A DNA stretch of 64,000 bases, taken from positions 1 through 64,000 of the forward strand of contig JAIPBL010000010.1 of assembly GCA_021739645.1 (NCBI GenBank), written 5' to 3'. The notes below the pieces were generated by a model, which did no database searches, had not been told where the DNA came from, and saw nothing but the letters and a program-made list of their open reading frames with translations. The position numbers were made by a program, and so were the translations under genes. Shown here one piece after another: positions 1 through 64,000 of this stretch (positions are counted from its first letter, which is position 1; the number at the start of each line of letters is the position of its first letter). The stretch comes from Saprospiraceae bacterium (GTDB lineage Bacteria; Bacteroidota; Bacteroidia; Chitinophagales; Saprospiraceae).

Positions 1-34
1 TGGGCTGGCCGTTTATAGAAATTCGGTCAGCCCA
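1..34. terminator. Hairpin at window edge, possible terminator of the preceding gene
   Basis: A 10-nt arm at 1-10 pairs with 25-34 (one G-T wobble), leaving a 14-nt loop. No U-tract follows, so a terminator role is only inferred from its position before the sigma-factor gene. The upstream gene lies outside the window. Confidence 0.3.
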
Positions 35-68
35 ATAAATTGGGCGACCACAATGCAGTTTCAACTTT

Positions 69-638
69 TTGCCAAACGATAAAACATACCAGACCCTGTC
101 CGACGAGCAGTTGATGCGGCACCTCGCCAGCCAAGGCTGTGAGGCGTCTTTCGGGGAATTGTACGACCGCTACAGCGACCGGATGCACCGCCATTTCTAT
201 CGGCTGCTGGGGCAGGACACGCATCGGGCGGACGATTTCACCCAGGAGCTTTTTATGAAATTGGTGGAAAAAACGGCGCTCTTCGACCCCGAGCGGCGGT
301 TTTCTACTTGGCTCTACACGGTGGCTGGCAACATGGTCAAGAACGAGTACCGGCGTATGTCCCGACAAGTTGCGCCGCCAGTGGACGATATTTTTAGGGA
401 GAACTTTTCGGAAGACTTTGACAGCCAAATCTTTGACCAACAGCTAAACCAGGCACTTGGCGAGTTGGATGAGACCCAGCGGCAGTGCTTCGTGCTGCGC
501 TACCAAGAAGAGTTGAGCGTTCGGGAAATCGCCGAAATCCTCGATTGCCCGGAGGGCACGGTGAAGTCAAGGATGTTTTATACACTGAAAAAATTGGGCA
601 ACAAGCTCCGAGCCTTCGCAGGAACGATAGCGGTTTAA
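69..638 (+). CDS. ECF-type RNA polymerase sigma-70 factor
   Basis: A 189-residue alternative sigma factor of the extracytoplasmic-function class, which directs RNA polymerase to a small regulon. Region 2 is seen at about residues 29-96 (GELYDRYSDRM, then DDFTQELFMKL and FSTWLYTVAGN). Region 4 is at about 129-180 (REIAEILDCPEGTVKSRM, a helix-turn-helix). No ATG is available in frame; the frame is open from 39 and TTG at 69 is the best start. The next gene encodes a single-pass membrane protein that looks like an anti-sigma partner, the usual arrangement for ECF factors. The target promoters cannot be told from the sequence. Confidence 0.9.
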   Translation: MPNDKTYQTLSDEQLMRHLASQGCEASFGELYDRYSDRMHRHFYRLLGQDTHRADDFTQELFMKLVEKTALFDPERRFSTWLYTVAGNMVKNEYRRMSRQVAPPVDDIFRENFSEDFDSQIFDQQLNQALGELDETQRQCFVLRYQEELSVREIAEILDCPEGTVKSRMFYTLKKLGNKLRAFAGTIAV

Positions 639-640
639 GG

Positions 641-718
641 TTTTTGGTTTCAGGTTTCAGGGAGTGACTGCGTGTGCCACCATGAAACCTGAAACCTATT
701 GAAACCTGAAACCAAAAT
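641..718. repeat. Inverted array of 7-bp units (GTTTCAG type)
   Basis: Tandem GGTTTCA units at about 645-662 are mirrored by TGAAACC units at 681-716, so the RNA can fold into a long stem. It starts two bases after the sigma-factor stop codon and ends just before the next gene. It is one of a set of such arrays in this window, each with its own unit sequence. Confidence 0.8.
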
Positions 719-727
719 AAAAAGATA

Positions 728-1390
728 ATGAAAAACAGCAAAGCAATAGACATCGAGCAACTGCTGGCCGAGCGGCCCTTCGAGCTGTTGACTCCAAAGG
801 AAAAAGACGCCGTGCTGGCGCAAATGCCCGAATGGGAATACCAGCGGCTGTACCAATTGGTGACCCGCAGCCGGGCCGCCCTGAAGCGAAGCCCCGCCCC
901 CAACCCAGCCATTCGGGAGCAGTTGATGGCGGCATTGCGGCAGCAACCAAAACCACAAGCTGCCCGGCCCACTGGTCTGCTGGTTCGGCTGGCGCAATAC
1001 CGGCTGCCGGCTTGGCAGGCAGCGGCGGGGCTGGCGCTGCTGCTGGTCGCCCATTTTGGCCTGCAAAAACAACCAACGGCGGACGTGCGGACGGAAACGG
1101 TTTTCGTAAACACAACCGACACCATCTACAAGCAAATGGCCATCCCGGTGTCCGACACCGTTTCAAAAGTGGCGGTCAGCAGGGTCAACGTAAAGCCTAG
1201 AATGGCAAAAAAGGTGGTGCCCGCCAACCTCCCGACCGAGGCACTGGCCGATTCCTCCTCCCGCCACCAAGGCCGTTTCGGCGGCCTCCCCGATACTTTG
1301 CCCGGCTTCCGGCTTACCCTCCAGCACCCCAATGGCCGCTCCGCCAACGAAATGAAGGAGCTTTGGCAGTTCCTGGGAGATGTTTATTGA
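728..1390 (+). CDS. Putative membrane-anchored anti-sigma-like protein
   Basis: A 220-residue protein with a cytoplasmic N-terminal part (about 1-90, charged, helical), one hydrophobic segment at about 95-112 (WQAAAGLALLLVAHFGL) and a polar C-terminal part that would lie in the periplasm. Size, topology and position directly behind an ECF sigma gene match anti-sigma factors of Bacteroidota, but no zinc-binding HxxxCxxC motif is visible, so the role is inferred from context only. It begins with ATG 9 bp after an inverted array and is probably co-transcribed with the sigma gene. Confidence 0.7.
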   Translation: MKNSKAIDIEQLLAERPFELLTPKEKDAVLAQMPEWEYQRLYQLVTRSRAALKRSPAPNPAIREQLMAALRQQPKPQAARPTGLLVRLAQYRLPAWQAAAGLALLLVAHFGLQKQPTADVRTETVFVNTTDTIYKQMAIPVSDTVSKVAVSRVNVKPRMAKKVVPANLPTEALADSSSRHQGRFGGLPDTLPGFRLTLQHPNGRSANEMKELWQFLGDVY

Positions 1391-1479
1391 GTTCGACAGT
1401 TCGACAGTTGGCAGTTGGCAGTCGAGACCGTGGAAATAGTCAACTGACTGCCAACTGCACACTGTCTAACTGCCAACTA
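1391..1479. repeat. Inverted array of 7-bp units (TTGGCAG type)
   Basis: Units of the form TTCGACAG / TTGGCAG at 1391-1424 are mirrored by CAACTGC-type units at 1440-1479. It begins immediately after the TGA stop of the preceding gene. The same TTGGCAG unit recurs at 6349-6362. Confidence 0.75.
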
Positions 1480-1498
1480 AAAAATCCAAACTCTTTTA

Positions 1499-1506
1499 TA
1501 CATTTG
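1499..1506 (+). promoter_or_regulatory. Bacteroidota -7 promoter element (TACATTTG)
   Basis: Matches the TAnnTTTG consensus of the Bacteroidota housekeeping sigma factor. It lies 135 bp before the DUF2723 gene and downstream of the repeat hairpin. No clear TTG -33 element is seen at normal spacing. Confidence 0.35.
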
Positions 1507-1640
1507 CGCAGCTTTTTGGAGGGGCTACCTGCATTTGCCAGTCAATTTGCTTTCGATTTGCAACATTGCCTTGAGTATCAAATATTTACCCATTCAAAAT
1601 CAGGTGGCGCAAGTTTTAATATCCAACCATTTTCACCTAC

Positions 1641-4600
1641 ATGAATTCCTTAAAAACAATAAGTAACATCACCGGCTGGCTCGTTTTCGCCATTGCCGCT
1701 TTCGTTTATTACCAAACTGCCGAACCCACAGGCAGCCTTTGGGACTGTGGTGAGTTCATTCTGGGGGCTTACAAACAAGAGGTCGTTCACCCGCCGGGAG
1801 CACCGTTGTTCCTGTTGATTGGCCGCCTGTTCATCTGGGTCGCCGAGACGTTCAGCGACACGAAGGCTCATCCTGAGAATATTGCATTTGCCGTCAACTT
1901 CATGTCAGGTATTTGCACGGCTTTTGGTGCCATGTTTTTGGCTTGGATTACCATCATTTTGGGCAAAATGACGTTGGTAGGCCGTGATGGTGAAACGGAC
2001 GGCGGACAGAACTTCGCACTGGCCGGTGCTGGCCTGGTGGCTGGTTTGGCCATGACTTTTACTACCTCCGTTTGGTTTTCGGCGGTGGAGGGTGAGGTGT
2101 ACGCCATGTCCACATTTTTCACCTGCCTCACGGCTTGGAGCATGTTGAAGTGGTACAACCTGCCCAACGAACCTAAGCATGACCGCTGGCTGGTTTTCAC
2201 GATTTATGCTGCGGCGTTGTCCATTGGCGTCCACTTGTTGAGCTTGCTCACCTTCCCGGCGCTGGCCATGCTTTACTATTTCAAAAAGGAAATTCAAATC
2301 AGCAAAACAGTTTCGATTTTGCTGCGCATCGGGCTTGCGATTGGCATGTTGGTCATGTTGGTTGTAGTGGCCACCGGCGTAAGTGGCATTTTGATGAAGG
2401 GCCTTGGCTCGCTGCTGGTGTTGGCATTGGCCATTTACCTGCCTTGGAAAACGGAGGACAAATATATTGGCGCATTGGGTGCTTTCGCAATGGGCTTCCT
2501 CACCATCGCTGCCATCCAAAGCCTAGTAATCACAGGCATCGCCAACATGTGGAGCTGGATGGAACTTCAAATGGTGAACGGCTTCGGGATGCCTTTTAAT
2601 TCGGGCTTGGTACCAACGGCTTTGGTACTGATGGCGATATTTTTCTTCGGAATGCGCTATGCCTCCCGGAGGGGAAAAGCTGATTTGATTATACTTTCCT
2701 CCGTAGCAGTCGTTTATGGCTTCTTCGCTTTTGGTTGGATGAACCTCGTTGTTTCGCCAGTGGCGGCACTCATTTTTTATGTTGGGCTTCGCAATGCAGA
2801 CCGTCACTTGGTGCAGGTGCTGATTTTTAGCGCGCTGATGGCCGTGGTCGGCTTTTCCACTATTGGTGTGGTGCTGGTTCGCGCCAGTGTTGACCCACCC
2901 ATCAACATGAACGACCCCAGTGACCCCATCCGGTTGTTGAGCTACGTAAACCGGGAACAGTACGGGGAGCGCCCGTTGCTCTACGGCACTGACTTTGACG
3001 CCGACCCCGTTGACAACGAAATAACGCCTCGCTACGGACAGGTTGTGAAAATGGTAGATGGCAAGGAAGTCCACAGTTACGAAGTTACCGACGAAAAAGT
3101 ATCCTACAAGTTCAAGCCAGAGGACAAACACTTGTTCCCCCGCATGGGAGATGACTCCCAAAGCCGCCCCGAAAAATACAGGGCTTGGGTGGACAAGCCC
3201 ACTGGCCGCATTACCTTTAGCGACAACATGACTTATTTGTTCCGCTATCAGTTTAGCTGGATGTATTGGCGCTATTTCGCATGGAATTTTATTGGTCGCC
3301 AAAACGCAGAACAGGGCTACTACTCTTGGGATGTGAAGAGTGGAAACTGGGAAAGCGGCATCGGTTTTATCGATGACATGCGCCTGTACAAGTCTCGGAA
3401 CGTGCCCGATTCCATCAAAAACGACCTGTCCAAAAACCACTATTTTTTCATTCCAATGATTTTTGGTCTGCTTGGGTTGCTCTTCCATTTTTTCAGGAAA
3501 CCAGAAGACGCAATGGCCATCATGGCCATGTTCCTGATAACGGGCCTCGGCATCATCATTTACTCCAACCAACCGCCCAACGAGCCGCGTGAACGGGACT
3601 ACGTTTTGGTTGGTTCGTTCGTCATATTCTGCATTTGGATAGGGATGGGCGTGCTGGCCATTTACCATTTCCTCAAAGATAAAATCGGGGGAATGGGCGC
3701 CGCAGGCTTGGGAACCGTACTGGTGCTTTCCGCTCCCTACCTCATGGGCAGTCAAAACTGGGACGACCACAGCCGTGCCGGCCATTACGCCTCAAGGGAC
3801 TATGCCTCCAACTTCCTGAACAGTTGTCAGCCAAACGCCATCATTTTCACTTATGGTGACAATGATACTTACCCGCTCTGGTACGCCCAAGAGGTGGAAG
3901 GCATTCGCAGGGATATCCGGGTGGTGAACCTTTCACTCATCCAGGTGGATTGGTACATCAACTTGTTGCGGCGCAAAATCAACGACTCACCGCCCATAAA
4001 ACTGACCATTCCGGCTGATGCTTACCGTGGGAAAAAACGAAATGCCGTTTACTACCTCGGCAACCAAGACCAAGGTGAAATGACCGCCCTGCAAGCACTG
4101 GAATTGACGGGTGTTGACAAAAAGTCGAAGGATAGAGTAGATGCCATTTTCCCCTCTGGCAATATTTACATCCCAATCGACGTGTCCAAAGCAGGTGAAA
4201 TTTTTGGCATCAACCCCGGTGACAGCTTGGCATTGACGGAAAGGATTCCTTTGAAAATGCCGTTTCATAAAACCGGCAACAAGGACTTGTCCTACCTGAC
4301 GAAAGACGAACTGGCAGTGCTGGACGTCGTTGCCTCCAACATCAACGACCGCCCAGTATATTTTGCCGTCACCTGCCGCCCTGACAAAATGTTGGGCTTA
4401 GAAGACTACATGCAATTGGAGGGCCTTGGCCTTCGAGTCACCCCCATCAAGTCGCAGAGCGAGCAGGGATTGTATGTGTACGGCTATGGCCGGGTGAACA
4501 CTGACCTGCTGTACGACAACGTGATGAACAAGTACAAATGGGGCAATTTCGACACGCACCCCACCTTTATTGACCGGAGCTACGGCCCTAGTATCCAGAG

Positions 4601-4991
4601 CCTTCGGGTGGTGATGCTGCGTGGCGCAAGGCGTCTGGCCGATAAAGGCGAACAGGAAAAAGCCGTCAACCTCATTGAGAAATACCTCCAATCCTTCCCT
4701 CACTACAACTTCCCTTACGATTGGAACACGATGCAGATGTTGAACGTGATGGTTGCGGCAGGCGGTTACGAAAAAGCAAAACCACATTTGAAAACCCTTG
4801 CGGAAGAAACAAAGCAACAACTGACTTTCCTCAGTGGCCTAAATCCAGAATTGACCGCAAAAGATGGTACTTTTGAGCAGGATTATCAATTGTTCATGAA
4901 TGTTAAAGACTTACTGTCCAAGGTCGTAGAAAGCCAGAAGGACGAGGCTTTCAAAAAGGAATTGGACACGATGTTTGAACCTTTTAAATAA
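1641..4991 (+). CDS. DUF2723 / glycosyltransferase family 117-like polytopic membrane protein
   Basis: A 1116-residue integral membrane protein. The N-terminal half has many hydrophobic helices. The DUF2723 hallmark is at about residues 32-63 (LWDCGEFILGAYK, then HPPGAPLFLLIGRLF), placing an acidic loop after the first helix as in protein O-mannosyltransferase (GT-C) folds. The C-terminal roughly 450 residues are mostly soluble. The family is common in Bacteroidota and is annotated as protein O-mannosyltransferase-like; its substrate is unproven here. The length is typical. Its 3' end runs into a perfect 29-bp hairpin array. Confidence 0.9.
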   Translation: MNSLKTISNITGWLVFAIAAFVYYQTAEPTGSLWDCGEFILGAYKQEVVHPPGAPLFLLIGRLFIWVAETFSDTKAHPENIAFAVNFMSGICTAFGAMFLAWITIILGKMTLVGRDGETDGGQNFALAGAGLVAGLAMTFTTSVWFSAVEGEVYAMSTFFTCLTAWSMLKWYNLPNEPKHDRWLVFTIYAAALSIGVHLLSLLTFPALAMLYYFKKEIQISKTVSILLRIGLAIGMLVMLVVVATGVSGILMKGLGSLLVLALAIYLPWKTEDKYIGALGAFAMGFLTIAAIQSLVITGIANMWSWMELQMVNGFGMPFNSGLVPTALVLMAIFFFGMRYASRRGKADLIILSSVAVVYGFFAFGWMNLVVSPVAALIFYVGLRNADRHLVQVLIFSALMAVVGFSTIGVVLVRASVDPPINMNDPSDPIRLLSYVNREQYGERPLLYGTDFDADPVDNEITPRYGQVVKMVDGKEVHSYEVTDEKVSYKFKPEDKHLFPRMGDDSQSRPEKYRAWVDKPTGRITFSDNMTYLFRYQFSWMYWRYFAWNFIGRQNAEQGYYSWDVKSGNWESGIGFIDDMRLYKSRNVPDSIKNDLSKNHYFFIPMIFGLLGLLFHFFRKPEDAMAIMAMFLITGLGIIIYSNQPPNEPRERDYVLVGSFVIFCIWIGMGVLAIYHFLKDKIGGMGAAGLGTVLVLSAPYLMGSQNWDDHSRAGHYASRDYASNFLNSCQPNAIIFTYGDNDTYPLWYAQEVEGIRRDIRVVNLSLIQVDWYINLLRRKINDSPPIKLTIPADAYRGKKRNAVYYLGNQDQGEMTALQALELTGVDKKSKDRVDAIFPSGNIYIPIDVSKAGEIFGINPGDSLALTERIPLKMPFHKTGNKDLSYLTKDELAVLDVVASNINDRPVYFAVTCRPDKMLGLEDYMQLEGLGLRVTPIKSQSEQGLYVYGYGRVNTDLLYDNVMNKYKWGNFDTHPTFIDRSYGPSIQSLRVVMLRGARRLADKGEQEKAVNLIEKYLQSFPHYNFPYDWNTMQMLNVMVAAGGYEKAKPHLKTLAEETKQQLTFLSGLNPELTAKDGTFEQDYQLFMNVKDLLSKVVESQKDEAFKKELDTMFEPFK

Positions 4992-4996
4992 GTTTT

Positions 4997-5059
4997 GAGG
5001 TATGAGGTATGGGGTATGAGGTATGGCTCGCATACCTCATACCCCATACCTCATACCTC
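4997..5059. repeat. Perfect 29-bp hairpin made of 7-bp GAGGTAT-type units
   Basis: Four tandem 7-bp units at 4997-5025 are followed by a 5-nt loop and their exact reverse complement at 5031-5059. Even the one variant unit (GGGGTAT) is mirrored, so the 29-bp stem has no mismatch. It starts 5 bp after the DUF2723 stop and ends 18 bp before the proline dehydrogenase start. Confidence 0.92.
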
Positions 5060-5077
5060 TTTCCAGCCTAACCAAAC

Positions 5078-6328
5078 ATGAAGAAAGAGGGAAAACCAGT
5101 GATGTCCCTTAAGCAACTTGAGAAAATTGCCAAAGCTTTTGGTGCACCAGCCATAGAGCCTGCCATAGACTTTTCCAATACCAAAATTGCTTTTGCGGGA
5201 AAAAACGACGAAGAGCTGAAGAAAACAGCGTGGCTGTTCAAAATGATGAACAACCGCCACCTCGTCAATATCGGCTCAAAATTGGGCTTGTTGGGGACTA
5301 AAATCCCACTGCCCTTTTTCAAAACAGCGGTGAAAAGCACCATTTTTAAACAGTTCTGCGGAGGGACTACTTTGCTGGAATCGCTGCCTGCCATTGAGCA
5401 CCTACACGAACTCAACGTGGACTCGGTGCTGGACTATGGCGTCGAAGCGAAGGAATCGGAAGAAGACTTCAACCGCACGATGAACGAAAACTTGCGTGCC
5501 ATTGATTTTGCGGCAACACTTCCGTCGGTACCGGTCATCAGCTCGAAAATCACAGGACTGGCCCGATTTGGGTTGTTGGAGAAAATTAGCAGCAACAAGA
5601 CGCTAACGACCGAAGAGCGGGGCGAGTTTAAAAACGTGCTAAAAAGGGTGGATGCTATTTGCCACCATGCTGCGGAACGAGGTATGTCGGTGTTCATTGA
5701 TGCCGAAGAAACATGGATACAGCCCGCCGTTGACCTGCTCGCCAACCGCATGATGAAGCGCTACAACAAAGAAAAAGTAGTGGTTTTCAACACTTTCCAA
5801 ATGTACTGCACTGACCGTTTGGCCTATATCGCCGAGTCGTTCGACCTTGCAAAAAGCCAAGGTTTTTTGCTTGGCGCAAAGCTCGTGCGGGGTGCCTACC
5901 TCGAAAAAGAGCGCAAACGGGCCGAAGAGATGGGCTACCCCTCGCCCATCCAACCCAACAAGGCGGCTACCGACCACGACTACGACCTGGGCATCCAGTT
6001 TTGCATCGAAAATTACGAGCAAATTGCCGTGTGCAACGCAAGCCACAATGCCGAAAGCAACCTCCGAATGGCGGCGTTGATTTCAAAGAAAAATTTACCC
6101 AAAAACCATCCTCATCTCCGGTTCTGCCAACTGCTCGGCATGAGCGACAACATCACTTTCAACCTTGCCAAAGCGGGCTACAACGTGGCCAAGTACATGG
6201 TATATGGGCAGGTGAAGGAGGTGACCCCCTACTTGATTCGCCGGACACAGGAGAACACCTCGATGACCGGGGATTTGAGCCGGGAACTGACTTTGGTTTT
6301 GAAAGAAGTGAAGCGAAGGGGTTTGTGA
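5078..6328 (+). CDS. Proline dehydrogenase (PutA-type domain)
   Basis: A 416-residue FAD enzyme that oxidises proline to pyrroline-5-carboxylate, the first step of proline catabolism. The (beta/alpha)8 ProDH domain fills most of the protein. The signature LVRGAYLEKER is near residue 266 and RRTQENTS, the FAD/substrate-binding strand, is near the C-terminus. It is the stand-alone ProDH typical of Bacteroidota; no pyrroline-5-carboxylate dehydrogenase domain is fused and none is nearby. The ATG at 5102 is an alternative start that would remove eight residues. Confidence 0.92.
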   Translation: MKKEGKPVMSLKQLEKIAKAFGAPAIEPAIDFSNTKIAFAGKNDEELKKTAWLFKMMNNRHLVNIGSKLGLLGTKIPLPFFKTAVKSTIFKQFCGGTTLLESLPAIEHLHELNVDSVLDYGVEAKESEEDFNRTMNENLRAIDFAATLPSVPVISSKITGLARFGLLEKISSNKTLTTEERGEFKNVLKRVDAICHHAAERGMSVFIDAEETWIQPAVDLLANRMMKRYNKEKVVVFNTFQMYCTDRLAYIAESFDLAKSQGFLLGAKLVRGAYLEKERKRAEEMGYPSPIQPNKAATDHDYDLGIQFCIENYEQIAVCNASHNAESNLRMAALISKKNLPKNHPHLRFCQLLGMSDNITFNLAKAGYNVAKYMVYGQVKEVTPYLIRRTQENTSMTGDLSRELTLVLKEVKRRGL

Positions 6329-6330
6329 AA

Positions 6331-6362
6331 GTCCGGCAATTCGGACTGTTGGCAGTTGGCAG
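6331..6362. repeat. Short hairpin plus two TTGGCAG units
   Basis: GTCCG at 6331-6335 pairs with CGGAC at 6342-6346, followed by two direct TTGGCAG units at 6349-6362. It sits just after the proline dehydrogenase stop codon and uses the same unit as the array at 1391-1479. No inverted partner is present for the direct units. Confidence 0.55.
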
Positions 6363-6428
6363 ATTTACACTAAAATTCCAATTTGTTGAACGCAATTTTT
6401 CCTTTAAATTTGTTCAAATCAAATCTTC

Positions 6429-6674
6429 ATGGTAGCTCAACAATCTGATATTTATCAACATTTCGCCGATTTCATTGCCAGCTTGTCCCCTGAGAAATTG
6501 CTGACTTACTATGCACCTCAAACCATGCAGCGTCGGGTGGATTTATTGGTGGAGCGGAAAAAAAATGGTAAAATAACTGGAGAAGAATCAAACGAATTGG
6601 AGCGCTATTTTTTGTTTGAACACATCGTCAGGCTTGCCAAAGCACGTGCACTTAAATTGATAGCTGAAAAATAG
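6429..6674 (+). CDS. Small protein of unknown function, partner of HNH nuclease
   Basis: An 81-residue soluble, helical and highly charged protein (for example VDLLVERKKNGKITGEESNELERY) with no signal peptide or membrane segment. It ends 4 bp before the HNH nuclease gene, so the two are almost certainly translated from one mRNA. The sequence resembles small proteins often found directly upstream of HNH-domain genes. By layout it could be an antitoxin, an inhibitor or a subunit, but nothing in the sequence decides between these. Confidence 0.75.
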   Translation: MVAQQSDIYQHFADFIASLSPEKLLTYYAPQTMQRRVDLLVERKKNGKITGEESNELERYFLFEHIVRLAKARALKLIAEK

Positions 6675-6678
6675 CTGA

Positions 6679-7089
6679 ATGTCTCGATACATCGCCCCAC
6701 AGCTCAGACAAAAGGTTGCAGAACGTGCTAAATACTGTTGCGAATACTGCAGGATACCCGAAATAGCAGCCATGTTGAAATTCCAAGTGGAGCATATTAT
6801 CAGCCTTCAACATGGAGGAAAAACAGTCCTGTCAAACCTTGCTTATGCCTGCCCAATCTGCAATGCCAACAAAGGCCCAAACGTCGGTACCGTTTTACCT
6901 GATGAAGAAACTTTTGTTCGCTTTTTCAATCCAAGAAAGCATGAATGGAACGACCATTTTGAGGTCGAAAATGGCTTAATCGTTTCAAAAACAGCAATTG
7001 GTCAGGGAACCATTAATATTCTTGGGTTCAATTCCATTGATAAAGTGTTGGAACGCCAGGTTTTGATTGAAATTGGCAAATATCCGTAA
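6679..7089 (+). CDS. HNH endonuclease family protein
   Basis: A 136-residue nuclease of the HNH (His-Me finger) fold. A zinc-binding pair CEYC (Cys21, Cys24) and a second pair CPIC (Cys58, Cys61) flank the core EHIISLQHGG (His39), with Asn53 in LSNLAYAC and Asn62 beyond. All expected catalytic and zinc residues are present, so an active DNA nuclease is likely. It is paired with the small gene directly upstream. No restriction, phage or recombination genes are adjacent, so the role is open: restriction-like defence and a toxin-antitoxin pair are both possible. Confidence 0.85.
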   Translation: MSRYIAPQLRQKVAERAKYCCEYCRIPEIAAMLKFQVEHIISLQHGGKTVLSNLAYACPICNANKGPNVGTVLPDEETFVRFFNPRKHEWNDHFEVENGLIVSKTAIGQGTINILGFNSIDKVLERQVLIEIGKYP

Positions 7090-7097
7090 CCACCGAA

Positions 7098-8051
7098 CTA
7101 AAACACCCGCCTCCCCTCCGCTGGGTCATCAAAAAAATCATATCCCGCACTAATCGTATGGCTGGCCGGAAGCGACACCGAGCTTGCCGCTTGGTTGTTG
7201 TACTGAATAGCGTAACCCAGCCTGAAATTCCCAAAAAGCAGCGTGGCCGAAAGCCCAAGGCGGGTCTGGTCATAGCCTTGTTCCGGCTTGGTGTACCCGG
7301 CCAGCAGCCCAATCACGTAGGTGCCCTCCACAAAAACACTGGCATGGACATCGGCTGACCACAGTGAGTAGTCGGTCATTGAATTCTGTTCGGGAATGCC
7401 GTAAACACTGGCGTAACGGAGCAGCATCGTCGGCTTCAGGTACAGCTCGTCGTTGAGGCGGAAGAGGCTGCCCATGTGCAGGTTGATGGGACGGGAACGA
7501 GGCAGGCTGCCGGAATTGTCGTCACCGCTCAAGAACGTTTTTTCGAAAAAACTCAGCACAGACACGCCGATGAAGGAGCGTTGGTTATGATAGAAAGCCC
7601 CTACCCCACCGTCCATGGACAGAAAGCTGGAATTGAGGGAGGAAATCACCGTTTCGTCCACGTCGAAGTAGCTGATGCCAAGCGTTCCTCCAAAAGAAAA
7701 ATTGCCTTTCGGCAACCTGATTATCCTCGAAAATGCAGGTCGAATGTTCAGCTCGTTGTAAAATTCCTGGTTGTGAAACTGGAAGACGCCACCCCAGCCA
7801 AGTTGTTGCGAAGCACCGCCCCGCCCGTGCAGACTGACCATTGCGGAGCGACTGACCTGCTGTTGCGAAGCAAAACTACCGTAATAATATGCCTCAAAAC
7901 TGGTGGCTTCCAGCCGCCCAGCATAAGCAGGGTTGAGCGGAAGGGCGTTGAACTGGTACTGCATCAATGAGGCTCGCAGGCTTTGAAGGTCTTGCGCATT
8001 GGCCGCAAGGCCAACGAAAACTAGGATGGGAAGCAATATGATTTTTTTCAT
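7098..8051 (-). CDS. PorP/SprF family type IX secretion-associated outer-membrane protein
   Basis: A 317-residue protein with a cleavable signal peptide (MKKIILLPILVFVGLAANAQ) followed by the family hallmark QFNALPLNPAYAG at about residues 32-45. The rest alternates short beta strands with glycine and aromatic residues, as in an outer-membrane barrel. PorP/SprF proteins work with PorE/SprE-like partners in T9SS export or attachment of surface adhesins. It lies alone, convergent with the HNH gene (8-bp gap). Several T9SS cargo genes lie elsewhere in the window, so it may serve one of them. Confidence 0.88.
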   Translation of the reverse strand: MKKIILLPILVFVGLAANAQDLQSLRASLMQYQFNALPLNPAYAGRLEATSFEAYYYGSFASQQQVSRSAMVSLHGRGGASQQLGWGGVFQFHNQEFYNELNIRPAFSRIIRLPKGNFSFGGTLGISYFDVDETVISSLNSSFLSMDGGVGAFYHNQRSFIGVSVLSFFEKTFLSGDDNSGSLPRSRPINLHMGSLFRLNDELYLKPTMLLRYASVYGIPEQNSMTDYSLWSADVHASVFVEGTYVIGLLAGYTKPEQGYDQTRLGLSATLLFGNFRLGYAIQYNNQAASSVSLPASHTISAGYDFFDDPAEGRRVF

Positions 8052-8107
8052 TGGGCGAAGTTATGGAATGGAATGGTGCGGGTGGCAAGTGGTTTGTTCG
8101 ATTTCCA

Positions 8108-8115
8108 TACATTTG
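8108..8115 (+). promoter_or_regulatory. -7 promoter element (TACATTTG) of the YihY gene
   Basis: TAnnTTTG match 34 bp before the chosen ATG, inside the divergent gap between the PorP/SprF and YihY genes. A TTTG lies at 8093-8096, but its spacing is shorter than the usual -33 element. Confidence 0.45.
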
Positions 8116-8148
8116 CCACCGAATTACCGACATCATTCAGCTATTACC

Positions 8149-9111
8149 ATGCGTTTTCGCCTACCAACCTATCTGCAAATCGCCGATGCCTTTGAACAGC
8201 ACCCATGGGTGCAGGCGACGCTGAATTGGACAAAAACGCACTCGTTCCCTGGGTTCTTCGGTGTGCCGTTGTACGATGTGGCGGTGTTTTTGTACAACGA
8301 ATCAAAGCGCGTCACGCTGTCATCGAGGGCAAATGCGATGGCTTTCAGTTTTTTCCTCTCCTTGTTTCCGGCCATTATTTTCCTGTTCACCGTGGCCACT
8401 TACTTGCCGATTTACGAGAATTTCGAGCAAGAAATCAATGGGTACATCAGCCTCATCATGCCCAACAACGCCGGGAAAGAAATCCAGGCTACCATCAAGG
8501 AATTGGTAAAGCCCAGCTCAAGTTTCCTATCGATTGGCTTTTTTCTGGCCATGTACTTCTCCTCCAACGGCATGATGGCGATGATGGAAGGTTTTGAGAA
8601 AACACATGTTGCAGTTTTTCAAAAACGACCAGGTTGGAAAAAGCGCCTCATCGCCCTCGGGCTGACCCTTCAGCTGGGTTTCCTGTTGGCTGGTTCTGTC
8701 GTGCTCCTCGTGCTTGGCGACCTGATTATCAATTGGGTGACCGAGTTTTTTAATCTCGACCTTGGCACAGAACGGGTCATTGACATCTTCCGTTGGGTGG
8801 TCATTCTGACGCTGTTTTATTTCAGCATCGCCCTTATTTACCGCTATGGTGCTGCACTTCGTACCCGTTTTAAGTGGGTTACTCCTGGCGCATCGCTGGC
8901 CACGATTCTTTCCATCACCACCTCAGTGGCGTTTTCTTTTTATGTCAATTCCTTTGGCACCTACAACAAAGTCTATGGCTCCATAGGCACCATCATCGTG
9001 CTGATGCTATGGATCCAGCTCAACTGCCTCATTTTGCAAATCGGCTTCGAGCTGAACGCCAGTATTGCTGCCAACCGGGATTTGAAAATGGAGATAGAAG
9101 AGGAGGACTGA
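8149..9111 (+). CDS. YihY/virulence factor BrkB family inner-membrane protein
   Basis: A 320-residue protein with about six transmembrane helices. The family core SRANAMAFSFFLSLFPAIIF is followed by YFSSNGMMAMMEGFEKT and the late YKVYGS-like motif in YNKVYGSIGTIIVLMLWI. The family was formerly misnamed ribonuclease BN and its molecular function is unsettled. ATG at 8149 was chosen because it lies just after a -7 element and begins the conserved region; the frame stays open further upstream. It ends in an acidic tail (EIEEED). Its 3' end meets an array of GATTTAC units. Confidence 0.9.
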   Translation: MRFRLPTYLQIADAFEQHPWVQATLNWTKTHSFPGFFGVPLYDVAVFLYNESKRVTLSSRANAMAFSFFLSLFPAIIFLFTVATYLPIYENFEQEINGYISLIMPNNAGKEIQATIKELVKPSSSFLSIGFFLAMYFSSNGMMAMMEGFEKTHVAVFQKRPGWKKRLIALGLTLQLGFLLAGSVVLLVLGDLIINWVTEFFNLDLGTERVIDIFRWVVILTLFYFSIALIYRYGAALRTRFKWVTPGASLATILSITTSVAFSFYVNSFGTYNKVYGSIGTIIVLMLWIQLNCLILQIGFELNASIAANRDLKMEIEEED

Positions 9112-9114
9112 TGG

Positions 9115-9216
9115 ATTTACGATTTACGATTGGGGGATTTACGATTGGGGATTAGTGGTGTTAAGGAAAATTTCTCGCAGTATTTCTTGACACCACTAAT
9201 TCGGGATTTACGATTC
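9115..9216. repeat. Direct GATTTAC array interrupted by a 50-bp palindrome
   Basis: Four or more GATTTAC / GATTGGGG units at 9115-9150 and one at 9204-9216 run in the same direction. Between them lies an imperfect palindrome at 9151-9200 whose outer 11 bp (ATTAGTGGTGT and its complement) match exactly. The stop codon of the minus-strand gene (9208-9210) lies inside the last unit. It separates two convergent genes. Confidence 0.75.
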
Positions 9217-9936
9217 GATTGCTGTGTCGTCGGCAATGCGGGTTAATGGCTTTTCCACGATTTTTTTACCACCCAAATAAAAATACCAGCAACCAATGGC
9301 CATCATCACGTGGGCAATGTCCATGTGGTTGAACCAAATGCCTAGCGCCCACTCGTTGACGAAGAACATTGCGCCAATGGTTGCGGTCAAAACACCAAGC
9401 AAAATCAGCTTGCTGCCCGGGTGCCTGGTGCGGTAAAAAACATACCCTTGAAACCCACCGGTGACAATCAGGATTCCATAAGCAGCATGGCCCATCACGA
9501 AATAAAAATTCATGGTGACTACGGAAATGACGAGGAAAAACAAAAGTTCAACGATGTTCAGGACGGCGAAAAACTGGGCAAGTTTTGGCCGGATGAGCGG
9601 AAACGCATGGAAGATGGACGCCCTTTCCAAAAAGGCGACGGAGAACATACTGACGTACCAACCGGGAATTTTCCAATGGATGCTGAGGGCGTAGTTGAAG
9701 CTGTGCCCAATGAGGCCGCCAAGGAGTGTGGCCATGCCCATCGTCAAAAAATAGCCCCGGAGGAGGCGGTGGATGGAGCCTTTGCCCACTGCCATCGGGT
9801 GCTTCATTTTGCCCAACTGATGAAAAGCATACCAACAAACCACTGTCACCAGCACATCGGTGAGCATGGTGATGGGTTCATCCACCCGCAGGCCGAGAAT
9901 TTCAATGCTTGGATTTTTGTAGATGGAAGGCTGCAT
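9208..9936 (-). CDS. Unrecognised seven-helix membrane protein
   Basis: A 242-residue integral membrane protein with about seven hydrophobic segments (for example LTDVLVTVVCWYAFHQL, LTMGMATLLGGLIGHSF, IVELLFFLVISVVTMNFYF). Conserved-looking polar residues sit within membranes, including GHSFNYALS and FNHMDIAHVMM with several histidines, which could bind metal or haem; this is speculation. No signal peptide and no recognised domain. Its stop codon is supplied by the GATTTAC repeat array. It is transcribed alone. Confidence 0.75.
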   Translation of the reverse strand: MQPSIYKNPSIEILGLRVDEPITMLTDVLVTVVCWYAFHQLGKMKHPMAVGKGSIHRLLRGYFLTMGMATLLGGLIGHSFNYALSIHWKIPGWYVSMFSVAFLERASIFHAFPLIRPKLAQFFAVLNIVELLFFLVISVVTMNFYFVMGHAAYGILIVTGGFQGYVFYRTRHPGSKLILLGVLTATIGAMFFVNEWALGIWFNHMDIAHVMMAIGCWYFYLGGKKIVEKPLTRIADDTAIES

Positions 9937-10059
9937 TTTGGGCTATTTTTCAAGGTTTCACATTTGCCAAATCTAGGCGTTTTTATCAAAATCGTTTGGC
10001 GCTGAAAGGCTGACAATAATCAACTACAAAATCTTTTATCAAAACCAGTTTTATCTCAA

Positions 10060-10247
10060 TTACTCCTCTCTGAGGACGAAAAAATAATCGCCCGGTTCAG
10101 CATCCTGGAGGAAAAGAACCTGCCCCGGCTCGTAGTATTTCACCACCACATTGGCCGATACCTGCCGTGGCAGGTCATGCTCCAGCAGGTTGAATGGCTG
10201 GTTTTTTTTAAGAAATTATGGATGCGAGTGGCGATGTTGTTGGGCAT
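10060..10247 (-). pseudogene. Remnant of a cyclic-nucleotide-binding protein (DUF294/CBS-like N-terminus)
   Basis: An ATG at 10247 reads MPNNIATRIHNFLKK, then an A8 run on the coding strand (10202-10209) breaks the frame. One base away the reading continues NQPFNLLEHDLPRQV and KYYEPGQVLFLQD up to a TAA at 10062-10060. PFNLL followed by a GxxLFxQ-type strand is the start of the cyclic-nucleotide-binding domain found at the N-terminus of bacterial DUF294 nucleotidyltransferase/CBS proteins of about 600 residues. Only about 60 residues remain. It is both frameshifted and truncated, so this is a decaying gene end. Confidence 0.6.
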
Positions 10248-10302
10248 TTTCGAAGCAAAAAAAGGTGATGCAGCGAAGATAAAAAAGAACTGAACACCTA
10301 CC

Positions 10303-10310
10303 TATCTTTG
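10303..10310 (+). promoter_or_regulatory. -7 promoter element (TATCTTTG)
   Basis: TAnnTTTG match 49 bp upstream of the TTG start of the metal-receptor-like gene. No TTG is visible at the expected -33 distance. Confidence 0.4.
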
Positions 10311-10359
10311 CAGAAATGAACCTTTTGAAAGATGCCTCCATAAACAATAAACTTGATTT

Positions 10360-11160
10360 TTGAATTATACTGACCAACTCGGAAATACTGTGGCATTCAA
10401 TGCCCCACCCCGGCGCATCGTCTCACTCGTGCCGTCGCAAACGGAGCTTTTGTTCGACCTTGGCCTCGATGAATCGGTGGTGGGCGTAACCAAATTCTGC
10501 ATTCACCCAAAAGAAAAATGCAAGGCAAAAACAAAAATTAGAGGCACAAAAAACATCAACTTTGAGCGGATTGCTTCGCTCCAACCCGACCTAATCATTG
10601 GCAACAAAGAGGAGAACGACCACTCCCAAATCGAGCATTTACAGGCGCTTTACCCCGTCTGGATGAGCGACATTGCCAACGTGGAGGACGCCCTCAACAT
10701 GATAAAAGCAATTGGTGAAATAACTGAGACTACCCAAAAAGCAAATAACCTGGTCAGTGAAATATCCACGGCCTTCCAATCCGAAATCCCAAATCCGCAA
10801 TCCGCAATCAAAGTGGCTTACCTCATCTGGCGCAGTCCGTGGATGGCCGTCGGCAGTGGCACTTTCATTGACAGCATGTTGTCACAGGGAGGTTTCACAA
10901 ATGTTTTTGGAGCAAAAACACGGTACCCAGAAATCACGTTGGAGGAGCTGGCGGCTGCAGCGCCGGAGGTGGTCATGCTTTCCTCCGAGCCATACCCGTT
11001 CAAGGAGCGGCATTTCGAGGAAATTAAACAACTTTGTCCTTCGGTTGTCGTAAAATTGGTGGACGGCGAGCTGTTTTCATGGTACGGCAGTCGAATGTTG
11101 CAAGCAGCGCCCTATTTCATCAATTTGTCCAATGAATTGTCTAAATCGCTCAAATCTTGA
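10360..11160 (+). CDS. Helical-backbone metal receptor / BtuF-like substrate-binding protein
   Basis: A 266-residue protein of the periplasmic-binding-protein type 2 fold (BtuF/FecB-like), with RRIVSLVPSQTELLFDLGL near the start, LQPDLIIGNKEEN at about residue 82 and LEELAAAAPEVVMLSSEPYPF in the second lobe. Relatives bind cobalamin, haem or ferric chelates for an ABC importer. There is no signal peptide and no permease or ATPase gene nearby, which is odd for an uptake component. TTG at 10360 is the only reasonable start. Residues about 140-150 (SEIPNPQSAI) are encoded by a short repeat array that looks like those in the intergenic regions. The gene is followed after 4 bp by the S8 protease. 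Confidence 0.8.
   Translation: MNYTDQLGNTVAFNAPPRRIVSLVPSQTELLFDLGLDESVVGVTKFCIHPKEKCKAKTKIRGTKNINFERIASLQPDLIIGNKEENDHSQIEHLQALYPVWMSDIANVEDALNMIKAIGEITETTQKANNLVSEISTAFQSEIPNPQSAIKVAYLIWRSPWMAVGSGTFIDSMLSQGGFTNVFGAKTRYPEITLEELAAAAPEVVMLSSEPYPFKERHFEEIKQLCPSVVVKLVDGELFSWYGSRMLQAAPYFINLSNELSKSLKS
10778..10809. repeat. Heptad array inside a coding region (AATCCGCA type)
   Basis: About four imperfect 7-bp units (AATCCGA, AATCCCA, AATCCGC, AATCCGC) run in tandem within the binding-protein gene and are translated in frame. There is no inverted partner. It resembles one half of the intergenic arrays and falls between the two lobes of the protein, where an insertion would be tolerated. Confidence 0.7.
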
Positions 11161-11164
11161 AGTT

Positions 11165-12940
11165 ATGAAACAAGTTTCAACAATCATTTTTGCCTGCTTT
11201 GCCCTGAATATTGCAGTGTTTTCCCAAGCTGGAAATTGGCAAAAAACGCGGGGGCCAATTAAGTGCCCCCCTGCAACCCACGTCAATTCGGAAAAATTTA
11301 GCAGAACTGATTCAATTGCAATTGCTAAGAGGCAGCGGAGAAAGAAACTAGCGGAGAAATCAAATGAAATAATCGTTCAGTTTGGGCAAAATGTTGAAAT
11401 ACTAGATTTCATCAATGACACTAACAAATCAAACCGTTTTGCGAAGCTAAATGCATTCAAAAAAACGCTTTCTGAAAGAAGGCATATTTTCTTGTTTCGT
11501 GCCACTTTAGTATCTGACCGTCAAGCATTTATCAATTTTATCAAAAACAAACCGGAAGTCATTTCCGCTTCTTGGAACGCCCCCGTTACCTTCCGTGACA
11601 GCATCCCGAACGACGAGCTTTTTGATGCGCAGTGGAGTTTGGAGCGTATCGAAGCGCCAAAGGTTTGGGACGTATCGACTGGCGGACTCACCACCAGTGA
11701 CCGTGAAATCGTGGTTGCCGTGATGGACAAAGGATTTGAAATCATCCACCCCGACCTGGTGGCCAATGCTTGGAAGAATCCTGGTGAAATCCCAAATGAC
11801 GGCATCGACAATGACGGCAATGGTTTCGTGGACGATGTTTTTGGCTGGAATTTCAGAGCAAATTCGCCAATTTATTCTCCTGAAAAACACGGCACGTCAG
11901 TCAGCGGCATCATCGGCGCCAACGGCAATAATGGCATTGGTACAGCTGGTATCAATTGGAACGTGAAGATGATGTACCTCGCCGTGGAATACGTGGATGA
12001 GGTTATCGCCGCCTTCGATTATGTGCTGTATATGCGGGAACTTTACAACGCTACTAATGGCGAAAAAGGCGCTTTTATCGTGGTGACGAATGGCTCCTTC
12101 GGCATTGACCAGGCGATGTGCAGCACCCAAGCCATCTGGGGGTCGAGGTACGACGAACTTGGGCTGGCGGGCGTGCTCAGCGTTGCAGCTACCGCCAATG
12201 GCGACTGGGACGTGGACGAGGTCGGCGACATGCCGACGAGCTGCACAAGCCCATTCCTGATTACCGTCACGAATACGGGTCAAGACGATAAACGAGCATC
12301 TGGCGCAGCTTTTGGCCAAGAGAGCATTGACCTCGGAGCACCCGGCCAGGGCACCGCCACCACCTCCAACAACAGCAATTACCGGGAAGATTTTAGCGGC
12401 ACTTCGGCGGCCTGCCCGCATGTGGCAGGTTCGGTGGCACTCTTGTACAGCCTGCCCTGTACCCTACTCGATTCGCTGGCAGTTTCTGCTCCAGCTGAGT
12501 GTGCCTTGCTGGTTCGGGATGCCATTTTAGAAAATACCGATGCCGTACCCAGCCTCGCCAATGAAACTGTTTCTGGTGGCAGGCTAAACGTTTACGAAGG
12601 CATGAAATACCTGCACGCCTACTGCATCAGCAGGGAGCCAGAGAAGGAAGCGGGCAATTTCAAGGAGCTGTACGTTGGACAAAAAGGGCTGATTAGCGTA
12701 ACTCCGAACCCCACTTCCGACCGCATTTTCATTGATTATGGCAACGTTGATTTCAAGGAAGTGAAAATAAGGGTGTTCAACATGCTGGGCCAAGAGATGA
12801 TTTTAAATCAAGTTGCCACCCCCGAACCTTTCAAACCGCAATCCATTGAAATTGATGTAAAAGATTGGTCAACAGGTGTTTATGTGGTGAACATGTTCGA
12901 TTTGACGAAGAAGATTTCCGTTAGCTTTTTGAAACAGTAA
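11165..12940 (+). CDS. Secreted S8 (subtilisin-like) serine protease with T9SS sorting domain
   Basis: A 591-residue secreted protease. A signal peptide is at 1-21 and a propeptide-like region at about 60-150. The peptidase domain carries the full triad: Asp188 in VAVMDKG, His242 in KHGTSVSG and Ser414 in SGTSAACPHVAG, with Asn309 for the oxyanion hole. The C-terminal 80 residues (VTPNPTSDRIFIDYG to the end) form a type A T9SS sorting domain. ATG at 11165 was chosen over an in-frame ATG 33 bp upstream because it begins the signal peptide. It is followed 12 bp later by a close paralogue, a tandem duplication. Confidence 0.93.
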   Translation: MKQVSTIIFACFALNIAVFSQAGNWQKTRGPIKCPPATHVNSEKFSRTDSIAIAKRQRRKKLAEKSNEIIVQFGQNVEILDFINDTNKSNRFAKLNAFKKTLSERRHIFLFRATLVSDRQAFINFIKNKPEVISASWNAPVTFRDSIPNDELFDAQWSLERIEAPKVWDVSTGGLTTSDREIVVAVMDKGFEIIHPDLVANAWKNPGEIPNDGIDNDGNGFVDDVFGWNFRANSPIYSPEKHGTSVSGIIGANGNNGIGTAGINWNVKMMYLAVEYVDEVIAAFDYVLYMRELYNATNGEKGAFIVVTNGSFGIDQAMCSTQAIWGSRYDELGLAGVLSVAATANGDWDVDEVGDMPTSCTSPFLITVTNTGQDDKRASGAAFGQESIDLGAPGQGTATTSNNSNYREDFSGTSAACPHVAGSVALLYSLPCTLLDSLAVSAPAECALLVRDAILENTDAVPSLANETVSGGRLNVYEGMKYLHAYCISREPEKEAGNFKELYVGQKGLISVTPNPTSDRIFIDYGNVDFKEVKIRVFNMLGQEMILNQVATPEPFKPQSIEIDVKDWSTGVYVVNMFDLTKKISVSFLKQ

Positions 12941-12952
12941 AAGACGGTCATT

Positions 12953-14610
12953 ATGAAAACGCTGAATCTCTGTTGGTTGGCGGTGCTACTGATTCCAATC
13001 ATTGCTTTTTCTCAAATTCCCTGCAAAAATGCCGGAATCATCCTTCAATTGAAACCGGGCGAAATGCCAGCACCCACCATTCGACATTTTCAGGCAAAGT
13101 GGCCCTCTGCCCATTTTACCCTCAAAAAAACCTTGTCCGAGCGGTTCCATGCCTATTTGTTGGATTACGATTGCGTCAACAATCAGGCTTTTGATTTGGA
13201 TTTGCTCCGCAATGAACCATCCGTCATCTCGGCCAGTTGGAACGAGCTAGTCGAGTTCCGACGGGACTCCGTGCCGAACGACACCCTGTTTTCCAGCCAA
13301 TGGAATTTAGAAAAAATCCGGCTTCCGGAAGTTTGGTCGCTCGTGCAAGGAGGCCATACACCAAGCGGGAAGGAAATCGTGGTGGCGGTGATTGACAATG
13401 GCTTCGACCTACTTCATCCTGACCTCCAAGCCAATTTTTGGCGCAACCCAAACGAGGTTTTCGATGGGCAGGACAATGATGGTAACGACTTGCCCGACGA
13501 TGTTTTTGGCTGGAATTTTCACGACAACAGCCCTCTTTTTCCACTGACGAGTAGCCACGGTACTGGCGTTTGTGGCGTCATCGGGGCGCAAGGCAACAAT
13601 GTTACCGGCATTACTGGCGTGAATTGGCAGGTAAAAATCTTGCCCATGCATTTTCAAGAAACCGCCGAAATAATCCCAGCTTTCGAGTATGTGCTGAACA
13701 TGCGGGAGCGCTACAATGTGAGCGGAGGCACTGATGGCGCTTTTGTCGTGGTCACCAATGGTTCTTTTGGTTTGAAGGAGCCAGTCGATTGTTCCACCCA
13801 ACCCATTTGGGGCATGTTGTACGACACGCTGGGGGCTGTCGGCGTGCTAAGTGTGGCAGCCACTCGAAACGACAATTACAACATTGACGAGACCGGAGAC
13901 ATGCCCTCCTCTTGCCCCAGCGAGTACCTCATCACCGTCACGGCCTCCGATTCCACAGACCAAAAGTTGGCGGGTGTTGCCTTCGGAAAAAAGACGATTG
14001 ACCTTGCCGCTCCAGGTTCAGCAATCCCTACCACAGACTTGAACGGCAGGTTCAGGTTTGGGTTTGAAGGCCATCCGCTGCTTGCCCGCATGTGGCAGGA
14101 GCCATTGCACTAATGTACAGCCTGCCCTGCTTCGACCTTGATGCCCTTGCCGACGCTGACCCCGCTGCTGCAGCTCGTTTGGTGCGGGATGCAATTTTAA
14201 AAGGTGTGGACAAACTGCCCGGCCTGAAAAACAAGGCCACGACTGGTGGCCGCCTCGATGTTTACAACAGCATGAAATACCTGCACAGCTACTGCATTGC
14301 GAAGCCAGGGGAACGAGAAGACGAACGTTTTGATGAAAATTATATCGGCGGCAGGGGTATTTTCAAAATTTATCCCAATCCTGTGGGCGACAGGTTACAG
14401 GTCAATTACTCGATATTGGATTTTCAATTGCTGAAGTTCAGGGTGTACAATATACTCGGTCAGGAAATGCTACTCGAAACCCATCAGCAAGCTGAACCAT
14501 TCGAACCTCAGTCTTTTGAAATTGACGTGAGCGGCTGGGCATCAGGTACTTATTTCATCAATATTTTCGACTTGGGGAAGGGGATTTCGGCGAAATTTAT
14601 CAAACTGTGA
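12953..14610 (+). pseudogene. S8 serine protease paralogue with frameshift at the catalytic serine motif
   Basis: Second copy of the tandem pair. Signal peptide (IPIIAFSQ), Asp148 in VAVIDNG and His202 in SHGTGVCG are intact. At 14071-14073 one base is missing compared with the paralogue: GGCCATCC in place of GGC-ACA-TCC, so the frame leaves GTS and ends at 14113. Continuing one frame over from TCC at 14074 restores SAACPHVAGAIALMYSL and a complete T9SS sorting domain (IYPNPVGDRLQVNYS) to 14610. Apart from this base the gene looks intact, so it is either a very recent pseudogene or an assembly error. Confidence 0.88.
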
Positions 14611-14673
14611 CAGCAAGACGAAACATTTGGAAAGTTTTTTCGGTAAAAAATTTCACTTTGTTCTCGAAAGCAC

Positions 14674-14681
14674 TATTTTTG
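14674..14681 (+). promoter_or_regulatory. -7 promoter element (TATTTTTG) for the tRNA-Arg / rpmB block
   Basis: TAnnTTTG match 109 bp before the tRNA. TTTG at 14657-14660 could serve as upstream element, but the 13-bp spacing is short. Confidence 0.4.
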
Positions 14682-14790
14682 CAGCCGCTTCCGAAAAAAG
14701 TAGTTTCGGAGCACTTTGAAATAGTAAAAAAAACGGGCACTAAATGAACTTCTTTTCCCTGAAAAGTTGTTTTGTGCTTCGTTCAAAAAC

Positions 14791-14864
14791 GGCTCCGTGG
14801 CTTAATTGGATAGAGCACCTGACTACGGATCAGGAGGTTAAAGGTTCGAGTCCTTTCGGAGTCA
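14791..14864 (+). tRNA. tRNA-Arg (anticodon ACG)
   Basis: A complete 74-nt cloverleaf. The acceptor GGCTCCG (14791-14797) pairs with CGGAGTC (14857-14863, one G-U), the discriminator is A, and the anticodon stem CCTGA/TCAGG encloses the loop CTACGGA with anticodon ACG. The T arm AAAGG-TTCGAGT-CCTTT is standard. CCA is not encoded. It stands in front of rpmB as in many Bacteroidota genomes. Confidence 0.97.
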
Positions 14865-14984
14865 CTACAAATGCGGGTTGCAGGTTTCGGATTTCGGAAA
14901 GTGGCGATAAAACGCTTCTTCCTAGAAAATTGAAGACAAGCACCCGATGCGGGCAGAGTTCCCGTTTGAAAATCAATAATTGTC

Positions 14985-15251
14985 ATGTCAAGAGTTTGTG
15001 AATTAACAGGAAAACGTCCGGTATCCGGCAACTCGGTATCCCACTCAAATCGGAAGACCCGTCGTCGCTTTTTACCGAATTTGTTCAAAAAGCGCTTTTT
15101 CATTCCTGAAACTGGCGAGTGGATTGTCCTAAAAGTGTCCAATACTGCCCTTAGGAGCATCAGTAAGCAAGGCTTGTCGGCATACGTAAAAAAACAACAA
15201 GCCCGTGGTTTTGCACAAGGCATCTCCCTCGCCCCAAAAGGTGGCTGCTAA
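14985..15251 (+). CDS. rpmB: 50S ribosomal protein L28
   Basis: An 88-residue ribosomal protein with the family start MSRVCELTGKRPVSGNSVSH and the RRRFLPNL core. Length and sequence are normal for the family. It is the first gene of the rpmB-rpmG-DUF4295-ftsY block, about 120 bp behind tRNA-Arg(ACG). Confidence 0.97.
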   Translation: MSRVCELTGKRPVSGNSVSHSNRKTRRRFLPNLFKKRFFIPETGEWIVLKVSNTALRSISKQGLSAYVKKQQARGFAQGISLAPKGGC

Positions 15252-15297
15252 TTTTCTAGAATCAAACCTGTTTTCAAAACAGTATAACTGAAACAAA

Positions 15298-15486
15298 ATG
15301 GCTAAGAAAAGCAAAGGAAATCGCATTCTCATCACATTGGAGTGCACCGAGCAGCGGAAGATGGACGTGGCTGGTATTTCCCGTTATATCACGGAGAAAA
15401 ACCGCAAGAACACTCCAGACCGCCTCGAACTGAAAAAATACAACCCGTTTTTAAGGAAAATTACCATCCACCGGGAGATCAAATAA
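15298..15486 (+). CDS. rpmG: 50S ribosomal protein L33
   Basis: A 62-residue protein with the L33 pattern [12 protein letters not shown], then [20 protein letters not shown]. It has a single cysteine, so it is the zinc-independent (C-minus) form. It lies 46 bp after rpmB and is probably co-transcribed. Confidence 0.97.
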
Positions 15487-15551
15487 TCTTTTGGGAACGT
15501 GGTATTGTTCTTGGGAAGTAAATAAAATCAACATTTTCAATTCCGTAAGTC

Positions 15552-15725
15552 ATGGCAAAAGTATCAAAGAACGCAAAAGTTGCCCAACGTGCCGCCAACG
15601 TAGGTTCTGGGCGTGATTTCGTAAAGGTTGTAAAAAGTGTCAAAGACCCTAAAACAGGTAGGTACACTTACAAAGAGTTGATGATCCACAAAGAAAAGGT
15701 GAAGGAGTTCTTCGAGAAGAAGTAA
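15552..15725 (+). CDS. DUF4295 family small basic protein
   Basis: A 57-residue, lysine-rich protein starting MAKVSKNAKVAQRAANVGSG. DUF4295 is a short Bacteroidota family that nearly always sits between rpmG and ftsY, as here, and is presumed to be ribosome-associated; no direct function is known. ATG at 15552 is well supported and the frame ends at TAA 15723-15725. Confidence 0.93.
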   Translation: MAKVSKNAKVAQRAANVGSGRDFVKVVKSVKDPKTGRYTYKELMIHKEKVKEFFEKK

Positions 15726-15759
15726 TTTTCCGTTCACCTTATTTTGCCGATAAATCTCG

Positions 15760-15802
15760 AAGGCTTTTCTTAAACCTGCTTTAAGAAAAGCCTTTGTTGT
15801 TT
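15760..15802 (+). terminator. Strong intrinsic terminator after the rpmB-rpmG-DUF4295 block
   Basis: A perfect 15-bp stem (15760-15774 with 15780-15794) with a 5-nt loop is followed by a T-rich stretch. It separates the ribosomal block from ftsY. Confidence 0.88.
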
Positions 15803-15803
15803 T

Positions 15804-15898
15804 GTGATATTGAGTGATTGGGATATTGAGTTATTGGGTAAATAGTAAATTGTATGCTGTCCCAGTAACCCAATAACCCAATATCACAATAACCCAAT
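15804..15898. repeat. Inverted array of 7-8-bp units (ATATTGAG / TTATTGGG type)
   Basis: Units at 15804-15840 are mirrored by CCCAATA / ACCCAATA units at 15860-15898, ending 4 bp before the ftsY start. Related single-strand units recur at 63837-63871 before ung. Confidence 0.8.
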
Positions 15899-15902
15899 TC
15901 TC

Positions 15903-16859
15903 ATGAGTTTCTTCAAAAAGTTCTTCACCAAAGAAAAAGAACAAGACCTCGACCAAAGTCTTGAAAAAACCAAAACCGGGTTCTTCGACAAGTTGAGCAA
16001 GGCTGTGGCTGGGAAGTCAACAATAGATATGGAAGTGCTGGATGAAGTGGAAAACATCCTCATCACTTCAGATGTAGGCCTTGAGACTACCGTCAAAATC
16101 ATCAACCGTATCGAGGACAGGGTAAAACGGGACAAGTACCTGAACGCCAGCGAGTTGGATAGTATCATGAAAGACGAAATCGTTCAGTTGTTGGAGGAAA
16201 ACAACACTGGCGATACCCACGATTTCGCAACACCACCTGGCAAAAAGCCTTACGTGCTGTTGGTGGTTGGGGTAAATGGCGTGGGCAAAACGACGACCAT
16301 CGGCAAGCTAGCCTACCAGTTCACCAAAGCTGGGCAGAAAGTGGTCATCGGTGCTGGCGATACGTTTCGGGCTGCCGCCGTTGACCAACTCAAAATCTGG
16401 TCGGAGCGGGTTGGTTGTCATTTTTACTCCAAAGGAATGAACACTGACCCCGCTGCCGTGGCTTATGAAACAGTGAATTATGCGCTAAAAAACGACCTCG
16501 ATGTTTGCATCATTGACACAGCTGGACGTTTGCACACCAAAATCAATTTGATGAACGAGTTGACTAAAATCAAGCGATCCATCAGTAAATGCTTGCCCGA
16601 TGCCCCAGACGATGTAATGCTGATTTTGGACGCCACCACTGGTCAAAACGCCATCGAACAAGCGAAGCAGTTCACAACTGCAACCGAAGTAAGTTGCCTC
16701 GCACTCACCAAGCTCGACGGCACGGCCAAGGGCGGCGTGGCCATCGGCATTTCCGACCAATTCAAAATTCCCATTAAGTACATCGGAGTTGGCGAATCCA
16801 TCGAGAAGTTGCAAGTCTTCAACAAACGGGCTTTTGTGGAGTCGCTCTTTAAGAGGTGA
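15903..16859 (+). CDS. ftsY: Signal recognition particle receptor FtsY
   Basis: A 318-residue SRP-family GTPase that docks the signal recognition particle and its ribosome at the inner membrane. The N domain is at about 1-110, the P-loop [15 protein letters not shown] at about 124-138, [11 protein letters not shown] at about 154, DTAGR at about 205 and [10 protein letters not shown] near residue 273. The short N-terminal region lacks the acidic A domain of E. coli FtsY, as usual in Bacteroidota. Its stop codon TGA lies inside the next repeat array. Confidence 0.96.
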
Positions 16860-16926
16860 GAGGTTGAGAAAAAGTGAGAGGGTGAGCACCTTTACGACGC
16901 TCACCCTCTCACTTTTCTCACTCTCA
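16856..16926. repeat. Inverted array of GTGAGAG / GGTGAGC-type units
   Basis: Purine-rich GAG/TGAG units at 16856-16887 mirror CTCACCCTCTCAC-type units at 16900-16926. The ftsY stop codon (16857-16859) is part of the first unit. It lies between two convergent transcription units. Confidence 0.8.
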
Positions 16927-16956
16927 AAAAAAAGTCCCACCCTTGCAGGTAGGACT
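16927..16956 (-). terminator. Intrinsic terminator of rplU-rpmA (minus strand)
   Basis: On the minus strand AGTCCTACC (16956-16948) pairs with GGTGGGACT (16941-16933), with a 6-nt loop, and is followed by a run of T. It lies 38 bp past the rpmA stop codon. Confidence 0.75.
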
Positions 16957-16993
16957 CCAAATATAAAGCTATGAAAACTAAAACTATTCAGAT

Positions 16994-17662
16994 TTATTCC
17001 TCTTCCGAGGTAGAAACTGGCTTCCCTCCATCGAGTTCATCCTGTAGTTTCTTTAGTTCATCCCAATTGCCAGCGGCAGCCAAACTTGCCTGGTGAGGCC
17101 ATGTAGTTGGGTCGTGGAAACCGAAACGTGAGCCAGCGGCAACCAGAATTTCTTTGATTCTTTCAGAGGTTGTCTCTGACATCCCAGCAAATGTAGTAAT
17201 TCCTTCTGCATTCAGCAACTTCTCAATTGCTGGTCCAATTCCTTCAATTTTCTTTAGGTCATCCTTTTTGCCAGAAGCAGCGGGTTTCGCAGCTACTGGA
17301 GCAGCGGGTTCAGCGGCCTTCACTGGGATTGCCACCGGAACAACTACTTTCTCCTCTTTTTTTGGAGCTGGCTTGGCCTTTGCCACGGGAGCAATGGTCT
17401 CAGGAACATCAAACGGCATGATGTTAACGAAAGTGCGATTGCGACGGCCCTTGCGGAAAACCACGCTACCATCAACTGCTGCATGGAGGGTGTAATCCTT
17501 GCCCATGTAAACGTTCTCACCTGGATGCCATTTGGTGCCACGCTGGCGAACGATAATATTCCCTGCAACGGCCAATTGACCGCCAAAAAGTTTCACTCCG
17601 AGTCGTTTGGCATTACTGTCCCGACCGTTCTGGGTTGAACCTTCACCTTTCTTATGTGCCAT
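16994..17662 (-). CDS. rpmA: 50S ribosomal protein L27 with C-terminal helix-hairpin-helix extension
   Basis: A 222-residue protein, more than twice the usual 85-90. Residues 1-85 are a normal L27 ([20 protein letters not shown], then [20 protein letters not shown]). Residues about 88-130 are a proline/alanine/lysine linker. Residues about 130-222 form a helix-hairpin-helix domain ([20 protein letters not shown], then [15 protein letters not shown] and [11 protein letters not shown]) of the kind seen as an extension on other Bacteroidota proteins, including L21. It lies 64 bp behind rplU in the usual L21-L27 operon. The extension probably binds nucleic acid; its purpose on the ribosome is unknown. 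Confidence 0.95.
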
Positions 17663-17726
17663 GTTTAAATAATTTTAATGGTTGAAAAATTGACCAGCCT
17701 TTGGGCTGGAAAGAATGACGCCTAAA

Positions 17727-18041
17727 TCAGGCAGTAATCGAGTTGATTTTGATTTTCGAAAACTGCTGACGATGGCCCTTTTTCACACGGTAGCCTTTGC
17801 GCCTTTTCTTTTTGAAAACAATGACTTTGTCGCCCTTTACGAGCGGATCTAGGACAGTAGCGCCAATTTTGGCGCCCTTCACTATCGGCGTGCCGACGTT
17901 GATGGAACCGCTGTTGTCAACCAAGTGAACCTGGTCGAAAGAAACATTGGCGCCCTCTTCGGCTTCTAACCGGTGGACAAAAAGCTCTTGGCCTTCCGTC
18001 ACTTTAAATTGCTGACCGGCTATGGTTACGATTGCGAACAT
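17727..18041 (-). CDS. rplU: 50S ribosomal protein L21
   Basis: A 104-residue protein with the family start MFAIVTIAGQQFKVTEGQEL and the basic C-terminal FKKKRRKGYRVKKGHRQQFS. It has the bare, standard length. In many other Bacteroidota L21 carries a helix-hairpin-helix extension; here that domain is found on the neighbouring L27 instead. Confidence 0.97.
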   Translation of the reverse strand: MFAIVTIAGQQFKVTEGQELFVHRLEAEEGANVSFDQVHLVDNSGSINVGTPIVKGAKIGATVLDPLVKGDKVIVFKKKRRKGYRVKKGHRQQFSKIKINSITA

Positions 18042-18111
18042 GTTGAAAAATTTAATGAATAAATTGTTGATTGCCGTTTTAAACAGCCCAAAAGCCCTTT
18101 AAAAACGGGCG

Positions 18112-18119
18112 CAAAGATA
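18112..18119 (-). promoter_or_regulatory. -7 promoter element (TATCTTTG) for rplU-rpmA
   Basis: TAnnTTTG match on the minus strand, 71 bp upstream of the rplU start, in the gap before the M14 gene. No TTG is seen at standard distance. Confidence 0.45.
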
Positions 18120-18189
18120 GGTACAGCTTTGGGGAAAAACTATTTTTTGCAAGGAAAAAACAAGTTAATTTTAAAGCTCTCGCCTTTGG

Positions 18190-20577
18190 TTATTTTGCGA
18201 CCACAAATCGGCTGGCTGGCAACCATTTACCGGCCATCGAAAGGCGGTACTGATAAAGGCCGGGTTGCCAATCTCCTGTTTCTAGCCTAAAAATTTGTCC
18301 CTGCACAGCCTGCTCTTCTACCATTTGCCCAAAAGCATTGAAAACTTGCAACTTCATGGGTCCAAAAGGGCGGTTCTCCCCCTGCAAATCTATTATCACG
18401 TGGTTGCTAGCTGGATTCGGGCGGGTAGTGAGCGTAAAATCTGACAGGTCAAAATCCAGGGTGCTGGATGTTCCTCCGATTTTGACAATATTGAGTTCAA
18501 AATCATCGTAGTAAAAGCCGTCGGCTTCAATGAACTCATCCGATACCAAACGGAAAGCAAACTTGAATTTCACGCTGTCACCTATGGCGAGCCATTCTGT
18601 CAGGTCAATTTCTTCCCGCACCCAGTTTTGCTGAACCCCATCGTAGAGCGGCTCATCGAAAGACTGCTGGTCTGTGCCTGCTTCCGTGTATTTTCCACAA
18701 AGCGGTTGGTAACCACTGCTGTTGAAATTGCCCAAAATTTGGACATAATCTTCATCTTCTTCAATGTTCCATTTGGCCCAATAGCTCAACACAACACTGG
18801 TCGCATCCTTCACGATGACTGCGGTTTCCATCTCAATTTCACTAAAAGTGTTCGGGCTGTAATAACCGCTCGGAGAGTCTGTCAAACTTGTCGGTGCTGA
18901 GTGGTAATGCTCGTCGGTGAGCGCCCAATCCGTAGTAGTCCAACTGTCCAAGTCGTCGCCTGCGTCCATAAAAGCCGCCTCGCCAAGACTGGTGTAAACT
19001 CGCTCAACAGGTGTTCGCCACTGGTAAAGACCGTTATCAAGAACCAGGTTAAATTGCACGAGTTCGCCCTCTTGAATGGTGGGTTTTAGGGTAAAAGCTA
19101 TCCCGTTGGAGGCCTCTTCTAAGTGGAACATGCCATAGTTTATGGGATTGCCGACTGCAGCGATATTGTTGCTCACTGGTTCCAGTTTGACGGTAAGCAG
19201 ACCGGATGCAAGCCCCATTTTTTTCAGGGAATACAAAATTGAGCCTTGCTGCTCGCTCAGGTTGCGGTCGCCTCCAGGTGTCAGCACCCCAAAGTTCAGC
19301 ACCAAATGGGCAGTGGTCAGGTTCATCAGTACATTCGTCTTATTGAGGTCGTCAATGGCAGTGGATGGTGGCCAGAAGCCCCAACTGCCGGGGCCCACTT
19401 CCGGGGTCATGGACAAAATTTTCTGTTTTGATGTCTGCTCGCCGTACATCCAATCATCTGAACCGCCATTCACGGTGTACCCAACGGTTTGTGAGCCAAA
19501 CCCCGTCAGGAAGTCGTTCTCACGGGTCATGAACGGACCAAAAGTGGAAAAAGTAGCATGGTCGGGCGAGGCACCATCTACCCAGCCCCAAGGGTAAATC
19601 AGCAGGTTGCCGTAGGTGTGGTAATTGAGCGCAATTTCAAAATTATGGCCAAGACAAAAATCCCGCATCATCTGGGTTTCCGGCTCCGAAAACGGCGCAG
19701 GGCCACGATAAGTTGCCGAGTTGGTATTGGGCGATGAGCCTGAATCATCAAATCCCCACTGGTATCCATAATTTCGGTTCAAATCCACCCCAAAAGTACC
19801 GTCACCGTTGTCTCGGCGGTTTTTCCGCCAATAGCCCCCGCCAGTAGGGTCGGTGGTTTCATTGTAGATATAGCCGTCCGGATTAACACAGGGAACGAAG
19901 TACATTTCGGTGTTGTCCACGAGGTACTTCACCTCTGGATTGGTGTCGTAGTTTTCCAACAGGTACCACATATAAAACAGCAATTGCGACATGCTATTTG
20001 GTTCTCGTGCATGGTGGACTGCGTCGTAGAGTATTTCTGGTTCTGTCTCGTCCACGTTTGGATTGTCGGATATTTTCAACCAATAAACTGGCCTATTCTC
20101 ATGCGTGGAATAAGCAGTGGTAATCGGCTGCCGAGCTTTTATGAGGTTGGGGTAAAGCGCAGCCATTTGGTCCACCATCTCCAGCATTTCCTGATAGGTA
20201 AAGTACCCCCCCATGGTGCCATCAACATAGTTGACTGGCGTGGTGTACTGCGTAATAGTTGGCGGAGGGCAGGGTGGCAACATGCGTCCACTGGTTTGGC
20301 CTATCCCCTGTTCGAGCAACTGGCGGTAGGCTTTCAGGTCAGAGACGAGCACCTCCGTTCCGAAACCTGCGGCTTGGATTTGGGCAAATTCATCCGATGA
20401 AAATTCTCCGATAAAATATTTGCCAGGTTGTAGCTTTCCGTGGTCAACTTCAAGTCCAAGTTCGGCAAGTTTTACAAGGGTTCTATCGTTGTCTAATTTG
20501 ATTTTTATTCTTGAAAATTGCTGGGCTTGCAAAACAATGGACATTGACAGGAAGCAAAGGAGTAGGATTTTCTGCAT
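18190..20577 (-). CDS. Secreted M14 zinc carboxypeptidase with T9SS sorting domain
   Basis: A 795-residue secreted metallopeptidase that removes C-terminal residues from peptides. A signal peptide is at 1-19. The M14 domain (about 110-425) has zinc ligands His179 and Glu182 (HHAREP) and His310 (ALNYHTYG), and catalytic Glu383 (SMTPEVG); DLNRNYGYQW carries the substrate-binding Asn-Arg. A jelly-roll-like accessory region at about 540-700 is followed by a type A T9SS sorting domain (TTRPNPASNHVIIDL). It is transcribed alone and is divergent from the M15-like gene. All catalytic residues are present. Confidence 0.93.
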   Translation of the reverse strand: MQKILLLCFLSMSIVLQAQQFSRIKIKLDNDRTLVKLAELGLEVDHGKLQPGKYFIGEFSSDEFAQIQAAGFGTEVLVSDLKAYRQLLEQGIGQTSGRMLPPCPPPTITQYTTPVNYVDGTMGGYFTYQEMLEMVDQMAALYPNLIKARQPITTAYSTHENRPVYWLKISDNPNVDETEPEILYDAVHHAREPNSMSQLLFYMWYLLENYDTNPEVKYLVDNTEMYFVPCVNPDGYIYNETTDPTGGGYWRKNRRDNGDGTFGVDLNRNYGYQWGFDDSGSSPNTNSATYRGPAPFSEPETQMMRDFCLGHNFEIALNYHTYGNLLIYPWGWVDGASPDHATFSTFGPFMTRENDFLTGFGSQTVGYTVNGGSDDWMYGEQTSKQKILSMTPEVGPGSWGFWPPSTAIDDLNKTNVLMNLTTAHLVLNFGVLTPGGDRNLSEQQGSILYSLKKMGLASGLLTVKLEPVSNNIAAVGNPINYGMFHLEEASNGIAFTLKPTIQEGELVQFNLVLDNGLYQWRTPVERVYTSLGEAAFMDAGDDLDSWTTTDWALTDEHYHSAPTSLTDSPSGYYSPNTFSEIEMETAVIVKDATSVVLSYWAKWNIEEDEDYVQILGNFNSSGYQPLCGKYTEAGTDQQSFDEPLYDGVQQNWVREEIDLTEWLAIGDSVKFKFAFRLVSDEFIEADGFYYDDFELNIVKIGGTSSTLDFDLSDFTLTTRPNPASNHVIIDLQGENRPFGPMKLQVFNAFGQMVEEQAVQGQIFRLETGDWQPGLYQYRLSMAGKWLPASRFVVAK

Positions 20578-20613
20578 GGTGTATTTTTATGAAAATTGGA
20601 TGCCTAAGGCGGG

Positions 20614-20621
20614 CAAATGTA
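20614..20621 (-). promoter_or_regulatory. -7 promoter element (TACATTTG) of the M14 gene
   Basis: TAnnTTTG match on the minus strand, 37 bp upstream of the M14 start codon, in the divergent gap. Confidence 0.45.
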
Positions 20622-20785
20622 CCAAAATACAAAGCAATTTTCCTGTCAGGCAACATGCAAATACGGTGCATTTTATGGGAACTACAAAAAACAGTGAATT
20701 CATACGCCACTTTTAGTTTCATTTCAGAATATCAAATATTACTGCTAAGTTGCACCCAATTTTTTACTCAAAAGTCCTTACATAT

Positions 20786-21541
20786 ATGGAAACGATTAAA
20801 CTCGGCTCGAATGGAGCACAGGTCAAAAGGTGGCAATACTTCCTTATCGGCCTCAACAACAATCAGATTATTGCGGATGGCGATTTTGGGTCAAAAACCC
20901 ATGCCGCAACCGTAAAATTTCAACTTGACAACCATCTCGTTGGTGATGGCATAGTTGGGTCAAAGTCCTACTTCGCCGCTTTTCTGGCAGGTTACCGCCT
21001 GAAAGAAGCCTTTGATTTCCCAAGCAAACCCTCGTTCAAACCGCTAGTCGGCAATTCCGCACGAGCAAGAATCTTTGGTAACTTTAATTTCAAGTCTGCG
21101 GGCGACGGCACCGAGGCCATCATCATCACGGATGGTTGGGCAGATAGAAATATCGTTCGTCCAGAAATCATACAGCTGAAAGGCATCAAAGGAGTGCCGC
21201 AAAGCACCAAAATCCAATTCCACAAGTTGGGTGCCGAACAGTTGAAGTCACTGTTTATTGATTGGGAGGAGGCCGGATATATCAAAAATATCTTGTCTTG
21301 GGAAGGTTCATTCGTGCCTCGCTACATCCGTGGCAGCCGCCGAACACTGAGCAACCACTCCTTTGGTACGGCCTTCGACATTAACTACGCTTGGAACAAG
21401 TTAGGCCAAGTACCCGCCCTCATCGGCGAGAAGGGAAGCGTACGGGAAATGGTGGAAATTGCCAACAAAAATGGATTCTATTGGGGCGGCCATTTCAGCC
21501 GCATGGATGGGATGCACTTTGAAGTGGCAGTTTTGAAGTGA
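20786..21541 (+). CDS. Peptidoglycan-binding and M15-type peptidase domain protein (endolysin-like)
   Basis: A 251-residue protein. The N-terminal 60 residues are a peptidoglycan-binding type 1 domain (IKLGSNGAQVKRWQYFL, then ADGDFGSKTHAATVKFQ). The C-terminal part is an M15-like metallopeptidase with SNHSFGTAFDIN supplying the HxxxxxxD zinc pair and MDGMHFEV the last histidine, which suggests cleavage of peptidoglycan cross-links. No signal peptide is visible, as in phage endolysins. ATG at 20786 was chosen over an in-frame TTG at 20750. The stop codon lies inside the following repeat array. The neighbour is an antirepressor-like gene, a hint of phage ancestry. Confidence 0.85.
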   Translation: METIKLGSNGAQVKRWQYFLIGLNNNQIIADGDFGSKTHAATVKFQLDNHLVGDGIVGSKSYFAAFLAGYRLKEAFDFPSKPSFKPLVGNSARARIFGNFNFKSAGDGTEAIIITDGWADRNIVRPEIIQLKGIKGVPQSTKIQFHKLGAEQLKSLFIDWEEAGYIKNILSWEGSFVPRYIRGSRRTLSNHSFGTAFDINYAWNKLGQVPALIGEKGSVREMVEIANKNGFYWGGHFSRMDGMHFEVAVLK

Positions 21542-21623
21542 GTTTAAGGACTTGAGAGAATGAGTGTTTGAGCGGATGCATGTTCTTCCTCAAACGCTCA
21601 AACGCTCAAGTCCTCAAACTCTC
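21540..21623. repeat. Inverted array of 8-bp CTCAAACG-type units spanning two stop codons
   Basis: GAGTTTAAGGACTTGAG-type units at 21540-21574 mirror CTCAAACG / CTCAAGTC units at 21590-21623. The array fills the whole gap between two convergent genes: it begins in the TGA of the M15-like gene and ends in the TGA of the antirepressor-like gene. Confidence 0.82.
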
Positions 21624-22452
21624 AGCTCGCCATCTTCATCCCCTCCCACCGTTGGAGGTATCTTCTTTTGCTCAAGTCTTTCACTTCTTCTGCTAGTTCG
21701 CCATTGAGTTTCGGCAAAAAAGCAGGCGAAGTTTCCCTGTCGTCAAAAATTTCCACATTCAATTGCTGTGCAAATTCCTTGGCTAAGTTGCCGATACCAC
21801 GGGCATATTCCGCAGGTTTGCCCATTCCCATGAACAGGTCAACCACCGCCGTGCGCACCATCTCGTGTTTGTCCACATTCATCAGCATCTGGCGCTGCGA
21901 CTTGCCTTCATATCGCTTCCCAAGCTGTTTCATTGCCTTCCGCAAGTGTTCGGTCGAGTAGCCGAGCAGTTCGGAACGGTAGTTCCACCAGTTGGCAGCA
22001 CTGCCGTTGTTTCGCTCCTCGTAAGTTTGAAGGTGCTTCTGCTCACAGGCTGCTTGGCATGACACCAGCCCCATCACCTTGGAAAGTTCCAGCACAGCCA
22101 ATACTTGGTCCACGGTGAGCAGGTTGCCACGGTCCTCTTGCTCTTCGTGGGCAAGCAGCCAAGTGGCAAATTTGAGTTTTACCTTACTTTTTGAGTTGAG
22201 GGTGATGAGCTTCGCAAACTCAATGGAGAGATAGTAGTCGTCCAATGCCACCTCCTTGGACTGCCTCTTGGCGAAATCCTTGAAGTGTTCCGGCTTGCGG
22301 ATGCTATCGTGGAATTGGTAGATATCGTGAAGCCAGTGCCGCAGGTTGGCGGCGTACTGCTTGTTCGGCAAGCCAAGTGACAGGTAGAGGCTAGATGCCA
22401 AAACGACTTTCGTTCCTTTTTTGCTAACCAAGATTTGTAGTTCCATAATCAT
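21622..22452 (-). CDS. AntA/AntB antirepressor-like protein
   Basis: A 276-residue soluble protein. The N-terminal 100 residues (KVVLASSLYLSLGLPNKQYA, then NLRHWLHDIYQFHD and LDDYYLSIEFAKLITLNSKS) resemble the AntA/AntB antirepressor domain of phages, in which a DNA-mimic or repressor-binding fold precedes YYLxxxxAK. The rest is helical and of unknown function (YARGIGNLAKEFAQQLNVEIF). A conserved host gene of similar build is also possible. It is divergent from a Crp/Fnr regulator across 412 bp that contain a perfect palindrome, so some regulatory role is plausible. Confidence 0.5.
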   Translation of the reverse strand: MIMELQILVSKKGTKVVLASSLYLSLGLPNKQYAANLRHWLHDIYQFHDSIRKPEHFKDFAKRQSKEVALDDYYLSIEFAKLITLNSKSKVKLKFATWLLAHEEQEDRGNLLTVDQVLAVLELSKVMGLVSCQAACEQKHLQTYEERNNGSAANWWNYRSELLGYSTEHLRKAMKQLGKRYEGKSQRQMLMNVDKHEMVRTAVVDLFMGMGKPAEYARGIGNLAKEFAQQLNVEIFDDRETSPAFLPKLNGELAEEVKDLSKRRYLQRWEGMKMAS

Positions 22453-22659
22453 GATTTTTATGGATGAAACTTGCTAGAAATTGGTGTTCGCCTTCGTTTT
22501 TTATTAGCCATTCATAACATTAATAATAATGTGTGAAGTAGCCCGAAAGTTCAATTTCTACAAAAACTTGACGCAAAGATGTTTATTTTGTTTTTAAATT
22601 CAAATAGTTCAAACAATTATTTTTAATCAAAAAGAAGATTTTCTCAAACAATGACCGAA

Positions 22660-22682
22660 TATGACACTTATTAGGTGTCATA
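22660..22682. promoter_or_regulatory. Perfect 8-bp palindrome, candidate operator
   Basis: TATGACAC and its exact complement GTGTCATA are separated by 7 bp. The symmetry and size suit a dimeric regulator. Either flanking gene product (antirepressor-like protein or Crp/Fnr regulator) could be the ligand. No T-tract follows, which speaks against a terminator. Confidence 0.5.
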
Positions 22683-22840
22683 ATTGAATCGAAAGCTAGT
22701 TCAGCCTTAAAATGATTCATATGGATTTCAAATTTCCATTAGGAATAAATTGGCTGGAAGAAATGGCCATCTGCCACTGTCCTATCTCCCTCAATCAACC
22801 TTTGGTCGAAAAATCTAGCGCATGGCTTTGTGCAGCTACC

Positions 22841-22848
22841 TAACTTTG
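22841..22848 (+). promoter_or_regulatory. -7 promoter element (TAACTTTG) of the Crp/Fnr gene
   Basis: TAnnTTTG match only 16 bp before the ATG, implying a very short leader. Confidence 0.5.
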
Positions 22849-22864
22849 CAAAAAAAAAACCATC

Positions 22865-23503
22865 ATGGGAGAAACAACGGGCCATAGCCAAAACGGAACA
22901 ACCGAAAAACGTAGAGAACTCAGCGTACATGAAAAAGTGCTGATTGACTTTATCTCACAGATAGCCCCTATCAGCGAGGCTGAAATCGAGACCATCTTTG
23001 AATTGGTTAAGATACGGGAGTACGAAAAAGGCAAAACCTTGTTGAAGGAAGGTCAACTTCGAAATACCTGCTATTTTGTGATGCAAGGTTGTATCCGGGA
23101 GTACTATTTGGTGGACGGTGAGGAAAAAACCACGAGCTTTTTCACCGAGGGCCAGCCTGTCAGTGTCAGTGGATTCCCTTTTGAAACCAAGGCTTCAAAA
23201 TCCTTTTTGGTCTGTAACGAAGACTGCATTGTGATAGAAAGCAAGCCTGAAGATGAGCAGGCGTTTTTTGATAAACTTCCCAGAATGGAAACCCTCAGCC
23301 GCGTCGGCGTGGAAATGGAGCTTCAAAAAAGCCAAGAGGCCCACGCCGAATACATCATGGCCAGCCCAGAAGGGCGATACCTCAACCTCCTCCAAACCCG
23401 CCCTGACCTCCTTGACCGGGTGCCTCAGTACCAATTGGCGAGTTACCTGGGCGTGACTCCAGAGTCGTTGAGCCGGATTAGGAAACGGATTATGGCTAAA
23501 TAA
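22865..23503 (+). CDS. Crp/Fnr family transcriptional regulator
   Basis: A 212-residue regulator. The cyclic-nucleotide-binding fold occupies about 25-150 (YEKGKTLLKEGQLRNTCYFV, then CIREYYLVDGEEKTTSFF). The C-terminal winged helix is at about 165-210 (PQYQLASYLGVTPESLSRIR, the recognition helix). No cysteine cluster like that of Fnr is present, and the effector is not evident. This Bacteroidota branch often controls stress or envelope genes. The start is placed at the ATG directly behind a -7 element. Confidence 0.92.
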   Translation: MGETTGHSQNGTTEKRRELSVHEKVLIDFISQIAPISEAEIETIFELVKIREYEKGKTLLKEGQLRNTCYFVMQGCIREYYLVDGEEKTTSFFTEGQPVSVSGFPFETKASKSFLVCNEDCIVIESKPEDEQAFFDKLPRMETLSRVGVEMELQKSQEAHAEYIMASPEGRYLNLLQTRPDLLDRVPQYQLASYLGVTPESLSRIRKRIMAK

Positions 23504-23508
23504 CCGAA

Positions 23509-24387
23509 CTATTTAATATCCTTCACCCTCTTCAGGCTGGAGCCTGTCCATTTGTACAAGGTGATTTTATAGGTCTGTTTTGACATGACCAAATCATCGC
23601 CTTTCTCCTCGAACTCAGCTTCGTCTTTTACCACCAAAATATGGTTGCCAATGCCGCCCTTGTCCGAAGGCAGCACGCACTCCTCAGAGCTATAGAAAAC
23701 TCCCCCATCACTTACGGAACTGGTTTCAAGCATTTTGCCCAGTTTCCCATTCTCCTGCCAAAACAACAGGTTGTTGCCAGATGGATAGCCGCAGGCTGGG
23801 TAGTAGTAGTTGACTGTGAGCAGGGCATTCACGTTTTTAAACTGAGGGAATTCCACCCCAAAACTGGGGTAATACGACAGGTCGCCCGTGGTGTTGAACT
23901 CCGTTCTGGCGAGTTCTTTCCCGTCCTTCGACACCCGAACCTGCGCCGTGAGTTGGTGCTTGATGGAATCGTAGGCGGCCACCCCCGTCAAGTAGAGCAC
24001 ACCTCGGTTGGGCATGTATTCCTCATCCGGCGTTTGGATATGTGCCAAAGCTAAGAACCCGCCCCAGAGGTAGCCCGTCATCGGAGCAGCGCCAGTTGAG
24101 TTTGTCCGGACCTTCACCCAAGGCAGCGTAACGCCCCGTTGGGTAAAGGTTTGCTCCGCAACTTCCACCACCGTCACCGCCGTGCCAATGGGCAATTTAG
24201 AGAGCACGTTGGATTTGGTGCCCGGCAAGTCCCGCAGGTTGGCATCTGTCACCAACGTAAAGTATTGACTGTCAATGGCAAAGCCTTCCAGTGTGCCCTC
24301 CGAGCGCATCCAGGGGTCGGGCACGTACTGTGCGGCAAGTGGGGAAATGACGATGAGAATGGCGATGGAAACAAGGATTGATTTCAT
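23509..24387 (-). CDS. Secreted protein with SH3-like domain, function unknown
   Basis: A 292-residue protein with a signal peptide (IAILIVISPLAAQ). Residues about 45-110 look like a bacterial SH3 domain (VTDANLRDLPGTKSNVLSKL, then GTAVTVVEVAEQ and WVKVRT), a fold that often binds cell-wall peptides. The remaining part is beta-rich and unrecognised (LTVNYYYPACGYPSGNNLLF). No catalytic motif is visible. It is convergent with the Crp/Fnr gene (5-bp gap). Confidence 0.75.
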   Translation of the reverse strand: MKSILVSIAILIVISPLAAQYVPDPWMRSEGTLEGFAIDSQYFTLVTDANLRDLPGTKSNVLSKLPIGTAVTVVEVAEQTFTQRGVTLPWVKVRTNSTGAAPMTGYLWGGFLALAHIQTPDEEYMPNRGVLYLTGVAAYDSIKHQLTAQVRVSKDGKELARTEFNTTGDLSYYPSFGVEFPQFKNVNALLTVNYYYPACGYPSGNNLLFWQENGKLGKMLETSSVSDGGVFYSSEECVLPSDKGGIGNHILVVKDEAEFEEKGDDLVMSKQTYKITLYKWTGSSLKRVKDIK

Positions 24388-24516
24388 GCTGTGTACGGAT
24401 TTATGAAATGAGTGACGAAGATAGCGCGTAAACCCATTTCTTACCCAAAGTCAATGAATTTCAACCCTGCCTCCCCTCACCTTTGCCGGACATTTTAAAA
24501 TCAAAACCCAGTTTTT

Positions 24517-26988
24517 ATGAAATTGAAATTTTGCCCAAGCAAAACAGCCGGCATGACCCTTTTCGTGCTATTTCTGGCCACCACCCTATCATTGGCCCAA
24601 CAACTTTCCCAAACCGTCCGGGGCACTATTTTGGATGCGGACAGCAAGTTGCCTCTGATTGGGGCAACCATTGCGTTAGCATCCAACGCCACAAATGGAG
24701 GCCAGGGAATCGGCACGGTGACCGACGAAAACGGCCAGTTCCGCTTCGAAAACGTGCAAATTGGCAGGGTGGAACTCTCGCTCTCCTACGTTGGCTACGA
24801 AAACCAAACCGTCCCGAACATCGTGGTGAACAGTGGAAAAGAGGTCGTGCTCAACCTGCAAATGCAGGAATCCGCCGTTAAAATGACCGAAGTGACCGTG
24901 ACGGCCAGCCGCAACAAAGGCGAGGCATTGAACGAAATGGCGATGATTAGCGCCCGCTCCATTTCGCCAGAGGAAACAAACCGCTATGCGGGCGGTTTCA
25001 ACGACCCCAGCCGGATATTGTCCAATTTTGCGGGAATCACCAGCACCCAGGACGGCTCCAACGACATCATCGTGCGGGGCAATTCGCCCAAGTACGTTCA
25101 ATGGCGACTGGAAGGTGAGCAAATCACTAACCCCAACCATTTCGGCGACCAAAGCGCCGTCAGCGGTTCGGTCAGCATCCTGAACAACACCATGCTGGCT
25201 GCGAGCGATTTCTACACGGGCGCCTTTTCACCAGAGTACGGGGATGTGCTGTCTGGGGTGTACGACGTCCGTTTGCGGACAGGCAACAATGAAAAAATGG
25301 AGGCCGTCGCTGGCATCGGTCTTTTGGGCACAGAACTAACACTGGAAGGCCCACTCAAACAGGGATATGGCGGTTCTTTCCTCGTCAATTACCGTTACTC
25401 AACGGCGGGGCTGCTCAGCCAATTGGGGCTGCTCGGCGACTTTAGCGGGGTGCTGAAATTTCAGGATGCATCGTTCAAACTCGTTTTGCCCACAAAAAAA
25501 CTGGGCGTGTTCTCTGTGTTCGGGCTGGGCGGCCTCAGCAGTTTCAGCTTCGAGGACATCACACCAGCTTTTTGGGAAACGCCCGGCGACAACTACGCCC
25601 GTGCCGACCTGCGGGAGGATTTCGACAAGCAATCGCACCTGTTCAACCTGGGCCTAAAGCACTCGCTGAACATTGGTAAAAACGGCTACCTCACCACCAC
25701 ACTCACTTACGCCAACGAGGGCATTGAGGACGATATTTTCGAGGCAGGGCTGGTGAAAATTTACGATGGAAACAACGAGTTCCTGCGGGACTCGGTCATC
25801 AGCCGTCGGCAAAGTTTTGAGGGAAAATTGCGCAAGCCAACCTACCGGGGCTCCATGACTTACAACCATAAGTTCAATGCCCGCCACCGGCTGCAAGTGG
25901 GCACGAAATACACGCTTTTCGATTATCAATTTGAGCAAAGCAGATGGCCTAGTGAGGGCAGCGAGCCCATCACGCTGCTGGATTTTAAGGAGGACGTGGG
26001 CACGGTCCGCAACTTCGTGACTTGGAAATGGCGTGCCAGTGAGCGCTTGAGCTTCGTCTCTGGTTTTCACAACATGAACGTGCTGCTCAACTCAAAAAGC
26101 ACGCTGGAACCTCGCTTCGCCGTGGAATGGAACGCTACGCCAAGAAGCACCATCCGGGCGGGCTACGGCAAGCACAGCAACATGGAAAGCATCCACCATT
26201 ATTTCGCCAAAGTGGAACAACCTGACGGCAGTTTCACCGAACCCAACCGTGACCTTGGCCTGCTGAAGGCCGACCATTTCGTGCTGGGATTTGAGCAGCG
26301 ATTGGGCAAAAACTTTCGTGCAAAATTGGAACTGTACTACCAACGCCTCTACGACCTGCCCGTGGAAAACCTGGATACCAGCTACTTCGCCACCATCGTC
26401 GAGAACCTGGACTTCAAGTATGTGGATCTCGTGAACGAAGGCACAGGCAAGAACTACGGTGTGGAATTGACGCTCGAAAAATTCTTCAGCAACAGCTATT
26501 ATTTCCTGATAAATGCCTCGCTGTACGAGTCGAAATACACCGCACTGGACGGCATCGAGCGCAACACGCCTTTCAATGGGAACTATTTGGTGAACGTTCT
26601 GTGCGGAAAGGAATTCCCCGGCATGGGCAGGCGCAAAAACCAGACGCTCTGCCTGAACGCCAAAGCTTTTTTCGGCGGAGGCCGCAAAATCATTCCGCTG
26701 CTGCGTGATGGGCAGGGCAACCTCGCCGTGGATACCGAAAAGGGCCAGTATTGGGACTACTCAAAAGCATTCGAGCACAGTTTGGAAGATGCCTACCAGA
26801 TACAGTTGTCCGCCAGTTACAAGTGGAACAAACCGCGTGCCACGCACGAGCTTTTCCTCAACCTGGACAACCTCACAAACCACAAAGGCAAAATCACGGA
26901 GTTTTACGATGAAAGCGAGACGGGAAAAATTGGGTACATGACGCAGTTTGGGTTCTTTCCGAACTTGATGTACCGGGTGTATTTTTAG
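24517..26988 (+). CDS. TonB-dependent outer-membrane receptor
   Basis: An 823-residue receptor. A signal peptide (about 1-27) is followed by a carboxypeptidase-regulatory-like domain (about 33-115: VRGTILDADSKLPLIGATIA, VTDENGQFRFENV, LSLSYVGYENQ), a plug domain (about 120-240: DIIVRGNSPKYVQWRLEG) and a 22-strand-type barrel ending in aromatic MYRVYF. No SusD-like partner gene follows, so it is probably a siderophore, metal or peptide receptor rather than a glycan one; the substrate is unknown. It is transcribed alone. Confidence 0.92.
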   Translation: MKLKFCPSKTAGMTLFVLFLATTLSLAQQLSQTVRGTILDADSKLPLIGATIALASNATNGGQGIGTVTDENGQFRFENVQIGRVELSLSYVGYENQTVPNIVVNSGKEVVLNLQMQESAVKMTEVTVTASRNKGEALNEMAMISARSISPEETNRYAGGFNDPSRILSNFAGITSTQDGSNDIIVRGNSPKYVQWRLEGEQITNPNHFGDQSAVSGSVSILNNTMLAASDFYTGAFSPEYGDVLSGVYDVRLRTGNNEKMEAVAGIGLLGTELTLEGPLKQGYGGSFLVNYRYSTAGLLSQLGLLGDFSGVLKFQDASFKLVLPTKKLGVFSVFGLGGLSSFSFEDITPAFWETPGDNYARADLREDFDKQSHLFNLGLKHSLNIGKNGYLTTTLTYANEGIEDDIFEAGLVKIYDGNNEFLRDSVISRRQSFEGKLRKPTYRGSMTYNHKFNARHRLQVGTKYTLFDYQFEQSRWPSEGSEPITLLDFKEDVGTVRNFVTWKWRASERLSFVSGFHNMNVLLNSKSTLEPRFAVEWNATPRSTIRAGYGKHSNMESIHHYFAKVEQPDGSFTEPNRDLGLLKADHFVLGFEQRLGKNFRAKLELYYQRLYDLPVENLDTSYFATIVENLDFKYVDLVNEGTGKNYGVELTLEKFFSNSYYFLINASLYESKYTALDGIERNTPFNGNYLVNVLCGKEFPGMGRRKNQTLCLNAKAFFGGGRKIIPLLRDGQGNLAVDTEKGQYWDYSKAFEHSLEDAYQIQLSASYKWNKPRATHELFLNLDNLTNHKGKITEFYDESETGKIGYMTQFGFFPNLMYRVYF

Positions 26989-27010
26989 TGGAGAAAGGCA
27001 GTTTGCCGGG

Positions 27011-28276
27011 TTAAACAGGCTCGGCAAACTGTCTTTTTACAGGTATCTCCGTTTTCGAAAAATAGACCGAAGCGGCCAATGAGAACAGCAGGCATCCCAC
27101 AATAAAGTCAGTCCCCATTTTCCCCAGCCCAAACCAATCACCGCCCTGCCACCATATCATCAATAGTCCGAAAATGACCCGAACTACCTCGGCCAGCACT
27201 GCCCAGCGTGACTTGTCCATCAGCGTTGTGTAGCTGAAAATACTGACAAAAAGGAAGCCGCCGTACCAGAATATGCCGGGAAAACCGATGGCTGCAATTT
27301 GGTTGAAAAGGTAAAACATCAGGCTCAAGGTTGAAAAAAGCTGCACCCAAGCCCATGCTTTGAGCGGGCTGGAGAGGTGGGTATCGTATTTTTCAAAACC
27401 CTCAAAATCTTCCAATACGGCCACGGGGTAGGCTGCTGCCACATCGGCGGGTCGCCAGCCAGTCGGTTTGAACCAAAGTCGCAACTTGTCCCACCAACTG
27501 AGGGTACGCCAGGCATCGGTGAGCAGCAGCCAGAAGTGTTGCCAGCCAATGAGGATGGGGTTCCAGGTGTGTACCGGGCGCTTCACGCCGAAAATGGGCG
27601 GCACATCGGCCAATTCAGGCTGAAAAGTGCCGAACATCCTATCCCAAATGATGAAAATCTGGCCGTAGTTTTTATCCAAATACACCCCGTTCATGGCATG
27701 GTGTACCCGGTGGTGCGAGGGCGTGACGAGGAAGGCTTCCAACGGCCCCATTTTGCCGATGAGGCGGGTATGGTACCAGAACTGCGCAAACAACTGAATA
27801 GGCCCAACCACTGCCACCACCTCGGTAGGTACGCCGAGCAGTGCAGCCGGGAGCATCAAAAAAGTAAAAATCTGGAAAACTTCCGAAATGCTTTGCCGCA
27901 AGGCGCAAGACAGGTTGAATTCCTCGCTGCTGTGGTGGATGATGTGGCGGTTCCACAGGAAATTGACCGTGTGCTCCCATCGGTGCAACCAATAGCCAGC
28001 AAAATCCTTGGCAACGAAGGCCACCACGAACACGAGCAAAGTTGATTTTATGGTAAAAATGGCGAGGTGCTCCACCATCCAAGCGTAGGTGACGATGGCG
28101 ATGCTGAGTCCCAGCACGTCCTTCACCACATTGGTGACGCCACTGCTGAGGCTGGATACCATGTCCGGGCTGCGGTTCACAGCGCGCCCCATCAGGCGGG
28201 CAGCCAGTTCTTCCAGCAAAATGAGCAGGAAGAAAATCGGGATGGCGATGGTAAGGGCTTGGGCGTAGGCTTCCAT
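27011..28276 (-). CDS. Sterol desaturase / fatty acid hydroxylase family protein
   Basis: A 421-residue integral membrane di-iron enzyme. The histidine clusters of the superfamily are complete: HRWEH (about residue 118), HIIHH (about 130) and HHRVHH (about 207), within the hydrophobic N-terminal 250 residues. Several further membrane helices occupy the C-terminal third (LFSTLSLMFYLFNQIAAIGF), an extension found in bacterial alkylglycerol-monooxygenase-like members. Substrate is unknown; lipids are likely. An inverted array separates it from the DUF4249 gene upstream. Confidence 0.9.
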   Translation of the reverse strand: MEAYAQALTIAIPIFFLLILLEELAARLMGRAVNRSPDMVSSLSSGVTNVVKDVLGLSIAIVTYAWMVEHLAIFTIKSTLLVFVVAFVAKDFAGYWLHRWEHTVNFLWNRHIIHHSSEEFNLSCALRQSISEVFQIFTFLMLPAALLGVPTEVVAVVGPIQLFAQFWYHTRLIGKMGPLEAFLVTPSHHRVHHAMNGVYLDKNYGQIFIIWDRMFGTFQPELADVPPIFGVKRPVHTWNPILIGWQHFWLLLTDAWRTLSWWDKLRLWFKPTGWRPADVAAAYPVAVLEDFEGFEKYDTHLSSPLKAWAWVQLFSTLSLMFYLFNQIAAIGFPGIFWYGGFLFVSIFSYTTLMDKSRWAVLAEVVRVIFGLLMIWWQGGDWFGLGKMGTDFIVGCLLFSLAASVYFSKTEIPVKRQFAEPV

Positions 28277-28282
28277 TTATTG

Positions 28283-28385
28283 AACTATGAACGGTGAACT
28301 TTGAATTGTGAATGGGGTAACTGCTACGAAGTTCGGTAATCTTTCCAATATCCAGTTCACAATTCAAAGTTCACCGTTCATAGTT
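28283..28385. repeat. Perfect 30-bp inverted array of 7-8-bp GTGAACTT-type units
   Basis: The 30 bp at 28283-28312 (units such as GGTGAACT, TTGAATT) are the exact complement of 28356-28385, with a 43-nt loop. It lies immediately after the stop codon of the DUF4249 gene and ends just before the sterol desaturase start, so it could form a stem in the shared mRNA. Confidence 0.92.
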
Positions 28386-28387
28386 TC

Positions 28388-29323
28388 CTAAAACCTCACC
28401 TGTATCGTATCCAGTGCCTCCAACGAGAACACGCCCACGCCGTTTTCGATATTGCTCTGCACGGTTACTGGCTCGGCGAAGGGGTTGCCGCTGGCGTTCT
28501 GGTATTGGTTTAGGGAACGTAGGTAGAGGTATTTTTCACGAGTGAGGTGATAAAGCTGTCCAATGACTGTATTCTGGGTTTCTTCACCAAAATAGGAATA
28601 ACAGTATGCTTTGAAACTAGCTTTTTTGCCATTGAAAGATTTGTCGCTCAAAAGTAGCAGGTCATTAGCTCCAATTTCGAGAAGTGGGTCATAAGAGTCA
28701 ATATTCAAGTCATTGGTATAGGTATATGTCATTGTATCGCCATTTTCAACATAAGTATATGATTCACGGCGAAATGCTGCCAATGCATAATAATCCCCCT
28801 CCCCTACAGGGTCTTGAAACTCAAAAGTAAGTTCGTCAACTTTCTCCCCATCTGGGTTCACTCCTCCCTCAATCATATATTTCAGGCTGAGAATTTCTAC
28901 AACCTTCGGCATTTTTTGCTCCGCAAACACCGTCTCGAAGCCCGGCGCTGTTACTTCCAAGCGATAGACCGTGCTGCCGTCTGCCACGAAATTGGCGTTG
29001 CCCGTCCAATCGTAGCGCCCCGTACCATTGTTGCTTGTGTTGTAAACCAGTTCCCGCCAGAGCGTGCCGTTCTCGTAAATCCGAACCGTGGCGTCCTTCA
29101 CGGTCGGGTCGGCAGGCTGGTCGGTGGTGGGCCAAGTGGTGCCGACATTGGCCAACAGCATCGTGTCAACATTTGAAAATTCCGCTGAAACGGACAGCAT
29201 CGGCACGTGCTCCGGCAGGTCAATTTCCACGACTTGTGAAAATTTGTCCCCGCCGCAGGAAGCAAGGCCAAGGGCAATTATTGCGAAGCAAAAGGCTGAG
29301 ATTTTATTGATTTGCATGGTCAT
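28388..29323 (-). CDS. DUF4249 family lipoprotein
   Basis: A 311-residue secreted lipoprotein: hydrophobic signal then lipobox LASCGGD (Cys at about residue 23). The body fits DUF4249 (FSQVVEIDLPEHVPMLSVSA, VKDATVRIYENG, LYHLTREKYLYLRSLNQYQN), a Bacteroidota family that is coupled to TonB receptors. It starts 5 bp after the receptor gene, so the two form an operon and probably one outer-membrane uptake system, with this protein as surface partner. Substrate is unknown. The ATG at 29317 would also serve as a start. Confidence 0.9.
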   Translation of the reverse strand: MTMQINKISAFCFAIIALGLASCGGDKFSQVVEIDLPEHVPMLSVSAEFSNVDTMLLANVGTTWPTTDQPADPTVKDATVRIYENGTLWRELVYNTSNNGTGRYDWTGNANFVADGSTVYRLEVTAPGFETVFAEQKMPKVVEILSLKYMIEGGVNPDGEKVDELTFEFQDPVGEGDYYALAAFRRESYTYVENGDTMTYTYTNDLNIDSYDPLLEIGANDLLLLSDKSFNGKKASFKAYCYSYFGEETQNTVIGQLYHLTREKYLYLRSLNQYQNASGNPFAEPVTVQSNIENGVGVFSLEALDTIQVRF

Positions 29324-29328
29324 TGGTT

Positions 29329-31713
29329 TTAGAATTTGAAATTGTAGGCGATGGATGGAATAATGGGCAAAATGCTGATTTCCTTGAACACCGTCTTCTG
29401 GCCGATGACGTTGTAATTCATGTCGTACTCATATTCTGTCTCTGAAATGAGGTAATACGGGTTGCGGTTCCAGTAGGCGTTGTACACGCCCAAAACCCAG
29501 GTCGCCTGCCCCCATTTTTTCTGTTTTTTGAACTCCAAACTGGCATCCATGCGGTGGTAATCCGACATACGGAAGCCATTTTTTTCACCATTCGTGCCCA
29601 CATTGTAGTTGTTCTGCCAGCTTAACTGCCCCGATTCGTCGTTGTAGCGTACGTACTGCTGCGAGCTGAAAATCTCAAGCGTCACCGCATTGCCAGTGCC
29701 ATAAACCCAAGCCAGGCTGCCGCTCAAGCGTTTTGTGAAATCGTGCGAAACCACCACTGAAACGTCGTGCCGACGGTCGTAGCGGAACGGGAAACGCTTG
29801 CCCCCGTTCACCTCATCGAACTGCCGCCAGTTCCACGACAGCGTGTAGCCAATCCAGCCCGTCGTGCGCCCTTTCTTTTTTTGGATAAAAAACTCGGCAC
29901 CGTAGGTCTCGCCATCACCCTGCGTCACCTTGTCCTGCCAGTCGTTTTCGAGGCCGAAGAGGAACGAAGCTCCCTCCTTGAAAGACAGCACGTTCTTCAA
30001 ATCCTTGTAGTAGCCCTCGATGCTGAACTCGTACTCGTCCCACAGGGTTTTGGCTGCGCCAACGGCCAACTGCCATGATTGCTGCGGCTTCACCACCTCG
30101 GTGCTTGGTACCCAAAGGTCGGTCGGGAGGCTGAGCGCCTCGCTCGTCAGCAGGTTGATGTACTGCGTCATCGTTGCGAAGCTGGTCTTGAGCGCCACAT
30201 CGTTCGAGAGCAGGTAGCGCAGGCCGATGCGAGGTTGGAGGGATTTGTAAAGCCGGCCATCCACTGCGAACCCGGAGGCATGAAGGCCGATGTTTGCCTT
30301 GAGTGCCCCCAGCGAAATATCGTCCTCAACGTACAGAGCGTACTCGCCGCTGTTTGCATTTTGGGAGCCGATGAGCGTGTCGAGATTGGAATCTTCAAAG
30401 GTGGATTTCAGCGCCAGCGCCCCAGGTCGGTAGGTGTGGTGCGTGGCTGCCGCACCGAAGCGCAGGTAGTGCTTGGGGCTTGGGATGAAATCGAAGTCAA
30501 CTTTTGCTCCCAAGTCTTCGATGCCCGAAAAATACTTGGCGGAAAAGGCTTCTTTGGGCTGCCCCGGCTCTTTGGTTTCAACGCCCGCCAAAATGTCAAT
30601 CTGGTATTTGGAATAGGTCAGGGTGGTATTGGCGAAGAGTTTCGGCATGATTTGCCAGTTCCAGCGAGCAGCCGAGATGATGTTCCCCCAATCAATTCCA
30701 CCTTCAAACGAATCACCGTCTTCAGCGAATTTATTGGAAAAAATATCAGACCCGGAGTAGGCACTCAGGTACAGCCGGTGCTTGTCGTTGAACTTGTGGT
30801 TGATTTTGGCATTCAGGTCGTAGAAATAGAGCTTTAGTTTCAGGTCAACGCCCTCTGCATTCCCAGCGGCCCGGATGAGCGGACGGGTAATCAGGTCAAT
30901 GTACGTGCGCCTGCCAGAGATGAGGAACGAAGTTTTGTCCTTCCAAAGTGGCCCTTCCAGCGTCAGTTTCGAGGAAATCAAGCCCACGCTTCCTTCCCCA
31001 TGAAACTCCTGCATATTGCCCTCTTTCATGTTGATTTCCAGCACGCTGGACAGCCTGCCGCCATATCGTGCCGGGAAGCCGCCTTTGGTCAGCGTCACGT
31101 TTTTGATGGCATCGGCGTTGAACACCGAGAAGATGCCGAGTACGTGCGACACGTTGTAAACCGGCACGCCATCCAGCAAAATCAGGTTCTGGTCGGGGCT
31201 GCCACCACGCACATAAAGGCCGGTTTGGCCTTCGCCGCCAGACTGGACGCCGGGCAGCAGTTGCAGGGATTTCAGCACGTCCACTTCGCCGAGCAGGGCA
31301 GGTATTTTCTTGATTTGCTCAATGGGAATGTCCACCCGGCTCATTTGTGTCTCCTCCTCAATGCGGGCTTGGCGGCTGGCCTTCACCTCCACGACTGCCA
31401 ACTCGATGGACGAGTTCAACTTGAAATTCAGCGTGATGTTTTTGTCGAGGTAGAGATTGAACGACTGGGTCTCGTAGCCGATGTACGAGATTTCGAGGTG
31501 AACGGAGTCCTTCGGCAAGGTGAGGCTGTAAAAACCATAAGTATTGGAAACTGCTCCCGAGGCGGTGCTGAGGTCGAAGGCGTTGGCGGCAATCAGCTTC
31601 TCGCCCGAGCCACCATCTTCGATATAGCCGCTGATGGTAAACTTTTGCGCAAAAACGGAAAGGCTCAACATGCTGAAAACCAGCAAGGTAGCTGCTTTGA
31701 AAACGTGTGTCAT
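29329..31713 (-). CDS. TonB-dependent outer-membrane receptor paired with DUF4249
   Basis: A 794-residue receptor. A signal peptide (about 1-22), a carboxypeptidase-regulatory-like domain (ISGYIEDGGSGEKLIAANAF, SNTYGFYSLTLP, LEISYIGYETQ), a plug (LPGVQSGGEGQTGLYVRGGS, then QNLILLDGVPVYNVSHVLGI) and the beta barrel are all present. The plug motif VRGGxxDQNLxLLDGxPVYN is typical of receptors with a DUF4249 neighbour. First gene of a two-gene operon. Confidence 0.93.
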   Translation of the reverse strand: MTHVFKAATLLVFSMLSLSVFAQKFTISGYIEDGGSGEKLIAANAFDLSTASGAVSNTYGFYSLTLPKDSVHLEISYIGYETQSFNLYLDKNITLNFKLNSSIELAVVEVKASRQARIEEETQMSRVDIPIEQIKKIPALLGEVDVLKSLQLLPGVQSGGEGQTGLYVRGGSPDQNLILLDGVPVYNVSHVLGIFSVFNADAIKNVTLTKGGFPARYGGRLSSVLEINMKEGNMQEFHGEGSVGLISSKLTLEGPLWKDKTSFLISGRRTYIDLITRPLIRAAGNAEGVDLKLKLYFYDLNAKINHKFNDKHRLYLSAYSGSDIFSNKFAEDGDSFEGGIDWGNIISAARWNWQIMPKLFANTTLTYSKYQIDILAGVETKEPGQPKEAFSAKYFSGIEDLGAKVDFDFIPSPKHYLRFGAAATHHTYRPGALALKSTFEDSNLDTLIGSQNANSGEYALYVEDDISLGALKANIGLHASGFAVDGRLYKSLQPRIGLRYLLSNDVALKTSFATMTQYINLLTSEALSLPTDLWVPSTEVVKPQQSWQLAVGAAKTLWDEYEFSIEGYYKDLKNVLSFKEGASFLFGLENDWQDKVTQGDGETYGAEFFIQKKKGRTTGWIGYTLSWNWRQFDEVNGGKRFPFRYDRRHDVSVVVSHDFTKRLSGSLAWVYGTGNAVTLEIFSSQQYVRYNDESGQLSWQNNYNVGTNGEKNGFRMSDYHRMDASLEFKKQKKWGQATWVLGVYNAYWNRNPYYLISETEYEYDMNYNVIGQKTVFKEISILPIIPSIAYNFKF

Positions 31714-31809
31714 AAACTGGGTTTTAGTTGAACAACAAGAATTACGTGGGAAAGACAGGCTCTAAACTCAAATCGTTGGCTTTGGATTGCTTTTTTGCAA
31801 GGCATTAAT

Positions 31810-31956
31810 TCACTTCTTCCTGCTTCGCAAAACACCTTCATCATCCGACAACGTAAAGCCCTTCGCTCGCAACAACTCTAACAGGTGAAAGACCAAATCC
31901 GCTGCTTCTGCTCGTTCGGATATGCCAACCTTCCATACGCTGAAAGCTGTTTTCAG
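31810..31956 (-). pseudogene. C-terminal remnant of histidine biosynthesis protein HisIE
   Basis: A 48-codon open stretch on the minus strand ends with EAADLVFHLLELLRAKGFTL and VLRSRKK before TGA (31812-31810). This is the end of the phosphoribosyl-ATP pyrophosphatase domain, whose usual ending is EAADLLYHLLVLLRAKG...VLRER. The upstream reading stops at a TAA after about 12 unrelated codons, and the rest of hisI/hisE is absent. It lies in the 405-bp divergent gap between the TonB receptor and the SulP transporter, with no other his genes in the window. Confidence 0.65.
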
Positions 31957-32118
31957 TTAAATTTACCAAACTATTTGGTCTATTTTTACCAAACAAAATT
32001 TGTTGGAGCAAATGGATTGTGACCATTGTTACACAAAAAAAATGGCCAACAGGTGTACTTTGCACGATTATTTCTAATGTAGAACTGCTTGAAATTTTAG
32101 TAAAATTTTTGACTGTCC

Positions 32119-33930
32119 GTGCAAAAAGAATTTATTTCAAATTTACTTCCTCGTATTTTCCCCATTCTCAGCTGGTGGCCAGAAGTGAACCGCAACACCT
32201 TGAGGTCTGACTTGATTGCTGGCCTTACCGGGGCAGTAATTGTGTTGCCCCAAGGCGTGGCATTCGCCATGATTGCTGGACTCCCGCCGATTTACGGTCT
32301 TTACACGGCTATGGTGGTGCCTATCGTGGCGGCAATTTTTGGGTCGTCAAGGCACATGGTTTCGGGGCCGAACACACCGATTTCTTTGGTGGTTTTTGCA
32401 GCAGTGAGCCAGTTGGGCGCAACACCAGGATCACCCGAATTCATCGCCAAGGCGCTTACTATCACTTTGCTGGCAGGATTGATTCAACTCGCCTTGGGTG
32501 CTGGGCGGATGGGCACATTGGTCAATTTTGTATCCAATGTAGTCGTGGTCGGCTTTACGGCGGGCGCCGCACTGCTCATCATGGAGAGCCAGGCGAAGCA
32601 TTTTTTGGGGCTGACCATTCCATCGGGCAAATCGTTCATCGAAACACTCCAAGCCATCGGCAACAATATTGACCACACCAATCTCTATGCAGTTGGCGTA
32701 GGGGTATTCACGCTGTTCTTGGCTATTTTGACAAAAAAACTGAACCCTAGAATACCAAATATGCTGGTGGCACTGATAGGTGGTGGGTTGTTGGCGTATG
32801 TACTTGGCGGTGAGTCAGTTGGGCTTAAAATGGTCGGCGATGTGCCGGGCCGGCTTCCGAGATTGTCCATGCCCGATTTCAGCTTTCATGCCGTTTCAGA
32901 GCTGGCGCAAAGTGCCTTTGCGATTGCACTCTTGGGGCTTATCCAGTCGGTGTCAATCGCTCGTTCGATCGCCACGAAGTCGCAGCAAATGATTGATAGC
33001 AACCAAGAGTTCATTGGACAAGGTATGTCAAATATCATCGGCAGCTTTTTCTCTTGTTATGCAGGGGCAGGGTCTTTCACCCGGTCAGGACTCAACTACG
33101 AAGTGGGGGCTAAAACACCGGTGTCGGCCATGTTCGCCTCGCTGATTTTGATGCTGATAGTCGTGTTCATTGCCCCTTTGATTGCCTATCTGCCCATAGC
33201 GGGAATGGCAGCGGCCATCTTAGTGGTTGCATATAATTTGATCGATTTCGATTTCCTGAAAACGGTGTTGAAGGCTAGCAAGCGGCAAAGCGTGGTGTTG
33301 TTCATCACGTTTCTTTCCACCCTGTTCCTCGACCTGGAAAGTGCCGTGTACATCGGCGTGCTATTCTCCCTCATTTTTTACCTCCAAAGGTCCTCAACGC
33401 CAAACGTTGCGGTAATGTCGGTTGACCCGGATGCTCACAGGAGGTTCATCTACGTTGAACGCAAACCATTGCCAGAGTGCCCACAGCTCAAAGTTCTCCG
33501 CATTGATGGTTCCATATTTTTTGGTTCGGTAATGCACATTGCGCTTGAAATCAGGAGGCTGGTGGATGAAGAATCCCCAGAGGTGAATAATTTACTGATT
33601 CTTGCGAGAGGCATCAACTTTGTGGACGTAGCAGGCTCGGAATGGCTGGTACAGGAGGCCAACCGTTGGAAAGAAAAGGGAGGGGGGCTTTATGTTACTG
33701 GCCTAAAATTGATTGCGCAGGACACACTTATCCGGGGTGGATTCAAAAAGCAAATTGGTGAGGACCACTTTTTCGCTACAAAGGAAGAAGCAATCACTAA
33801 CATCGTACCAGTACTTGAAGACGATATTTGCGTAAACTGCAAGTTCCGCATTTTTAATGAATGCGCAGGAAAGGCAGGTTCGAACCACAGTACCTCCACC
33901 AAAACAGTAGCGCCCACTGCCTTGAGCTGA
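32119..33930 (+). CDS. SulP family anion transporter with STAS domain
   Basis: A 603-residue inner-membrane transporter. The SulP core (about 1-440) shows LTGAVIVLPQGVAFAMIAGL and PPIYGLYTAMVVPIVAAIFG followed by many helices. A cytoplasmic STAS domain (about 455-560) contains LRIDGSIFFGSVMHI. The C-terminus carries two cysteines (ICVNCKF) and a third nearby (NECAG). Substrates in the family include sulfate and bicarbonate; the sequence does not decide. GTG at 32119 was chosen because it directly precedes the conserved start of the first helix; no ATG fits. Transcribed alone. Confidence 0.9.
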   Translation: MQKEFISNLLPRIFPILSWWPEVNRNTLRSDLIAGLTGAVIVLPQGVAFAMIAGLPPIYGLYTAMVVPIVAAIFGSSRHMVSGPNTPISLVVFAAVSQLGATPGSPEFIAKALTITLLAGLIQLALGAGRMGTLVNFVSNVVVVGFTAGAALLIMESQAKHFLGLTIPSGKSFIETLQAIGNNIDHTNLYAVGVGVFTLFLAILTKKLNPRIPNMLVALIGGGLLAYVLGGESVGLKMVGDVPGRLPRLSMPDFSFHAVSELAQSAFAIALLGLIQSVSIARSIATKSQQMIDSNQEFIGQGMSNIIGSFFSCYAGAGSFTRSGLNYEVGAKTPVSAMFASLILMLIVVFIAPLIAYLPIAGMAAAILVVAYNLIDFDFLKTVLKASKRQSVVLFITFLSTLFLDLESAVYIGVLFSLIFYLQRSSTPNVAVMSVDPDAHRRFIYVERKPLPECPQLKVLRIDGSIFFGSVMHIALEIRRLVDEESPEVNNLLILARGINFVDVAGSEWLVQEANRWKEKGGGLYVTGLKLIAQDTLIRGGFKKQIGEDHFFATKEEAITNIVPVLEDDICVNCKFRIFNECAGKAGSNHSTSTKTVAPTALS

Positions 33931-33997
33931 CCCCCAACTTCACTTTTTTTTGTCGTTCTGGGATAAACTGCCCACTTTTGCCCCCATTTCAAAATAC

Positions 33998-34900
33998 ATG
34001 GCAAAAAGCAGAGAAGGCACGTCCACCAGTTCTTTTGGCACCAGCGGCAGGGTTAACCACGACGCATCCAAATTTTACAATTCCCGACTTTACACGGAAT
34101 TGAATGGCGGCAAAATGCCCGACGATGTGGCAAATACTTTTCCGCAATCACTTGAAAATCAGGTTTTTACTTCCAGTTCAGAGTCCATGTCTGAGATTCC
34201 TAGCGGCTCGGTGCATTTGATGATTACTTCCCCGCCTTACAACGCCAACAAGGATTACGACGAAGACCTTTCCCTTCAGGAGTACCTCGATTTTTTGAAA
34301 AACGTTTTCACCGAAACCTATCGGGTACTCGTTCCCGGTGGCCGTGCTTGCATCAATCTCGCCAACCTTGGCCGCAAGCCTTACATCCCGCTCACCTCAC
34401 ACATCGCCCTGCTCATGCAAGAAATCGGCTTCATCATGCGGGGTGAAATCATCTGGGACAAAGGCGCAAGTTCCACCTCCAGCACGGCATGGGGTAGCTG
34501 GCAGAGCGCTTCGAACCCCATCCTCCGTGACGTGCATGAGTACATCCTGATTTTCTCAAAAGGCGACTACAAACGGCATTTGACCAAAAAGGAAAAAGAG
34601 GAAAAGAAAAGCACCATCAGCAGGGACGAGTTTCTCGACTGGACGAAGACCATTTGGCAAATGAACGCCGAATCCGCCCGGCGTGTGGGGCATCCGGCGC
34701 CTTTCCCGTTGGAACTACCGAACCGCCTCATCCAACTCTACTCTTTCGAAACGGACGTGGTGCTCGACCCGTTCATGGGCAGTGGCACGACAGCCATGGC
34801 CGCATTGCGGAGCGGAAGGAAATTCGTCGGCTATGAAATCGTGGAGGAATATGTTGAACTCGCCCGAAAGCGCATTGCGGCTGCTAAGAAGCTGGGGTAA
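33998..34900 (+). CDS. Site-specific DNA methyltransferase, beta class, without a restriction partner
   Basis: A 300-residue amino-methyltransferase. Motif IV TSPPYN (about residue 74) comes before motif I DPFMGSGTT (about 263), the order of beta-class N6-adenine or N4-cytosine enzymes. The variable target-recognition part lies between (about 140-235). EIIWDKGAS and HPAPFPLELPNRLI are typical flanking motifs. No endonuclease, specificity or recombination gene is adjacent, so it is an orphan enzyme, possibly regulatory or a relic. ATG at 33998 was preferred to TTG 33950. A MITE-like element begins just after its stop codon. Confidence 0.92.
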   Translation: MAKSREGTSTSSFGTSGRVNHDASKFYNSRLYTELNGGKMPDDVANTFPQSLENQVFTSSSESMSEIPSGSVHLMITSPPYNANKDYDEDLSLQEYLDFLKNVFTETYRVLVPGGRACINLANLGRKPYIPLTSHIALLMQEIGFIMRGEIIWDKGASSTSSTAWGSWQSASNPILRDVHEYILIFSKGDYKRHLTKKEKEEKKSTISRDEFLDWTKTIWQMNAESARRVGHPAPFPLELPNRLIQLYSFETDVVLDPFMGSGTTAMAALRSGRKFVGYEIVEEYVELARKRIAAAKKLG

Positions 34901-34917
34901 TCCTTTTTCTTAAATAA

Positions 34918-35120
34918 CGTGAGTTATGGCAATTGTAATGTCCCGTAGGGACAAGATGTAGGTAGAAATGCCAGTAAAATCAGGGCTTTCGTCCCGTAGG
35001 GACGATACCAAATCCACTCGTGCCGTCCCTACGGGACGGGAATTTAGGGTTCCATCAACTTTCTACCGACATTTAGTCCCTACGGGACTGATTATCAGGC
35101 ATTTATTGCCATAACTCACG
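34918..35120. mobile_element. MITE-like palindromic element, 203 bp
   Basis: Perfect 16-bp terminal inverted repeats (CGTGAGTTATGGCAAT at 34918-34933 and its complement at 35105-35120). A 7-bp direct repeat TTAAATA flanks them (34910-34916, with one extra A, and 35121-35127), as expected of target-site duplication. Inside are four copies of a 13-bp near-palindrome, GTCCCGTAGGGAC at 34940-34952 and 34991-35003 and its complement at 35025-35037 and 35076-35088, placed symmetrically so the whole element can fold into one long hairpin. No coding capacity. The stop codon of the neighbouring DUF1569 gene lies in the right-hand duplication. Confidence 0.85.
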
Positions 35121-35570
35121 TTAAATACCAAACTGCCCAAAATGGTAGTCCGTGTGCTTGTACATGTGGCGTCCCCATTCCTCAGCGGTCATCTTTCCAA
35201 ATAGCGGGTGCTTGAGCACTTTGACCACTTGGGGTCCTTCGGCAAGTTTACGGAAATTGTGGATGAAGATTTCCCGCTCTTTTTCAAAATCCATCTTGCC
35301 CCGCATCAAAAATTCAGCGGCAGTTGGTGAGTTCTTCTTGTAGGGTTTTCCACTTAAAATTGACTTTTTCAACAGCGGCCCAATGAGCCGGAGCGGCAAT
35401 GGCAGTGGCTTCAAAGTCAGCTCGCCGGTGGGTGTTTTAAAAGCTGCTGAACAATGCGCCAACATCTGTGCAGCGTTCATTTTGCCCCAAACTGGTGTAG
35501 CTGCGGCGGTTAGCCTGTCGAGCCGTTCGAGCAGCTCATTTTGCGAAGTAGGTTCAAAAAAAGACTTCAT
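35121..35570 (-). CDS. DUF1569 family protein (DinB-like fold)
   Basis: A 149-residue soluble protein. It matches DUF1569: WGKMNAAQMLAHCSAAFKTP near residue 28, then LFGKMTAEEWGRHMYKHTDY near the C-terminus. The histidines of AHC and HTDYH are placed as in DinB-like four-helix proteins, where they bind a metal. Function is unknown; some relatives are thiol transferases. ATG at 35570 was chosen as the start of conserved sequence. Its TAA is part of the target duplication of the MITE-like element. Confidence 0.85.
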   Translation of the reverse strand: MKSFFEPTSQNELLERLDRLTAAATPVWGKMNAAQMLAHCSAAFKTPTGELTLKPLPLPLRLIGPLLKKSILSGKPYKKNSPTAAEFLMRGKMDFEKEREIFIHNFRKLAEGPQVVKVLKHPLFGKMTAEEWGRHMYKHTDYHFGQFGI

Positions 35571-35617
35571 GTGAAGTTGTTTTCTTTGAAAAAATGCGTG
35601 AATTGGAAGTTCAATTT

Positions 35618-36604
35618 TTACCCTTCTTTTTCCAGCCAATTGATCGTTTTAGCCAGTCCCTGTTCCAAGCGCAGGGGCTCGTAATCGAGTTCCCGCTGGG
35701 CTTTTTCAATGGAAAGCTCCCAATTGTAGTTGAAACGCCTGGCCCAAGGTGGCGTAAGCACCGGAGGTTTGCCGGTCAAGTTCGCCCGGAATTCCATAAA
35801 ATGAGCGGCCATTTTCATCAATGGTAATGGCACTTTCAGCATCCGCACCTGTTTGTTCGACAAATTGGCCAGGGTTTCAAAAAAGCCGTTGAACGAAGCA
35901 TTTGCCCCACCCAAAATATAACGCTCGCCTGCCCTACCCTGCCGCATGGCCGCCAAGTGACCTTCCACCACGTCGTCAATGAAAACGTAATTTCCGATAC
36001 TTTCCCCGTCTCCGGGCAGCATCCGAAACTTGCCTTTGAGGTACATTTTCACCATTCTCGTCACGCCATTGCTGTCGCTGAGGAGACCGGGGCCATACAC
36101 CCGGCTGGGGTTCACCGTCACGATGTCCATGCCCTGCCCCGACATCTCCACCGCTGCTTGTTCGGCCTGCGCTTTTGAGCGGTCATAGTCGGTGAAATAG
36201 TCCACGGAGCGGGGAGTGGCTTCATCGCTTGCCTTGCCTTGGTTAGGGCTGATGGTACCTGCGGTGGAGGTGAACACGACCCGTTTTGCGCCCGCCTGTC
36301 GAGCAGCTTCAAATACGTTCACCGCACCGTCAAGGTTGTATTCGTAAAATGTTTTTGGATCCTTGTCCCAGGGTTTGGCGAAAGCCGCCACGTGGAATAC
36401 AGCATCACAGCTAGCAGCAGCCGCATGGAGGCTGGGCTTGTCGAGCAAATCGCCCTTTTTCATCACCGTTCCGGGAATTTTCTTCAACGCTGCGGCCTTC
36501 TCTTCGCTCCGATACAAGGCATGTACGGTATGGCCTTCGGCAACGAGCCGTTTGGTAAGTTGCGTTCCGATGTAGCCAGTAGCACCCGTTATCAAATATT
36601 TCAT
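35618..36604 (-). CDS. NAD-dependent epimerase/dehydratase (extended SDR)
   Basis: A 328-residue oxidoreductase of the extended short-chain dehydrogenase family. The N-terminal Rossmann motif is GATGYIGTQL (about residues 7-16). The active-site region has FTSTAGTISP (Ser/Thr) and YDRSKAQAE (YxxxK at about 158). VNPSRVYGPG and a C-terminal substrate-binding region follow. Relatives act on sugar nucleotides, sterols or dihydroflavonols; no specific substrate can be given. ATG at 36604 begins the Rossmann fold. Confidence 0.88.
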   Translation of the reverse strand: MKYLITGATGYIGTQLTKRLVAEGHTVHALYRSEEKAAALKKIPGTVMKKGDLLDKPSLHAAAASCDAVFHVAAFAKPWDKDPKTFYEYNLDGAVNVFEAARQAGAKRVVFTSTAGTISPNQGKASDEATPRSVDYFTDYDRSKAQAEQAAVEMSGQGMDIVTVNPSRVYGPGLLSDSNGVTRMVKMYLKGKFRMLPGDGESIGNYVFIDDVVEGHLAAMRQGRAGERYILGGANASFNGFFETLANLSNKQVRMLKVPLPLMKMAAHFMEFRANLTGKPPVLTPPWARRFNYNWELSIEKAQRELDYEPLRLEQGLAKTINWLEKEG

Positions 36605-36613
36605 CCAAATGTC

Positions 36614-36672
36614 TTGGATTGCCAAATTGCTGGATAGTATTCGTCTCAACCATCCAGCAATTCAGCAATCAA
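36614..36672. repeat. Inverted array of ATTGCTGG / GATTGCC-type units
   Basis: Units at 36614-36638 (GGATTGCC, AATTGCTGG) mirror CATCCAGCAATT and CAGCAATC units at 36650-36672. It ends 2 bp before the stop codon of the metzincin gene. Confidence 0.75.
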
Positions 36673-36673
36673 T

Positions 36674-39600
36674 TTATTCCACTACCAACTTTCGTACAAA
36701 CACCCCCTGCGCCGTCCGAACCTGCACAAAATACAAGCCCGGCACTACATCACTGGTGTTGAGTTGCACCAATTCCGTATCCAATCCGCTCATTGCCACT
36801 GGCACCAAACGGCCTTGAACATCCATCACTTGCACGGCTAGCGGCTTGCCCAATTGCGGAGCAAGGACAAGGTTCACCTCGTTGGTAGCTGGGTTAGGGA
36901 AGAGCTGGAATTGAGCATCCGCCTCCTGACCTTTTGTACCGCCAATGATAACAGCGCCTGCGTCCATTTTGATGTTGAAATGCGGTGTACCTGTGTAGCC
37001 GCCCGCTCCATCATTGACCGAAAAGGTGAAATAATCGTAAAGCGCAGCCGTGTTGGTATTGGTATAGGTCAAGTATTTATTGAAAACATCGTCCATCGTG
37101 AACTGCCCACCAACTGCAAGGGTTGAGCCGTTCAGTTTCACTTGGCCATTTGTTGTGTTCTTAACGATGGTGAACTTCAACTCACCCCAAGTATTGTCGG
37201 CATCATTGACAACGAGCTTGTCGGTGTAAATGCGGTTCGTGCCACCAGGTGGCACGGCCAACGTGTCATTTTTCACTACCACGGGGCTGGCTGAGGATAC
37301 CGAGCCGCAAACCTCCAACGCCCAATTGCTAAAAGAGCCGCCCTCGCCAAGTGTGTTTACAACTTCCAGTTCCAATGCCCAGTCGCCTTTTTTGTCTTGC
37401 CCGTTGAAGTCGGACAAAGAACCGACTGGTTTGTAAGTCAAATTGGCGGAGGGGCAGTTGGTCAGGATGTTGGCCGATTGGTCATTGAACCCAGCGTTCA
37501 GGCTGTTGCTGTTGCAGTTCGGTTCCGACATCAGCACGACGGGGGTGCTGCCGTTCGGGCTTTTTAACCTTACCACAATATGCCGTAGTGCCGAATGTGT
37601 TGCCACCACTTTTTTGACCCTCACGTCGGAGATAGCGCCAGCTTGGGGGAAATTTATCTTCGAGGTGATGAGCGGTAAACCAGTGCTTGGAATGGGAATG
37701 CTGTTCTGGTCGCCCGCACTGCTTATTTCTGTGCAAACTTGCGAAACCGTGCGGAAACTGAACGGGTCGCCGAAATCACCCATACCGCAAGTATTACTGG
37801 CACGTACCCGCCAGTAGTAAACTTGGTTGTCCTCCAAGGTAATACTTGGGGTAAACTGGGCCGAGGTCAACCCGGTGCCACTGTCCACGATGTTCGTAAA
37901 CCCAGGGTCGGTAGCAATTTGAATATCGTAAGTCTGCGCATTCGGCAGTGCCGACCAACCAAAAACAGGCAAGGTTCCCTGCCCAGCAGCCCCATCGGTG
38001 GGGGCAGTGGCGGTGATTCCAGTTAGGTCAGTATCAACAATAATGATAGTCAAAATGCGGGTCTGGTCTGGCTGGCCGGGCGACGTTGCCACAATGTTGA
38101 ACGTGATGTTGCCCGATGTGGCTGCTCCGCTCGTATTGACGGTCAAAGTGGAGGATTGACCTGCAGCCACTGGATTTGCACTGAAATTGGCAGTGACACC
38201 TGCTGGCAAACCATTCACCGTGTAGGTGACGTCGCCGTTATAGCCCATCAGTGCCTGTGTGGTGAGGGTTACGGTGAAATCATTGCAAGCCAAACCACCT
38301 TCGGCAGGGTTGGTTGTCAAAATATACCCCGGTTGCGTGGCCGCTGCGATGGTGAAATTCTGGTTGGAAATATCAAAGAAAATATTGTCCGCAGCTTCCA
38401 CTTTGATGCGTGCGGTTGTGCTCGGCATGTTCGGCATCACCACGTAGGCCGAGCCGTCGTTGTCGCCTTGCGAAAGCAATAGCGTTGGATAGGTCAAGCC
38501 ACCGTCTGTGCTCAGGTAGAGGTTAATTTTTTTGCAGTTGACCGGCGCAACATCCGTGTTTGCCACATCCCAAGTCACCTGTACGTATTCGCCCACACTG
38601 AAAGTCTCGCCACCGTTCGGGTAGGTTTCGACAAACGGCCCTGCGCTGGCAGCACAATTGAACTGAATTTCATCGTAATTAAATCCGCCGTTGTTCGGGT
38701 GGTTGTCACGCACCGTGAAGCGGAAAGTAAGTACCCGGTCATAAAATGGAAGAATCTCCTGAATGTCAGGTGTGCCGCTGATGATGGTCTGTATTTTAGG
38801 GAAAACACGGGTCGGTGTTGCATTAGGGGGGTAAGAACGGAACAACGGCGCCGTGCCTTCCGGCGAACCAAGGGTGCTCGGTGGTCCAAGGTCGTATTGC
38901 TCCCAGCAGTAGGTCAAGGTATTCGGGTCTTCGGTATCGGAGGCCGTTCCGGTGAGCGAAAACGGCGTTGACTTTGGGATATAAAAACCACCCTGCATCG
39001 GAATGTCAGCCTCCGGTGTCGTGTTTCCTCCGGGCACTACCTGCTTGCACTGATTGCCGCCGCCCGTGCGGGTGAAGGCCTGTATGCGCAACATGGAATT
39101 GTTGTGGAAATAGTCATCCGTGGTTGGCTGCAGGTGATTGACGGTGCAAACCCCGTTTCCATTGTAGCACATAATAGACGAACCACTGCCAGGTTCATAA
39201 GCCGTTTCCGGGGTCTCGTTTTCATTGTCGCACTTGTTGAAAGTGTGGGTCGCATTTAACTGGTGGCCCATTTCATGTCCTACTACGATATAAAACAATG
39301 CCCCGGTGTACGGCCCAAATTTGCAGGAAGCTGCCCGGGCTTTGGGGTATTGGGCCAGTATCTCACTGTTGCAGACGCCTCCCAATTGTGCCAGACCGCC
39401 GCCTTGCGTACCGAAAACATGGCCCATGTCGTATCCATTCACCGTAAATGCAGCATTCAAAATCGCTGGGTTTTGGCCAATCATCGACTCCGTGTTCCCG
39501 TTCGTGTAGGGGTCAGGGTTGGAAAAATAAAACAGGGTGTCATTGTTGGCAACGAGCAAGAGCCGAACGGCAGCGTCCCGCTCGAAAACACTGTTCACAT

Positions 39601-40312
39601 TGTTCACAACGTTGACAACCGCAGCCATTACGGAAGAAACAGTGCCGCCTTCGCTCGATGAATACTCAGCAGTGGTGGCCACTGCCAGGCGGTAGGTGTA
39701 ACGGTCAACTGGCACGACCGCACGGTCGTTTGCTGGCGCAAAATCTTCGGTGAACGACTCGATTTCGGCCTGGGTATGCTCCACTTCGCAGTGGAACTGC
39801 TGTGCTTCTTCGGTGTTGAAATCCACGTTTTTCAACCAAAAGCTTAGATACACTTGCCCTTCAGGTGCGTTCGGCACAATGAGCACGGTGCCGCCTCCCG
39901 TGGAGTGCATGATGGCGTTGAAACCTTGTGGTGAAATATCGAGGCGAATGCTGGTTTCTGGATGCGATACAGCCTTGCCAGCATAAGTTTTTATCATCGG
40001 GAACTTCTCCGCCAATGCTGGCTCCATGATGGGCGATTCCCAAATGGCGAATGCTGCCATTGTGCCATCGGGCATCGGCAGCACCAGTTCCAGAGGGCTG
40101 TTTTGTGCCGCAGCGGTCAACTCCATCGGCGCTTGGCGAAGGTGGTTTCGCATGGCATTGAGGTTGAGGGATAGCGCCCTCCACTCCAGTGGCATAAACG
40201 CTGGTTTGGCAAAGTCGGAGCTGTGGTTTTCGCTCCAGTACCCTGCCGAAGACTGCGCAAAAAGCGTCAGCACGGTGAGCAGAGCGGTGCAAGTAGTCAA
40301 GAATTTTTTCAT
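36674..40312 (-). CDS. Large secreted reprolysin-like metalloprotease with P-domain and T9SS sorting domain
   Basis: A 1212-residue secreted protein. The signal peptide is at 1-20. The metzincin zinc site HEMGHQLNATH gives His346, Glu347, His350 and His356; the usual Gly at position 8 of the motif is Asn. The order after it is an Ig/cadherin-like region (about 430-780), a fibronectin III-like module near 790-880 (PVFGWSALPNAQTYDIQIAT), a proprotein-convertase P-domain at about 890-1020 (VRLKSPNGSTPVVLM, GDWALELEV, NWALEVCG), a cadherin-like repeat and a type A T9SS sorting domain (FQLFPNPATNEVNLVL). It probably digests extracellular protein. Confidence 0.92.
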   Translation of the reverse strand: MKKFLTTCTALLTVLTLFAQSSAGYWSENHSSDFAKPAFMPLEWRALSLNLNAMRNHLRQAPMELTAAAQNSPLELVLPMPDGTMAAFAIWESPIMEPALAEKFPMIKTYAGKAVSHPETSIRLDISPQGFNAIMHSTGGGTVLIVPNAPEGQVYLSFWLKNVDFNTEEAQQFHCEVEHTQAEIESFTEDFAPANDRAVVPVDRYTYRLAVATTAEYSSSEGGTVSSVMAAVVNVVNNVNSVFERDAAVRLLLVANNDTLFYFSNPDPYTNGNTESMIGQNPAILNAAFTVNGYDMGHVFGTQGGGLAQLGGVCNSEILAQYPKARAASCKFGPYTGALFYIVVGHEMGHQLNATHTFNKCDNENETPETAYEPGSGSSIMCYNGNGVCTVNHLQPTTDDYFHNNSMLRIQAFTRTGGGNQCKQVVPGGNTTPEADIPMQGGFYIPKSTPFSLTGTASDTEDPNTLTYCWEQYDLGPPSTLGSPEGTAPLFRSYPPNATPTRVFPKIQTIISGTPDIQEILPFYDRVLTFRFTVRDNHPNNGGFNYDEIQFNCAASAGPFVETYPNGGETFSVGEYVQVTWDVANTDVAPVNCKKINLYLSTDGGLTYPTLLLSQGDNDGSAYVVMPNMPSTTARIKVEAADNIFFDISNQNFTIAAATQPGYILTTNPAEGGLACNDFTVTLTTQALMGYNGDVTYTVNGLPAGVTANFSANPVAAGQSSTLTVNTSGAATSGNITFNIVATSPGQPDQTRILTIIIVDTDLTGITATAPTDGAAGQGTLPVFGWSALPNAQTYDIQIATDPGFTNIVDSGTGLTSAQFTPSITLEDNQVYYWRVRASNTCGMGDFGDPFSFRTVSQVCTEISSAGDQNSIPIPSTGLPLITSKINFPQAGAISDVRVKKVVATHSALRHIVVRLKSPNGSTPVVLMSEPNCNSNSLNAGFNDQSANILTNCPSANLTYKPVGSLSDFNGQDKKGDWALELEVVNTLGEGGSFSNWALEVCGSVSSASPVVVKNDTLAVPPGGTNRIYTDKLVVNDADNTWGELKFTIVKNTTNGQVKLNGSTLAVGGQFTMDDVFNKYLTYTNTNTAALYDYFTFSVNDGAGGYTGTPHFNIKMDAGAVIIGGTKGQEADAQFQLFPNPATNEVNLVLAPQLGKPLAVQVMDVQGRLVPVAMSGLDTELVQLNTSDVVPGLYFVQVRTAQGVFVRKLVVE

Positions 40313-40481
40313 GCTAAAATGGATGTTTTATTGGAAGATGGCGGCAACCATTACTTTGACAAGCAGGCTAGGGTTGCCTGCGGCAAAGCTAATGAACCGC
40401 TGTCGCAAATGATAGCCGGGAAGGAACTTAGGTTGCTTGGGTGACAAAATCGGTTGGATGAAGGTCATACAGCTTACCAAC

Positions 40482-41102
40482 TCAGTGCTTTTTCACCCCC
40501 GCCCAGGTCGCCTCCCCCGCAGGGATTTCAACGTCAAGGGTATTTTCGACAGGTGGGATTGGACAATTATAGCCATCAGAGTAATGGCACCATGGATTGT
40601 AGCATTTGTTGAAATCCAAGACTGGCGCTTCGGCTTCTACCGCAGCGATGGTAAGGTCGATGTAGCGGCCACCGCCGTAGGTCGCATCCCCGTTGCTCTC
40701 ATCCCGGAACGGGAGGAACAGGTGCTGGGCATAAATGGGCATATTGCGGAGCGTAAGGTTCTGATAAACAGCAAGTTTTAGCATCCGGCCTTCCAGTTCA
40801 AAGGTCAAAAAACCATACTTGACGAATGATTTGGTGATGCCGCTGGAAGTGGGCACATCGAACGGCTCCTCCTTCGGTGTACGATGAAATACACAAACGA
40901 CTCGGTATGCCTCATTCGCCTCAAAAAAGCGGAGATTGGGCAGGTCGGCGGAGTCCAGCGGCGAACGTTCGCTTTTCAAAAAATCTGCTTTGTATGCTTC
41001 CCGGTGCTTCGCAATTTGCGCAGCAAAGTCAGCGGCTTCCTGTTGGCCGAAGGCCGAAACAAAAAAGAATCCAAGCAGAAAAAGAATCAATCGAAATTTC
41101 AT
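40482..41102 (-). CDS. DUF1684 family secreted protein
   Basis: A 206-residue protein with a signal peptide (LILFLLGFFFVSAFG). The DUF1684 signature is near the C-terminus: FNKCYNPWCHYSDGYNCPIP followed by PVENTLDVEIPAGE. Function is not known. It shares direction with the MoxR-like gene upstream (40-bp gap, containing a small CATGGC palindrome) and may be co-transcribed with it. Confidence 0.9.
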   Translation of the reverse strand: MKFRLILFLLGFFFVSAFGQQEAADFAAQIAKHREAYKADFLKSERSPLDSADLPNLRFFEANEAYRVVCVFHRTPKEEPFDVPTSSGITKSFVKYGFLTFELEGRMLKLAVYQNLTLRNMPIYAQHLFLPFRDESNGDATYGGGRYIDLTIAAVEAEAPVLDFNKCYNPWCHYSDGYNCPIPPVENTLDVEIPAGEATWAGVKKH

Positions 41103-41142
41103 AATCCACTGTTTTTCATGGCCAAGGTGCCATGCTCAATTC

Positions 41143-42627
41143 TCAATTAAACCCAATGTCATCGTCGTCGTCGTCGTCGTCATCATTCAGCATGTCCGCC
41201 AAGGAGTCGTTGAAAGTCAGGGTGGCCTCCACGAAGTTTTTGTTGATGACGTTCATCTCGGCGAGGCCGTGCAGCACCAGTTCCATGAAGGTGTAGAGTT
41301 GGGCTTTGGGGAGGTCTTGCCCTTCTACAAATCGCTTCAGTCCTGCCACCTTATCCAGTTCGGTGCGGAAGTCTTTTTCGGAGGAGTCATTGAGGATATT
41401 GACGGCATTACCACCTGAAAACCAAGCTTTTATGATGCCATACGGGTCACTTTCACGCCCCTTCCGAAGTTTGTCGGGATTGGGAAAATACTTTAAAAAC
41501 AGGTCTTCGATGGAGTCGCCGATCAACTCCAAGGCCACCGCATAAGGCCCTTCCTGCTCGCCTTCGTACACAAGTTCCACCTTGCCGGTGATGGCCGGAA
41601 TCACGCCCCAAAAATCGGTGATTCGGGCGGTTGCCAACTTTTCCCCATTTATCAACATGCGCCGCTCGGCGGTGCTCACCAGGTTCTCGTAACCACTGAT
41701 GCTGAGTCGGGCAGAGACGCCACTTTTTTCGTCCACCAACTCGCTCTCACGGGCGGTAAAGCTGATTTGCTCCAACAAAACCTGCAATGCCAGCGGCACA
41801 TTTACCGATTTGAGCTGCTCCGGTGCCAGTCGTGCCTCCTGCTGGGTGATTCGCTGCGCCACCTCGATGGTACGCGGATAGTGCGTCAAAATCTGGCTTT
41901 CGATACGGTCTTTCAGTGGGGTAATGATGCTGCCCCGGTTGGTGTAGTCCTCCGGGTTGGCGGTAAAAACAAACTGGATTTCGAGCGGCAGGCGCAGCTT
42001 GAAACCACGGATTTGCATGTCGCCCTCCTGCAAAATATTGAAAAGCGCCACCTGAATCCTTGCTTGCAAGTCGGGCAATTCGTTGATGACGAAAATACTG
42101 CGGTGCGAACGGGGAATGAGGCCAAAATGGATCACCCGCTCATCGGAGTACGGCAACTTGAGCGTGGCCGCCTTGATGGGGTCCACGTCGCCCACGAGGT
42201 CGGCGATGCTCACGTCGGGGGTGGCCAGTTTTTCCACGTAGCGGTCGTTGCGATGCACCCACTCAATGGGGGTCTCGTCCCCTTTTTCAGCAATCAAGTC
42301 AAAAGCAAAGCGGGAGATGGGCGCCAGTGGGTCGTCGTTCAGCTCACTACCGTCAATGGTTGGCATCCACTCATCGAGAAGTTGCACGAGCATCCGGGCG
42401 AGGCGGGTCTTCGCCTGGCCCCGAAGGCCGAGCAGTACGATGTTGTGGCGACTGAGCACCGCCCGCTCAACATCGGGCAGCACGGTATCATCGAAACCAT
42501 AAATGCCCTCGAATACGGTTTGCTTCTTCTTCAGTTTTTGAATGAGGTTCTGGCGAAGCTCGTCCTTGACGGAGCGTGGACGGTAGCCGGAGGCTTTGAG
42601 TTCGCCCAGTGTTTTTGCTTTGGTCAT
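41143..42627 (-). CDS. MoxR / magnesium-chelatase-type AAA+ ATPase
   Basis: A 494-residue soluble ATPase. The Walker A motif is GLRGQAKTR (about residues 68-76), sensor/Walker B region RSIFVINELPDL (about 177), and VFTANPEDYTNRG plus PLKDRIESQILTHYP fit the chelatase/MoxR branch. Such ATPases usually act as chaperones for VWA-domain partners, but no VWA gene is adjacent. The C-terminus is an uninterrupted run of nine aspartates (LND9IGFN), encoded by a GTC/GTCATC microsatellite at about 41160-41188, which may vary in length. Confidence 0.88.
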   Translation of the reverse strand: MTKAKTLGELKASGYRPRSVKDELRQNLIQKLKKKQTVFEGIYGFDDTVLPDVERAVLSRHNIVLLGLRGQAKTRLARMLVQLLDEWMPTIDGSELNDDPLAPISRFAFDLIAEKGDETPIEWVHRNDRYVEKLATPDVSIADLVGDVDPIKAATLKLPYSDERVIHFGLIPRSHRSIFVINELPDLQARIQVALFNILQEGDMQIRGFKLRLPLEIQFVFTANPEDYTNRGSIITPLKDRIESQILTHYPRTIEVAQRITQQEARLAPEQLKSVNVPLALQVLLEQISFTARESELVDEKSGVSARLSISGYENLVSTAERRMLINGEKLATARITDFWGVIPAITGKVELVYEGEQEGPYAVALELIGDSIEDLFLKYFPNPDKLRKGRESDPYGIIKAWFSGGNAVNILNDSSEKDFRTELDKVAGLKRFVEGQDLPKAQLYTFMELVLHGLAEMNVINKNFVEATLTFNDSLADMLNDDDDDDDDDIGFN

Positions 42628-42641
42628 AAAAATAATTGTAA

Positions 42642-42660
42642 CACGGACAGTTAATCCGTC
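42642..42660. repeat. Single copy of the CACGGAC palindrome
   Basis: CACGGACAGTTAATCCGTC is an imperfect copy of the palindrome clustered at 55352-55496. It lies in the leader of the MoxR-like gene, 15 bp upstream of its start. Confidence 0.6.
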
Positions 42661-42796
42661 CTTTAAGCTTTGAATTGGGTGTTAGTTTGATGGTGCAAAA
42701 GCACGGTCTAGCAGACCCTGTTACTTTCGGTATCGTACTGCCTAGCGGCAAAATTGCAGACTTTGGGGGAAACAAGGGGAAGGGGAGAATGTTTTG

Positions 42797-42820
42797 TTTG
42801 AAAATAAAACCCTATTTTTG
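42797..42820 (+). promoter_or_regulatory. Promoter of the Uma2-like gene (TTTG and TATTTTTG)
   Basis: A TAnnTTTG element at 42813-42820 lies 15 bp before the ATG. TTTG copies at 42793-42796 and 42797-42800 could act as upstream elements (16 and 12 bp spacing). Confidence 0.45.
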
Positions 42821-42835
42821 AATAAAAAATTGACT

Positions 42836-43435
42836 ATGTCCACTGCAACTGCCGAAGCGCCGAAGAAAAAGAAGAAGGTAGCAACCAAGGTACCGGAATA
42901 CCTGATTTACGAAGTGGTGAAGGGCAAGCCCATCTACTACAAGGGCTACAAAGATGTTTTGAACGGCTCAAAAACCTTTGAAGAAATTACTATGGAAAGC
43001 ATACTGCAATCTTGGCTCAAAGCTCAGATCACCATATTTATTGGTAGCCTCCTTAAAATGACCAACTACCACCTTACCGTTGGCGAAATGGGCATCAACC
43101 TCTCCCGGCAAGACAAACGGGGCGCTGATATTTCCATTTTCCGAAAAGAGAACTTCAAACTGATTGACAAATTTTCCGACCTGCCGCCCGAAATCATCAT
43201 TGAAATTGACGTGCGTGCGGAGGTGGAAGACCGCCACGAAATGGACTATGTAGCCGAAAAAACGGACGATTACCACAAGTTTGGCGTGAAACGCATCATC
43301 TGGATTTTTACGAAGGCCAAAAAAGTCATCACGGCCAACGCTGGCCAACCTTGGCTCATGCAGGACTGGTCGGTGGACATCGAAATCATGGAAGGTATCA
43401 AGTTCAATGTGGCTGATATGGTGAAGAATTTTTGA
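42836..43435 (+). CDS. Uma2 family (PD-(D/E)XK-fold) restriction-endonuclease-like protein
   Basis: A 199-residue soluble protein. After a basic N-terminus (APKKKKKVATK), the Uma2/DUF820 core is seen: SKTFEEITMESILQSWL, RGADISIF (acidic residue) and PPEIIIEIDVRAE, ending in YHKFGVKRIIWIFTKAK. The D...E-x-D pattern fits the PD-(D/E)XK nuclease fold. Uma2 proteins are abundant in cyanobacteria and Bacteroidota; nuclease activity is mostly predicted. ATG at 42836 was preferred to the upstream in-frame ATG because of the promoter position. Confidence 0.83.
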   Translation: MSTATAEAPKKKKKVATKVPEYLIYEVVKGKPIYYKGYKDVLNGSKTFEEITMESILQSWLKAQITIFIGSLLKMTNYHLTVGEMGINLSRQDKRGADISIFRKENFKLIDKFSDLPPEIIIEIDVRAEVEDRHEMDYVAEKTDDYHKFGVKRIIWIFTKAKKVITANAGQPWLMQDWSVDIEIMEGIKFNVADMVKNF

Positions 43436-43451
43436 GAAAAACCATTTTAAA

Positions 43452-43495
43452 AAAATCCCCGCACAACGAAGTCGTCGTGCGGGGATTTTTTTTTT
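43452..43495 (+). terminator. Strong intrinsic terminator of the Uma2-like gene
   Basis: A 13-bp GC-rich stem (43452-43464 with 43477-43489) has a 12-nt loop and is followed by nine T. It lies 17 bp after the stop codon. Confidence 0.95.
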
Positions 43496-43722
43496 AAAAC
43501 GACAATGATTGGGCTGAAAACAGGGGTATGTAAAAATAAATTTTGCACACCCCTACCTTTTCCCTTTCTTTCGGCCAAAATTGGAATACATGCAAAACGA
43601 ACTTTAAACAAACGACTACCTCGTCTTTCTTAACGACTCCATTGTCATGCCGTACAGGCGGTTTTGAAGGAGACTGAGAAAGAGATGAGCGAAGGATTCA
43701 TTAACCAACCAACTTTAAAATT

Positions 43723-45396
43723 ATGGATTTCGGCACCTTAGATTATGTAGTGTTTATCGGTTACGCCGCCTTGATAATGTTCATAGGCCTTTGGGTTTCA
43801 AGAAAGGGCGAAAAAACGGCGGAGGGTTATTTCCTTGCCAGCAAATCCCTGCCTTGGTGGGCAATTGGCTCATCGCTCATCGCTGCCAATATCTCTGCGG
43901 AGCAGTTCATTGGCATGTCAGGCTCCGGTTTTGCCATCGGCTTGGCCATTGCCTCCTACGAATGGATGGCGGCGCTGTCGCTGCTCATAGTCGGCAAGTT
44001 CTTTCTGCCAATTTTCATCAAACAACAGTTGTACACCATTCCAGAGTTTGTCGAGAAGCGGTACAGTACCAACCTGAAAACCATCCTCGCCATATTCTGG
44101 ATTTGCCTTTTCGTCTTCGTCAACCTCACTTCCGTGTTGTACTTAGGGGCCAAGGCGCTCGACACCATCCTCGGCTCCGGTGATGGCTCGACCATGATGT
44201 ATTTCGTGGTCGGCCTGGCGCTGTTTGCCGCTGCCTATTCACTCTGGGGAGGGCTTTCTGCCGTGGCTTGGACGGACGTAGTGCAGGTCATACTGCTGGT
44301 AATAGGGGGCTTGGTAACTACCTTCATCGCAATAACGCACATTTCACCCGATGGTGGCATCATATCGGGCTTTCAGACTTTGTATGAAAAAGTGCCGGAA
44401 AAGTTTTCCATGATATTGGAGCAGGGCGAAATCATCACGCCCAACGGCAAAGATGCTTGGTGGGATTTGCCCGGCTTGGCCGTCTTGCTTGGTGGCATGT
44501 GGGTGGCCAACCTGTACTACTGGGGCTTCAACCAGTACATCATCCAGCGCACCTTGGCTGCCAAGAGCCTGAGAGAAGCGCAGAAAGGCATTGCTTTTGC
44601 CGCTTTTCTGAAATTGTTGATGCCATTGATTGTGGTGGTACCAGGCATTATAGCTTACGTGCTTAACTCAGGCCCCGACGGCCTCGTTACGGCCCAATCC
44701 GTTGACCCGGCCTTCCTTAGTAACGGTGCGATTATCAACGACAGCGCAGCGCCTTGGCTCATACACAAGTTCGTACCAACCGGTTTGAAGGGCTTGGTAC
44801 TTGCTGCACTTGCCGCCGCCATCGTTTCTTCCTTGGCCTCCATGCTGAACTCTACGGCCACCATATTCACGATGGATATTTATAAACCCTATTTCGGCAA
44901 AAATGCTGAGGGTGGCAAACTCGTGAATGTAGGCCGCATCACGGCCGTTGTTGCATTGGTAATTTCCATCATCTTGGCACCTCAGTTGGGCAACCTAGGT
45001 CAGGTGTTCCAGTACATCCAAGAATATACGGGCATCGTCAGCCCTGGCATCTTGGCGGTATTCATGCTCGGCCTGTTTTGGAAAAAAACCACCAACAACG
45101 CTGCTATTTGGGGCGTGCTGCTGTCCATTCCCATTGCTATGTACTTCAAGGTGGCACCCAATGAATGGTCGGACAGCTCCTTTTTTGTCCATATACCGTT
45201 CCTCCAGCAGATGATGTGGACTTGGGTTGCCTCCTCGCTCATCATGGTCGCTATCAGCTACATAGAGGGCAAAGGCGCTGACCATGAAAAAGGGATACCG
45301 CTCACAAGGCAGTTTTTTGCCACATCGCCAGCTTTCAATATCAGTGCCTTCATTGTATGCTTGATATTGGTCTTTTTGTATGCCATGTTCTGGTAA
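43723..45396 (+). CDS. Sodium/solute symporter (SSS/SGLT family)
   Basis: A 557-residue transporter with about 14 helices. The N-terminal SSS motif GYFLASKSLPWWAIGSSLIA followed by NISAEQFIGMSGSG is at about residues 35-70, and SSLASMLNSTATIFTMDIY (sodium-site helix) near residue 370. It closely resembles bacterial sodium/glucose or galactose symporters; the exact sugar cannot be assigned. The 290-bp leader upstream holds only a terminator and no recognised promoter. Confidence 0.92.
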   Translation: MDFGTLDYVVFIGYAALIMFIGLWVSRKGEKTAEGYFLASKSLPWWAIGSSLIAANISAEQFIGMSGSGFAIGLAIASYEWMAALSLLIVGKFFLPIFIKQQLYTIPEFVEKRYSTNLKTILAIFWICLFVFVNLTSVLYLGAKALDTILGSGDGSTMMYFVVGLALFAAAYSLWGGLSAVAWTDVVQVILLVIGGLVTTFIAITHISPDGGIISGFQTLYEKVPEKFSMILEQGEIITPNGKDAWWDLPGLAVLLGGMWVANLYYWGFNQYIIQRTLAAKSLREAQKGIAFAAFLKLLMPLIVVVPGIIAYVLNSGPDGLVTAQSVDPAFLSNGAIINDSAAPWLIHKFVPTGLKGLVLAALAAAIVSSLASMLNSTATIFTMDIYKPYFGKNAEGGKLVNVGRITAVVALVISIILAPQLGNLGQVFQYIQEYTGIVSPGILAVFMLGLFWKKTTNNAAIWGVLLSIPIAMYFKVAPNEWSDSSFFVHIPFLQQMMWTWVASSLIMVAISYIEGKGADHEKGIPLTRQFFATSPAFNISAFIVCLILVFLYAMFW

Positions 45397-45413
45397 TCAT
45401 CAGTGCATATTGA

Positions 45414-45524
45414 AAGACGACTGCCGGCTATTTCCTTTCCGAAGGAGCACTAACCTAATGGGCTATCGGCGCCTCGCTGGTTGTGATGGGGATTCTGGCA
45501 GGGCTTTACATTGTTTTCTGGTAA
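45414..45524 (+). pseudogene. Small broken reading frame resembling an SSS transporter fragment
   Basis: Read from 45414 the codons give KTTAGYFLSEGALT, a TAA stop at 45456-45458, then WAIGASLVVMGILAGLYIVF and W before TAA. The first part mirrors KTAEGYFLASKSLPWWAIGS of the symporter just upstream, and the end resembles its C-terminal helix (LILVFLYAMFW). It could be an internally deleted, decayed copy of a symporter, or a former small membrane protein; no start codon is evident. Confidence 0.35.
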
Positions 45525-45545
45525 AAAATAGATTTGATGTTTTTC

Positions 45546-45587
45546 AAAATGCCCTTGTGATTTGCGTCGCAAGGGCATTTTTTTATT
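45546..45587 (+). terminator. Intrinsic terminator downstream of the symporter
   Basis: AAATGCCCTTG (45547-45557) pairs with CAAGGGCATTT (45570-45580), followed by a T run. It closes the symporter transcript. The remaining 228 bp to the next gene hold nothing recognised. Confidence 0.9.
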
Positions 45588-45815
45588 CACCACAAAGAAA
45601 TGAACTGCCAATAAAACCGCACTGGCATTGCATTGATTCAGCCAACCCATACTTCCTGCCCCACCTTCAATTGCCGCAAGCCCGACACATCCAAACAAAA
45701 ACAACTGTTAACCCAACGGTGATTGCGCAGAATCCGTATTTTGAGGCGTTGAGCTAAAGGTTTTTCAACCTGAAAGTCAAACCTGTCTGCTTACAAAAAC
45801 TTAAAACCACTACCC

Positions 45816-48800
45816 ATGCGAACCACACTAACTTTCCTCGCCTCGGCTTTCCTGTTGTCATTTTGCGGCTTGCCGCTATGCTCTCAAAACGTGACCATCA
45901 CCTACGTGAACCCGCCCGACATGGCAGTCTGCGACACGGCGTTGTTCGAAGTGACGGTAGCCAATTCACTCGCCACGCCCCTGCAAGCAGTGGAATTGAC
46001 AGCGGTGATGCCCGCCGGACTGGCTTATCTACCCGGCAGCATCACCAATGCCACCGAGGCCAATATCGGCAACCCCAGCGCTCCCAAGTTCAGCCTACCG
46101 GAGGTGCTCAGCGGCGACTCGCACACCATTTTCTTTCGGGCGAAAACGCAGTGCAGCCTCATCGGGCCTATCAATGCGGGCGACCTTTTCACCAACACCT
46201 ACAACCTAGCTTACACGGGTGGCACCAAATCCGTGACGACCATGCCATACGTCCTCGAAACGGCGCTGCTGCAGGCCATCGGACTGAATGCCGCCAACAT
46301 GTCCGGCACCTCCGGCGACGTGATTGTGCGGACTTGGACGCTGACCAACACCCGCCTCGGCGCTCTCAGCAAAATCAAATTCCGGGATGCCCACGGGTCG
46401 GGTATCAGCGTCTCTTCGGCTCAGGGCACGACGGTCACCAACACATCGGTTTTGTTCGAATTGGAGCTTGGGCCAGCCGACTTCCAGGCCATCGGTGACG
46501 GCGACGGGCTGTTTGAACTGAACGAACAAATCGTGATCACCGAGTCCATTCTCATCACGAGTTGTGGCACACCGAACTCCGCCGTCAGCAACCTCACAGC
46601 GGAATGGGGCTGCCACGGCGAGGTTTGTCAGGCGGTATCGGCCACGGCCACCGTCGTCATCATGCCACCGACAAACAACCCGAACGTCACCGCCAGCTTC
46701 GTCGCCAATTACCCAAGTGACTACTGCGCCTTGGCAGGCAACCAACAAACCCTCCAACTCACCAACACAGGCAATCTCCCAGCGACCAATGTTTGGGTAC
46801 ACCTCGACCATTTTGGGAACAATATAATGGGCCTCGATCCCGCCACGATAAGCGTTACGGTAGGCGGAGTGACCGTGGCAATTATGCCAACTTGGTCCGG
46901 CCAAGTACAGTTTTCTGGCTGCGCAAATACTGGCACCATCTTCGACGCCGCCGAATTTATCATTCCCACCATTTTGCCGGGGCAGGTAGCCATTGTACAG
47001 TGGGAATCCTACCTCTGCGCAGTGGAATGTGGTGACGAGATTGCTGTTTGGCGCTACGAATTCCAGTACGCCAAAACCTGCCCAGAGGACCTATCGGGGC
47101 AAGGCAGCGGCAGCAGTTCCGGCGGTGGCCCGGCCGTGCCAGTGGACCAGTCTGTCACCTATTACATCGGCCAATTCCTCGAAGATGGCGGCATTTATGA
47201 ACTGACCTACAGCCTGCAATCCCCGCTGTTGGTGGATTCCGTCGGCGTGTTGCGCATCACCTTCGACCTGCCTTGCGGCATCACTTGGGCCAACAACAGC
47301 GGCTTCGAACTGGCTGGGCAATCACCTGACAGCGTGGACATAACGACCACCCCTACGGGTGGTGGTGAAGTGATATTGTACTTCACCATGCCGCTTGGCG
47401 TGGACACCGTGTCGTCCAGTTTTTTTATCGGGTATAAATGTGCCGAGGAATGCACCGGGCCGCTTCCACCCTGCATTACGGAGTTCGTCACAAGCTGTCC
47501 AGTTCTGCCCGAAGCTGGTAAAATCGGAGAGGCGAACGTAAACGTCAACACGACCCTGTTGCTTCAGGAATCGCAGTGCGGCCCACAGGATTGCGAGGAT
47601 TTTGACCTGCTCTGGTTTTGCGAAGCAAGCACCAACGAAATTTGTTATGATACCATTCTGGGCTATTTCGTCCCGGTGTTGGATTTTCATCGAGAAAACG
47701 TCGGTACGCCCGACAACAACAACGACCGTTTTGAGGATGCCACCGGCAATTTGAACGAAAACCTCATCCGGCGTGACCGGGTGCTGGCGGGCGACACCGT
47801 GCATACCCATGTGGATGCGGCGATGGTGATTGACGTTCCGGGCGCTTCCATTCCCAATGCCGCTGTAGTCGTGAACTTCGAGGCGCACACGATGGACTTC
47901 GGCTGGGACGGCGGCGACACGCTTCACGTCATGAACGACTTCGAGCTGCTAATGAACGGCATCGGCTTCCAAAACCTCGGCGGTGAGGTTCATATCGTGG
48001 ATGTTTCCACTGGGCAAAGTTTCGATTGCCCGTTGCCGCCGCCCATTTCTTTTGACACACTGGAAGGTGAAATCGCCGTGGTGAATACCCGCCCGTTGGA
48101 CGTAATCGACAAATGGACCTACCTGCAATACCAGTACGATATCACACCTGCTTTGCTGGCGCAACAGGGCTGTCCCATTCCCGCCAATTTCGAGTTTGCG
48201 CAAGGCGACAGTGTGGTGATGGATGTTTACCACAAAACCCGCTTCAACATTGGGCCATACGTGGCCAACCTACGCACAGTTTCAGGGGTGTTCGCTTGGA
48301 ACCCACCGGGGCCGCACCAAGTGGAGCCGTTCATCTGTTACGGCAATTTTAAGCGGTGGCAGTATTCCGGTTACCGCTACACCATTGGGTCGGGGCAATA
48401 CAACATGCCGCCGTGCGAGACTTCCAGCCTGCCGGGCGGCACGTATTTTACTTTCAGAATTGGCAAGGACAACTTCTTCCCCTTCGAGTTCCGCAGCTTT
48501 GCGCACTTGGCCGAGTGGCGCTACAACGTGCCGCCGCAAGGCACACTTCTGAGCGCAGTGATGAAAAAACTCGAAATCCAGAGCGGCATCATCGCCGCTT
48601 CGAACGTGCCGATAACGTGGACGCAGTCGGGAAATATTTACGAATTTGACGTGGCCAACCTCCAGAACCCGCTGGTGGACGAGGGCTTTTTGATGGAATT
48701 CGGTCACGAGTGGGAGCTTTCTTGCACGGAGGAACACCCACTTTTGGTGGACATCAACGCCGTGATTGATTTTGCACCCAGCATTCCTGTTCAGTCCAAC

Positions 48801-51620
48801 CCGCTCATCCTGAATGTACATGCATTGGGAATGCTGAACCCCATCAGGCCAAACCTGGCGCTGAACCCAGTAAATACTGATTTCTCCGGCTTCAGCAACA
48901 CAGCCGTCTGGGATTTTTTGCTGACAAACAACTCCGCCGACAACGTGCCCGCCAGCAACAGTTGGATGACCATCACCTCCATGACCGGCCTGCTCTCCGA
49001 CTTCGTGCTCGTGAACACAACGACCGGGGCGACCATCACGCCCAACAATGGCATTTACCAACTCGGCAACCTGCCGCAGGGCTGGCAGAATGATTTTCAG
49101 TTGCAAGCCACCATCGGAAACTGCCAAGCGGACGAAGTGCTGCTGACCTACGGCTGGAGCTGCGAACCATTTACCGTCAACAACCCGGACACCTGCACCA
49201 ACTACCAGGCACTGCTCACGGTACACCCCATCATCGGCGAGTTGGAGATGGAAATCACCAGCCCCTCCCCTACCGAATTTGAGCTTTGCGACACCATCCC
49301 ATACCACGAAGTGGAGGTCTTTAACGCACAAATCGGCACGGTGACCGATGTCGTGCTGCGGGCGCAAATGCCAGCCGGGATGTTCATCATGGCTGGTTCT
49401 TGCCAAATCGCCTACCCCACCGGTACTGCCTGGCTGCCCATCCCCGACCCCGTTGACCTCGGCAACGGTGGGATGGAATGGAACCTCTCGGCACTGAACG
49501 CCCAGCTTGGCAGCACGGGCCTCACGGGTTTTGACCAGCCGCCAACCCACTCCGTGAGCGTGCGGTTCAGGTCTGGTTCGGAGTGCGGATTTGTTTCGCC
49601 TTCGCAAATTATTTTCAACACCGAAGCACTCCAAGGATGCGGCATGGCCACGAACGAACTGAGCAAACCGGGTGCGCCGCTGTTCATCGAGGGCGTGACG
49701 CCGCTTTACCAAACCAACATCAACATCGGTGCCACGGCGCCACCGGTCGTGTCGTGCGGGTCGAGCATCTTGGTGGAAGTGACGATGGAGGCGGATGCCA
49801 CCATTGCGCCCACGGACAGCGTTTTCGTGATTTTGCCGCCAGGATTGGCCTACATTCCGGGCAGTTATGTGCCGGGCAGCAATGCAGTGGCGAACGGGCC
49901 GCTCATTGATTTTTCCAACGGAGAATTCCGCCTGAAATGGCAGTTGCAGCCGGGTTTGCCGCCATTTACCTCCATCAATTTCAGCCTCCAACTCTCCGTG
50001 CTGCCGGGTGGTGGCTGCGACAGTTTGGCGCTGGAAATTGCGACCTTCCAATTGCAGACGGCTGTTTGCTCAGTCACTGGCGAAGCGTGTGAGGTGCTGG
50101 CGCAAACGGGGAGTGAAACCCTGCCAATCGGCATCGTTTTGCCAGCACTGGCCCTCAGCGACCTGCAAGTGACGCAGTCCAACGGCCTCACGGAGTACTC
50201 GGTTTTGCTCGAAAACAATGGCGGCAACGCCACCGACCCCATCATCGTGAACCTCTATTTTGACGCCGATGGTAGCGGCACGTTTACCCCCGGCGACCAG
50301 TTGCTTGATACCCAAAACTGGCCGGGCGGCCTGCCTTCGGGTGCAACGCAAGCGCTCATCGGTAGCTTGAATTTGGCTTATGACCAGCTTTGTCAGCTCA
50401 TCGCTGTGGTGAACGCCGATGACAATTGCACTTGCTCGGAGGATGTGGAGTCGGCGATTGGGAACATTGTGAATGTGATGCCGCCGCAGACGGTTTGCGG
50501 TAGCACTGAGGTTGAAATTGGAATCCCCAACCAGCCGGGTCATACCTATCAGTGGCAACCCGCCGATCTGCTGGAGTGTCCTACTTGCCCCACAACTAAC
50601 TTTCAGGCAAACGAGTTGAATGCGCCGGTGGAAGGGGTAGAGGTGACGTTGACCTTGCTCGATGACAACGGCATGGGCTGCACCATTTCCAATAGTTTCA
50701 CAATGAATGTGGGCGGCCAGTCAATCTCCGCTTGGGGGACTATTTTTATTTGTGAGGGAGGCACGTTTAACTATGGGCCGCCGCCGCCGGGTGGCTCTCA
50801 GAGTTGGTCTTCGAACCACATTTTTCAAAATGACGAGATGAATTACGTGCTGACATTTTTTGAACCAGGCGGGTATTATCAATCAATTATTGACTCATTC
50901 GGGTGCGCTACTGGCTTTGAATTAGGTGTTACTTTTTCTGACGCTTTTTCAATTGATACCCTCGGACTTTGCAATGGCGACTCTGTCGTGATTGACGGAA
51001 TTCCATATTTCGATGCTGTATCAGTTTGCGACACAACCTTTTCCCCGGCAGGTTGCGAAATTATTCACTGCATTTACTACCAAGCCAGCGACGGCTTCGA
51101 TATCGACTTTCCACTTGATACGGTCTGCACTTTTGACGGCATCCCCGTGGTCATCAACACAGCACCGGGGGGATTTGCGGGGTACCTGTGGACGGGCAGC
51201 GACCTGAGTTGCAACGACTGCCCACAGCCCACCGCACCCGGTGTCACGCAGAACTACGCCGTCACCATCACGGACAGTGACGGCTGCTCGGTGAGCGGCG
51301 ATGTGACGGTGTTGGTGCTCCTCGGATGTGCCGTCGGCGGCATGGAAATGCCCAACGCATTCAGCCCGAACGAAGATGGGAAGAACGACTTCTTCCGACC
51401 CGCCTTCGCTTCCGGCGTGGAGAAAATCGTCGAGACGGCGAGCATGCGCATCTTCGACCGATGGGGCAACCTCGTCTTCGAGGGGGATGGCCCGGACGTG
51501 AAATGGGACGGCAAAATCAACGGGAAACCTGCGGCATCGGACGTTTATATTTTCCTACTTGAGATGACCTGCTCCGACGACGAGGTGGTGGTGCGGGGTG
51601 ACGTGACCTTGCTGCGGTGA
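45816..51620 (+). CDS. Giant surface protein with T9SS type B (gliding-motility) C-terminal domain
   Basis: A 1934-residue secreted protein. Signal peptide at about 1-23. The body consists of DUF11-like, Ig-fold repeats (for example VTVANSLATPLQAVELTAVM, VPAGLAYLPGS-type motifs recurring near residues 60, 1150 and 1340). Paired cysteines are frequent, which suits an extracellular adhesin. Residues about 1840-1934 are the type B sorting domain: MPNAFSPNEDGKNDFFRPAF, then IFDRWGNLVFEG, WDGKINGKPAASDVYIFLL. It is exported by the T9SS and probably acts as an adhesin; ligand unknown. It is GC-rich in strongly biased codons, which explains long antisense open frames. Confidence 0.92.
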   Translation: MRTTLTFLASAFLLSFCGLPLCSQNVTITYVNPPDMAVCDTALFEVTVANSLATPLQAVELTAVMPAGLAYLPGSITNATEANIGNPSAPKFSLPEVLSGDSHTIFFRAKTQCSLIGPINAGDLFTNTYNLAYTGGTKSVTTMPYVLETALLQAIGLNAANMSGTSGDVIVRTWTLTNTRLGALSKIKFRDAHGSGISVSSAQGTTVTNTSVLFELELGPADFQAIGDGDGLFELNEQIVITESILITSCGTPNSAVSNLTAEWGCHGEVCQAVSATATVVIMPPTNNPNVTASFVANYPSDYCALAGNQQTLQLTNTGNLPATNVWVHLDHFGNNIMGLDPATISVTVGGVTVAIMPTWSGQVQFSGCANTGTIFDAAEFIIPTILPGQVAIVQWESYLCAVECGDEIAVWRYEFQYAKTCPEDLSGQGSGSSSGGGPAVPVDQSVTYYIGQFLEDGGIYELTYSLQSPLLVDSVGVLRITFDLPCGITWANNSGFELAGQSPDSVDITTTPTGGGEVILYFTMPLGVDTVSSSFFIGYKCAEECTGPLPPCITEFVTSCPVLPEAGKIGEANVNVNTTLLLQESQCGPQDCEDFDLLWFCEASTNEICYDTILGYFVPVLDFHRENVGTPDNNNDRFEDATGNLNENLIRRDRVLAGDTVHTHVDAAMVIDVPGASIPNAAVVVNFEAHTMDFGWDGGDTLHVMNDFELLMNGIGFQNLGGEVHIVDVSTGQSFDCPLPPPISFDTLEGEIAVVNTRPLDVIDKWTYLQYQYDITPALLAQQGCPIPANFEFAQGDSVVMDVYHKTRFNIGPYVANLRTVSGVFAWNPPGPHQVEPFICYGNFKRWQYSGYRYTIGSGQYNMPPCETSSLPGGTYFTFRIGKDNFFPFEFRSFAHLAEWRYNVPPQGTLLSAVMKKLEIQSGIIAASNVPITWTQSGNIYEFDVANLQNPLVDEGFLMEFGHEWELSCTEEHPLLVDINAVIDFAPSIPVQSNPLILNVHALGMLNPIRPNLALNPVNTDFSGFSNTAVWDFLLTNNSADNVPASNSWMTITSMTGLLSDFVLVNTTTGATITPNNGIYQLGNLPQGWQNDFQLQATIGNCQADEVLLTYGWSCEPFTVNNPDTCTNYQALLTVHPIIGELEMEITSPSPTEFELCDTIPYHEVEVFNAQIGTVTDVVLRAQMPAGMFIMAGSCQIAYPTGTAWLPIPDPVDLGNGGMEWNLSALNAQLGSTGLTGFDQPPTHSVSVRFRSGSECGFVSPSQIIFNTEALQGCGMATNELSKPGAPLFIEGVTPLYQTNINIGATAPPVVSCGSSILVEVTMEADATIAPTDSVFVILPPGLAYIPGSYVPGSNAVANGPLIDFSNGEFRLKWQLQPGLPPFTSINFSLQLSVLPGGGCDSLALEIATFQLQTAVCSVTGEACEVLAQTGSETLPIGIVLPALALSDLQVTQSNGLTEYSVLLENNGGNATDPIIVNLYFDADGSGTFTPGDQLLDTQNWPGGLPSGATQALIGSLNLAYDQLCQLIAVVNADDNCTCSEDVESAIGNIVNVMPPQTVCGSTEVEIGIPNQPGHTYQWQPADLLECPTCPTTNFQANELNAPVEGVEVTLTLLDDNGMGCTISNSFTMNVGGQSISAWGTIFICEGGTFNYGPPPPGGSQSWSSNHIFQNDEMNYVLTFFEPGGYYQSIIDSFGCATGFELGVTFSDAFSIDTLGLCNGDSVVIDGIPYFDAVSVCDTTFSPAGCEIIHCIYYQASDGFDIDFPLDTVCTFDGIPVVINTAPGGFAGYLWTGSDLSCNDCPQPTAPGVTQNYAVTITDSDGCSVSGDVTVLVLLGCAVGGMEMPNAFSPNEDGKNDFFRPAFASGVEKIVETASMRIFDRWGNLVFEGDGPDVKWDGKINGKPAASDVYIFLLEMTCSDDEVVVRGDVTLLR

Positions 51621-51622
51621 TG

Positions 51623-51667
51623 TATCTTTGCGATTGCCGGCGGCAAAAATTCACCGCTGGCAATCGC
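51623..51667 (+). promoter_or_regulatory. -7 element (TATCTTTG) overlapping a long hairpin
   Basis: TAnnTTTG at 51623-51630 begins 3 bp after the stop codon of the giant gene. The next bases form a stem (51630-51643 with 51654-51667, one mismatch). Either the L,D-transpeptidase mRNA starts with this hairpin, or it is the terminator of the giant gene, or both. A short T run follows at 51672-51676. Confidence 0.45.
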
Positions 51668-51694
51668 ATTCATTTTTACCACAACCGCCCAGTC

Positions 51695-52423
51695 ATGAAA
51701 AAATTACTCCTGCTTCTCCTCCTTTGCTCCGCAATTGCCTGCAACAATCACACGCTGCCACAGTCGGAAAAGGCAACAAGTTGCCGCCAACTGGTCGTCG
51801 TTCGCAGCCCTACCGATACCAGCACACAGGCCAATCTCCAGCGTTTTGAAAAAAATGGAAAAAAATGGAAGCGGGTGGGTAAGCGGGTGGACGTGACGCT
51901 TGGCCGCTCCGGTCTCGCCTGGGGAAAGGGTGAACATGCGTACCAGCCTGGTCAGCAAAAACGGGAAGGTGACGGCAAATCTCCCAGTGGGGTTTATACT
52001 TTCGGTGAAATATTCGGCTATGCGCCAGCCTCGGAGGCTAGCTTCAGAATGCCCTACGTCCAAGCCGACGAGGCGCTGGAATGCGTGGACGACAGTGGCT
52101 CCAAGTTTTACAATCAATTGGTTGACAACAAGTTAGTGCAGATAGATTGGACGAGCAGCGAGTTCATGCACCGCCCCGACCATCAATACAAATGGGGCAT
52201 CATGGTCAACCACAACACACCTTCCCTGGCACAGGGAGGCTCTTGCATTTTTCTACACATCTGGTACGAACCGGGCGCTGCCACTTCTGGTTGTACGGCT
52301 ATGACGGAGGCCAATTTGCTCACCCTGCTCCACTGGCTTGACCCTGCAAAGTCGCCGCTACTTTTACAGGTAACGGAGGCGGAATATCCGGTTTTTCGGA
52401 AGGATTTTGGATTACCGGAGTGA
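51695..52423 (+). CDS. L,D-transpeptidase family lipoprotein
   Basis: A 242-residue envelope protein. A signal with lipobox IACNN (Cys16) predicts lipid anchoring. The YkuD-type catalytic domain has IMVNHNTP near residue 169 and the active site IFLHIWYEPGAATSGCTAM (His188 and catalytic Cys201 region). KREGDGKSPSGVYTFGEIFG is the usual strand before it. Such enzymes form 3-3 peptidoglycan cross-links or attach proteins to the wall; the extended loop is typical of the L,D-transpeptidase YafK/ErfK-like Bacteroidota branch. ATG at 51695 begins the signal peptide. Confidence 0.87.
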   Translation: MKKLLLLLLLCSAIACNNHTLPQSEKATSCRQLVVVRSPTDTSTQANLQRFEKNGKKWKRVGKRVDVTLGRSGLAWGKGEHAYQPGQQKREGDGKSPSGVYTFGEIFGYAPASEASFRMPYVQADEALECVDDSGSKFYNQLVDNKLVQIDWTSSEFMHRPDHQYKWGIMVNHNTPSLAQGGSCIFLHIWYEPGAATSGCTAMTEANLLTLLHWLDPAKSPLLLQVTEAEYPVFRKDFGLPE

Positions 52424-52483
52424 TAACCTCACCCCTGCCCCTCTACTGTGAGGAGAAGGGTTAAAAGGACAAGACGAAATGTG

Positions 52484-52520
52484 AAAAGCCCCACCAGCTA
52501 ACTGGCAGGGCTTTACTATT
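52484..52520. terminator. Bidirectional intrinsic terminator between convergent genes
   Basis: AAAGCCC (52485-52491) pairs with GGGCTTT (52508-52514), and CCAG/CTGG extend the stem inside. A and T runs flank it on both sides, so it can stop both the L,D-transpeptidase and the 52551 gene transcripts. A C-rich imperfect hairpin at 52428-52466 precedes it. Confidence 0.8.
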
Positions 52521-52550
52521 TCACTGTTTATCAACCTGTTGCGAAGCAAA

Positions 52551-52952
52551 TCAATTCACATGGAACTCCACGGATTCTGAAACTTCTGCCACGCCATCGT
52601 CATGTCCCCAAACCTTGGCTTCCAGCACCCAGTGACCCGCTGTGGTCAACTCAAATGTGTCTTCGAAAAGATAGGATTTATCCGCATGAACATGAGCCTC
52701 GGTTGGCTTATTGTAGATTTCAACGCCTGAGTCTTTTTCGTAAATCCGCACGTTGATATGGTGCACTGTGCCCTCGTTGTGATCTTCAAAATTGACTTTG
52801 ATATTAAGCGTTTCACCAACCGTTTTGGCGGCTGTGTCAGGTGAATCGATATGAACATGGTACGCTGGTTCAGTGGTAGCATTGTCATCGTCTTTGCAAG
52901 CGTTGAAGGCTAAAATGGAAACCAAAAGGCTAAGGAAAAGAAAATTTTTCAT
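52551..52952 (-). CDS. Small histidine-rich lipoprotein of unknown function
   Basis: A 133-residue lipoprotein. Lipobox AFNACKD (Cys19). The mature part is predicted to be an Ig-like beta sandwich (LNIKVNFEDHNEGTVHHINV, HWVLEAKVWGHDD) with histidine-rich patches: YHVHID, HHIN, HVHADK, GHDDG. The histidines suggest metal binding, which is inference only. It resembles DUF4625-like proteins. First or last in a minus-strand trio with a barrel protein and a cysteine-containing small protein. Confidence 0.7.
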   Translation of the reverse strand: MKNFLFLSLLVSILAFNACKDDDNATTEPAYHVHIDSPDTAAKTVGETLNIKVNFEDHNEGTVHHINVRIYEKDSGVEIYNKPTEAHVHADKSYLFEDTFELTTAGHWVLEAKVWGHDDGVAEVSESVEFHVN

Positions 52953-53029
52953 GATAATTTTTAAGTTAATGATGATGGCCCGATTGCAGCTTGGAGAGGT
53001 GTCGCCAGCACAATCAAGCCTGTTTTTGT

Positions 53030-53932
53030 TTAGAAAAAATAAGTGAACTCAAGCGAGTATCGCTGTTTTGCAACGATGGCCCGCTGTGAATAATTTTGTT
53101 GGAATGGCCGGGAAGTCAATGCGCCAACCTGGAAATTTCCGAATCCGGCATTAAGCCCTATCAGCCCAAACCAGCCGTGACCACCGGAGCCTTCGGCAAA
53201 ATTGCCACTGGGCAGGTGGTTCTTGCCAAATACTTCCACCGAGGCCCCAGCAAATGGCGTCAGTTTTATTTCTTCGCTGAGCGCAATTTCCCGGAACACG
53301 GTCAGGGCACTTGTCAATTGGTGGCCGAAATGATAATCGTCCCGGCTCTTGCCGTTCAACTGGGTACTGGCGGTGTGCGCCACCCCCATTTTTTTATGAA
53401 AAAAAACGAGGTTGGATTGGAGCAAGTAGCCGAGGTTGCCCATGCCTAGGTTCAGGTTGCCAGGCAGGTCACGGTAGTAAATGCCTTGGTCGTACTTGCC
53501 CGTGGGCAGCTTTATCCCGGCCCCCAACTCCCAATAAATCAATGAGTTATCCGACATTGCCTTGTTGTCGAGCAAGGTGTAGCTGCCGGTGATGCGGGTG
53601 TCTGCAAGGCCATGAAGCAGCTCGTCGTCACTGGATTGCTGGCGCAGGTTCCAGCGGTAGGGTTGCTGAAGGCTCACCCTGATTCGTGGGCTGACCTGGT
53701 AGCGACCCGATACTTCTGCCACGTAAAATTGGTCTTGGTAGCCATCCTCGCTTGTTGTGCTCGTCTCGAATGGAACGGCCATGAGTCGCAGTCCGACGCT
53801 GTTGTTGCGGAGGCTGGTGAGCAGGCCCGTGCTACCGCAGGAGGAAAGTCCCCCGGCATTGCAGCACGATTGTCCAAACATAGGGACAAACGGCAACGAA
53901 ACGAGCAACAGCATCCAAAAATGCTTTGCCAT
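53030..53932 (-). CDS. Putative outer-membrane beta-barrel (transporter-like) protein
   Basis: A 300-residue protein with signal peptide (LLLVSLPFVPMFGQ). The mature N-terminus is cysteine-rich (SCCNAGGLSSCGST) and is followed by alternating strands with YRWNLRQQ, LGAGIKLPTGKYDQ and a terminal YSLEFTYFF ending in phenylalanine, as outer-membrane barrels do. It looks like the MetA-pathway-of-phenol-degradation / copper-associated barrel group. CCxxxGxxxxC close to the surface suggests metal contact. Between two small genes on the same strand. Confidence 0.68.
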   Translation of the reverse strand: MAKHFWMLLLVSLPFVPMFGQSCCNAGGLSSCGSTGLLTSLRNNSVGLRLMAVPFETSTTSEDGYQDQFYVAEVSGRYQVSPRIRVSLQQPYRWNLRQQSSDDELLHGLADTRITGSYTLLDNKAMSDNSLIYWELGAGIKLPTGKYDQGIYYRDLPGNLNLGMGNLGYLLQSNLVFFHKKMGVAHTASTQLNGKSRDDYHFGHQLTSALTVFREIALSEEIKLTPFAGASVEVFGKNHLPSGNFAEGSGGHGWFGLIGLNAGFGNFQVGALTSRPFQQNYSQRAIVAKQRYSLEFTYFF

Positions 53933-54058
53933 GTTCGTTTGAATTTAATTCAAGAATGGGTTGAAATCAGGCAGTGGAAACGCAGTATTGCGCAGCAGTA
54001 TTTGACCTAAATCCAATAGCGGATAGGTCAAATCGCATGACGAAACTGTTTTCTTCCA

Positions 54059-54448
54059 TCAAACAAAAGGCTGATTATCAGGCGGTTGGAACAAGGATTT
54101 ACCAAAAAGGCGGGACATGAAATGATTGCAGCCAACGGGCGTTGGCTGGCTTTCCCCTTCGGTAAAAATTGCGGCAGCAAACAAATCTTGCTGGCAGAAG
54201 AAGTTGATTTTAACGGCATCCTCCAATTGTGAAGTTGGAGTCGGTTGACCTTGGTGGTCGTTATTTGCAGACAACTGCTTTTGGAGGTGGCATTTGCCGT
54301 GGCATTGTATTTCTGGTTTCGCCTTGTTCACACAGTACAGCCGCTCGATTTCAGCTTGGTTCAGCTTGAATTTGGCGACCAACACCGCATTGCTCATGGA
54401 ACTGAGCAGGATGACGGTGGCGGTGAATATGGCGATGGCTTTTCTCAC
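54059..54448 (-). CDS. Small secreted cysteine-containing protein, probably metal-related
   Basis: A 129-residue protein with an N-terminal hydrophobic segment (AIFTATVILLSSMSNAVLVA). The core AEIERLYCVNKAKPEIQCHG and KCHLQKQL, with a later FFCQQD and a GCNHF, contains spaced cysteines and histidines. Similar small proteins occur near copper or heavy-metal genes in Bacteroidota, from memory, and this fits the cysteine-rich barrel protein and histidine-rich lipoprotein next door. Function unproven. Confidence 0.65.
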   Translation of the reverse strand: MRKAIAIFTATVILLSSMSNAVLVAKFKLNQAEIERLYCVNKAKPEIQCHGKCHLQKQLSANNDHQGQPTPTSQLEDAVKINFFCQQDLFAAAIFTEGESQPTPVGCNHFMSRLFGKSLFQPPDNQPFV

Positions 54449-54520
54449 GGCGGCAAATGTAAGACGTAAGAAATTATATTCCGTTGATTTTTATCACAGA
54501 CAACTTTCAGCAGACAGAAA

Positions 54521-55222
54521 TCAGCGCTCACTCACCAGCGTTCGCAAAGTCAAATAACCTACCCCAAGCACCCCGCCCATTACGAAGGCAAGGCCAAGCG
54601 TTCCAAGGTTAGCCATGGGGTGAATCAGCACGCCGACCACATCCCAGAATAGTTGGTAAGGGGCTTGCAGCAAGTCCCAAGTGTTCCAGCGTTGGTAGCG
54701 CCCGATGTAAACCCCGAATGCGCACAGTACAATCACCGCAGAAATGATGAGGGCACCTCGGCGTTTCCCAAGGTTTTTTTCCAAATAAGTCTGTACATCG
54801 AGGAGGGAAAGAAAACCGAGCAACAGCCCCGTCCAAGCGAAGGAAAAGAGCATCATCATATCATACCAAAGTGGGATGCCCGTGCGGTAGTGCACGTGCA
54901 TCAGGTCGGTGACGATATACGGGGCATTGGGCAGAAAAACCAGCCAAACTGTCAACAACGGAACGGCCAGCCATCGTTTTGGGAGCTTGGGCAGCAGCAG
55001 CGACAACAGGTAAGGCACCCACGCCAAAAACAAGTTCCAAACGAGGAATAGGAAGGTGGTGCTGCGTGTTGTGGCCAGGTCGTAGAACTCGTTGATTTGC
55101 CCAAAATCAAACCCCGTGTGGAGTAGTCGGTAGCCGACCAGTGCAAAATTGAGCGAGGTGCTGAGACAGAGCAGCAGGAAAATTCGGTAGTGTTTTTCGG
55201 TGGAAAAAAATGATTTTAACAT
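54521..55222 (-). CDS. DUF1361 family membrane protein
   Basis: A 233-residue inner-membrane protein with about seven helices. DUF1361 features are visible: LFLAWVPYLLSLLLPKL, then the conserved LPNAPYIVTDLMHV (about residues 103-116) and PLWYDMMMLFSFAWTGLLLG. YIGRYQRWNTWDLL follows. Function is unknown. The open frame extends upstream into the repeat palindromes, but ATG at 55222 starts the conserved protein. Confidence 0.88.
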   Translation of the reverse strand: MLKSFFSTEKHYRIFLLLCLSTSLNFALVGYRLLHTGFDFGQINEFYDLATTRSTTFLFLVWNLFLAWVPYLLSLLLPKLPKRWLAVPLLTVWLVFLPNAPYIVTDLMHVHYRTGIPLWYDMMMLFSFAWTGLLLGFLSLLDVQTYLEKNLGKRRGALIISAVIVLCAFGVYIGRYQRWNTWDLLQAPYQLFWDVVGVLIHPMANLGTLGLAFVMGGVLGVGYLTLRTLVSER

Positions 55223-55351
55223 GAGGGATAAATTGAAGTTAGTAATCAAAAAGTGAAGGCTAAAAAGTGGGAGGTTTTGGCTTAGTACATTGATTGTCAA
55301 TGTTTTCCGCCTTCGCCTCCCGCTGCTAAAGCCTGATTGTTGTCTTGTAAA

Positions 55352-55496
55352 ACGGACTGTTAATTCGTGCTTTTTACGTAACACGGACTGCCAGTCCGTG
55401 ATTTTCTGTTTCCCAATTTTCGGAACGCCAAACTGCAAACGCACGGACCGGCAGTCCGTGTTACTGGAACGCAAAAGCACGGACTAACAGTCCGTG
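55352..55496. repeat. Cluster of four CACGGACTGNCAGTCCGTG palindromes
   Basis: Copies at 55352-55370 (degenerate), 55382-55400 (perfect 9-bp arms), 55442-55460 and 55478-55496. The last copy directly abuts the stop codon of CreD, and the extended unit (GTAACACGGAC...GTCCGTGTTAC) supplies its TAA. One further copy lies at 42642-42660. The cluster lies between two same-strand genes. Confidence 0.88.
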
Positions 55497-57362
55497 TTAC
55501 CGGCTGCCCAGGTTGTACCAGTCCACCTTGCGGGAGCTGAACATCACCGCAGCCAATGCCACGAAAACGCCGATGCTGCCTGCCAGCAAAGCAAAATCTT
55601 CTAGCTGGAGCAGCACGAAAATGAAGCCGTAAATGGCCATCAACATGCCGAGCAGTTGGAAGACCAGCCGCTTGATGCCCAGCATCGAAAAACTGTACCC
55701 GCAAATGAGGCCAATGGTCGCTACGGACGAAACCAGGTACGCCACGTTGAATCCCAGATGTTCGGAAAGCGAGAGCAGCAGCAGGTAAAAAACCGTGAGT
55801 GCCAAGCCCACCAACAGGTACTGGAAGGGATGGATGAACAGTTTGCGCAGCACCTCGAAGAAGAAATAGAGCATAAACGTGAGGCCGATAACGAGGATGG
55901 CGTATTTCGCCGAACGAGTGTTTTTCAGGTATTCGTCCACGGGTTTGATGAGCCGCACGGCCAAGTTTGATTCCACAAATTTGATGGTATCGTCCTTCCA
56001 CTGCTGCGGGTAGGGCCGGTTGAGGTCGAGCACCTGCCATTGGGCGGAGAAGCCCGTTTTCGAAATCTCCCGCTGGTCGGGCAAAAAGGCACCCTCGAAG
56101 CTCGGCGAGTTCCAGTCGGAGCGCAGGTTGACGGTGGTGGACTTTCCCACAGGCTCGAAGCTGAGGCGTTCGCTGCCATTGAGTTTGATGGGAATGCTGA
56201 AATTGTAGCTTTTGCCGTCCGAAGCCAAGCTGATGGATGCACTGACGCCCGTGGCCAGCAGCCCGGTCATTTGGGTACCTGGCTCCATCCGTTGCTGCTC
56301 GCCCAACCAGTCCACCTGCACGGCTTCCTTGATGCCGGTCATGCCTTGGATGCCTACGGCAAGGCGGGCCTCGTTCCAATGCACGTCTTCCGAATTGATG
56401 TTAAGTGCCTGAAAATCAGGTTGTTGGAACTCACCGGACAGCACGATGCCCGCTTGGTACAGCACCACGTCGAAGATGCTGCGCTTGCGGATTTGGTGCT
56501 TCAAATCGCCGTCCACTTTCAGGTTTTGGGGCAAAAAATAGGCGACGTGCCGCTCCTCAGACCGCTTGCCGTCGCTGAACGTCGTCCATGAAGTGTAGGG
56601 AACGGCAAGCACAGGCCCCTGGATTGCCTGGCTGCCGCCCCACGAAAGACTAACTTCATTTTTTACCTCCTGCTGGCGCTGTTGGCGCTCCCGGATTTGG
56701 TCTTGTATCAAGGCATTTGGGATGAGCAGTATCAGCACCAGAAAGCCGATGGAAAGCAACTTGATGGCCAGCGAATCTTTGAGCCACTGGCTGAAGCGGT
56801 AGAAACTGCCTCCGTTGTTGGGTTGGTTGGATTCAGATGAATTCATGTCAGTTAAGTTTGATGATTCTAAAATTGGTGGATTGTATTCAGCGGAAATTAT
56901 TGGGATTCCGCTTCTTTCGTCATTGGTTGGGGTGGGCATTTCTGGTTCATTTCCCACTTCTTCAAAACCTTCGGTTTGATTGTAAAATAGCCCAAGCATT
57001 GAGAAAATAAATGGAATAAATATGAGCAATAGCCCCCAACTAGATTCGATAGAACTTTCAAAGAATGAAATTAGGAACCATATCATATACAGTAGGAAAG
57101 CCAAGTAATGAAATGCTGTCAACAGCCACATTTTAAATGCCTTGCCTTGGTCATAAGAGCTTTTATTCCAAAAACTTACAAATAAATAACTTTGGGTATA
57201 AGAGAAAATAATGCAAATGAATCCAACTATAATCAATACCAATTCTTCCCCACTTTCATGTGGCAGCACTATGCAAAAAAAGAAAGTCGGCAACAGGAGC
57301 AAAATGCTGGTCAGGCCGTTGCAAACATTTAAAGTAGTAGCTATTATTCTTTCTGCTCTCAT
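55497..57362 (-). CDS. creD: CreD-like envelope protein with an extra N-terminal membrane domain
   Basis: A 621-residue protein. Residues from about 173 on (MNSSESNQPNNGGSFYRF, then a helix and the periplasmic CreD domain: GPVLAVPYTSWTTFSDGKRS, FDVVLYQAGIVLSG, HPFQYLLVGLALTVFYLLLL) give a 449-residue CreD of standard length. The first 170 residues add four predicted helices and an acidic linker, in sequence that is clearly more AT-rich. Its ATG lies 12 bp behind an operator-like box. CreD protects the envelope and is linked to beta-lactam response in other bacteria. Third gene of the operon controlled by the adjacent winged-helix regulator. Confidence 0.87.
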   Translation of the reverse strand: MRAERIIATTLNVCNGLTSILLLLPTFFFCIVLPHESGEELVLIIVGFICIIFSYTQSYLFVSFWNKSSYDQGKAFKMWLLTAFHYLAFLLYMIWFLISFFESSIESSWGLLLIFIPFIFSMLGLFYNQTEGFEEVGNEPEMPTPTNDERSGIPIISAEYNPPILESSNLTDMNSSESNQPNNGGSFYRFSQWLKDSLAIKLLSIGFLVLILLIPNALIQDQIRERQQRQQEVKNEVSLSWGGSQAIQGPVLAVPYTSWTTFSDGKRSEERHVAYFLPQNLKVDGDLKHQIRKRSIFDVVLYQAGIVLSGEFQQPDFQALNINSEDVHWNEARLAVGIQGMTGIKEAVQVDWLGEQQRMEPGTQMTGLLATGVSASISLASDGKSYNFSIPIKLNGSERLSFEPVGKSTTVNLRSDWNSPSFEGAFLPDQREISKTGFSAQWQVLDLNRPYPQQWKDDTIKFVESNLAVRLIKPVDEYLKNTRSAKYAILVIGLTFMLYFFFEVLRKLFIHPFQYLLVGLALTVFYLLLLSLSEHLGFNVAYLVSSVATIGLICGYSFSMLGIKRLVFQLLGMLMAIYGFIFVLLQLEDFALLAGSIGVFVALAAVMFSSRKVDWYNLGSR

Positions 57363-57373
57363 CACTCAAAAGA

Positions 57374-57390
57374 ACTTTGAATTTCAAAGT
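57374..57390 (-). promoter_or_regulatory. Operator-like box ACTTTGAATTTCAAAGT upstream of creD
   Basis: A 17-bp near-palindrome, 12 bp before the creD ATG. The same box, with two differing central bases, occurs at 58815-58831 in front of the operon. The regulator gene lies between the two boxes, so autoregulation plus direct control of creD is the natural reading. Confidence 0.65.
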
Positions 57391-57407
57391 TTATTGTCAA
57401 AAAAAAT

Positions 57408-57710
57408 TCAACTGCCTGACTTTAACAGCTCCTCCAGTGCTGCCAAGTGGTCGTTGAATGCTTTCCGCCCAAGAATGGTGGCCGTGTAGGAAGTTTGTGG
57501 TTTTCGCCCCACGAACAGCTTCCGCAACTCCACGTAACTCTCGCTTTCCAGCACCTTCATGTGGCTGGCAAGGTTGCCGTCCGTGAGCCCGAGCATCTCC
57601 TTGAAGGTGCCGAAGTCCACCCAATCGTTCACCATCAGGATGGACATGATGCCCAACCGGATGCGGTTGTCGAGTTTGGTGGTTTCCAGCTTTTCAAGCA
57701 AATGCTTCAT
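57408..57710 (-). CDS. Winged-helix transcriptional regulator of the CreD operon
   Basis: A 100-residue DNA-binding protein. The winged helix is seen as IRLGIMSILMVNDWVDFGTF, then KEMLGLTDGNLASHMKVLES (recognition helix) and ESYVELRKLFVGRKPQTSYT (wing). This ArsR/MarR-like type is the usual regulator in front of creD in Bacteroidota. Two matching 17-bp boxes lie upstream of the operon and of creD. It lies 5 bp ahead of the 135-residue membrane protein gene's stop and is co-transcribed. Confidence 0.9.
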   Translation of the reverse strand: MKHLLEKLETTKLDNRIRLGIMSILMVNDWVDFGTFKEMLGLTDGNLASHMKVLESESYVELRKLFVGRKPQTSYTATILGRKAFNDHLAALEELLKSGS

Positions 57711-57715
57711 GTAAA

Positions 57716-58123
57716 TTATTTTGCCGTTTTAGTGACAGCTTTGCCTCCTAGCCATGCTCCTACGAAGTACAGCAACGATGAGGCAATCCCGTACCAAATC
57801 GGGTGTGGAATAGCCAGCAAGTTCATGAGGCCAGCCACAAAAAGCCCGAAACCAGCTATCAATGCGGGGCGGTATTGGGTCGGTTTGCTAATCCAATTGG
57901 CGACAAAACCCGCCACAGCCGCACCTAAAAATATTGCAAGCAACAGTGGAATGAAGGCTGTAAAATGAAGTGGTTTCAAATACACCGCCAATTGTTCATT
58001 GGTTTCGAGGACTGTATCATCTGGCACGAACAATGGGTTGAACATTTCGATACCACCAATGATAATCGTTCCAGCAACTATGCCAGCTAGAGCACCTAAG
58101 ACTGCACGGATTTTCGGATTCAT
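57716..58123 (-). CDS. Small membrane protein in the CreD operon
   Basis: A 135-residue protein with four predicted helices (VLGALAGIVAGTIIIGGIEM, FIPLLLAIFLGAAVAGFVAN, PALIAGFGLFVAGLMNLLAI, WYGIASSLLYFVGAWLGGKA). No known domain. ATG at 58123 was preferred: the alternative start at 58162 would overlap the upstream gene. It lies between the 214-residue membrane protein and the regulator on one transcript. Confidence 0.78.
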   Translation of the reverse strand: MNPKIRAVLGALAGIVAGTIIIGGIEMFNPLFVPDDTVLETNEQLAVYLKPLHFTAFIPLLLAIFLGAAVAGFVANWISKPTQYRPALIAGFGLFVAGLMNLLAIPHPIWYGIASSLLYFVGAWLGGKAVTKTAK

Positions 58124-58148
58124 GTTTCGGATTTTTTGAGTAAAAATA

Positions 58149-58793
58149 TTAAGGCAATTCATACTTCCGGTACATCACCAGCCCATAAACAATATGCAGC
58201 ACGCCAAACCCTATCGCCCAAAGTTCCAGCCCGTAGCCAGGGAAGAAAAGCCCGATGATGCCCAGTCCGATTTCACAAAGGCCAAGGTAGCGGATATCGT
58301 TCAGGGTGAATTTGCTGCCGTTGACGAGGGCGAGGCCATAAAACACCAGTGTGGCCGGAGCGATGAGTAGAATCTGCCGTTCCCGGTACAGCGCCAAACA
58401 GAAAATGCCGCCCACCACCAGCGGGATGGCGAGATTCGCCAGCATCCGCAGTGCCGATTGGTCCCAGACCTTCTGCCCTTTCCGCCTTGCCTTGCGGGTG
58501 GTGAAATAGATGCCAGAAGCCACCGCCAGTGCGAAAACCAGCGCCGCATCCAGCAGGAAAAACGCTTCGTAGCCAATGCCCCATTTGCCCTGTTGCAGCG
58601 CATCAGCATAAAAGATACGGTAGTTGGAGAACGGGGTGAGGCCGAGGTAAACATAGACCAACGCAGCGCCAAGCAAGGCAAAGCAGCCCGCTGCCACGCC
58701 CGACAGCCCGCTCAGGGAAATGAAGCGGCTGCTGCGCTCCATCATCGAGCGTATTTCGCTCAAGGTTTCAAGATGTTCGTTGTGATTTGCCAC
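58149..58793 (-). CDS. Membrane protein, first gene of the CreD operon
   Basis: A 214-residue protein with about six helices after a soluble N-terminus with MANHNEHLETLSEIRSMMER. The helices include SGVAAGCFALLGAALVYVYL and YLGLCEIGLGIIGLFFPGYG. Such proteins regularly precede the winged-helix regulator and creD in Bacteroidota. Function unknown; likely a membrane partner in envelope sensing. An operator box lies 22 bp upstream of its start. Confidence 0.82.
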   Translation of the reverse strand: MANHNEHLETLSEIRSMMERSSRFISLSGLSGVAAGCFALLGAALVYVYLGLTPFSNYRIFYADALQQGKWGIGYEAFFLLDAALVFALAVASGIYFTTRKARRKGQKVWDQSALRMLANLAIPLVVGGIFCLALYRERQILLIAPATLVFYGLALVNGSKFTLNDIRYLGLCEIGLGIIGLFFPGYGLELWAIGFGVLHIVYGLVMYRKYELP

Positions 58794-58814
58794 GGTATGT
58801 TGATTTCAAAAAGA

Positions 58815-58831
58815 ACTTTGAATCGCAAAGT
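58815..58831 (-). promoter_or_regulatory. Operator-like box ACTTTGAATCGCAAAGT in front of the CreD operon
   Basis: Matches the box at 57374-57390 in 15 of 17 positions, and the flanks (AAGA before, AT-rich after) agree too. It overlaps the most likely -7 region of the operon (TACTTTG on the minus strand), the position expected for a repressor. A further TTCAAA half-site lies just upstream at 58805-58810. Confidence 0.65.
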
Positions 58832-58937
58832 AAATGCCAATGGTTGGGATTTCCTAACGAGTTGTTCTTTTTTCAAGAATTTATTTCTGGCGTTAACGCT
58901 TGTGACGAAAATCACAATGCCGGGCCAGCTTTGTCGC

Positions 58938-58945
58938 TACCTTTG
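58938..58945 (+). promoter_or_regulatory. -7 promoter element (TACCTTTG) of the DUF983 gene
   Basis: TAnnTTTG match 24 bp before the ATG, in the divergent gap opposite the CreD operon. Confidence 0.5.
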
Positions 58946-58969
58946 CGCCGCACCAGTCAAAATTGATTT

Positions 58970-59371
58970 ATGGGTATCCTAAAAAAAGGCACAAAAGCCT
59001 ACAGCGTCCTGAACCTCAAATGCCCGCGCTGCCACGAGGGCGACCTCTTCCCCACCGGCTCGTTCTCCTTCAACAAGCCTTTCGACATGCCGGAAACCTG
59101 CCCAAAGTGTGGCCAGAAATACTTCCTCGGCCCCGGTTTCTACTACGGCGCCATGTTCATCTCGTACATCATCACCGCTTTTTTCTGCCTGTTTTTTGCA
59201 GGCGGGTTGGTGTTGTTCACCGATATTTCTGTGAACATGGCCTTTGTGCTGCTAATCATTGTCATTTCGTTTTTGTTCGTTTGGTTTTTTAGGATTGCAA
59301 GGGCCATTTGGATAAATATGAACGTGAAATATGATAAGCGAATAAGCGAGGAGACGACCATCGGCAAGTAA
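58970..59371 (+). CDS. DUF983 family membrane protein with zinc ribbon
   Basis: A 133-residue protein. Two CxxC pairs, CPRCHEG (about residue 18) and CPKCGQK (about 44), form a zinc ribbon before two transmembrane helices (GAMFISYIITAFFCLFFAGG and VLLIIVISFLFVWFFRIARA). This is the complete DUF983 family layout. In proteobacteria relatives occur near cytochrome oxidase genes, but none is nearby here. Function unknown. Confidence 0.92.
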   Translation: MGILKKGTKAYSVLNLKCPRCHEGDLFPTGSFSFNKPFDMPETCPKCGQKYFLGPGFYYGAMFISYIITAFFCLFFAGGLVLFTDISVNMAFVLLIIVISFLFVWFFRIARAIWINMNVKYDKRISEETTIGK

Positions 59372-59662
59372 AGCGCCGCTTTCTACTTGAAATTCAGTCT
59401 GTAAAGCAGTGAAAATCATTTTTGCAGAAAAAAGTTAGCATCAAATGGCAGGAAGTAGTCATTTCAAGGGCCTGAACTAAAAAGTGGGTAAAAAAGCTGC
59501 TGCATCCTGCGCTGAAAACCAGTTGTTTAACAGCTCGTCCTATCTACTTGAATTTTCAAAAAAACTTCCAGTTGCAAACAGTTGCACTATGTATTCCCCT
59601 CATAAAACACCACTTGAAAATGTCGTTATTTAATTATTATTTTAAAAAAAATCTGAACGTTA
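59372..59662. other. Intergenic stretch, nothing recognised
   Basis: 291 bp between the DUF983 gene and the next promoter, AT-rich with no repeat array, no convincing ORF and no RNA motif seen. Confidence 0.5.
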
Positions 59663-59692
59663 TTGTTAAATCAATGTGTCCTCCTATCTTTG
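59663..59692 (+). promoter_or_regulatory. Complete Bacteroidota promoter (TTG-N19-TATCTTTG)
   Basis: TTG at 59663-59665 and TATCTTTG at 59685-59692 are separated by 19 bp, the normal spacing. It is the best promoter match in the window and fixes the start of the next gene at ATG 59725. Confidence 0.75.
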
Positions 59693-59724
59693 GCGCTATT
59701 ACCTTTAACCAGTTACCACATTTG

Positions 59725-60033
59725 ATGAACACAAAGAATCCCCCTTGCCTAAACGGCGAAAAAGTCGAGTTGGCTACGAATCTGTTGCGTGTTTTCAACC
59801 ACAAGCACCGTTTTGCCATCGTCAACAAATTGCTTGACAAAGGCGGCATGGATACTTCCAAATTGGCAGCATCCCTTCGTTTGCAGGAATCCTATATTTT
59901 GGAACATCTCCTGGTGCTGCAACGCACGGGTTTGGTACAATCGATTGATGTACTGGACGGTGTGAAATTCGTGGCAAACAAACGGGCCATTCGCAAAGTG
60001 AATGATGCCTTGTGCAACTTCACGCAAAACTAA
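59725..60033 (+). CDS. ArsR-like winged-helix protein
   Basis: A 102-residue protein. A helix-turn-helix/winged-helix pattern is seen: LLRVFNHKHRFAIVNKLLDK, then MDTSKLAASLRLQESYILEH (recognition helix) and LLVLQRTGLVQSIDVLDGVK (wing). It resembles ArsR-type regulators in size and build but has no clear metal-binding ELCVCDL motif. Start chosen at ATG 59725, 32 bp behind a complete promoter, rather than far-upstream in-frame codons. Transcribed alone; targets unknown. Confidence 0.75.
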   Translation: MNTKNPPCLNGEKVELATNLLRVFNHKHRFAIVNKLLDKGGMDTSKLAASLRLQESYILEHLLVLQRTGLVQSIDVLDGVKFVANKRAIRKVNDALCNFTQN

Positions 60034-60129
60034 GGTTGGCTTTCCCTTCTTTTCCTACTTCTATTTTGGTAAAATTTATGGTTCTCAAATCACCGCTGTG
60101 CAACGAGTTGAACCGTTGTGGTAGGGCAA

Positions 60130-60354
60130 TTAGTTAATACTGAAATTGTCCATGGTAGTGATTACAGGCGCATGGGAGCCTATATGTACGGCGTTTGAGT
60201 TGCCTTGTCGCACGGTTACTTGCTTAGTCACGCAGTTGATTTGGCGCTGGTAGTCTTTGCAAACCGGGCAGATGAAAATTATCCAATCCCCTTCCTTGTG
60301 ACCGATACAGTGGTGTTCGGCCTTATGTTCCTGACTTGAAGTTTGGCGTCTCAT
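60130..60354 (-). CDS. Small zinc-ribbon-like protein
   Basis: A 74-residue soluble protein. CIGHKEGDWIIFICPVCKDY and a later cysteine (INCVTKQ) supply ligands for a small zinc site; the rest is charged, ending THDNFSIN-like sequence. The ATG at 60354 was chosen because the region upstream of it reads as low-complexity non-conserved sequence. Similar small proteins occur in other Saprospiraceae by recollection. No function can be given. Confidence 0.5.
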   Translation of the reverse strand: MRRQTSSQEHKAEHHCIGHKEGDWIIFICPVCKDYQRQINCVTKQVTVRQGNSNAVHIGSHAPVITTMDNFSIN

Positions 60355-60524
60355 AGTAGGTGCTTTATCTAAGTTTTGCTTTTCACCTGATAGGGCGGTA
60401 GGGTCAGGAAAGCAAAGGATGAAGTGTAGTGTGCAGCACAATTTGCAAATAACTTGCCATTGCTGGCCAAACAGCAAAATTTCGTCAAAAACTGGGTAAG
60501 AAACAGCAAAAGAAAACTGCTATT

Positions 60525-61274
60525 TTAGCAATTCAACGCGCCACAGACACTGATGGTCTGGCCTGAGACATAAGCCGACATATCAGCGCCAAGAAAAACA
60601 CAGACATTGGCAACTTCCTCGCCTTTGCCGAATCGTTTCATCGGGATGCTGGCAAAATAGGCCTCCCTGGTTTTTTCGTCCAATGCCTCTGTCATTTCCG
60701 TTTCGATGAAGCCCGGAGCAATGGCATTGCAGCGAATGCTGCGGGAACCCACCTCCTTCGCCACCGATTTTGTGAAACCAAAAATGCCCGCTTTCGATGC
60801 TGCATAGTTGGCCTGCCCGGCGTTGCCAGTCACGCCCACGATGCTGCTCATGTTGATGATGGAGCCCGATTTTGCTTTAAGCATCGGCCTCAGTGCATGT
60901 TTGGTGAGGTTGAAAACAGATTTCAAATTGGTGTTGATGACCTCATCCCATTGCTCCTCGGTCATGCGGAGCATCAGGTTGTCACGGGTGATGCCCGCAT
61001 TGTTTACGAGAATATCAATTTTCCCGAAGTCACGCATCACGTCTCCGACGAGCGTTTCCGCTTGCGCAAAATCGGCGGCGTTTGAGCCGTAGGCTTGCAC
61101 TTGGACACCATATTGATTGGTCAAACCCGCTGCCAAGTCATTGGCTTTTTCAGCGGAAGAAAGATAGGTGAATGCCACGTTGGCGCCTTCTTCCACCATC
61201 CGGCGAACGATGGCTGCACCGATGCCCCTTGAACCGCCCGTGATGAGGGCCACTTTTCCTGCTAATAATTTCAT
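60525..61274 (-). CDS. fabG: 3-oxoacyl-[acyl-carrier-protein] reductase
   Basis: A 249-residue short-chain dehydrogenase that reduces 3-oxoacyl-ACP with NADPH in fatty-acid elongation. TGGSRGIGAAI (about residue 12) binds the cofactor, NNAGIT at about 90, and the catalytic Ser (about 142) and YAASKAG (Tyr155, Lys159) are in place. APGFIETEMT and the C-terminal TISVCGALNC are typical of FabG. ATG at 61274 begins the Rossmann strand. It lies alone, divergent from the LPS-permease gene, separate from the main fab genes. Confidence 0.93.
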   Translation of the reverse strand: MKLLAGKVALITGGSRGIGAAIVRRMVEEGANVAFTYLSSAEKANDLAAGLTNQYGVQVQAYGSNAADFAQAETLVGDVMRDFGKIDILVNNAGITRDNLMLRMTEEQWDEVINTNLKSVFNLTKHALRPMLKAKSGSIINMSSIVGVTGNAGQANYAASKAGIFGFTKSVAKEVGSRSIRCNAIAPGFIETEMTEALDEKTREAYFASIPMKRFGKGEEVANVCVFLGADMSAYVSGQTISVCGALNC

Positions 61275-61426
61275 GTTGTTTTTTGTTTTGAAATATTGGC
61301 GTGAAGGTAAAAAAATCCAAACGCCATCCCCCTGCTTCACTTTTGAAAAAATTCCTTCCCAGCATTAAAACAATCCAACGATGTTCGCAATCCTTAACAG
61401 AAAGCAAAACCTTGCAACGCTTGGCT

Positions 61427-61434
61427 TACCTTTG
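61427..61434 (+). promoter_or_regulatory. -7 promoter element (TACCTTTG) of the LptF/G-like gene
   Basis: TAnnTTTG match 31 bp upstream of the chosen GTG start, in the divergent gap opposite fabG. Confidence 0.5.
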
Positions 61435-61465
61435 CGTTTTGCTTAAAAAAACGATTTTATTGGTC

Positions 61466-63178
61466 GTGAAAAAGTTAGACAAACTCCTAATTACGTCATT
61501 TGTACCGCCGTTCATCGTGACGTTTTTCATCGCACTCTTCGTGTTTGTGATGCAAACGCTGTGGCTGTACATTGACGACATTGCGGGAAAAGGCGTTGGC
61601 TTTTTCCTACTAACGGAGCTGGTCGGTTACCTGTCCGTGAGCATGATTCCGTTATCGCTACCTGTGGCAGTGCTCATTTCATCGGTGATGGTTCTGGGGA
61701 ACTTGGCAGAGCGATATGAGCTATCGAGTATGAAGTCGGCAGGGGTCTCGCTCTGGCGAACCATGCGGCCTTTGATGGTTATAACGGGCTTAATAGGCGT
61801 TTTCTCCTTTTTTTGTTCCAATTATTTCATCCCCGTTTCCAACCTAAAATTCAAGTCTCGCCTTTACGATATCCGGCAGCAGAAGCCTGCCCTGAGCCTG
61901 GAAGAAAGCCTGTTCAACCAAGATTTCCAAGGCTTCTCCATTCGCATTGGTGACAAACTGCCCGACAACAGTACCATCAAGGACGTGCTGCTCTACGACA
62001 ACGCTGAGGCCAGCCAATCCCGCCTATCCATGGTAGCAGCCGACAGTGGTAGGATGTACGGCTCCGAAGACCATAAGTACTTCGTGATGCAACTCTACGA
62101 CGGCCAACAAATCTCAGAACCAAAACCCATCACCAAAGGGGGGAAGCGCACTTTTCCGATGATGCGTTCTACTTTTCAATCATGGACGAAAGTCTTCGAC
62201 CTCGACCAGTTCGAGCTTGACAGAACAGACGAAAACCTCTTCAAGTCGCACCACACGATGTTGAGCAACCGCCAACTGTTGGTCGCCATCGATTCGATTG
62301 ACAAGGAGATTTTGGAAAAATCCCAACGGATGGCGGAAAGCAACACCCGGCATTTTTTCTTTCTCAACAAAATGGTGCAAGAAAAAAACAAAGAAAAACT
62401 GAAGCTGGAGGCAGAAGAAAAACGGGCAAAAACGGACTCGTTGAACATGTCCAAAAAGGAACCCGAAACTGTCAAAATGGATCCTCCAGAAGAAGCCAAA
62501 CCAGACTCAATTGCAATAAAAAAGCCGACCACCAAACAAATCGCAGAGACGCCAAGGGTCCCAAGGATCAAACCAAAAAAATCTACCACTCCACCCACCC
62601 CCCAGTCTAAGGTGAAAACAGCAGCACCCACCCCCGACCCACCCGAAAAAAAAGAGGAGCCAGGCTTCAAGCAGGTGTTGGACAAGCCACTCGGCCAGTA
62701 CACTTCCCTCCTAGAAACCTTCGAAATCAATCGCCGGAGGGAGTTGCTGGACAAAGCCAAAAGCCCGATTCACCTGATTCAGGACCAAGCCGAAACGACA
62801 CTTCGCTCGCTTGAAAAAACCAAGGAATCCAGGGTAAAGCACGTCTTTGAGTTCCACGCAAAGTTTAGTTTGGCAATGGCCTGCTTGATATTTTTGTTTG
62901 TCGGAGCACCGATGGGTGCCATTGTGCGAAAGGGCGGGTTCGGTTGGCCGCTATTGATTTCCATCGTATTCTTCATGCTGTTCATCGTCATCGGCATTTT
63001 CAGCAAAAACATTGCGGAGCGCTTCGTGATTGACGCTGTAACCGCCGCTTGGATGAACTGCCTAGTCGTATTCCCGATGGGACTAATCCTCACCTACTGG
63101 GCCATGCGAGACATGGGCGTGGGGCAAATAGCAGAGTTTTTCAGCTTCAAATGGCTTTTCAAACGTCGAAGGCCATAG
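61466..63178 (+). CDS. LptF/LptG family (YjgP/YjgQ) lipopolysaccharide-export permease
   Basis: A 570-residue inner-membrane permease that works with LptB to extract LPS. The N-terminal helices (FVPPFIVTFFIALFVFVMQT, LVGYLSVSMIPLSLPVAVLI) and the domain with LAERYELSSMKSAGVSLWR are family hallmarks; the C-terminal helices (FHAKFSLAMACLIFLFVGAP, GAIVRKGGFGWP) complete it. Between them lies a periplasmic domain with an insert of about 120 residues rich in lysine, proline and glutamate (about 300-420). GTG at 61466 was chosen; TTG 61460 is possible. It ends at a strong terminator. Confidence 0.9.
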   Translation: MKKLDKLLITSFVPPFIVTFFIALFVFVMQTLWLYIDDIAGKGVGFFLLTELVGYLSVSMIPLSLPVAVLISSVMVLGNLAERYELSSMKSAGVSLWRTMRPLMVITGLIGVFSFFCSNYFIPVSNLKFKSRLYDIRQQKPALSLEESLFNQDFQGFSIRIGDKLPDNSTIKDVLLYDNAEASQSRLSMVAADSGRMYGSEDHKYFVMQLYDGQQISEPKPITKGGKRTFPMMRSTFQSWTKVFDLDQFELDRTDENLFKSHHTMLSNRQLLVAIDSIDKEILEKSQRMAESNTRHFFFLNKMVQEKNKEKLKLEAEEKRAKTDSLNMSKKEPETVKMDPPEEAKPDSIAIKKPTTKQIAETPRVPRIKPKKSTTPPTPQSKVKTAAPTPDPPEKKEEPGFKQVLDKPLGQYTSLLETFEINRRRELLDKAKSPIHLIQDQAETTLRSLEKTKESRVKHVFEFHAKFSLAMACLIFLFVGAPMGAIVRKGGFGWPLLISIVFFMLFIVIGIFSKNIAERFVIDAVTAAWMNCLVVFPMGLILTYWAMRDMGVGQIAEFFSFKWLFKRRRP

Positions 63179-63197
63179 CCTTGATTTTGGGCAAAAA

Positions 63198-63236
63198 AAA
63201 AATCGGGACACGACGCAATGCCGCTCCCGATTTTTA
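63198..63236 (+). terminator. Intrinsic terminator of the LptF/G-like gene
   Basis: AAAAATCGGGA (63198-63208) pairs with TCCCGATTTTT (63225-63235) around a 16-nt loop. It lies 20 bp past the stop codon and ends in T. Confidence 0.9.
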
Positions 63237-63241
63237 TCCTA

Positions 63242-63270
63242 AAAAGCTGTATTCCAATTAATTACAGCTT
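63242..63270 (-). terminator. Intrinsic terminator of tRNA-Arg(UCU) (minus strand)
   Basis: On the minus strand AAGCTGTA (63269-63262) pairs with TACAGCTT (63250-63243) and is followed by TTT. It lies 5 bp after the mature tRNA 3' end. Confidence 0.75.
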
Positions 63271-63274
63271 AAAA

Positions 63275-63699
63275 GTGACCCAGCCTGGACTCGAACCAGG
63301 GACCCTCTGCTTAGCTTACCCGCTACGGCTTTCGCCGCCCCCGATTTCTCGGGGTTTGTGGTCTGGACTATATCTTCACCATTTCAGGTGCAGTGCGTAT
63401 AGTCTCTACGGAACCTCCCTATAATCATCCGCCAAGTGAATCTTAGCGAATTGATTATTCTTCGGCGTCCTTACCCTAAAGCTGAGTTCCAGCCAAAGCC
63501 TTCAAGACACCTAAATCGCCTTTGGTTTTTGTATGATGCTCTCTCATCAAGCAAAAATACAAAACGATAGAAAGTTTCCTCGGTATTGCCATTTTAAAGG
63601 TTTCACCGAAATAGCACTGTCCACTCGATGCGTTTCTGTTTTCGCATCGAGGCTCCTATTACTTAAAGGCAGATGCTCTATCCACTGAGCTACAGGGCC
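63275..63699 (-). tRNA. tRNA-Arg (anticodon UCU), split by a group I intron
   Basis: The 5' exon 63699-63666 (34 nt) and 3' exon 63314-63275 (40 nt) give a standard 74-nt tRNA. Acceptor GGCCCTG pairs with CTGGGTC (two G-U), discriminator A. The D arm is GCTC/GAGC, the anticodon stem TCTGC/GCAGA and the T arm CCTGG-TTCGAGT-CCAGG. The joined anticodon loop CTT-CTAA has anticodon UCU. A tRNA scanner that does not handle introns would miss it, as the two halves are 351 nt apart. CCA is not encoded. Confidence 0.92.
63315..63665 (-). ncRNA. Group I self-splicing intron (IC3-like) in the tRNA-Arg anticodon loop
   Basis: A 351-nt intron between anticodon bases U34 and C35. The core helices appear in the canonical order: P2 (63650-63643 with 63632-63625), P3 CAGTGC/GCACTG (63619-63614, 63396-63391), P4 CGGT/ACCG (63608-63605, 63584-63581), P7 GACTATA/TATAGTC (63404-63398, 63372-63366) and P8 CACC/GGTG (63390-63387, 63380-63377). 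P9 and P9.1 are capped by GAAA loops (63354-63326). A guide UAGGAG (63658-63653) pairs with exon ends CUU and CUA, putting U34 opposite G. The last base is G. No ORF is inside. Confidence 0.92.
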
Positions 63700-63726
63700 A
63701 AACTTGTAAAGAACTTTTTGCGGCGG

Positions 63727-63734
63727 CAAATGTA
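63727..63734 (-). promoter_or_regulatory. -7 promoter element (TACATTTG) of tRNA-Arg(UCU)
   Basis: TAnnTTTG match on the minus strand, 28 bp upstream of the tRNA 5' end. No TTG is visible at the expected upstream distance. Confidence 0.5.
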
Positions 63735-63836
63735 GCGTTTTACGCCGAAGCATTCACCCCCATGCCATCGTAAAACTCGAAATGAGCGGATGAAGTTCCG
63801 ATTTCGAAGCAAACCGCTACCTTGTACGCCAATCAA

Positions 63837-63871
63837 AATAACTCAATATCCCAATACCACAATAACTTAAA
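63837..63871. repeat. Direct array of CAATATCC / CAATAACT-type units
   Basis: Three to four 7-8-bp units run in one direction without an inverted partner. They match the unit family of the array at 15804-15898 before ftsY. It ends 10 bp before the ung start. Confidence 0.6.
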
Positions 63872-63881
63872 GCCAAACATC

Positions 63882-64000
63882 ATGAGCGTAAAAATCGAGG
63901 AAAGCTGGAAAGTCGCATTGGCAACTGAGTTTGCACAGCCATATTTTCAAGGCATCACGGCTTTTTTGAAAAAGGAGCTTACCAGTGGCAAAACCATTTT
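63882..64000 (+). CDS. ung: Uracil-DNA glycosylase (partial, cut by window end)
   Basis: The first 39 codons are present. SVKIEESWKVALATEF, then FQGITAFLKKELTSGKTIF match the N-terminus of family 1 uracil-DNA glycosylase, which removes uracil from DNA at the start of base-excision repair. The catalytic motifs lie outside the window. ATG at 63882 is well supported by the conserved start. Confidence 0.85.
   Translation, partial: MSVKIEESWKVALATEFAQPYFQGITAFLKKELTSGKTI

Follow-up and report, generated by a model that had tools for sequence, protein, structure and literature searches.

A group I intron with a homing endonuclease gene remnant in the anticodon loop of a Saprospiraceae tRNA-Arg(UCU) gene

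The cyanobacterial tRNA-Leu(UAA) intron, which belongs to subgroup IC3, lies between U34 and A35, and group I introns also interrupt the tRNA-Arg(CCU) genes of proteobacteria; the homing genes associated with such elements pass through a cycle of gain, decay and loss. In those sections of the published accounts that concern this subject, cyanobacteria and alpha- and betaproteobacteria are named as carriers of group I tRNA introns (PMC4033280), Ile2 introns are described from Acidovorax and Burkholderia and, together with the fMet ones, are stated to be missed by tRNAscan-SE (PMC8450103), and group I introns are reported in the tmRNA of Saprospiraceae (PMC11915505). Among the matches listed in the open-access literature, there was no report of a group I intron in tRNA-Arg(UCU) or in any tRNA of Bacteroidota.

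The DNA analyzed in this work (“the window”) is a whole stretch of 64,000 nucleotides from a member of the Saprospiraceae, and it was confirmed to contain, on the minus strand at positions 63275-63699, a tRNA-Arg(UCU) gene that a group I intron of 351 nt interrupts between U34 and C35 (Table 1). The original prediction, made from the letters alone, had proposed a group I intron, its site at U34/C35, its guide, its terminal G and its host tRNA, and it was right on nearly every point. Indeed, the two tRNA halves, 351 nt apart, and the identity of the host are borne out both by intact orthologs and by ARAGORN, which, when introns are allowed, predicts at these positions a tRNA-Arg(tct) with an intron after position 34; the junction bases, read directly, leave U34|C35 as the single possible boundary. 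The “perfect cloverleaf” attributed to the joined exons did not hold, since their acceptor stem has U6 opposite U67. The same mismatch occurs in the intact genes of two genomes of the same genus (G008 and G013) and, therefore, it is not a decay caused by the intron. The expectation that automatic annotation would overlook the gene proved correct: ARAGORN run by default, that is, without introns, reports in the window only a tRNA-Arg(acg) at 14791 and skips the split tRNA, and the match to the Rfam model RF00028 stays below its gathering score, so that to a default tRNA finder and the Rfam cut-off intron-bearing genomes look as if they had no AGA-reading tRNA. Since ARAGORN with introns allowed assigns wrong labels in places (the Arg gene of G009 as ccg, an fMet gene of G019 as Leu caa), isotypes were taken from the exon sequences.

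Table 1. Positions of the tRNA-Arg(UCU) gene, of the parts of its intron and of the adjoining genes in the window, and of interrupted tRNA genes in phage records
Feature	Position	Strand	Remarks
tRNA-Arg(UCU) 5' exon	63666..63699	minus	34 nt, last base U34; ARAGORN with introns, intact orthologs
Group I intron	63315..63665	minus	351 nt, terminal G
tRNA-Arg(UCU) 3' exon	63275..63314	minus	40 nt, first base C35; ARAGORN with introns, intact orthologs
Internal guide UAGGAG	63653..63658	minus	UAG with 3' exon CUA = P10; GAG with 5' exon CUU = P1, U34.G
P2	63624..63651	minus	9 bp; double changes in 8/9 pairs
P3 5' strand CAGUGC	63614..63619	minus	double changes in 5/6 pairs; 100% of cells paired
P4 (63609-63605 with 63584-63580) around P5	63580..63609	minus	double changes in 2/5 pairs of P4 and 1/2 of P5
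P6 (63579-63577 with 63412-63410)	63410..63579	minus	loop with endonuclease remnant; double changes in 0/3 pairs; 100% paired
Endonuclease remnant, 5' end of gene	63476..63547	minus	23 codons, then stop; tblastn residues 1-19, 84%, E 1.4e-6
275-bp deletion point (within a few bases)	63488..63489	minus	aligned to G009 intron
Endonuclease remnant, 3' end of gene	63406..63483	minus	stop UAG in J6/7; tblastn residues 112-138, 74%, E 4e-10
P7 (63404-63400 with 63370-63366)	63366..63404	minus	expected guanosine-binding site; encloses P3 3' strand and P8
P3 3' strand; P8	63396-63391; 63390-63377	minus	both inside P7
P9.0 (63362-63360 with 63320-63318) and P9 (63354-63339)	63318..63362	minus	fold and covariation
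P9.1, GAAA loop	63337-63326	minus	fold and covariation
LptF/LptG permease gene	61301..63178	plus	locus marker adjoining the tRNA; PF03739 E 1.3e-66
Uracil-DNA glycosylase gene, start	63882..64000	plus	locus marker, runs beyond the window; PF03167 E 1.4e-14 on L251
Interrupted phage tRNAs, L381 (LR756508.1 5000-20000)	7081-7349; 7480-7731		group I-type, anticodon loop
Interrupted phage tRNA, L253 (LR745208.1)	1357-1643		group I-type, anticodon loop

The helices P1, P2, P3, P4, P5, P6, P7, P8, P9.0, P9, P9.1 and P10 can all be drawn on the window. Their fold was compared across 26 tRNA-Arg(UCU) introns, that is, the one of the window and 25 picked by hand out of 54 parsed ones, mostly short but including the long one of G009. 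Standard pairs occupy 98.0% of the 1,326 cells and double changes occur in 26 of the 51 pairs; the covariation score of 0.424 compares with 0.058 at the most when the partners are slid and with an average of 0.128 upon shuffling. A fold drawn from the window is favored over its slid versions as far as cells paired are concerned, and the double changes found in the relatives are, thus, the stronger sign. The canonical order of P3, P4, P7, P8, P9 and P9.1, as originally traced, is supported by these changes (P3, 5/6 pairs; P7, 2/5 pairs, with 99.2% of cells paired). When P7-P9.1 alone was considered in 30 introns, including those of Leu and fMet hosts, 99.0% of the cells were paired, 13 of 20 pairs showed double changes and the covariation score reached 0.446 (at most 0.064 for slid partners). 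The proposed guide, aligning both exon ends and placing U34 opposite G, agrees with the finding that all three P1 pairs form in 26 of 26 rows; as it never varies, the 3-bp P1 is beyond a test by covariation. The three pairs of P10 form in 26, 22 and 12 of the 26 rows. The terminal G of the intron is seen directly in the window, and in the relatives both this G and the last-exon U are set by the search pattern or by the parser.

A match to RF00028 had been put forward as a check of the original prediction, and its outcome is mixed. The model does match positions 63718-63338 of the minus strand (36.5 bits, E 1.9e-7 in 1,101 bases), and at the gathering score of 50 the intron is absent from the listing for the 64-kb window. 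The relatives fail as well: none of the eight loci tested (seven relatives and the window's contig) reaches the gathering score, for which reason RF00028 at this setting was rejected as a detector of the family, and at E 0.01 two of seven loci (the window's contig and L086) are detected. As most of these loci are missed, the general model fits the family poorly; the gathering cut-off is a threshold of the database and represents no biological criterion.

The intron also harbors a feature absent from the original prediction, namely the remnant of a homing endonuclease gene. A complete counterpart exists in the 626-nt intron of G009, whose P6 loop contains an open frame of 138 codons ending with a stop codon in J6/7. 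The 138-aa protein matches PF11645 (E 1.6e-33) and, over residues 5-135, PDB 2OST (E 4e-4), which we take to be I-Ssp6803I from the Synechocystis tRNA-fMet intron; its catalytic residues, as read in the sequence, follow the motif D...(Q/E)xK. The G009 enzyme thus possesses the PD-(D/E)XK features of PF11645, and in the window the relevant part is deleted. Nor is the frame intact, as competence for homing would demand, because 275 bp are missing between the stretches that match residues 1-19 and 112-138 of the G009 protein, and the shifted frame stops after 23 codons. As judged from the alignment of the two introns, one frame-breaking deletion of 275 bp explains the decay and would have ruined the gene while sparing those ends that double as the ribozyme core. 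According to this scheme, the intron would have arrived as a homing element whose P6 loop carried a gene for a PD-(D/E)XK endonuclease; since the deletion killed the gene and spared the core, it should still splice and should no longer move by means of its own enzyme.

This finding can be placed in a wider frame. When 67 distinct Arg(UCU) introns were considered (54 parsed from the exact-pattern search and 13 from the cloverleaf solver, with identical and unsolved introns omitted), 20 were seen to have an endonuclease frame open over its full length (16 by rule and four with matches over residues 1-138 and open frames), six, the window included, have a remnant and 41 have no match. The window thus represents the decay stage of the gain, decay and loss cycle. 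Other hosts carry endonuclease genes as well. Four tRNA-fMet introns (L161, L165, L199 and L224; 646-666 nt, cut at U33|C34) show distant PD-(D/E)XK matches, 24-27% identical along most of the protein, and two tRNA-Leu(UAA) introns, 721 and 725 nt long (L072 in G006 and L073 in G019) embed HNH endonuclease genes, with PF01844 above the cut-off in the former and PF13392, E 3.5e-5, just below it in the latter.

The comparison with genomes of the same genus revealed an exact empty site. The tRNA-Arg(UCU) gene is uninterrupted in 10 of the 13 relatives searched, it is interrupted in G009 and two gave no match. In two of the 12 loci compared, those of G008 (L036) and G013 (L035), the intact gene is identical to the joined exons of the window over 74 of 74 nt. 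Four loci (L035, L036, L038 and L039) align on both sides of the tRNA and skip the intron, the alignments stopping at window position 63314 and restarting at 63662 or, for L039, at 63659; an lptF/G-like gene is present at all four. In each of the 11 same-genus genomes that yielded the tRNA, 10 of them with an empty site and one, G009, with an interrupted gene, a uracil-DNA glycosylase gene lies next to that tRNA, which places the G009 intron at the same locus as that of the window. The survey of related genomes that the original prediction had called for, therefore, retrieved the same insertion in G009 and, as reported below, across Bacteroidota and Gammaproteobacteria, so that it is not peculiar to the window. 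These data bear on the idea that the insertion might be an assembly error or come from a contaminating contig. The source genome (G000, with the window on contig C110) is, in fact, a draft of 147 contigs, 99.68% complete, with 3.33% contamination; however, the sequences that flank the tRNA on its two sides both align to loci of the same genus, and the same insertion recurs in many other assemblies, named strains among them, so that we consider an artifact extremely improbable.

A further question concerns the need for splicing. If the source genome possessed an intact second tRNA-Arg(UCU) gene, the split copy might be dead, a refutation that the original prediction itself had named. None of the anticodons assigned to the 37 tRNA matches of G000 is TCT, those for arginine including ACG, CCT and CCG; this list, for which 150 of 282 candidates were scored, contains no tRNA-Ile and is, therefore, incomplete. 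Sequence searches independent of it, with the window gene and the intact 74-nt gene as queries, retrieved from the draft nothing but the two halves and tRNAs of other kinds, and the gene is thus not made dispensable by any duplicate found there. Since the draft, 99.7% complete, gave no second UCU gene, the reading of AGA in this bacterium presumably depends on the splicing of the intron. AGA is the rarest arginine codon of the window (36 of the 657 arginine codons counted), and its 36 occurrences are spread over 21 of the 36 long ORFs. The same picture emerges from a family-wide sample of 298 genomes, 57 of which match the intron model. At least 21 of these were assigned to tRNA-Arg(UCU) (15 by the solver, five by exon 2 and one with exon 2 masked), a lower bound because some matches have no tRNA assignment. 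The uninterrupted UCU anticodon-arm pattern is found in none of the 21 versus 189 of all 298 (hypergeometric P 1.8e-10); the strict pattern is also absent from 88 of the other 277 genomes, and a missing match alone is, therefore, no proof of an intron.

On this basis, it is possible to weigh the idea that the gene is dead, i.e., that splicing has been lost and AGA codons are left to a different tRNA or go almost unread. The decay of the endonuclease gene inside the intron and the rarity of AGA would be in agreement with it, but the exons are unchanged with respect to two intact orthologs, the core helices are intact, no other UCU gene was found in the genome and more than half of the long ORFs use the codon; a dead gene is, in our opinion, very unlikely. 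The group I tRNA intron of the window is, instead, real and probably active. In such an active intron, the ribozyme, which separates the first base of the anticodon from the second, would pair its guide, in the precursor, with the three terminal bases of exon 1 (P1, with the U34.G pair) and with the three initial bases of exon 2 (P10); a guanosine bound in P7 would attack after U34, the freed U34 would then attack behind the terminal G, and the joining of the exons would yield a normal tRNA-Arg(UCU). The ribozyme might require a host protein, or might splice conditionally, in such a way that the intron controls how much tRNA-Arg(UCU) is available. Some group I introns do need the help of proteins, according to the pertinent part of a review (Hausner 2014, PMC3984707), and the split gene decodes a rare codon; no sign of a switch came to attention, and the uninterrupted state of the gene in 10 of 13 same-genus relatives speaks, instead, against this reading, which we regard as very improbable. 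What we hold with high confidence is that a working intron resides in the sole UCU gene found, that it derives from a homing element and that its endonuclease was lost by one deletion: it is from the anatomy, the covariation, the exact empty site, the remnant and the search for a second UCU gene that we infer splicing, past homing and present immobility.

The distribution of these introns is wide. An exact pattern combining the intron 3' end with CUAA, which fixes the 3' side only, the 5' half being located independently, retrieved 60 contigs from the GTDB r220 species genomes. Fifty-four of them parse as tRNA-Arg(UCU) cut at U34|C35; the remaining six share exon 2 and are unparsed, four because of the T-loop rule and two with one half outside the locus. 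Carriers belong to the Gammaproteobacteria (including Thiohalophilus, Thioalkalivibrio, Wenzhouxiangella and Woeseiaceae) and to the Bacteroidota (including Flavilitoribacter, Lewinella and Phaeodactylibacter), with one Rhodothermales MAG and one MAG labelled Rhodobacter in addition. Flavilitoribacter nigricans DSM 23189 (L113) is a carrier available in culture, and Wenzhouxiangella limi has an intact endonuclease. Some Arg(UCU) introns (L154, L156, L151 and L170) end with ACG or ATG, not AAG, before the exon, and the exact AAG-type pattern, therefore, undercounts. In a phylum sample the model matched 28 of 395 genomes. Related introns have other tRNAs as hosts: tRNA-Leu(UAA), where 28 of the 31 solved loci were read as cut at U34|A35, and tRNA-fMet, where the cut falls at U33|C34. 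For 48 of 122 loci the solver gave no solution, some of these being later read by exon 2, and its wrong-looking parses of L197, L198 and L211 were dropped by score.

The analysis of a tree of 111 introns revealed a branch (100/100, length 0.84) that splits the Leu/fMet type from the Arg type, one long-branched Arg row excepted, and sets 45 rows (44 Leu/fMet and this Arg row) apart from the rest. The Pseudomonadota Arg introns require three label changes on this unrooted tree, a pattern that would fit a small number of transfers between phyla. In the same tree L171, a long-branch relative from another family, falls nearer to the window than G009 does. The identity values contradict this placing, since BLAST gives 83/82% to G009 versus 78/72% to L171 (and identity to the window is 84% for L078), and for this reason we claim no inter-family transfer from it. 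A search of plasmids gave partial matches only, in six records. By eye, a Leu(UAA) intron could be read in a Bradyrhizobium plasmid typed as conjugative (L254, CP094621) and, in a Tritonibacter plasmid (L255, NZ_CP015231), a Thr(UGU) intron located at 36/37.

Phages deserve separate consideration. According to the relevant section of a review, the phage group I introns known in 2014 all lay in protein genes (Hausner 2014, PMC3984707); the word intron does not appear in the main text of a survey of huge phages (PMC7162821), and the passages on group I introns in a survey of crAss-like phages place them in protein genes (PMC7886860). Nevertheless, in a phage record of 484 kb ARAGORN detects split genes for tRNA-Lys(UUU) and tRNA-Arg(UCU), and in another of 485 kb one for tRNA-Ile(UAU) (Table 1), and the P7 pattern matched at least 120 viral contigs of IMG/VR, whose contigs are themselves predictions. 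In 79 IMG/VR loci (L262-L340) the cloverleaf score was at least 22 at 48 sites, weaker at three and nil at 28. The 51 resolved interrupted tRNAs, which are not independent because several repeat the same tRNA, comprise 28 Leu(UAA) and five Arg(UCU), the rest including Lys, Thr, Asn and the anticodon UCA. When 10 viral introns were placed in a tree (from which four long rows, L195_Arg, L189_Arg, L200_Leu and L175_Leu, were omitted), eight of them, from Arg(UCU), Lys(UUU) and Ile(UAU), fell inside the bacterial Arg clade with a support of 77 and several long branches.

Some viral loci exhibit peculiar arrangements. In L332 (10466-12420), a predicted prophage, the end of an integrase gene is separated by 141 bp from a tRNA-Arg(UCU) gene that bears an intron; the split tRNA may be a host gene at the prophage end and, possibly, the attachment site. 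Two viral tRNA-Arg(UCU) genes (L136, 4113-4406, and L137, 5772-6048) seem to have a Leu-type core, as judged by eye and from a position outside the Arg clade, and would record a retargeting between tRNAs. Three viral contigs (L313, L326 and L340, the tRNA of the first being the same as that of the last) carry interrupted tRNAs with the anticodon UCA, which would read UGA; it is possible that they are suppressor tRNAs made only after splicing.

Intron-bearing phage tRNA genes would point to a vehicle, contrary to what that section of the 2014 review states (PMC3984707). On these grounds one can speculate, with more doubt than conviction, that the window is a decaying copy of an undescribed family of tRNA anticodon-loop introns extending across phyla, which would be carried from one phylum to another by phage tRNA genes and would be retargeted from tRNA to tRNA through changes of guide and endonuclease. 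In any case, natural copies with a full, a remnant or no endonuclease gene, together with identical empty sites at this very locus in the same genus, make this family a test bed for the invasion, decay and persistence of a homing intron in a gene that its host presumably cannot lose.

Comparing the window with the systems described so far, the likeness of its intron to the tRNA introns of subgroup IC3 concerns the insertion site and the overall look only. The cyanobacterial Leu(UAA) intron resides in another tRNA, and the Leu(UAA) relatives found in Bacteroidota are of a type separate from that of the Arg introns. The Synechocystis tRNA-fMet intron with I-Ssp6803I resembles this family through the match of the G009 endonuclease to PF11645 and PDB 2OST, whereas the window differs from it in having tRNA-Arg(UCU) as the host and only a remnant of the endonuclease. 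The proteobacterial introns of tRNA-Ile(CAU) and tRNA-Arg(CCU) are alike, judged by their description, in being group I introns in a tRNA; their anticodons differ from that of the window, and Arg(CCU) is also another isoacceptor. The Saprospiraceae tmRNA introns are likewise of group I, in a tRNA-like RNA and in the same bacterial family; however, as far as the text devoted to them indicates, they lie in the T-loop, and LAGLIDADG genes were sought and found in them (PMC11915505), whereas the intron of the window lies in the anticodon loop and contains a PD-(D/E)XK remnant. The intron is thus of a known kind, and its host tRNA, its phylum, its endonuclease remnant and the breadth of its relatives appear to be new.
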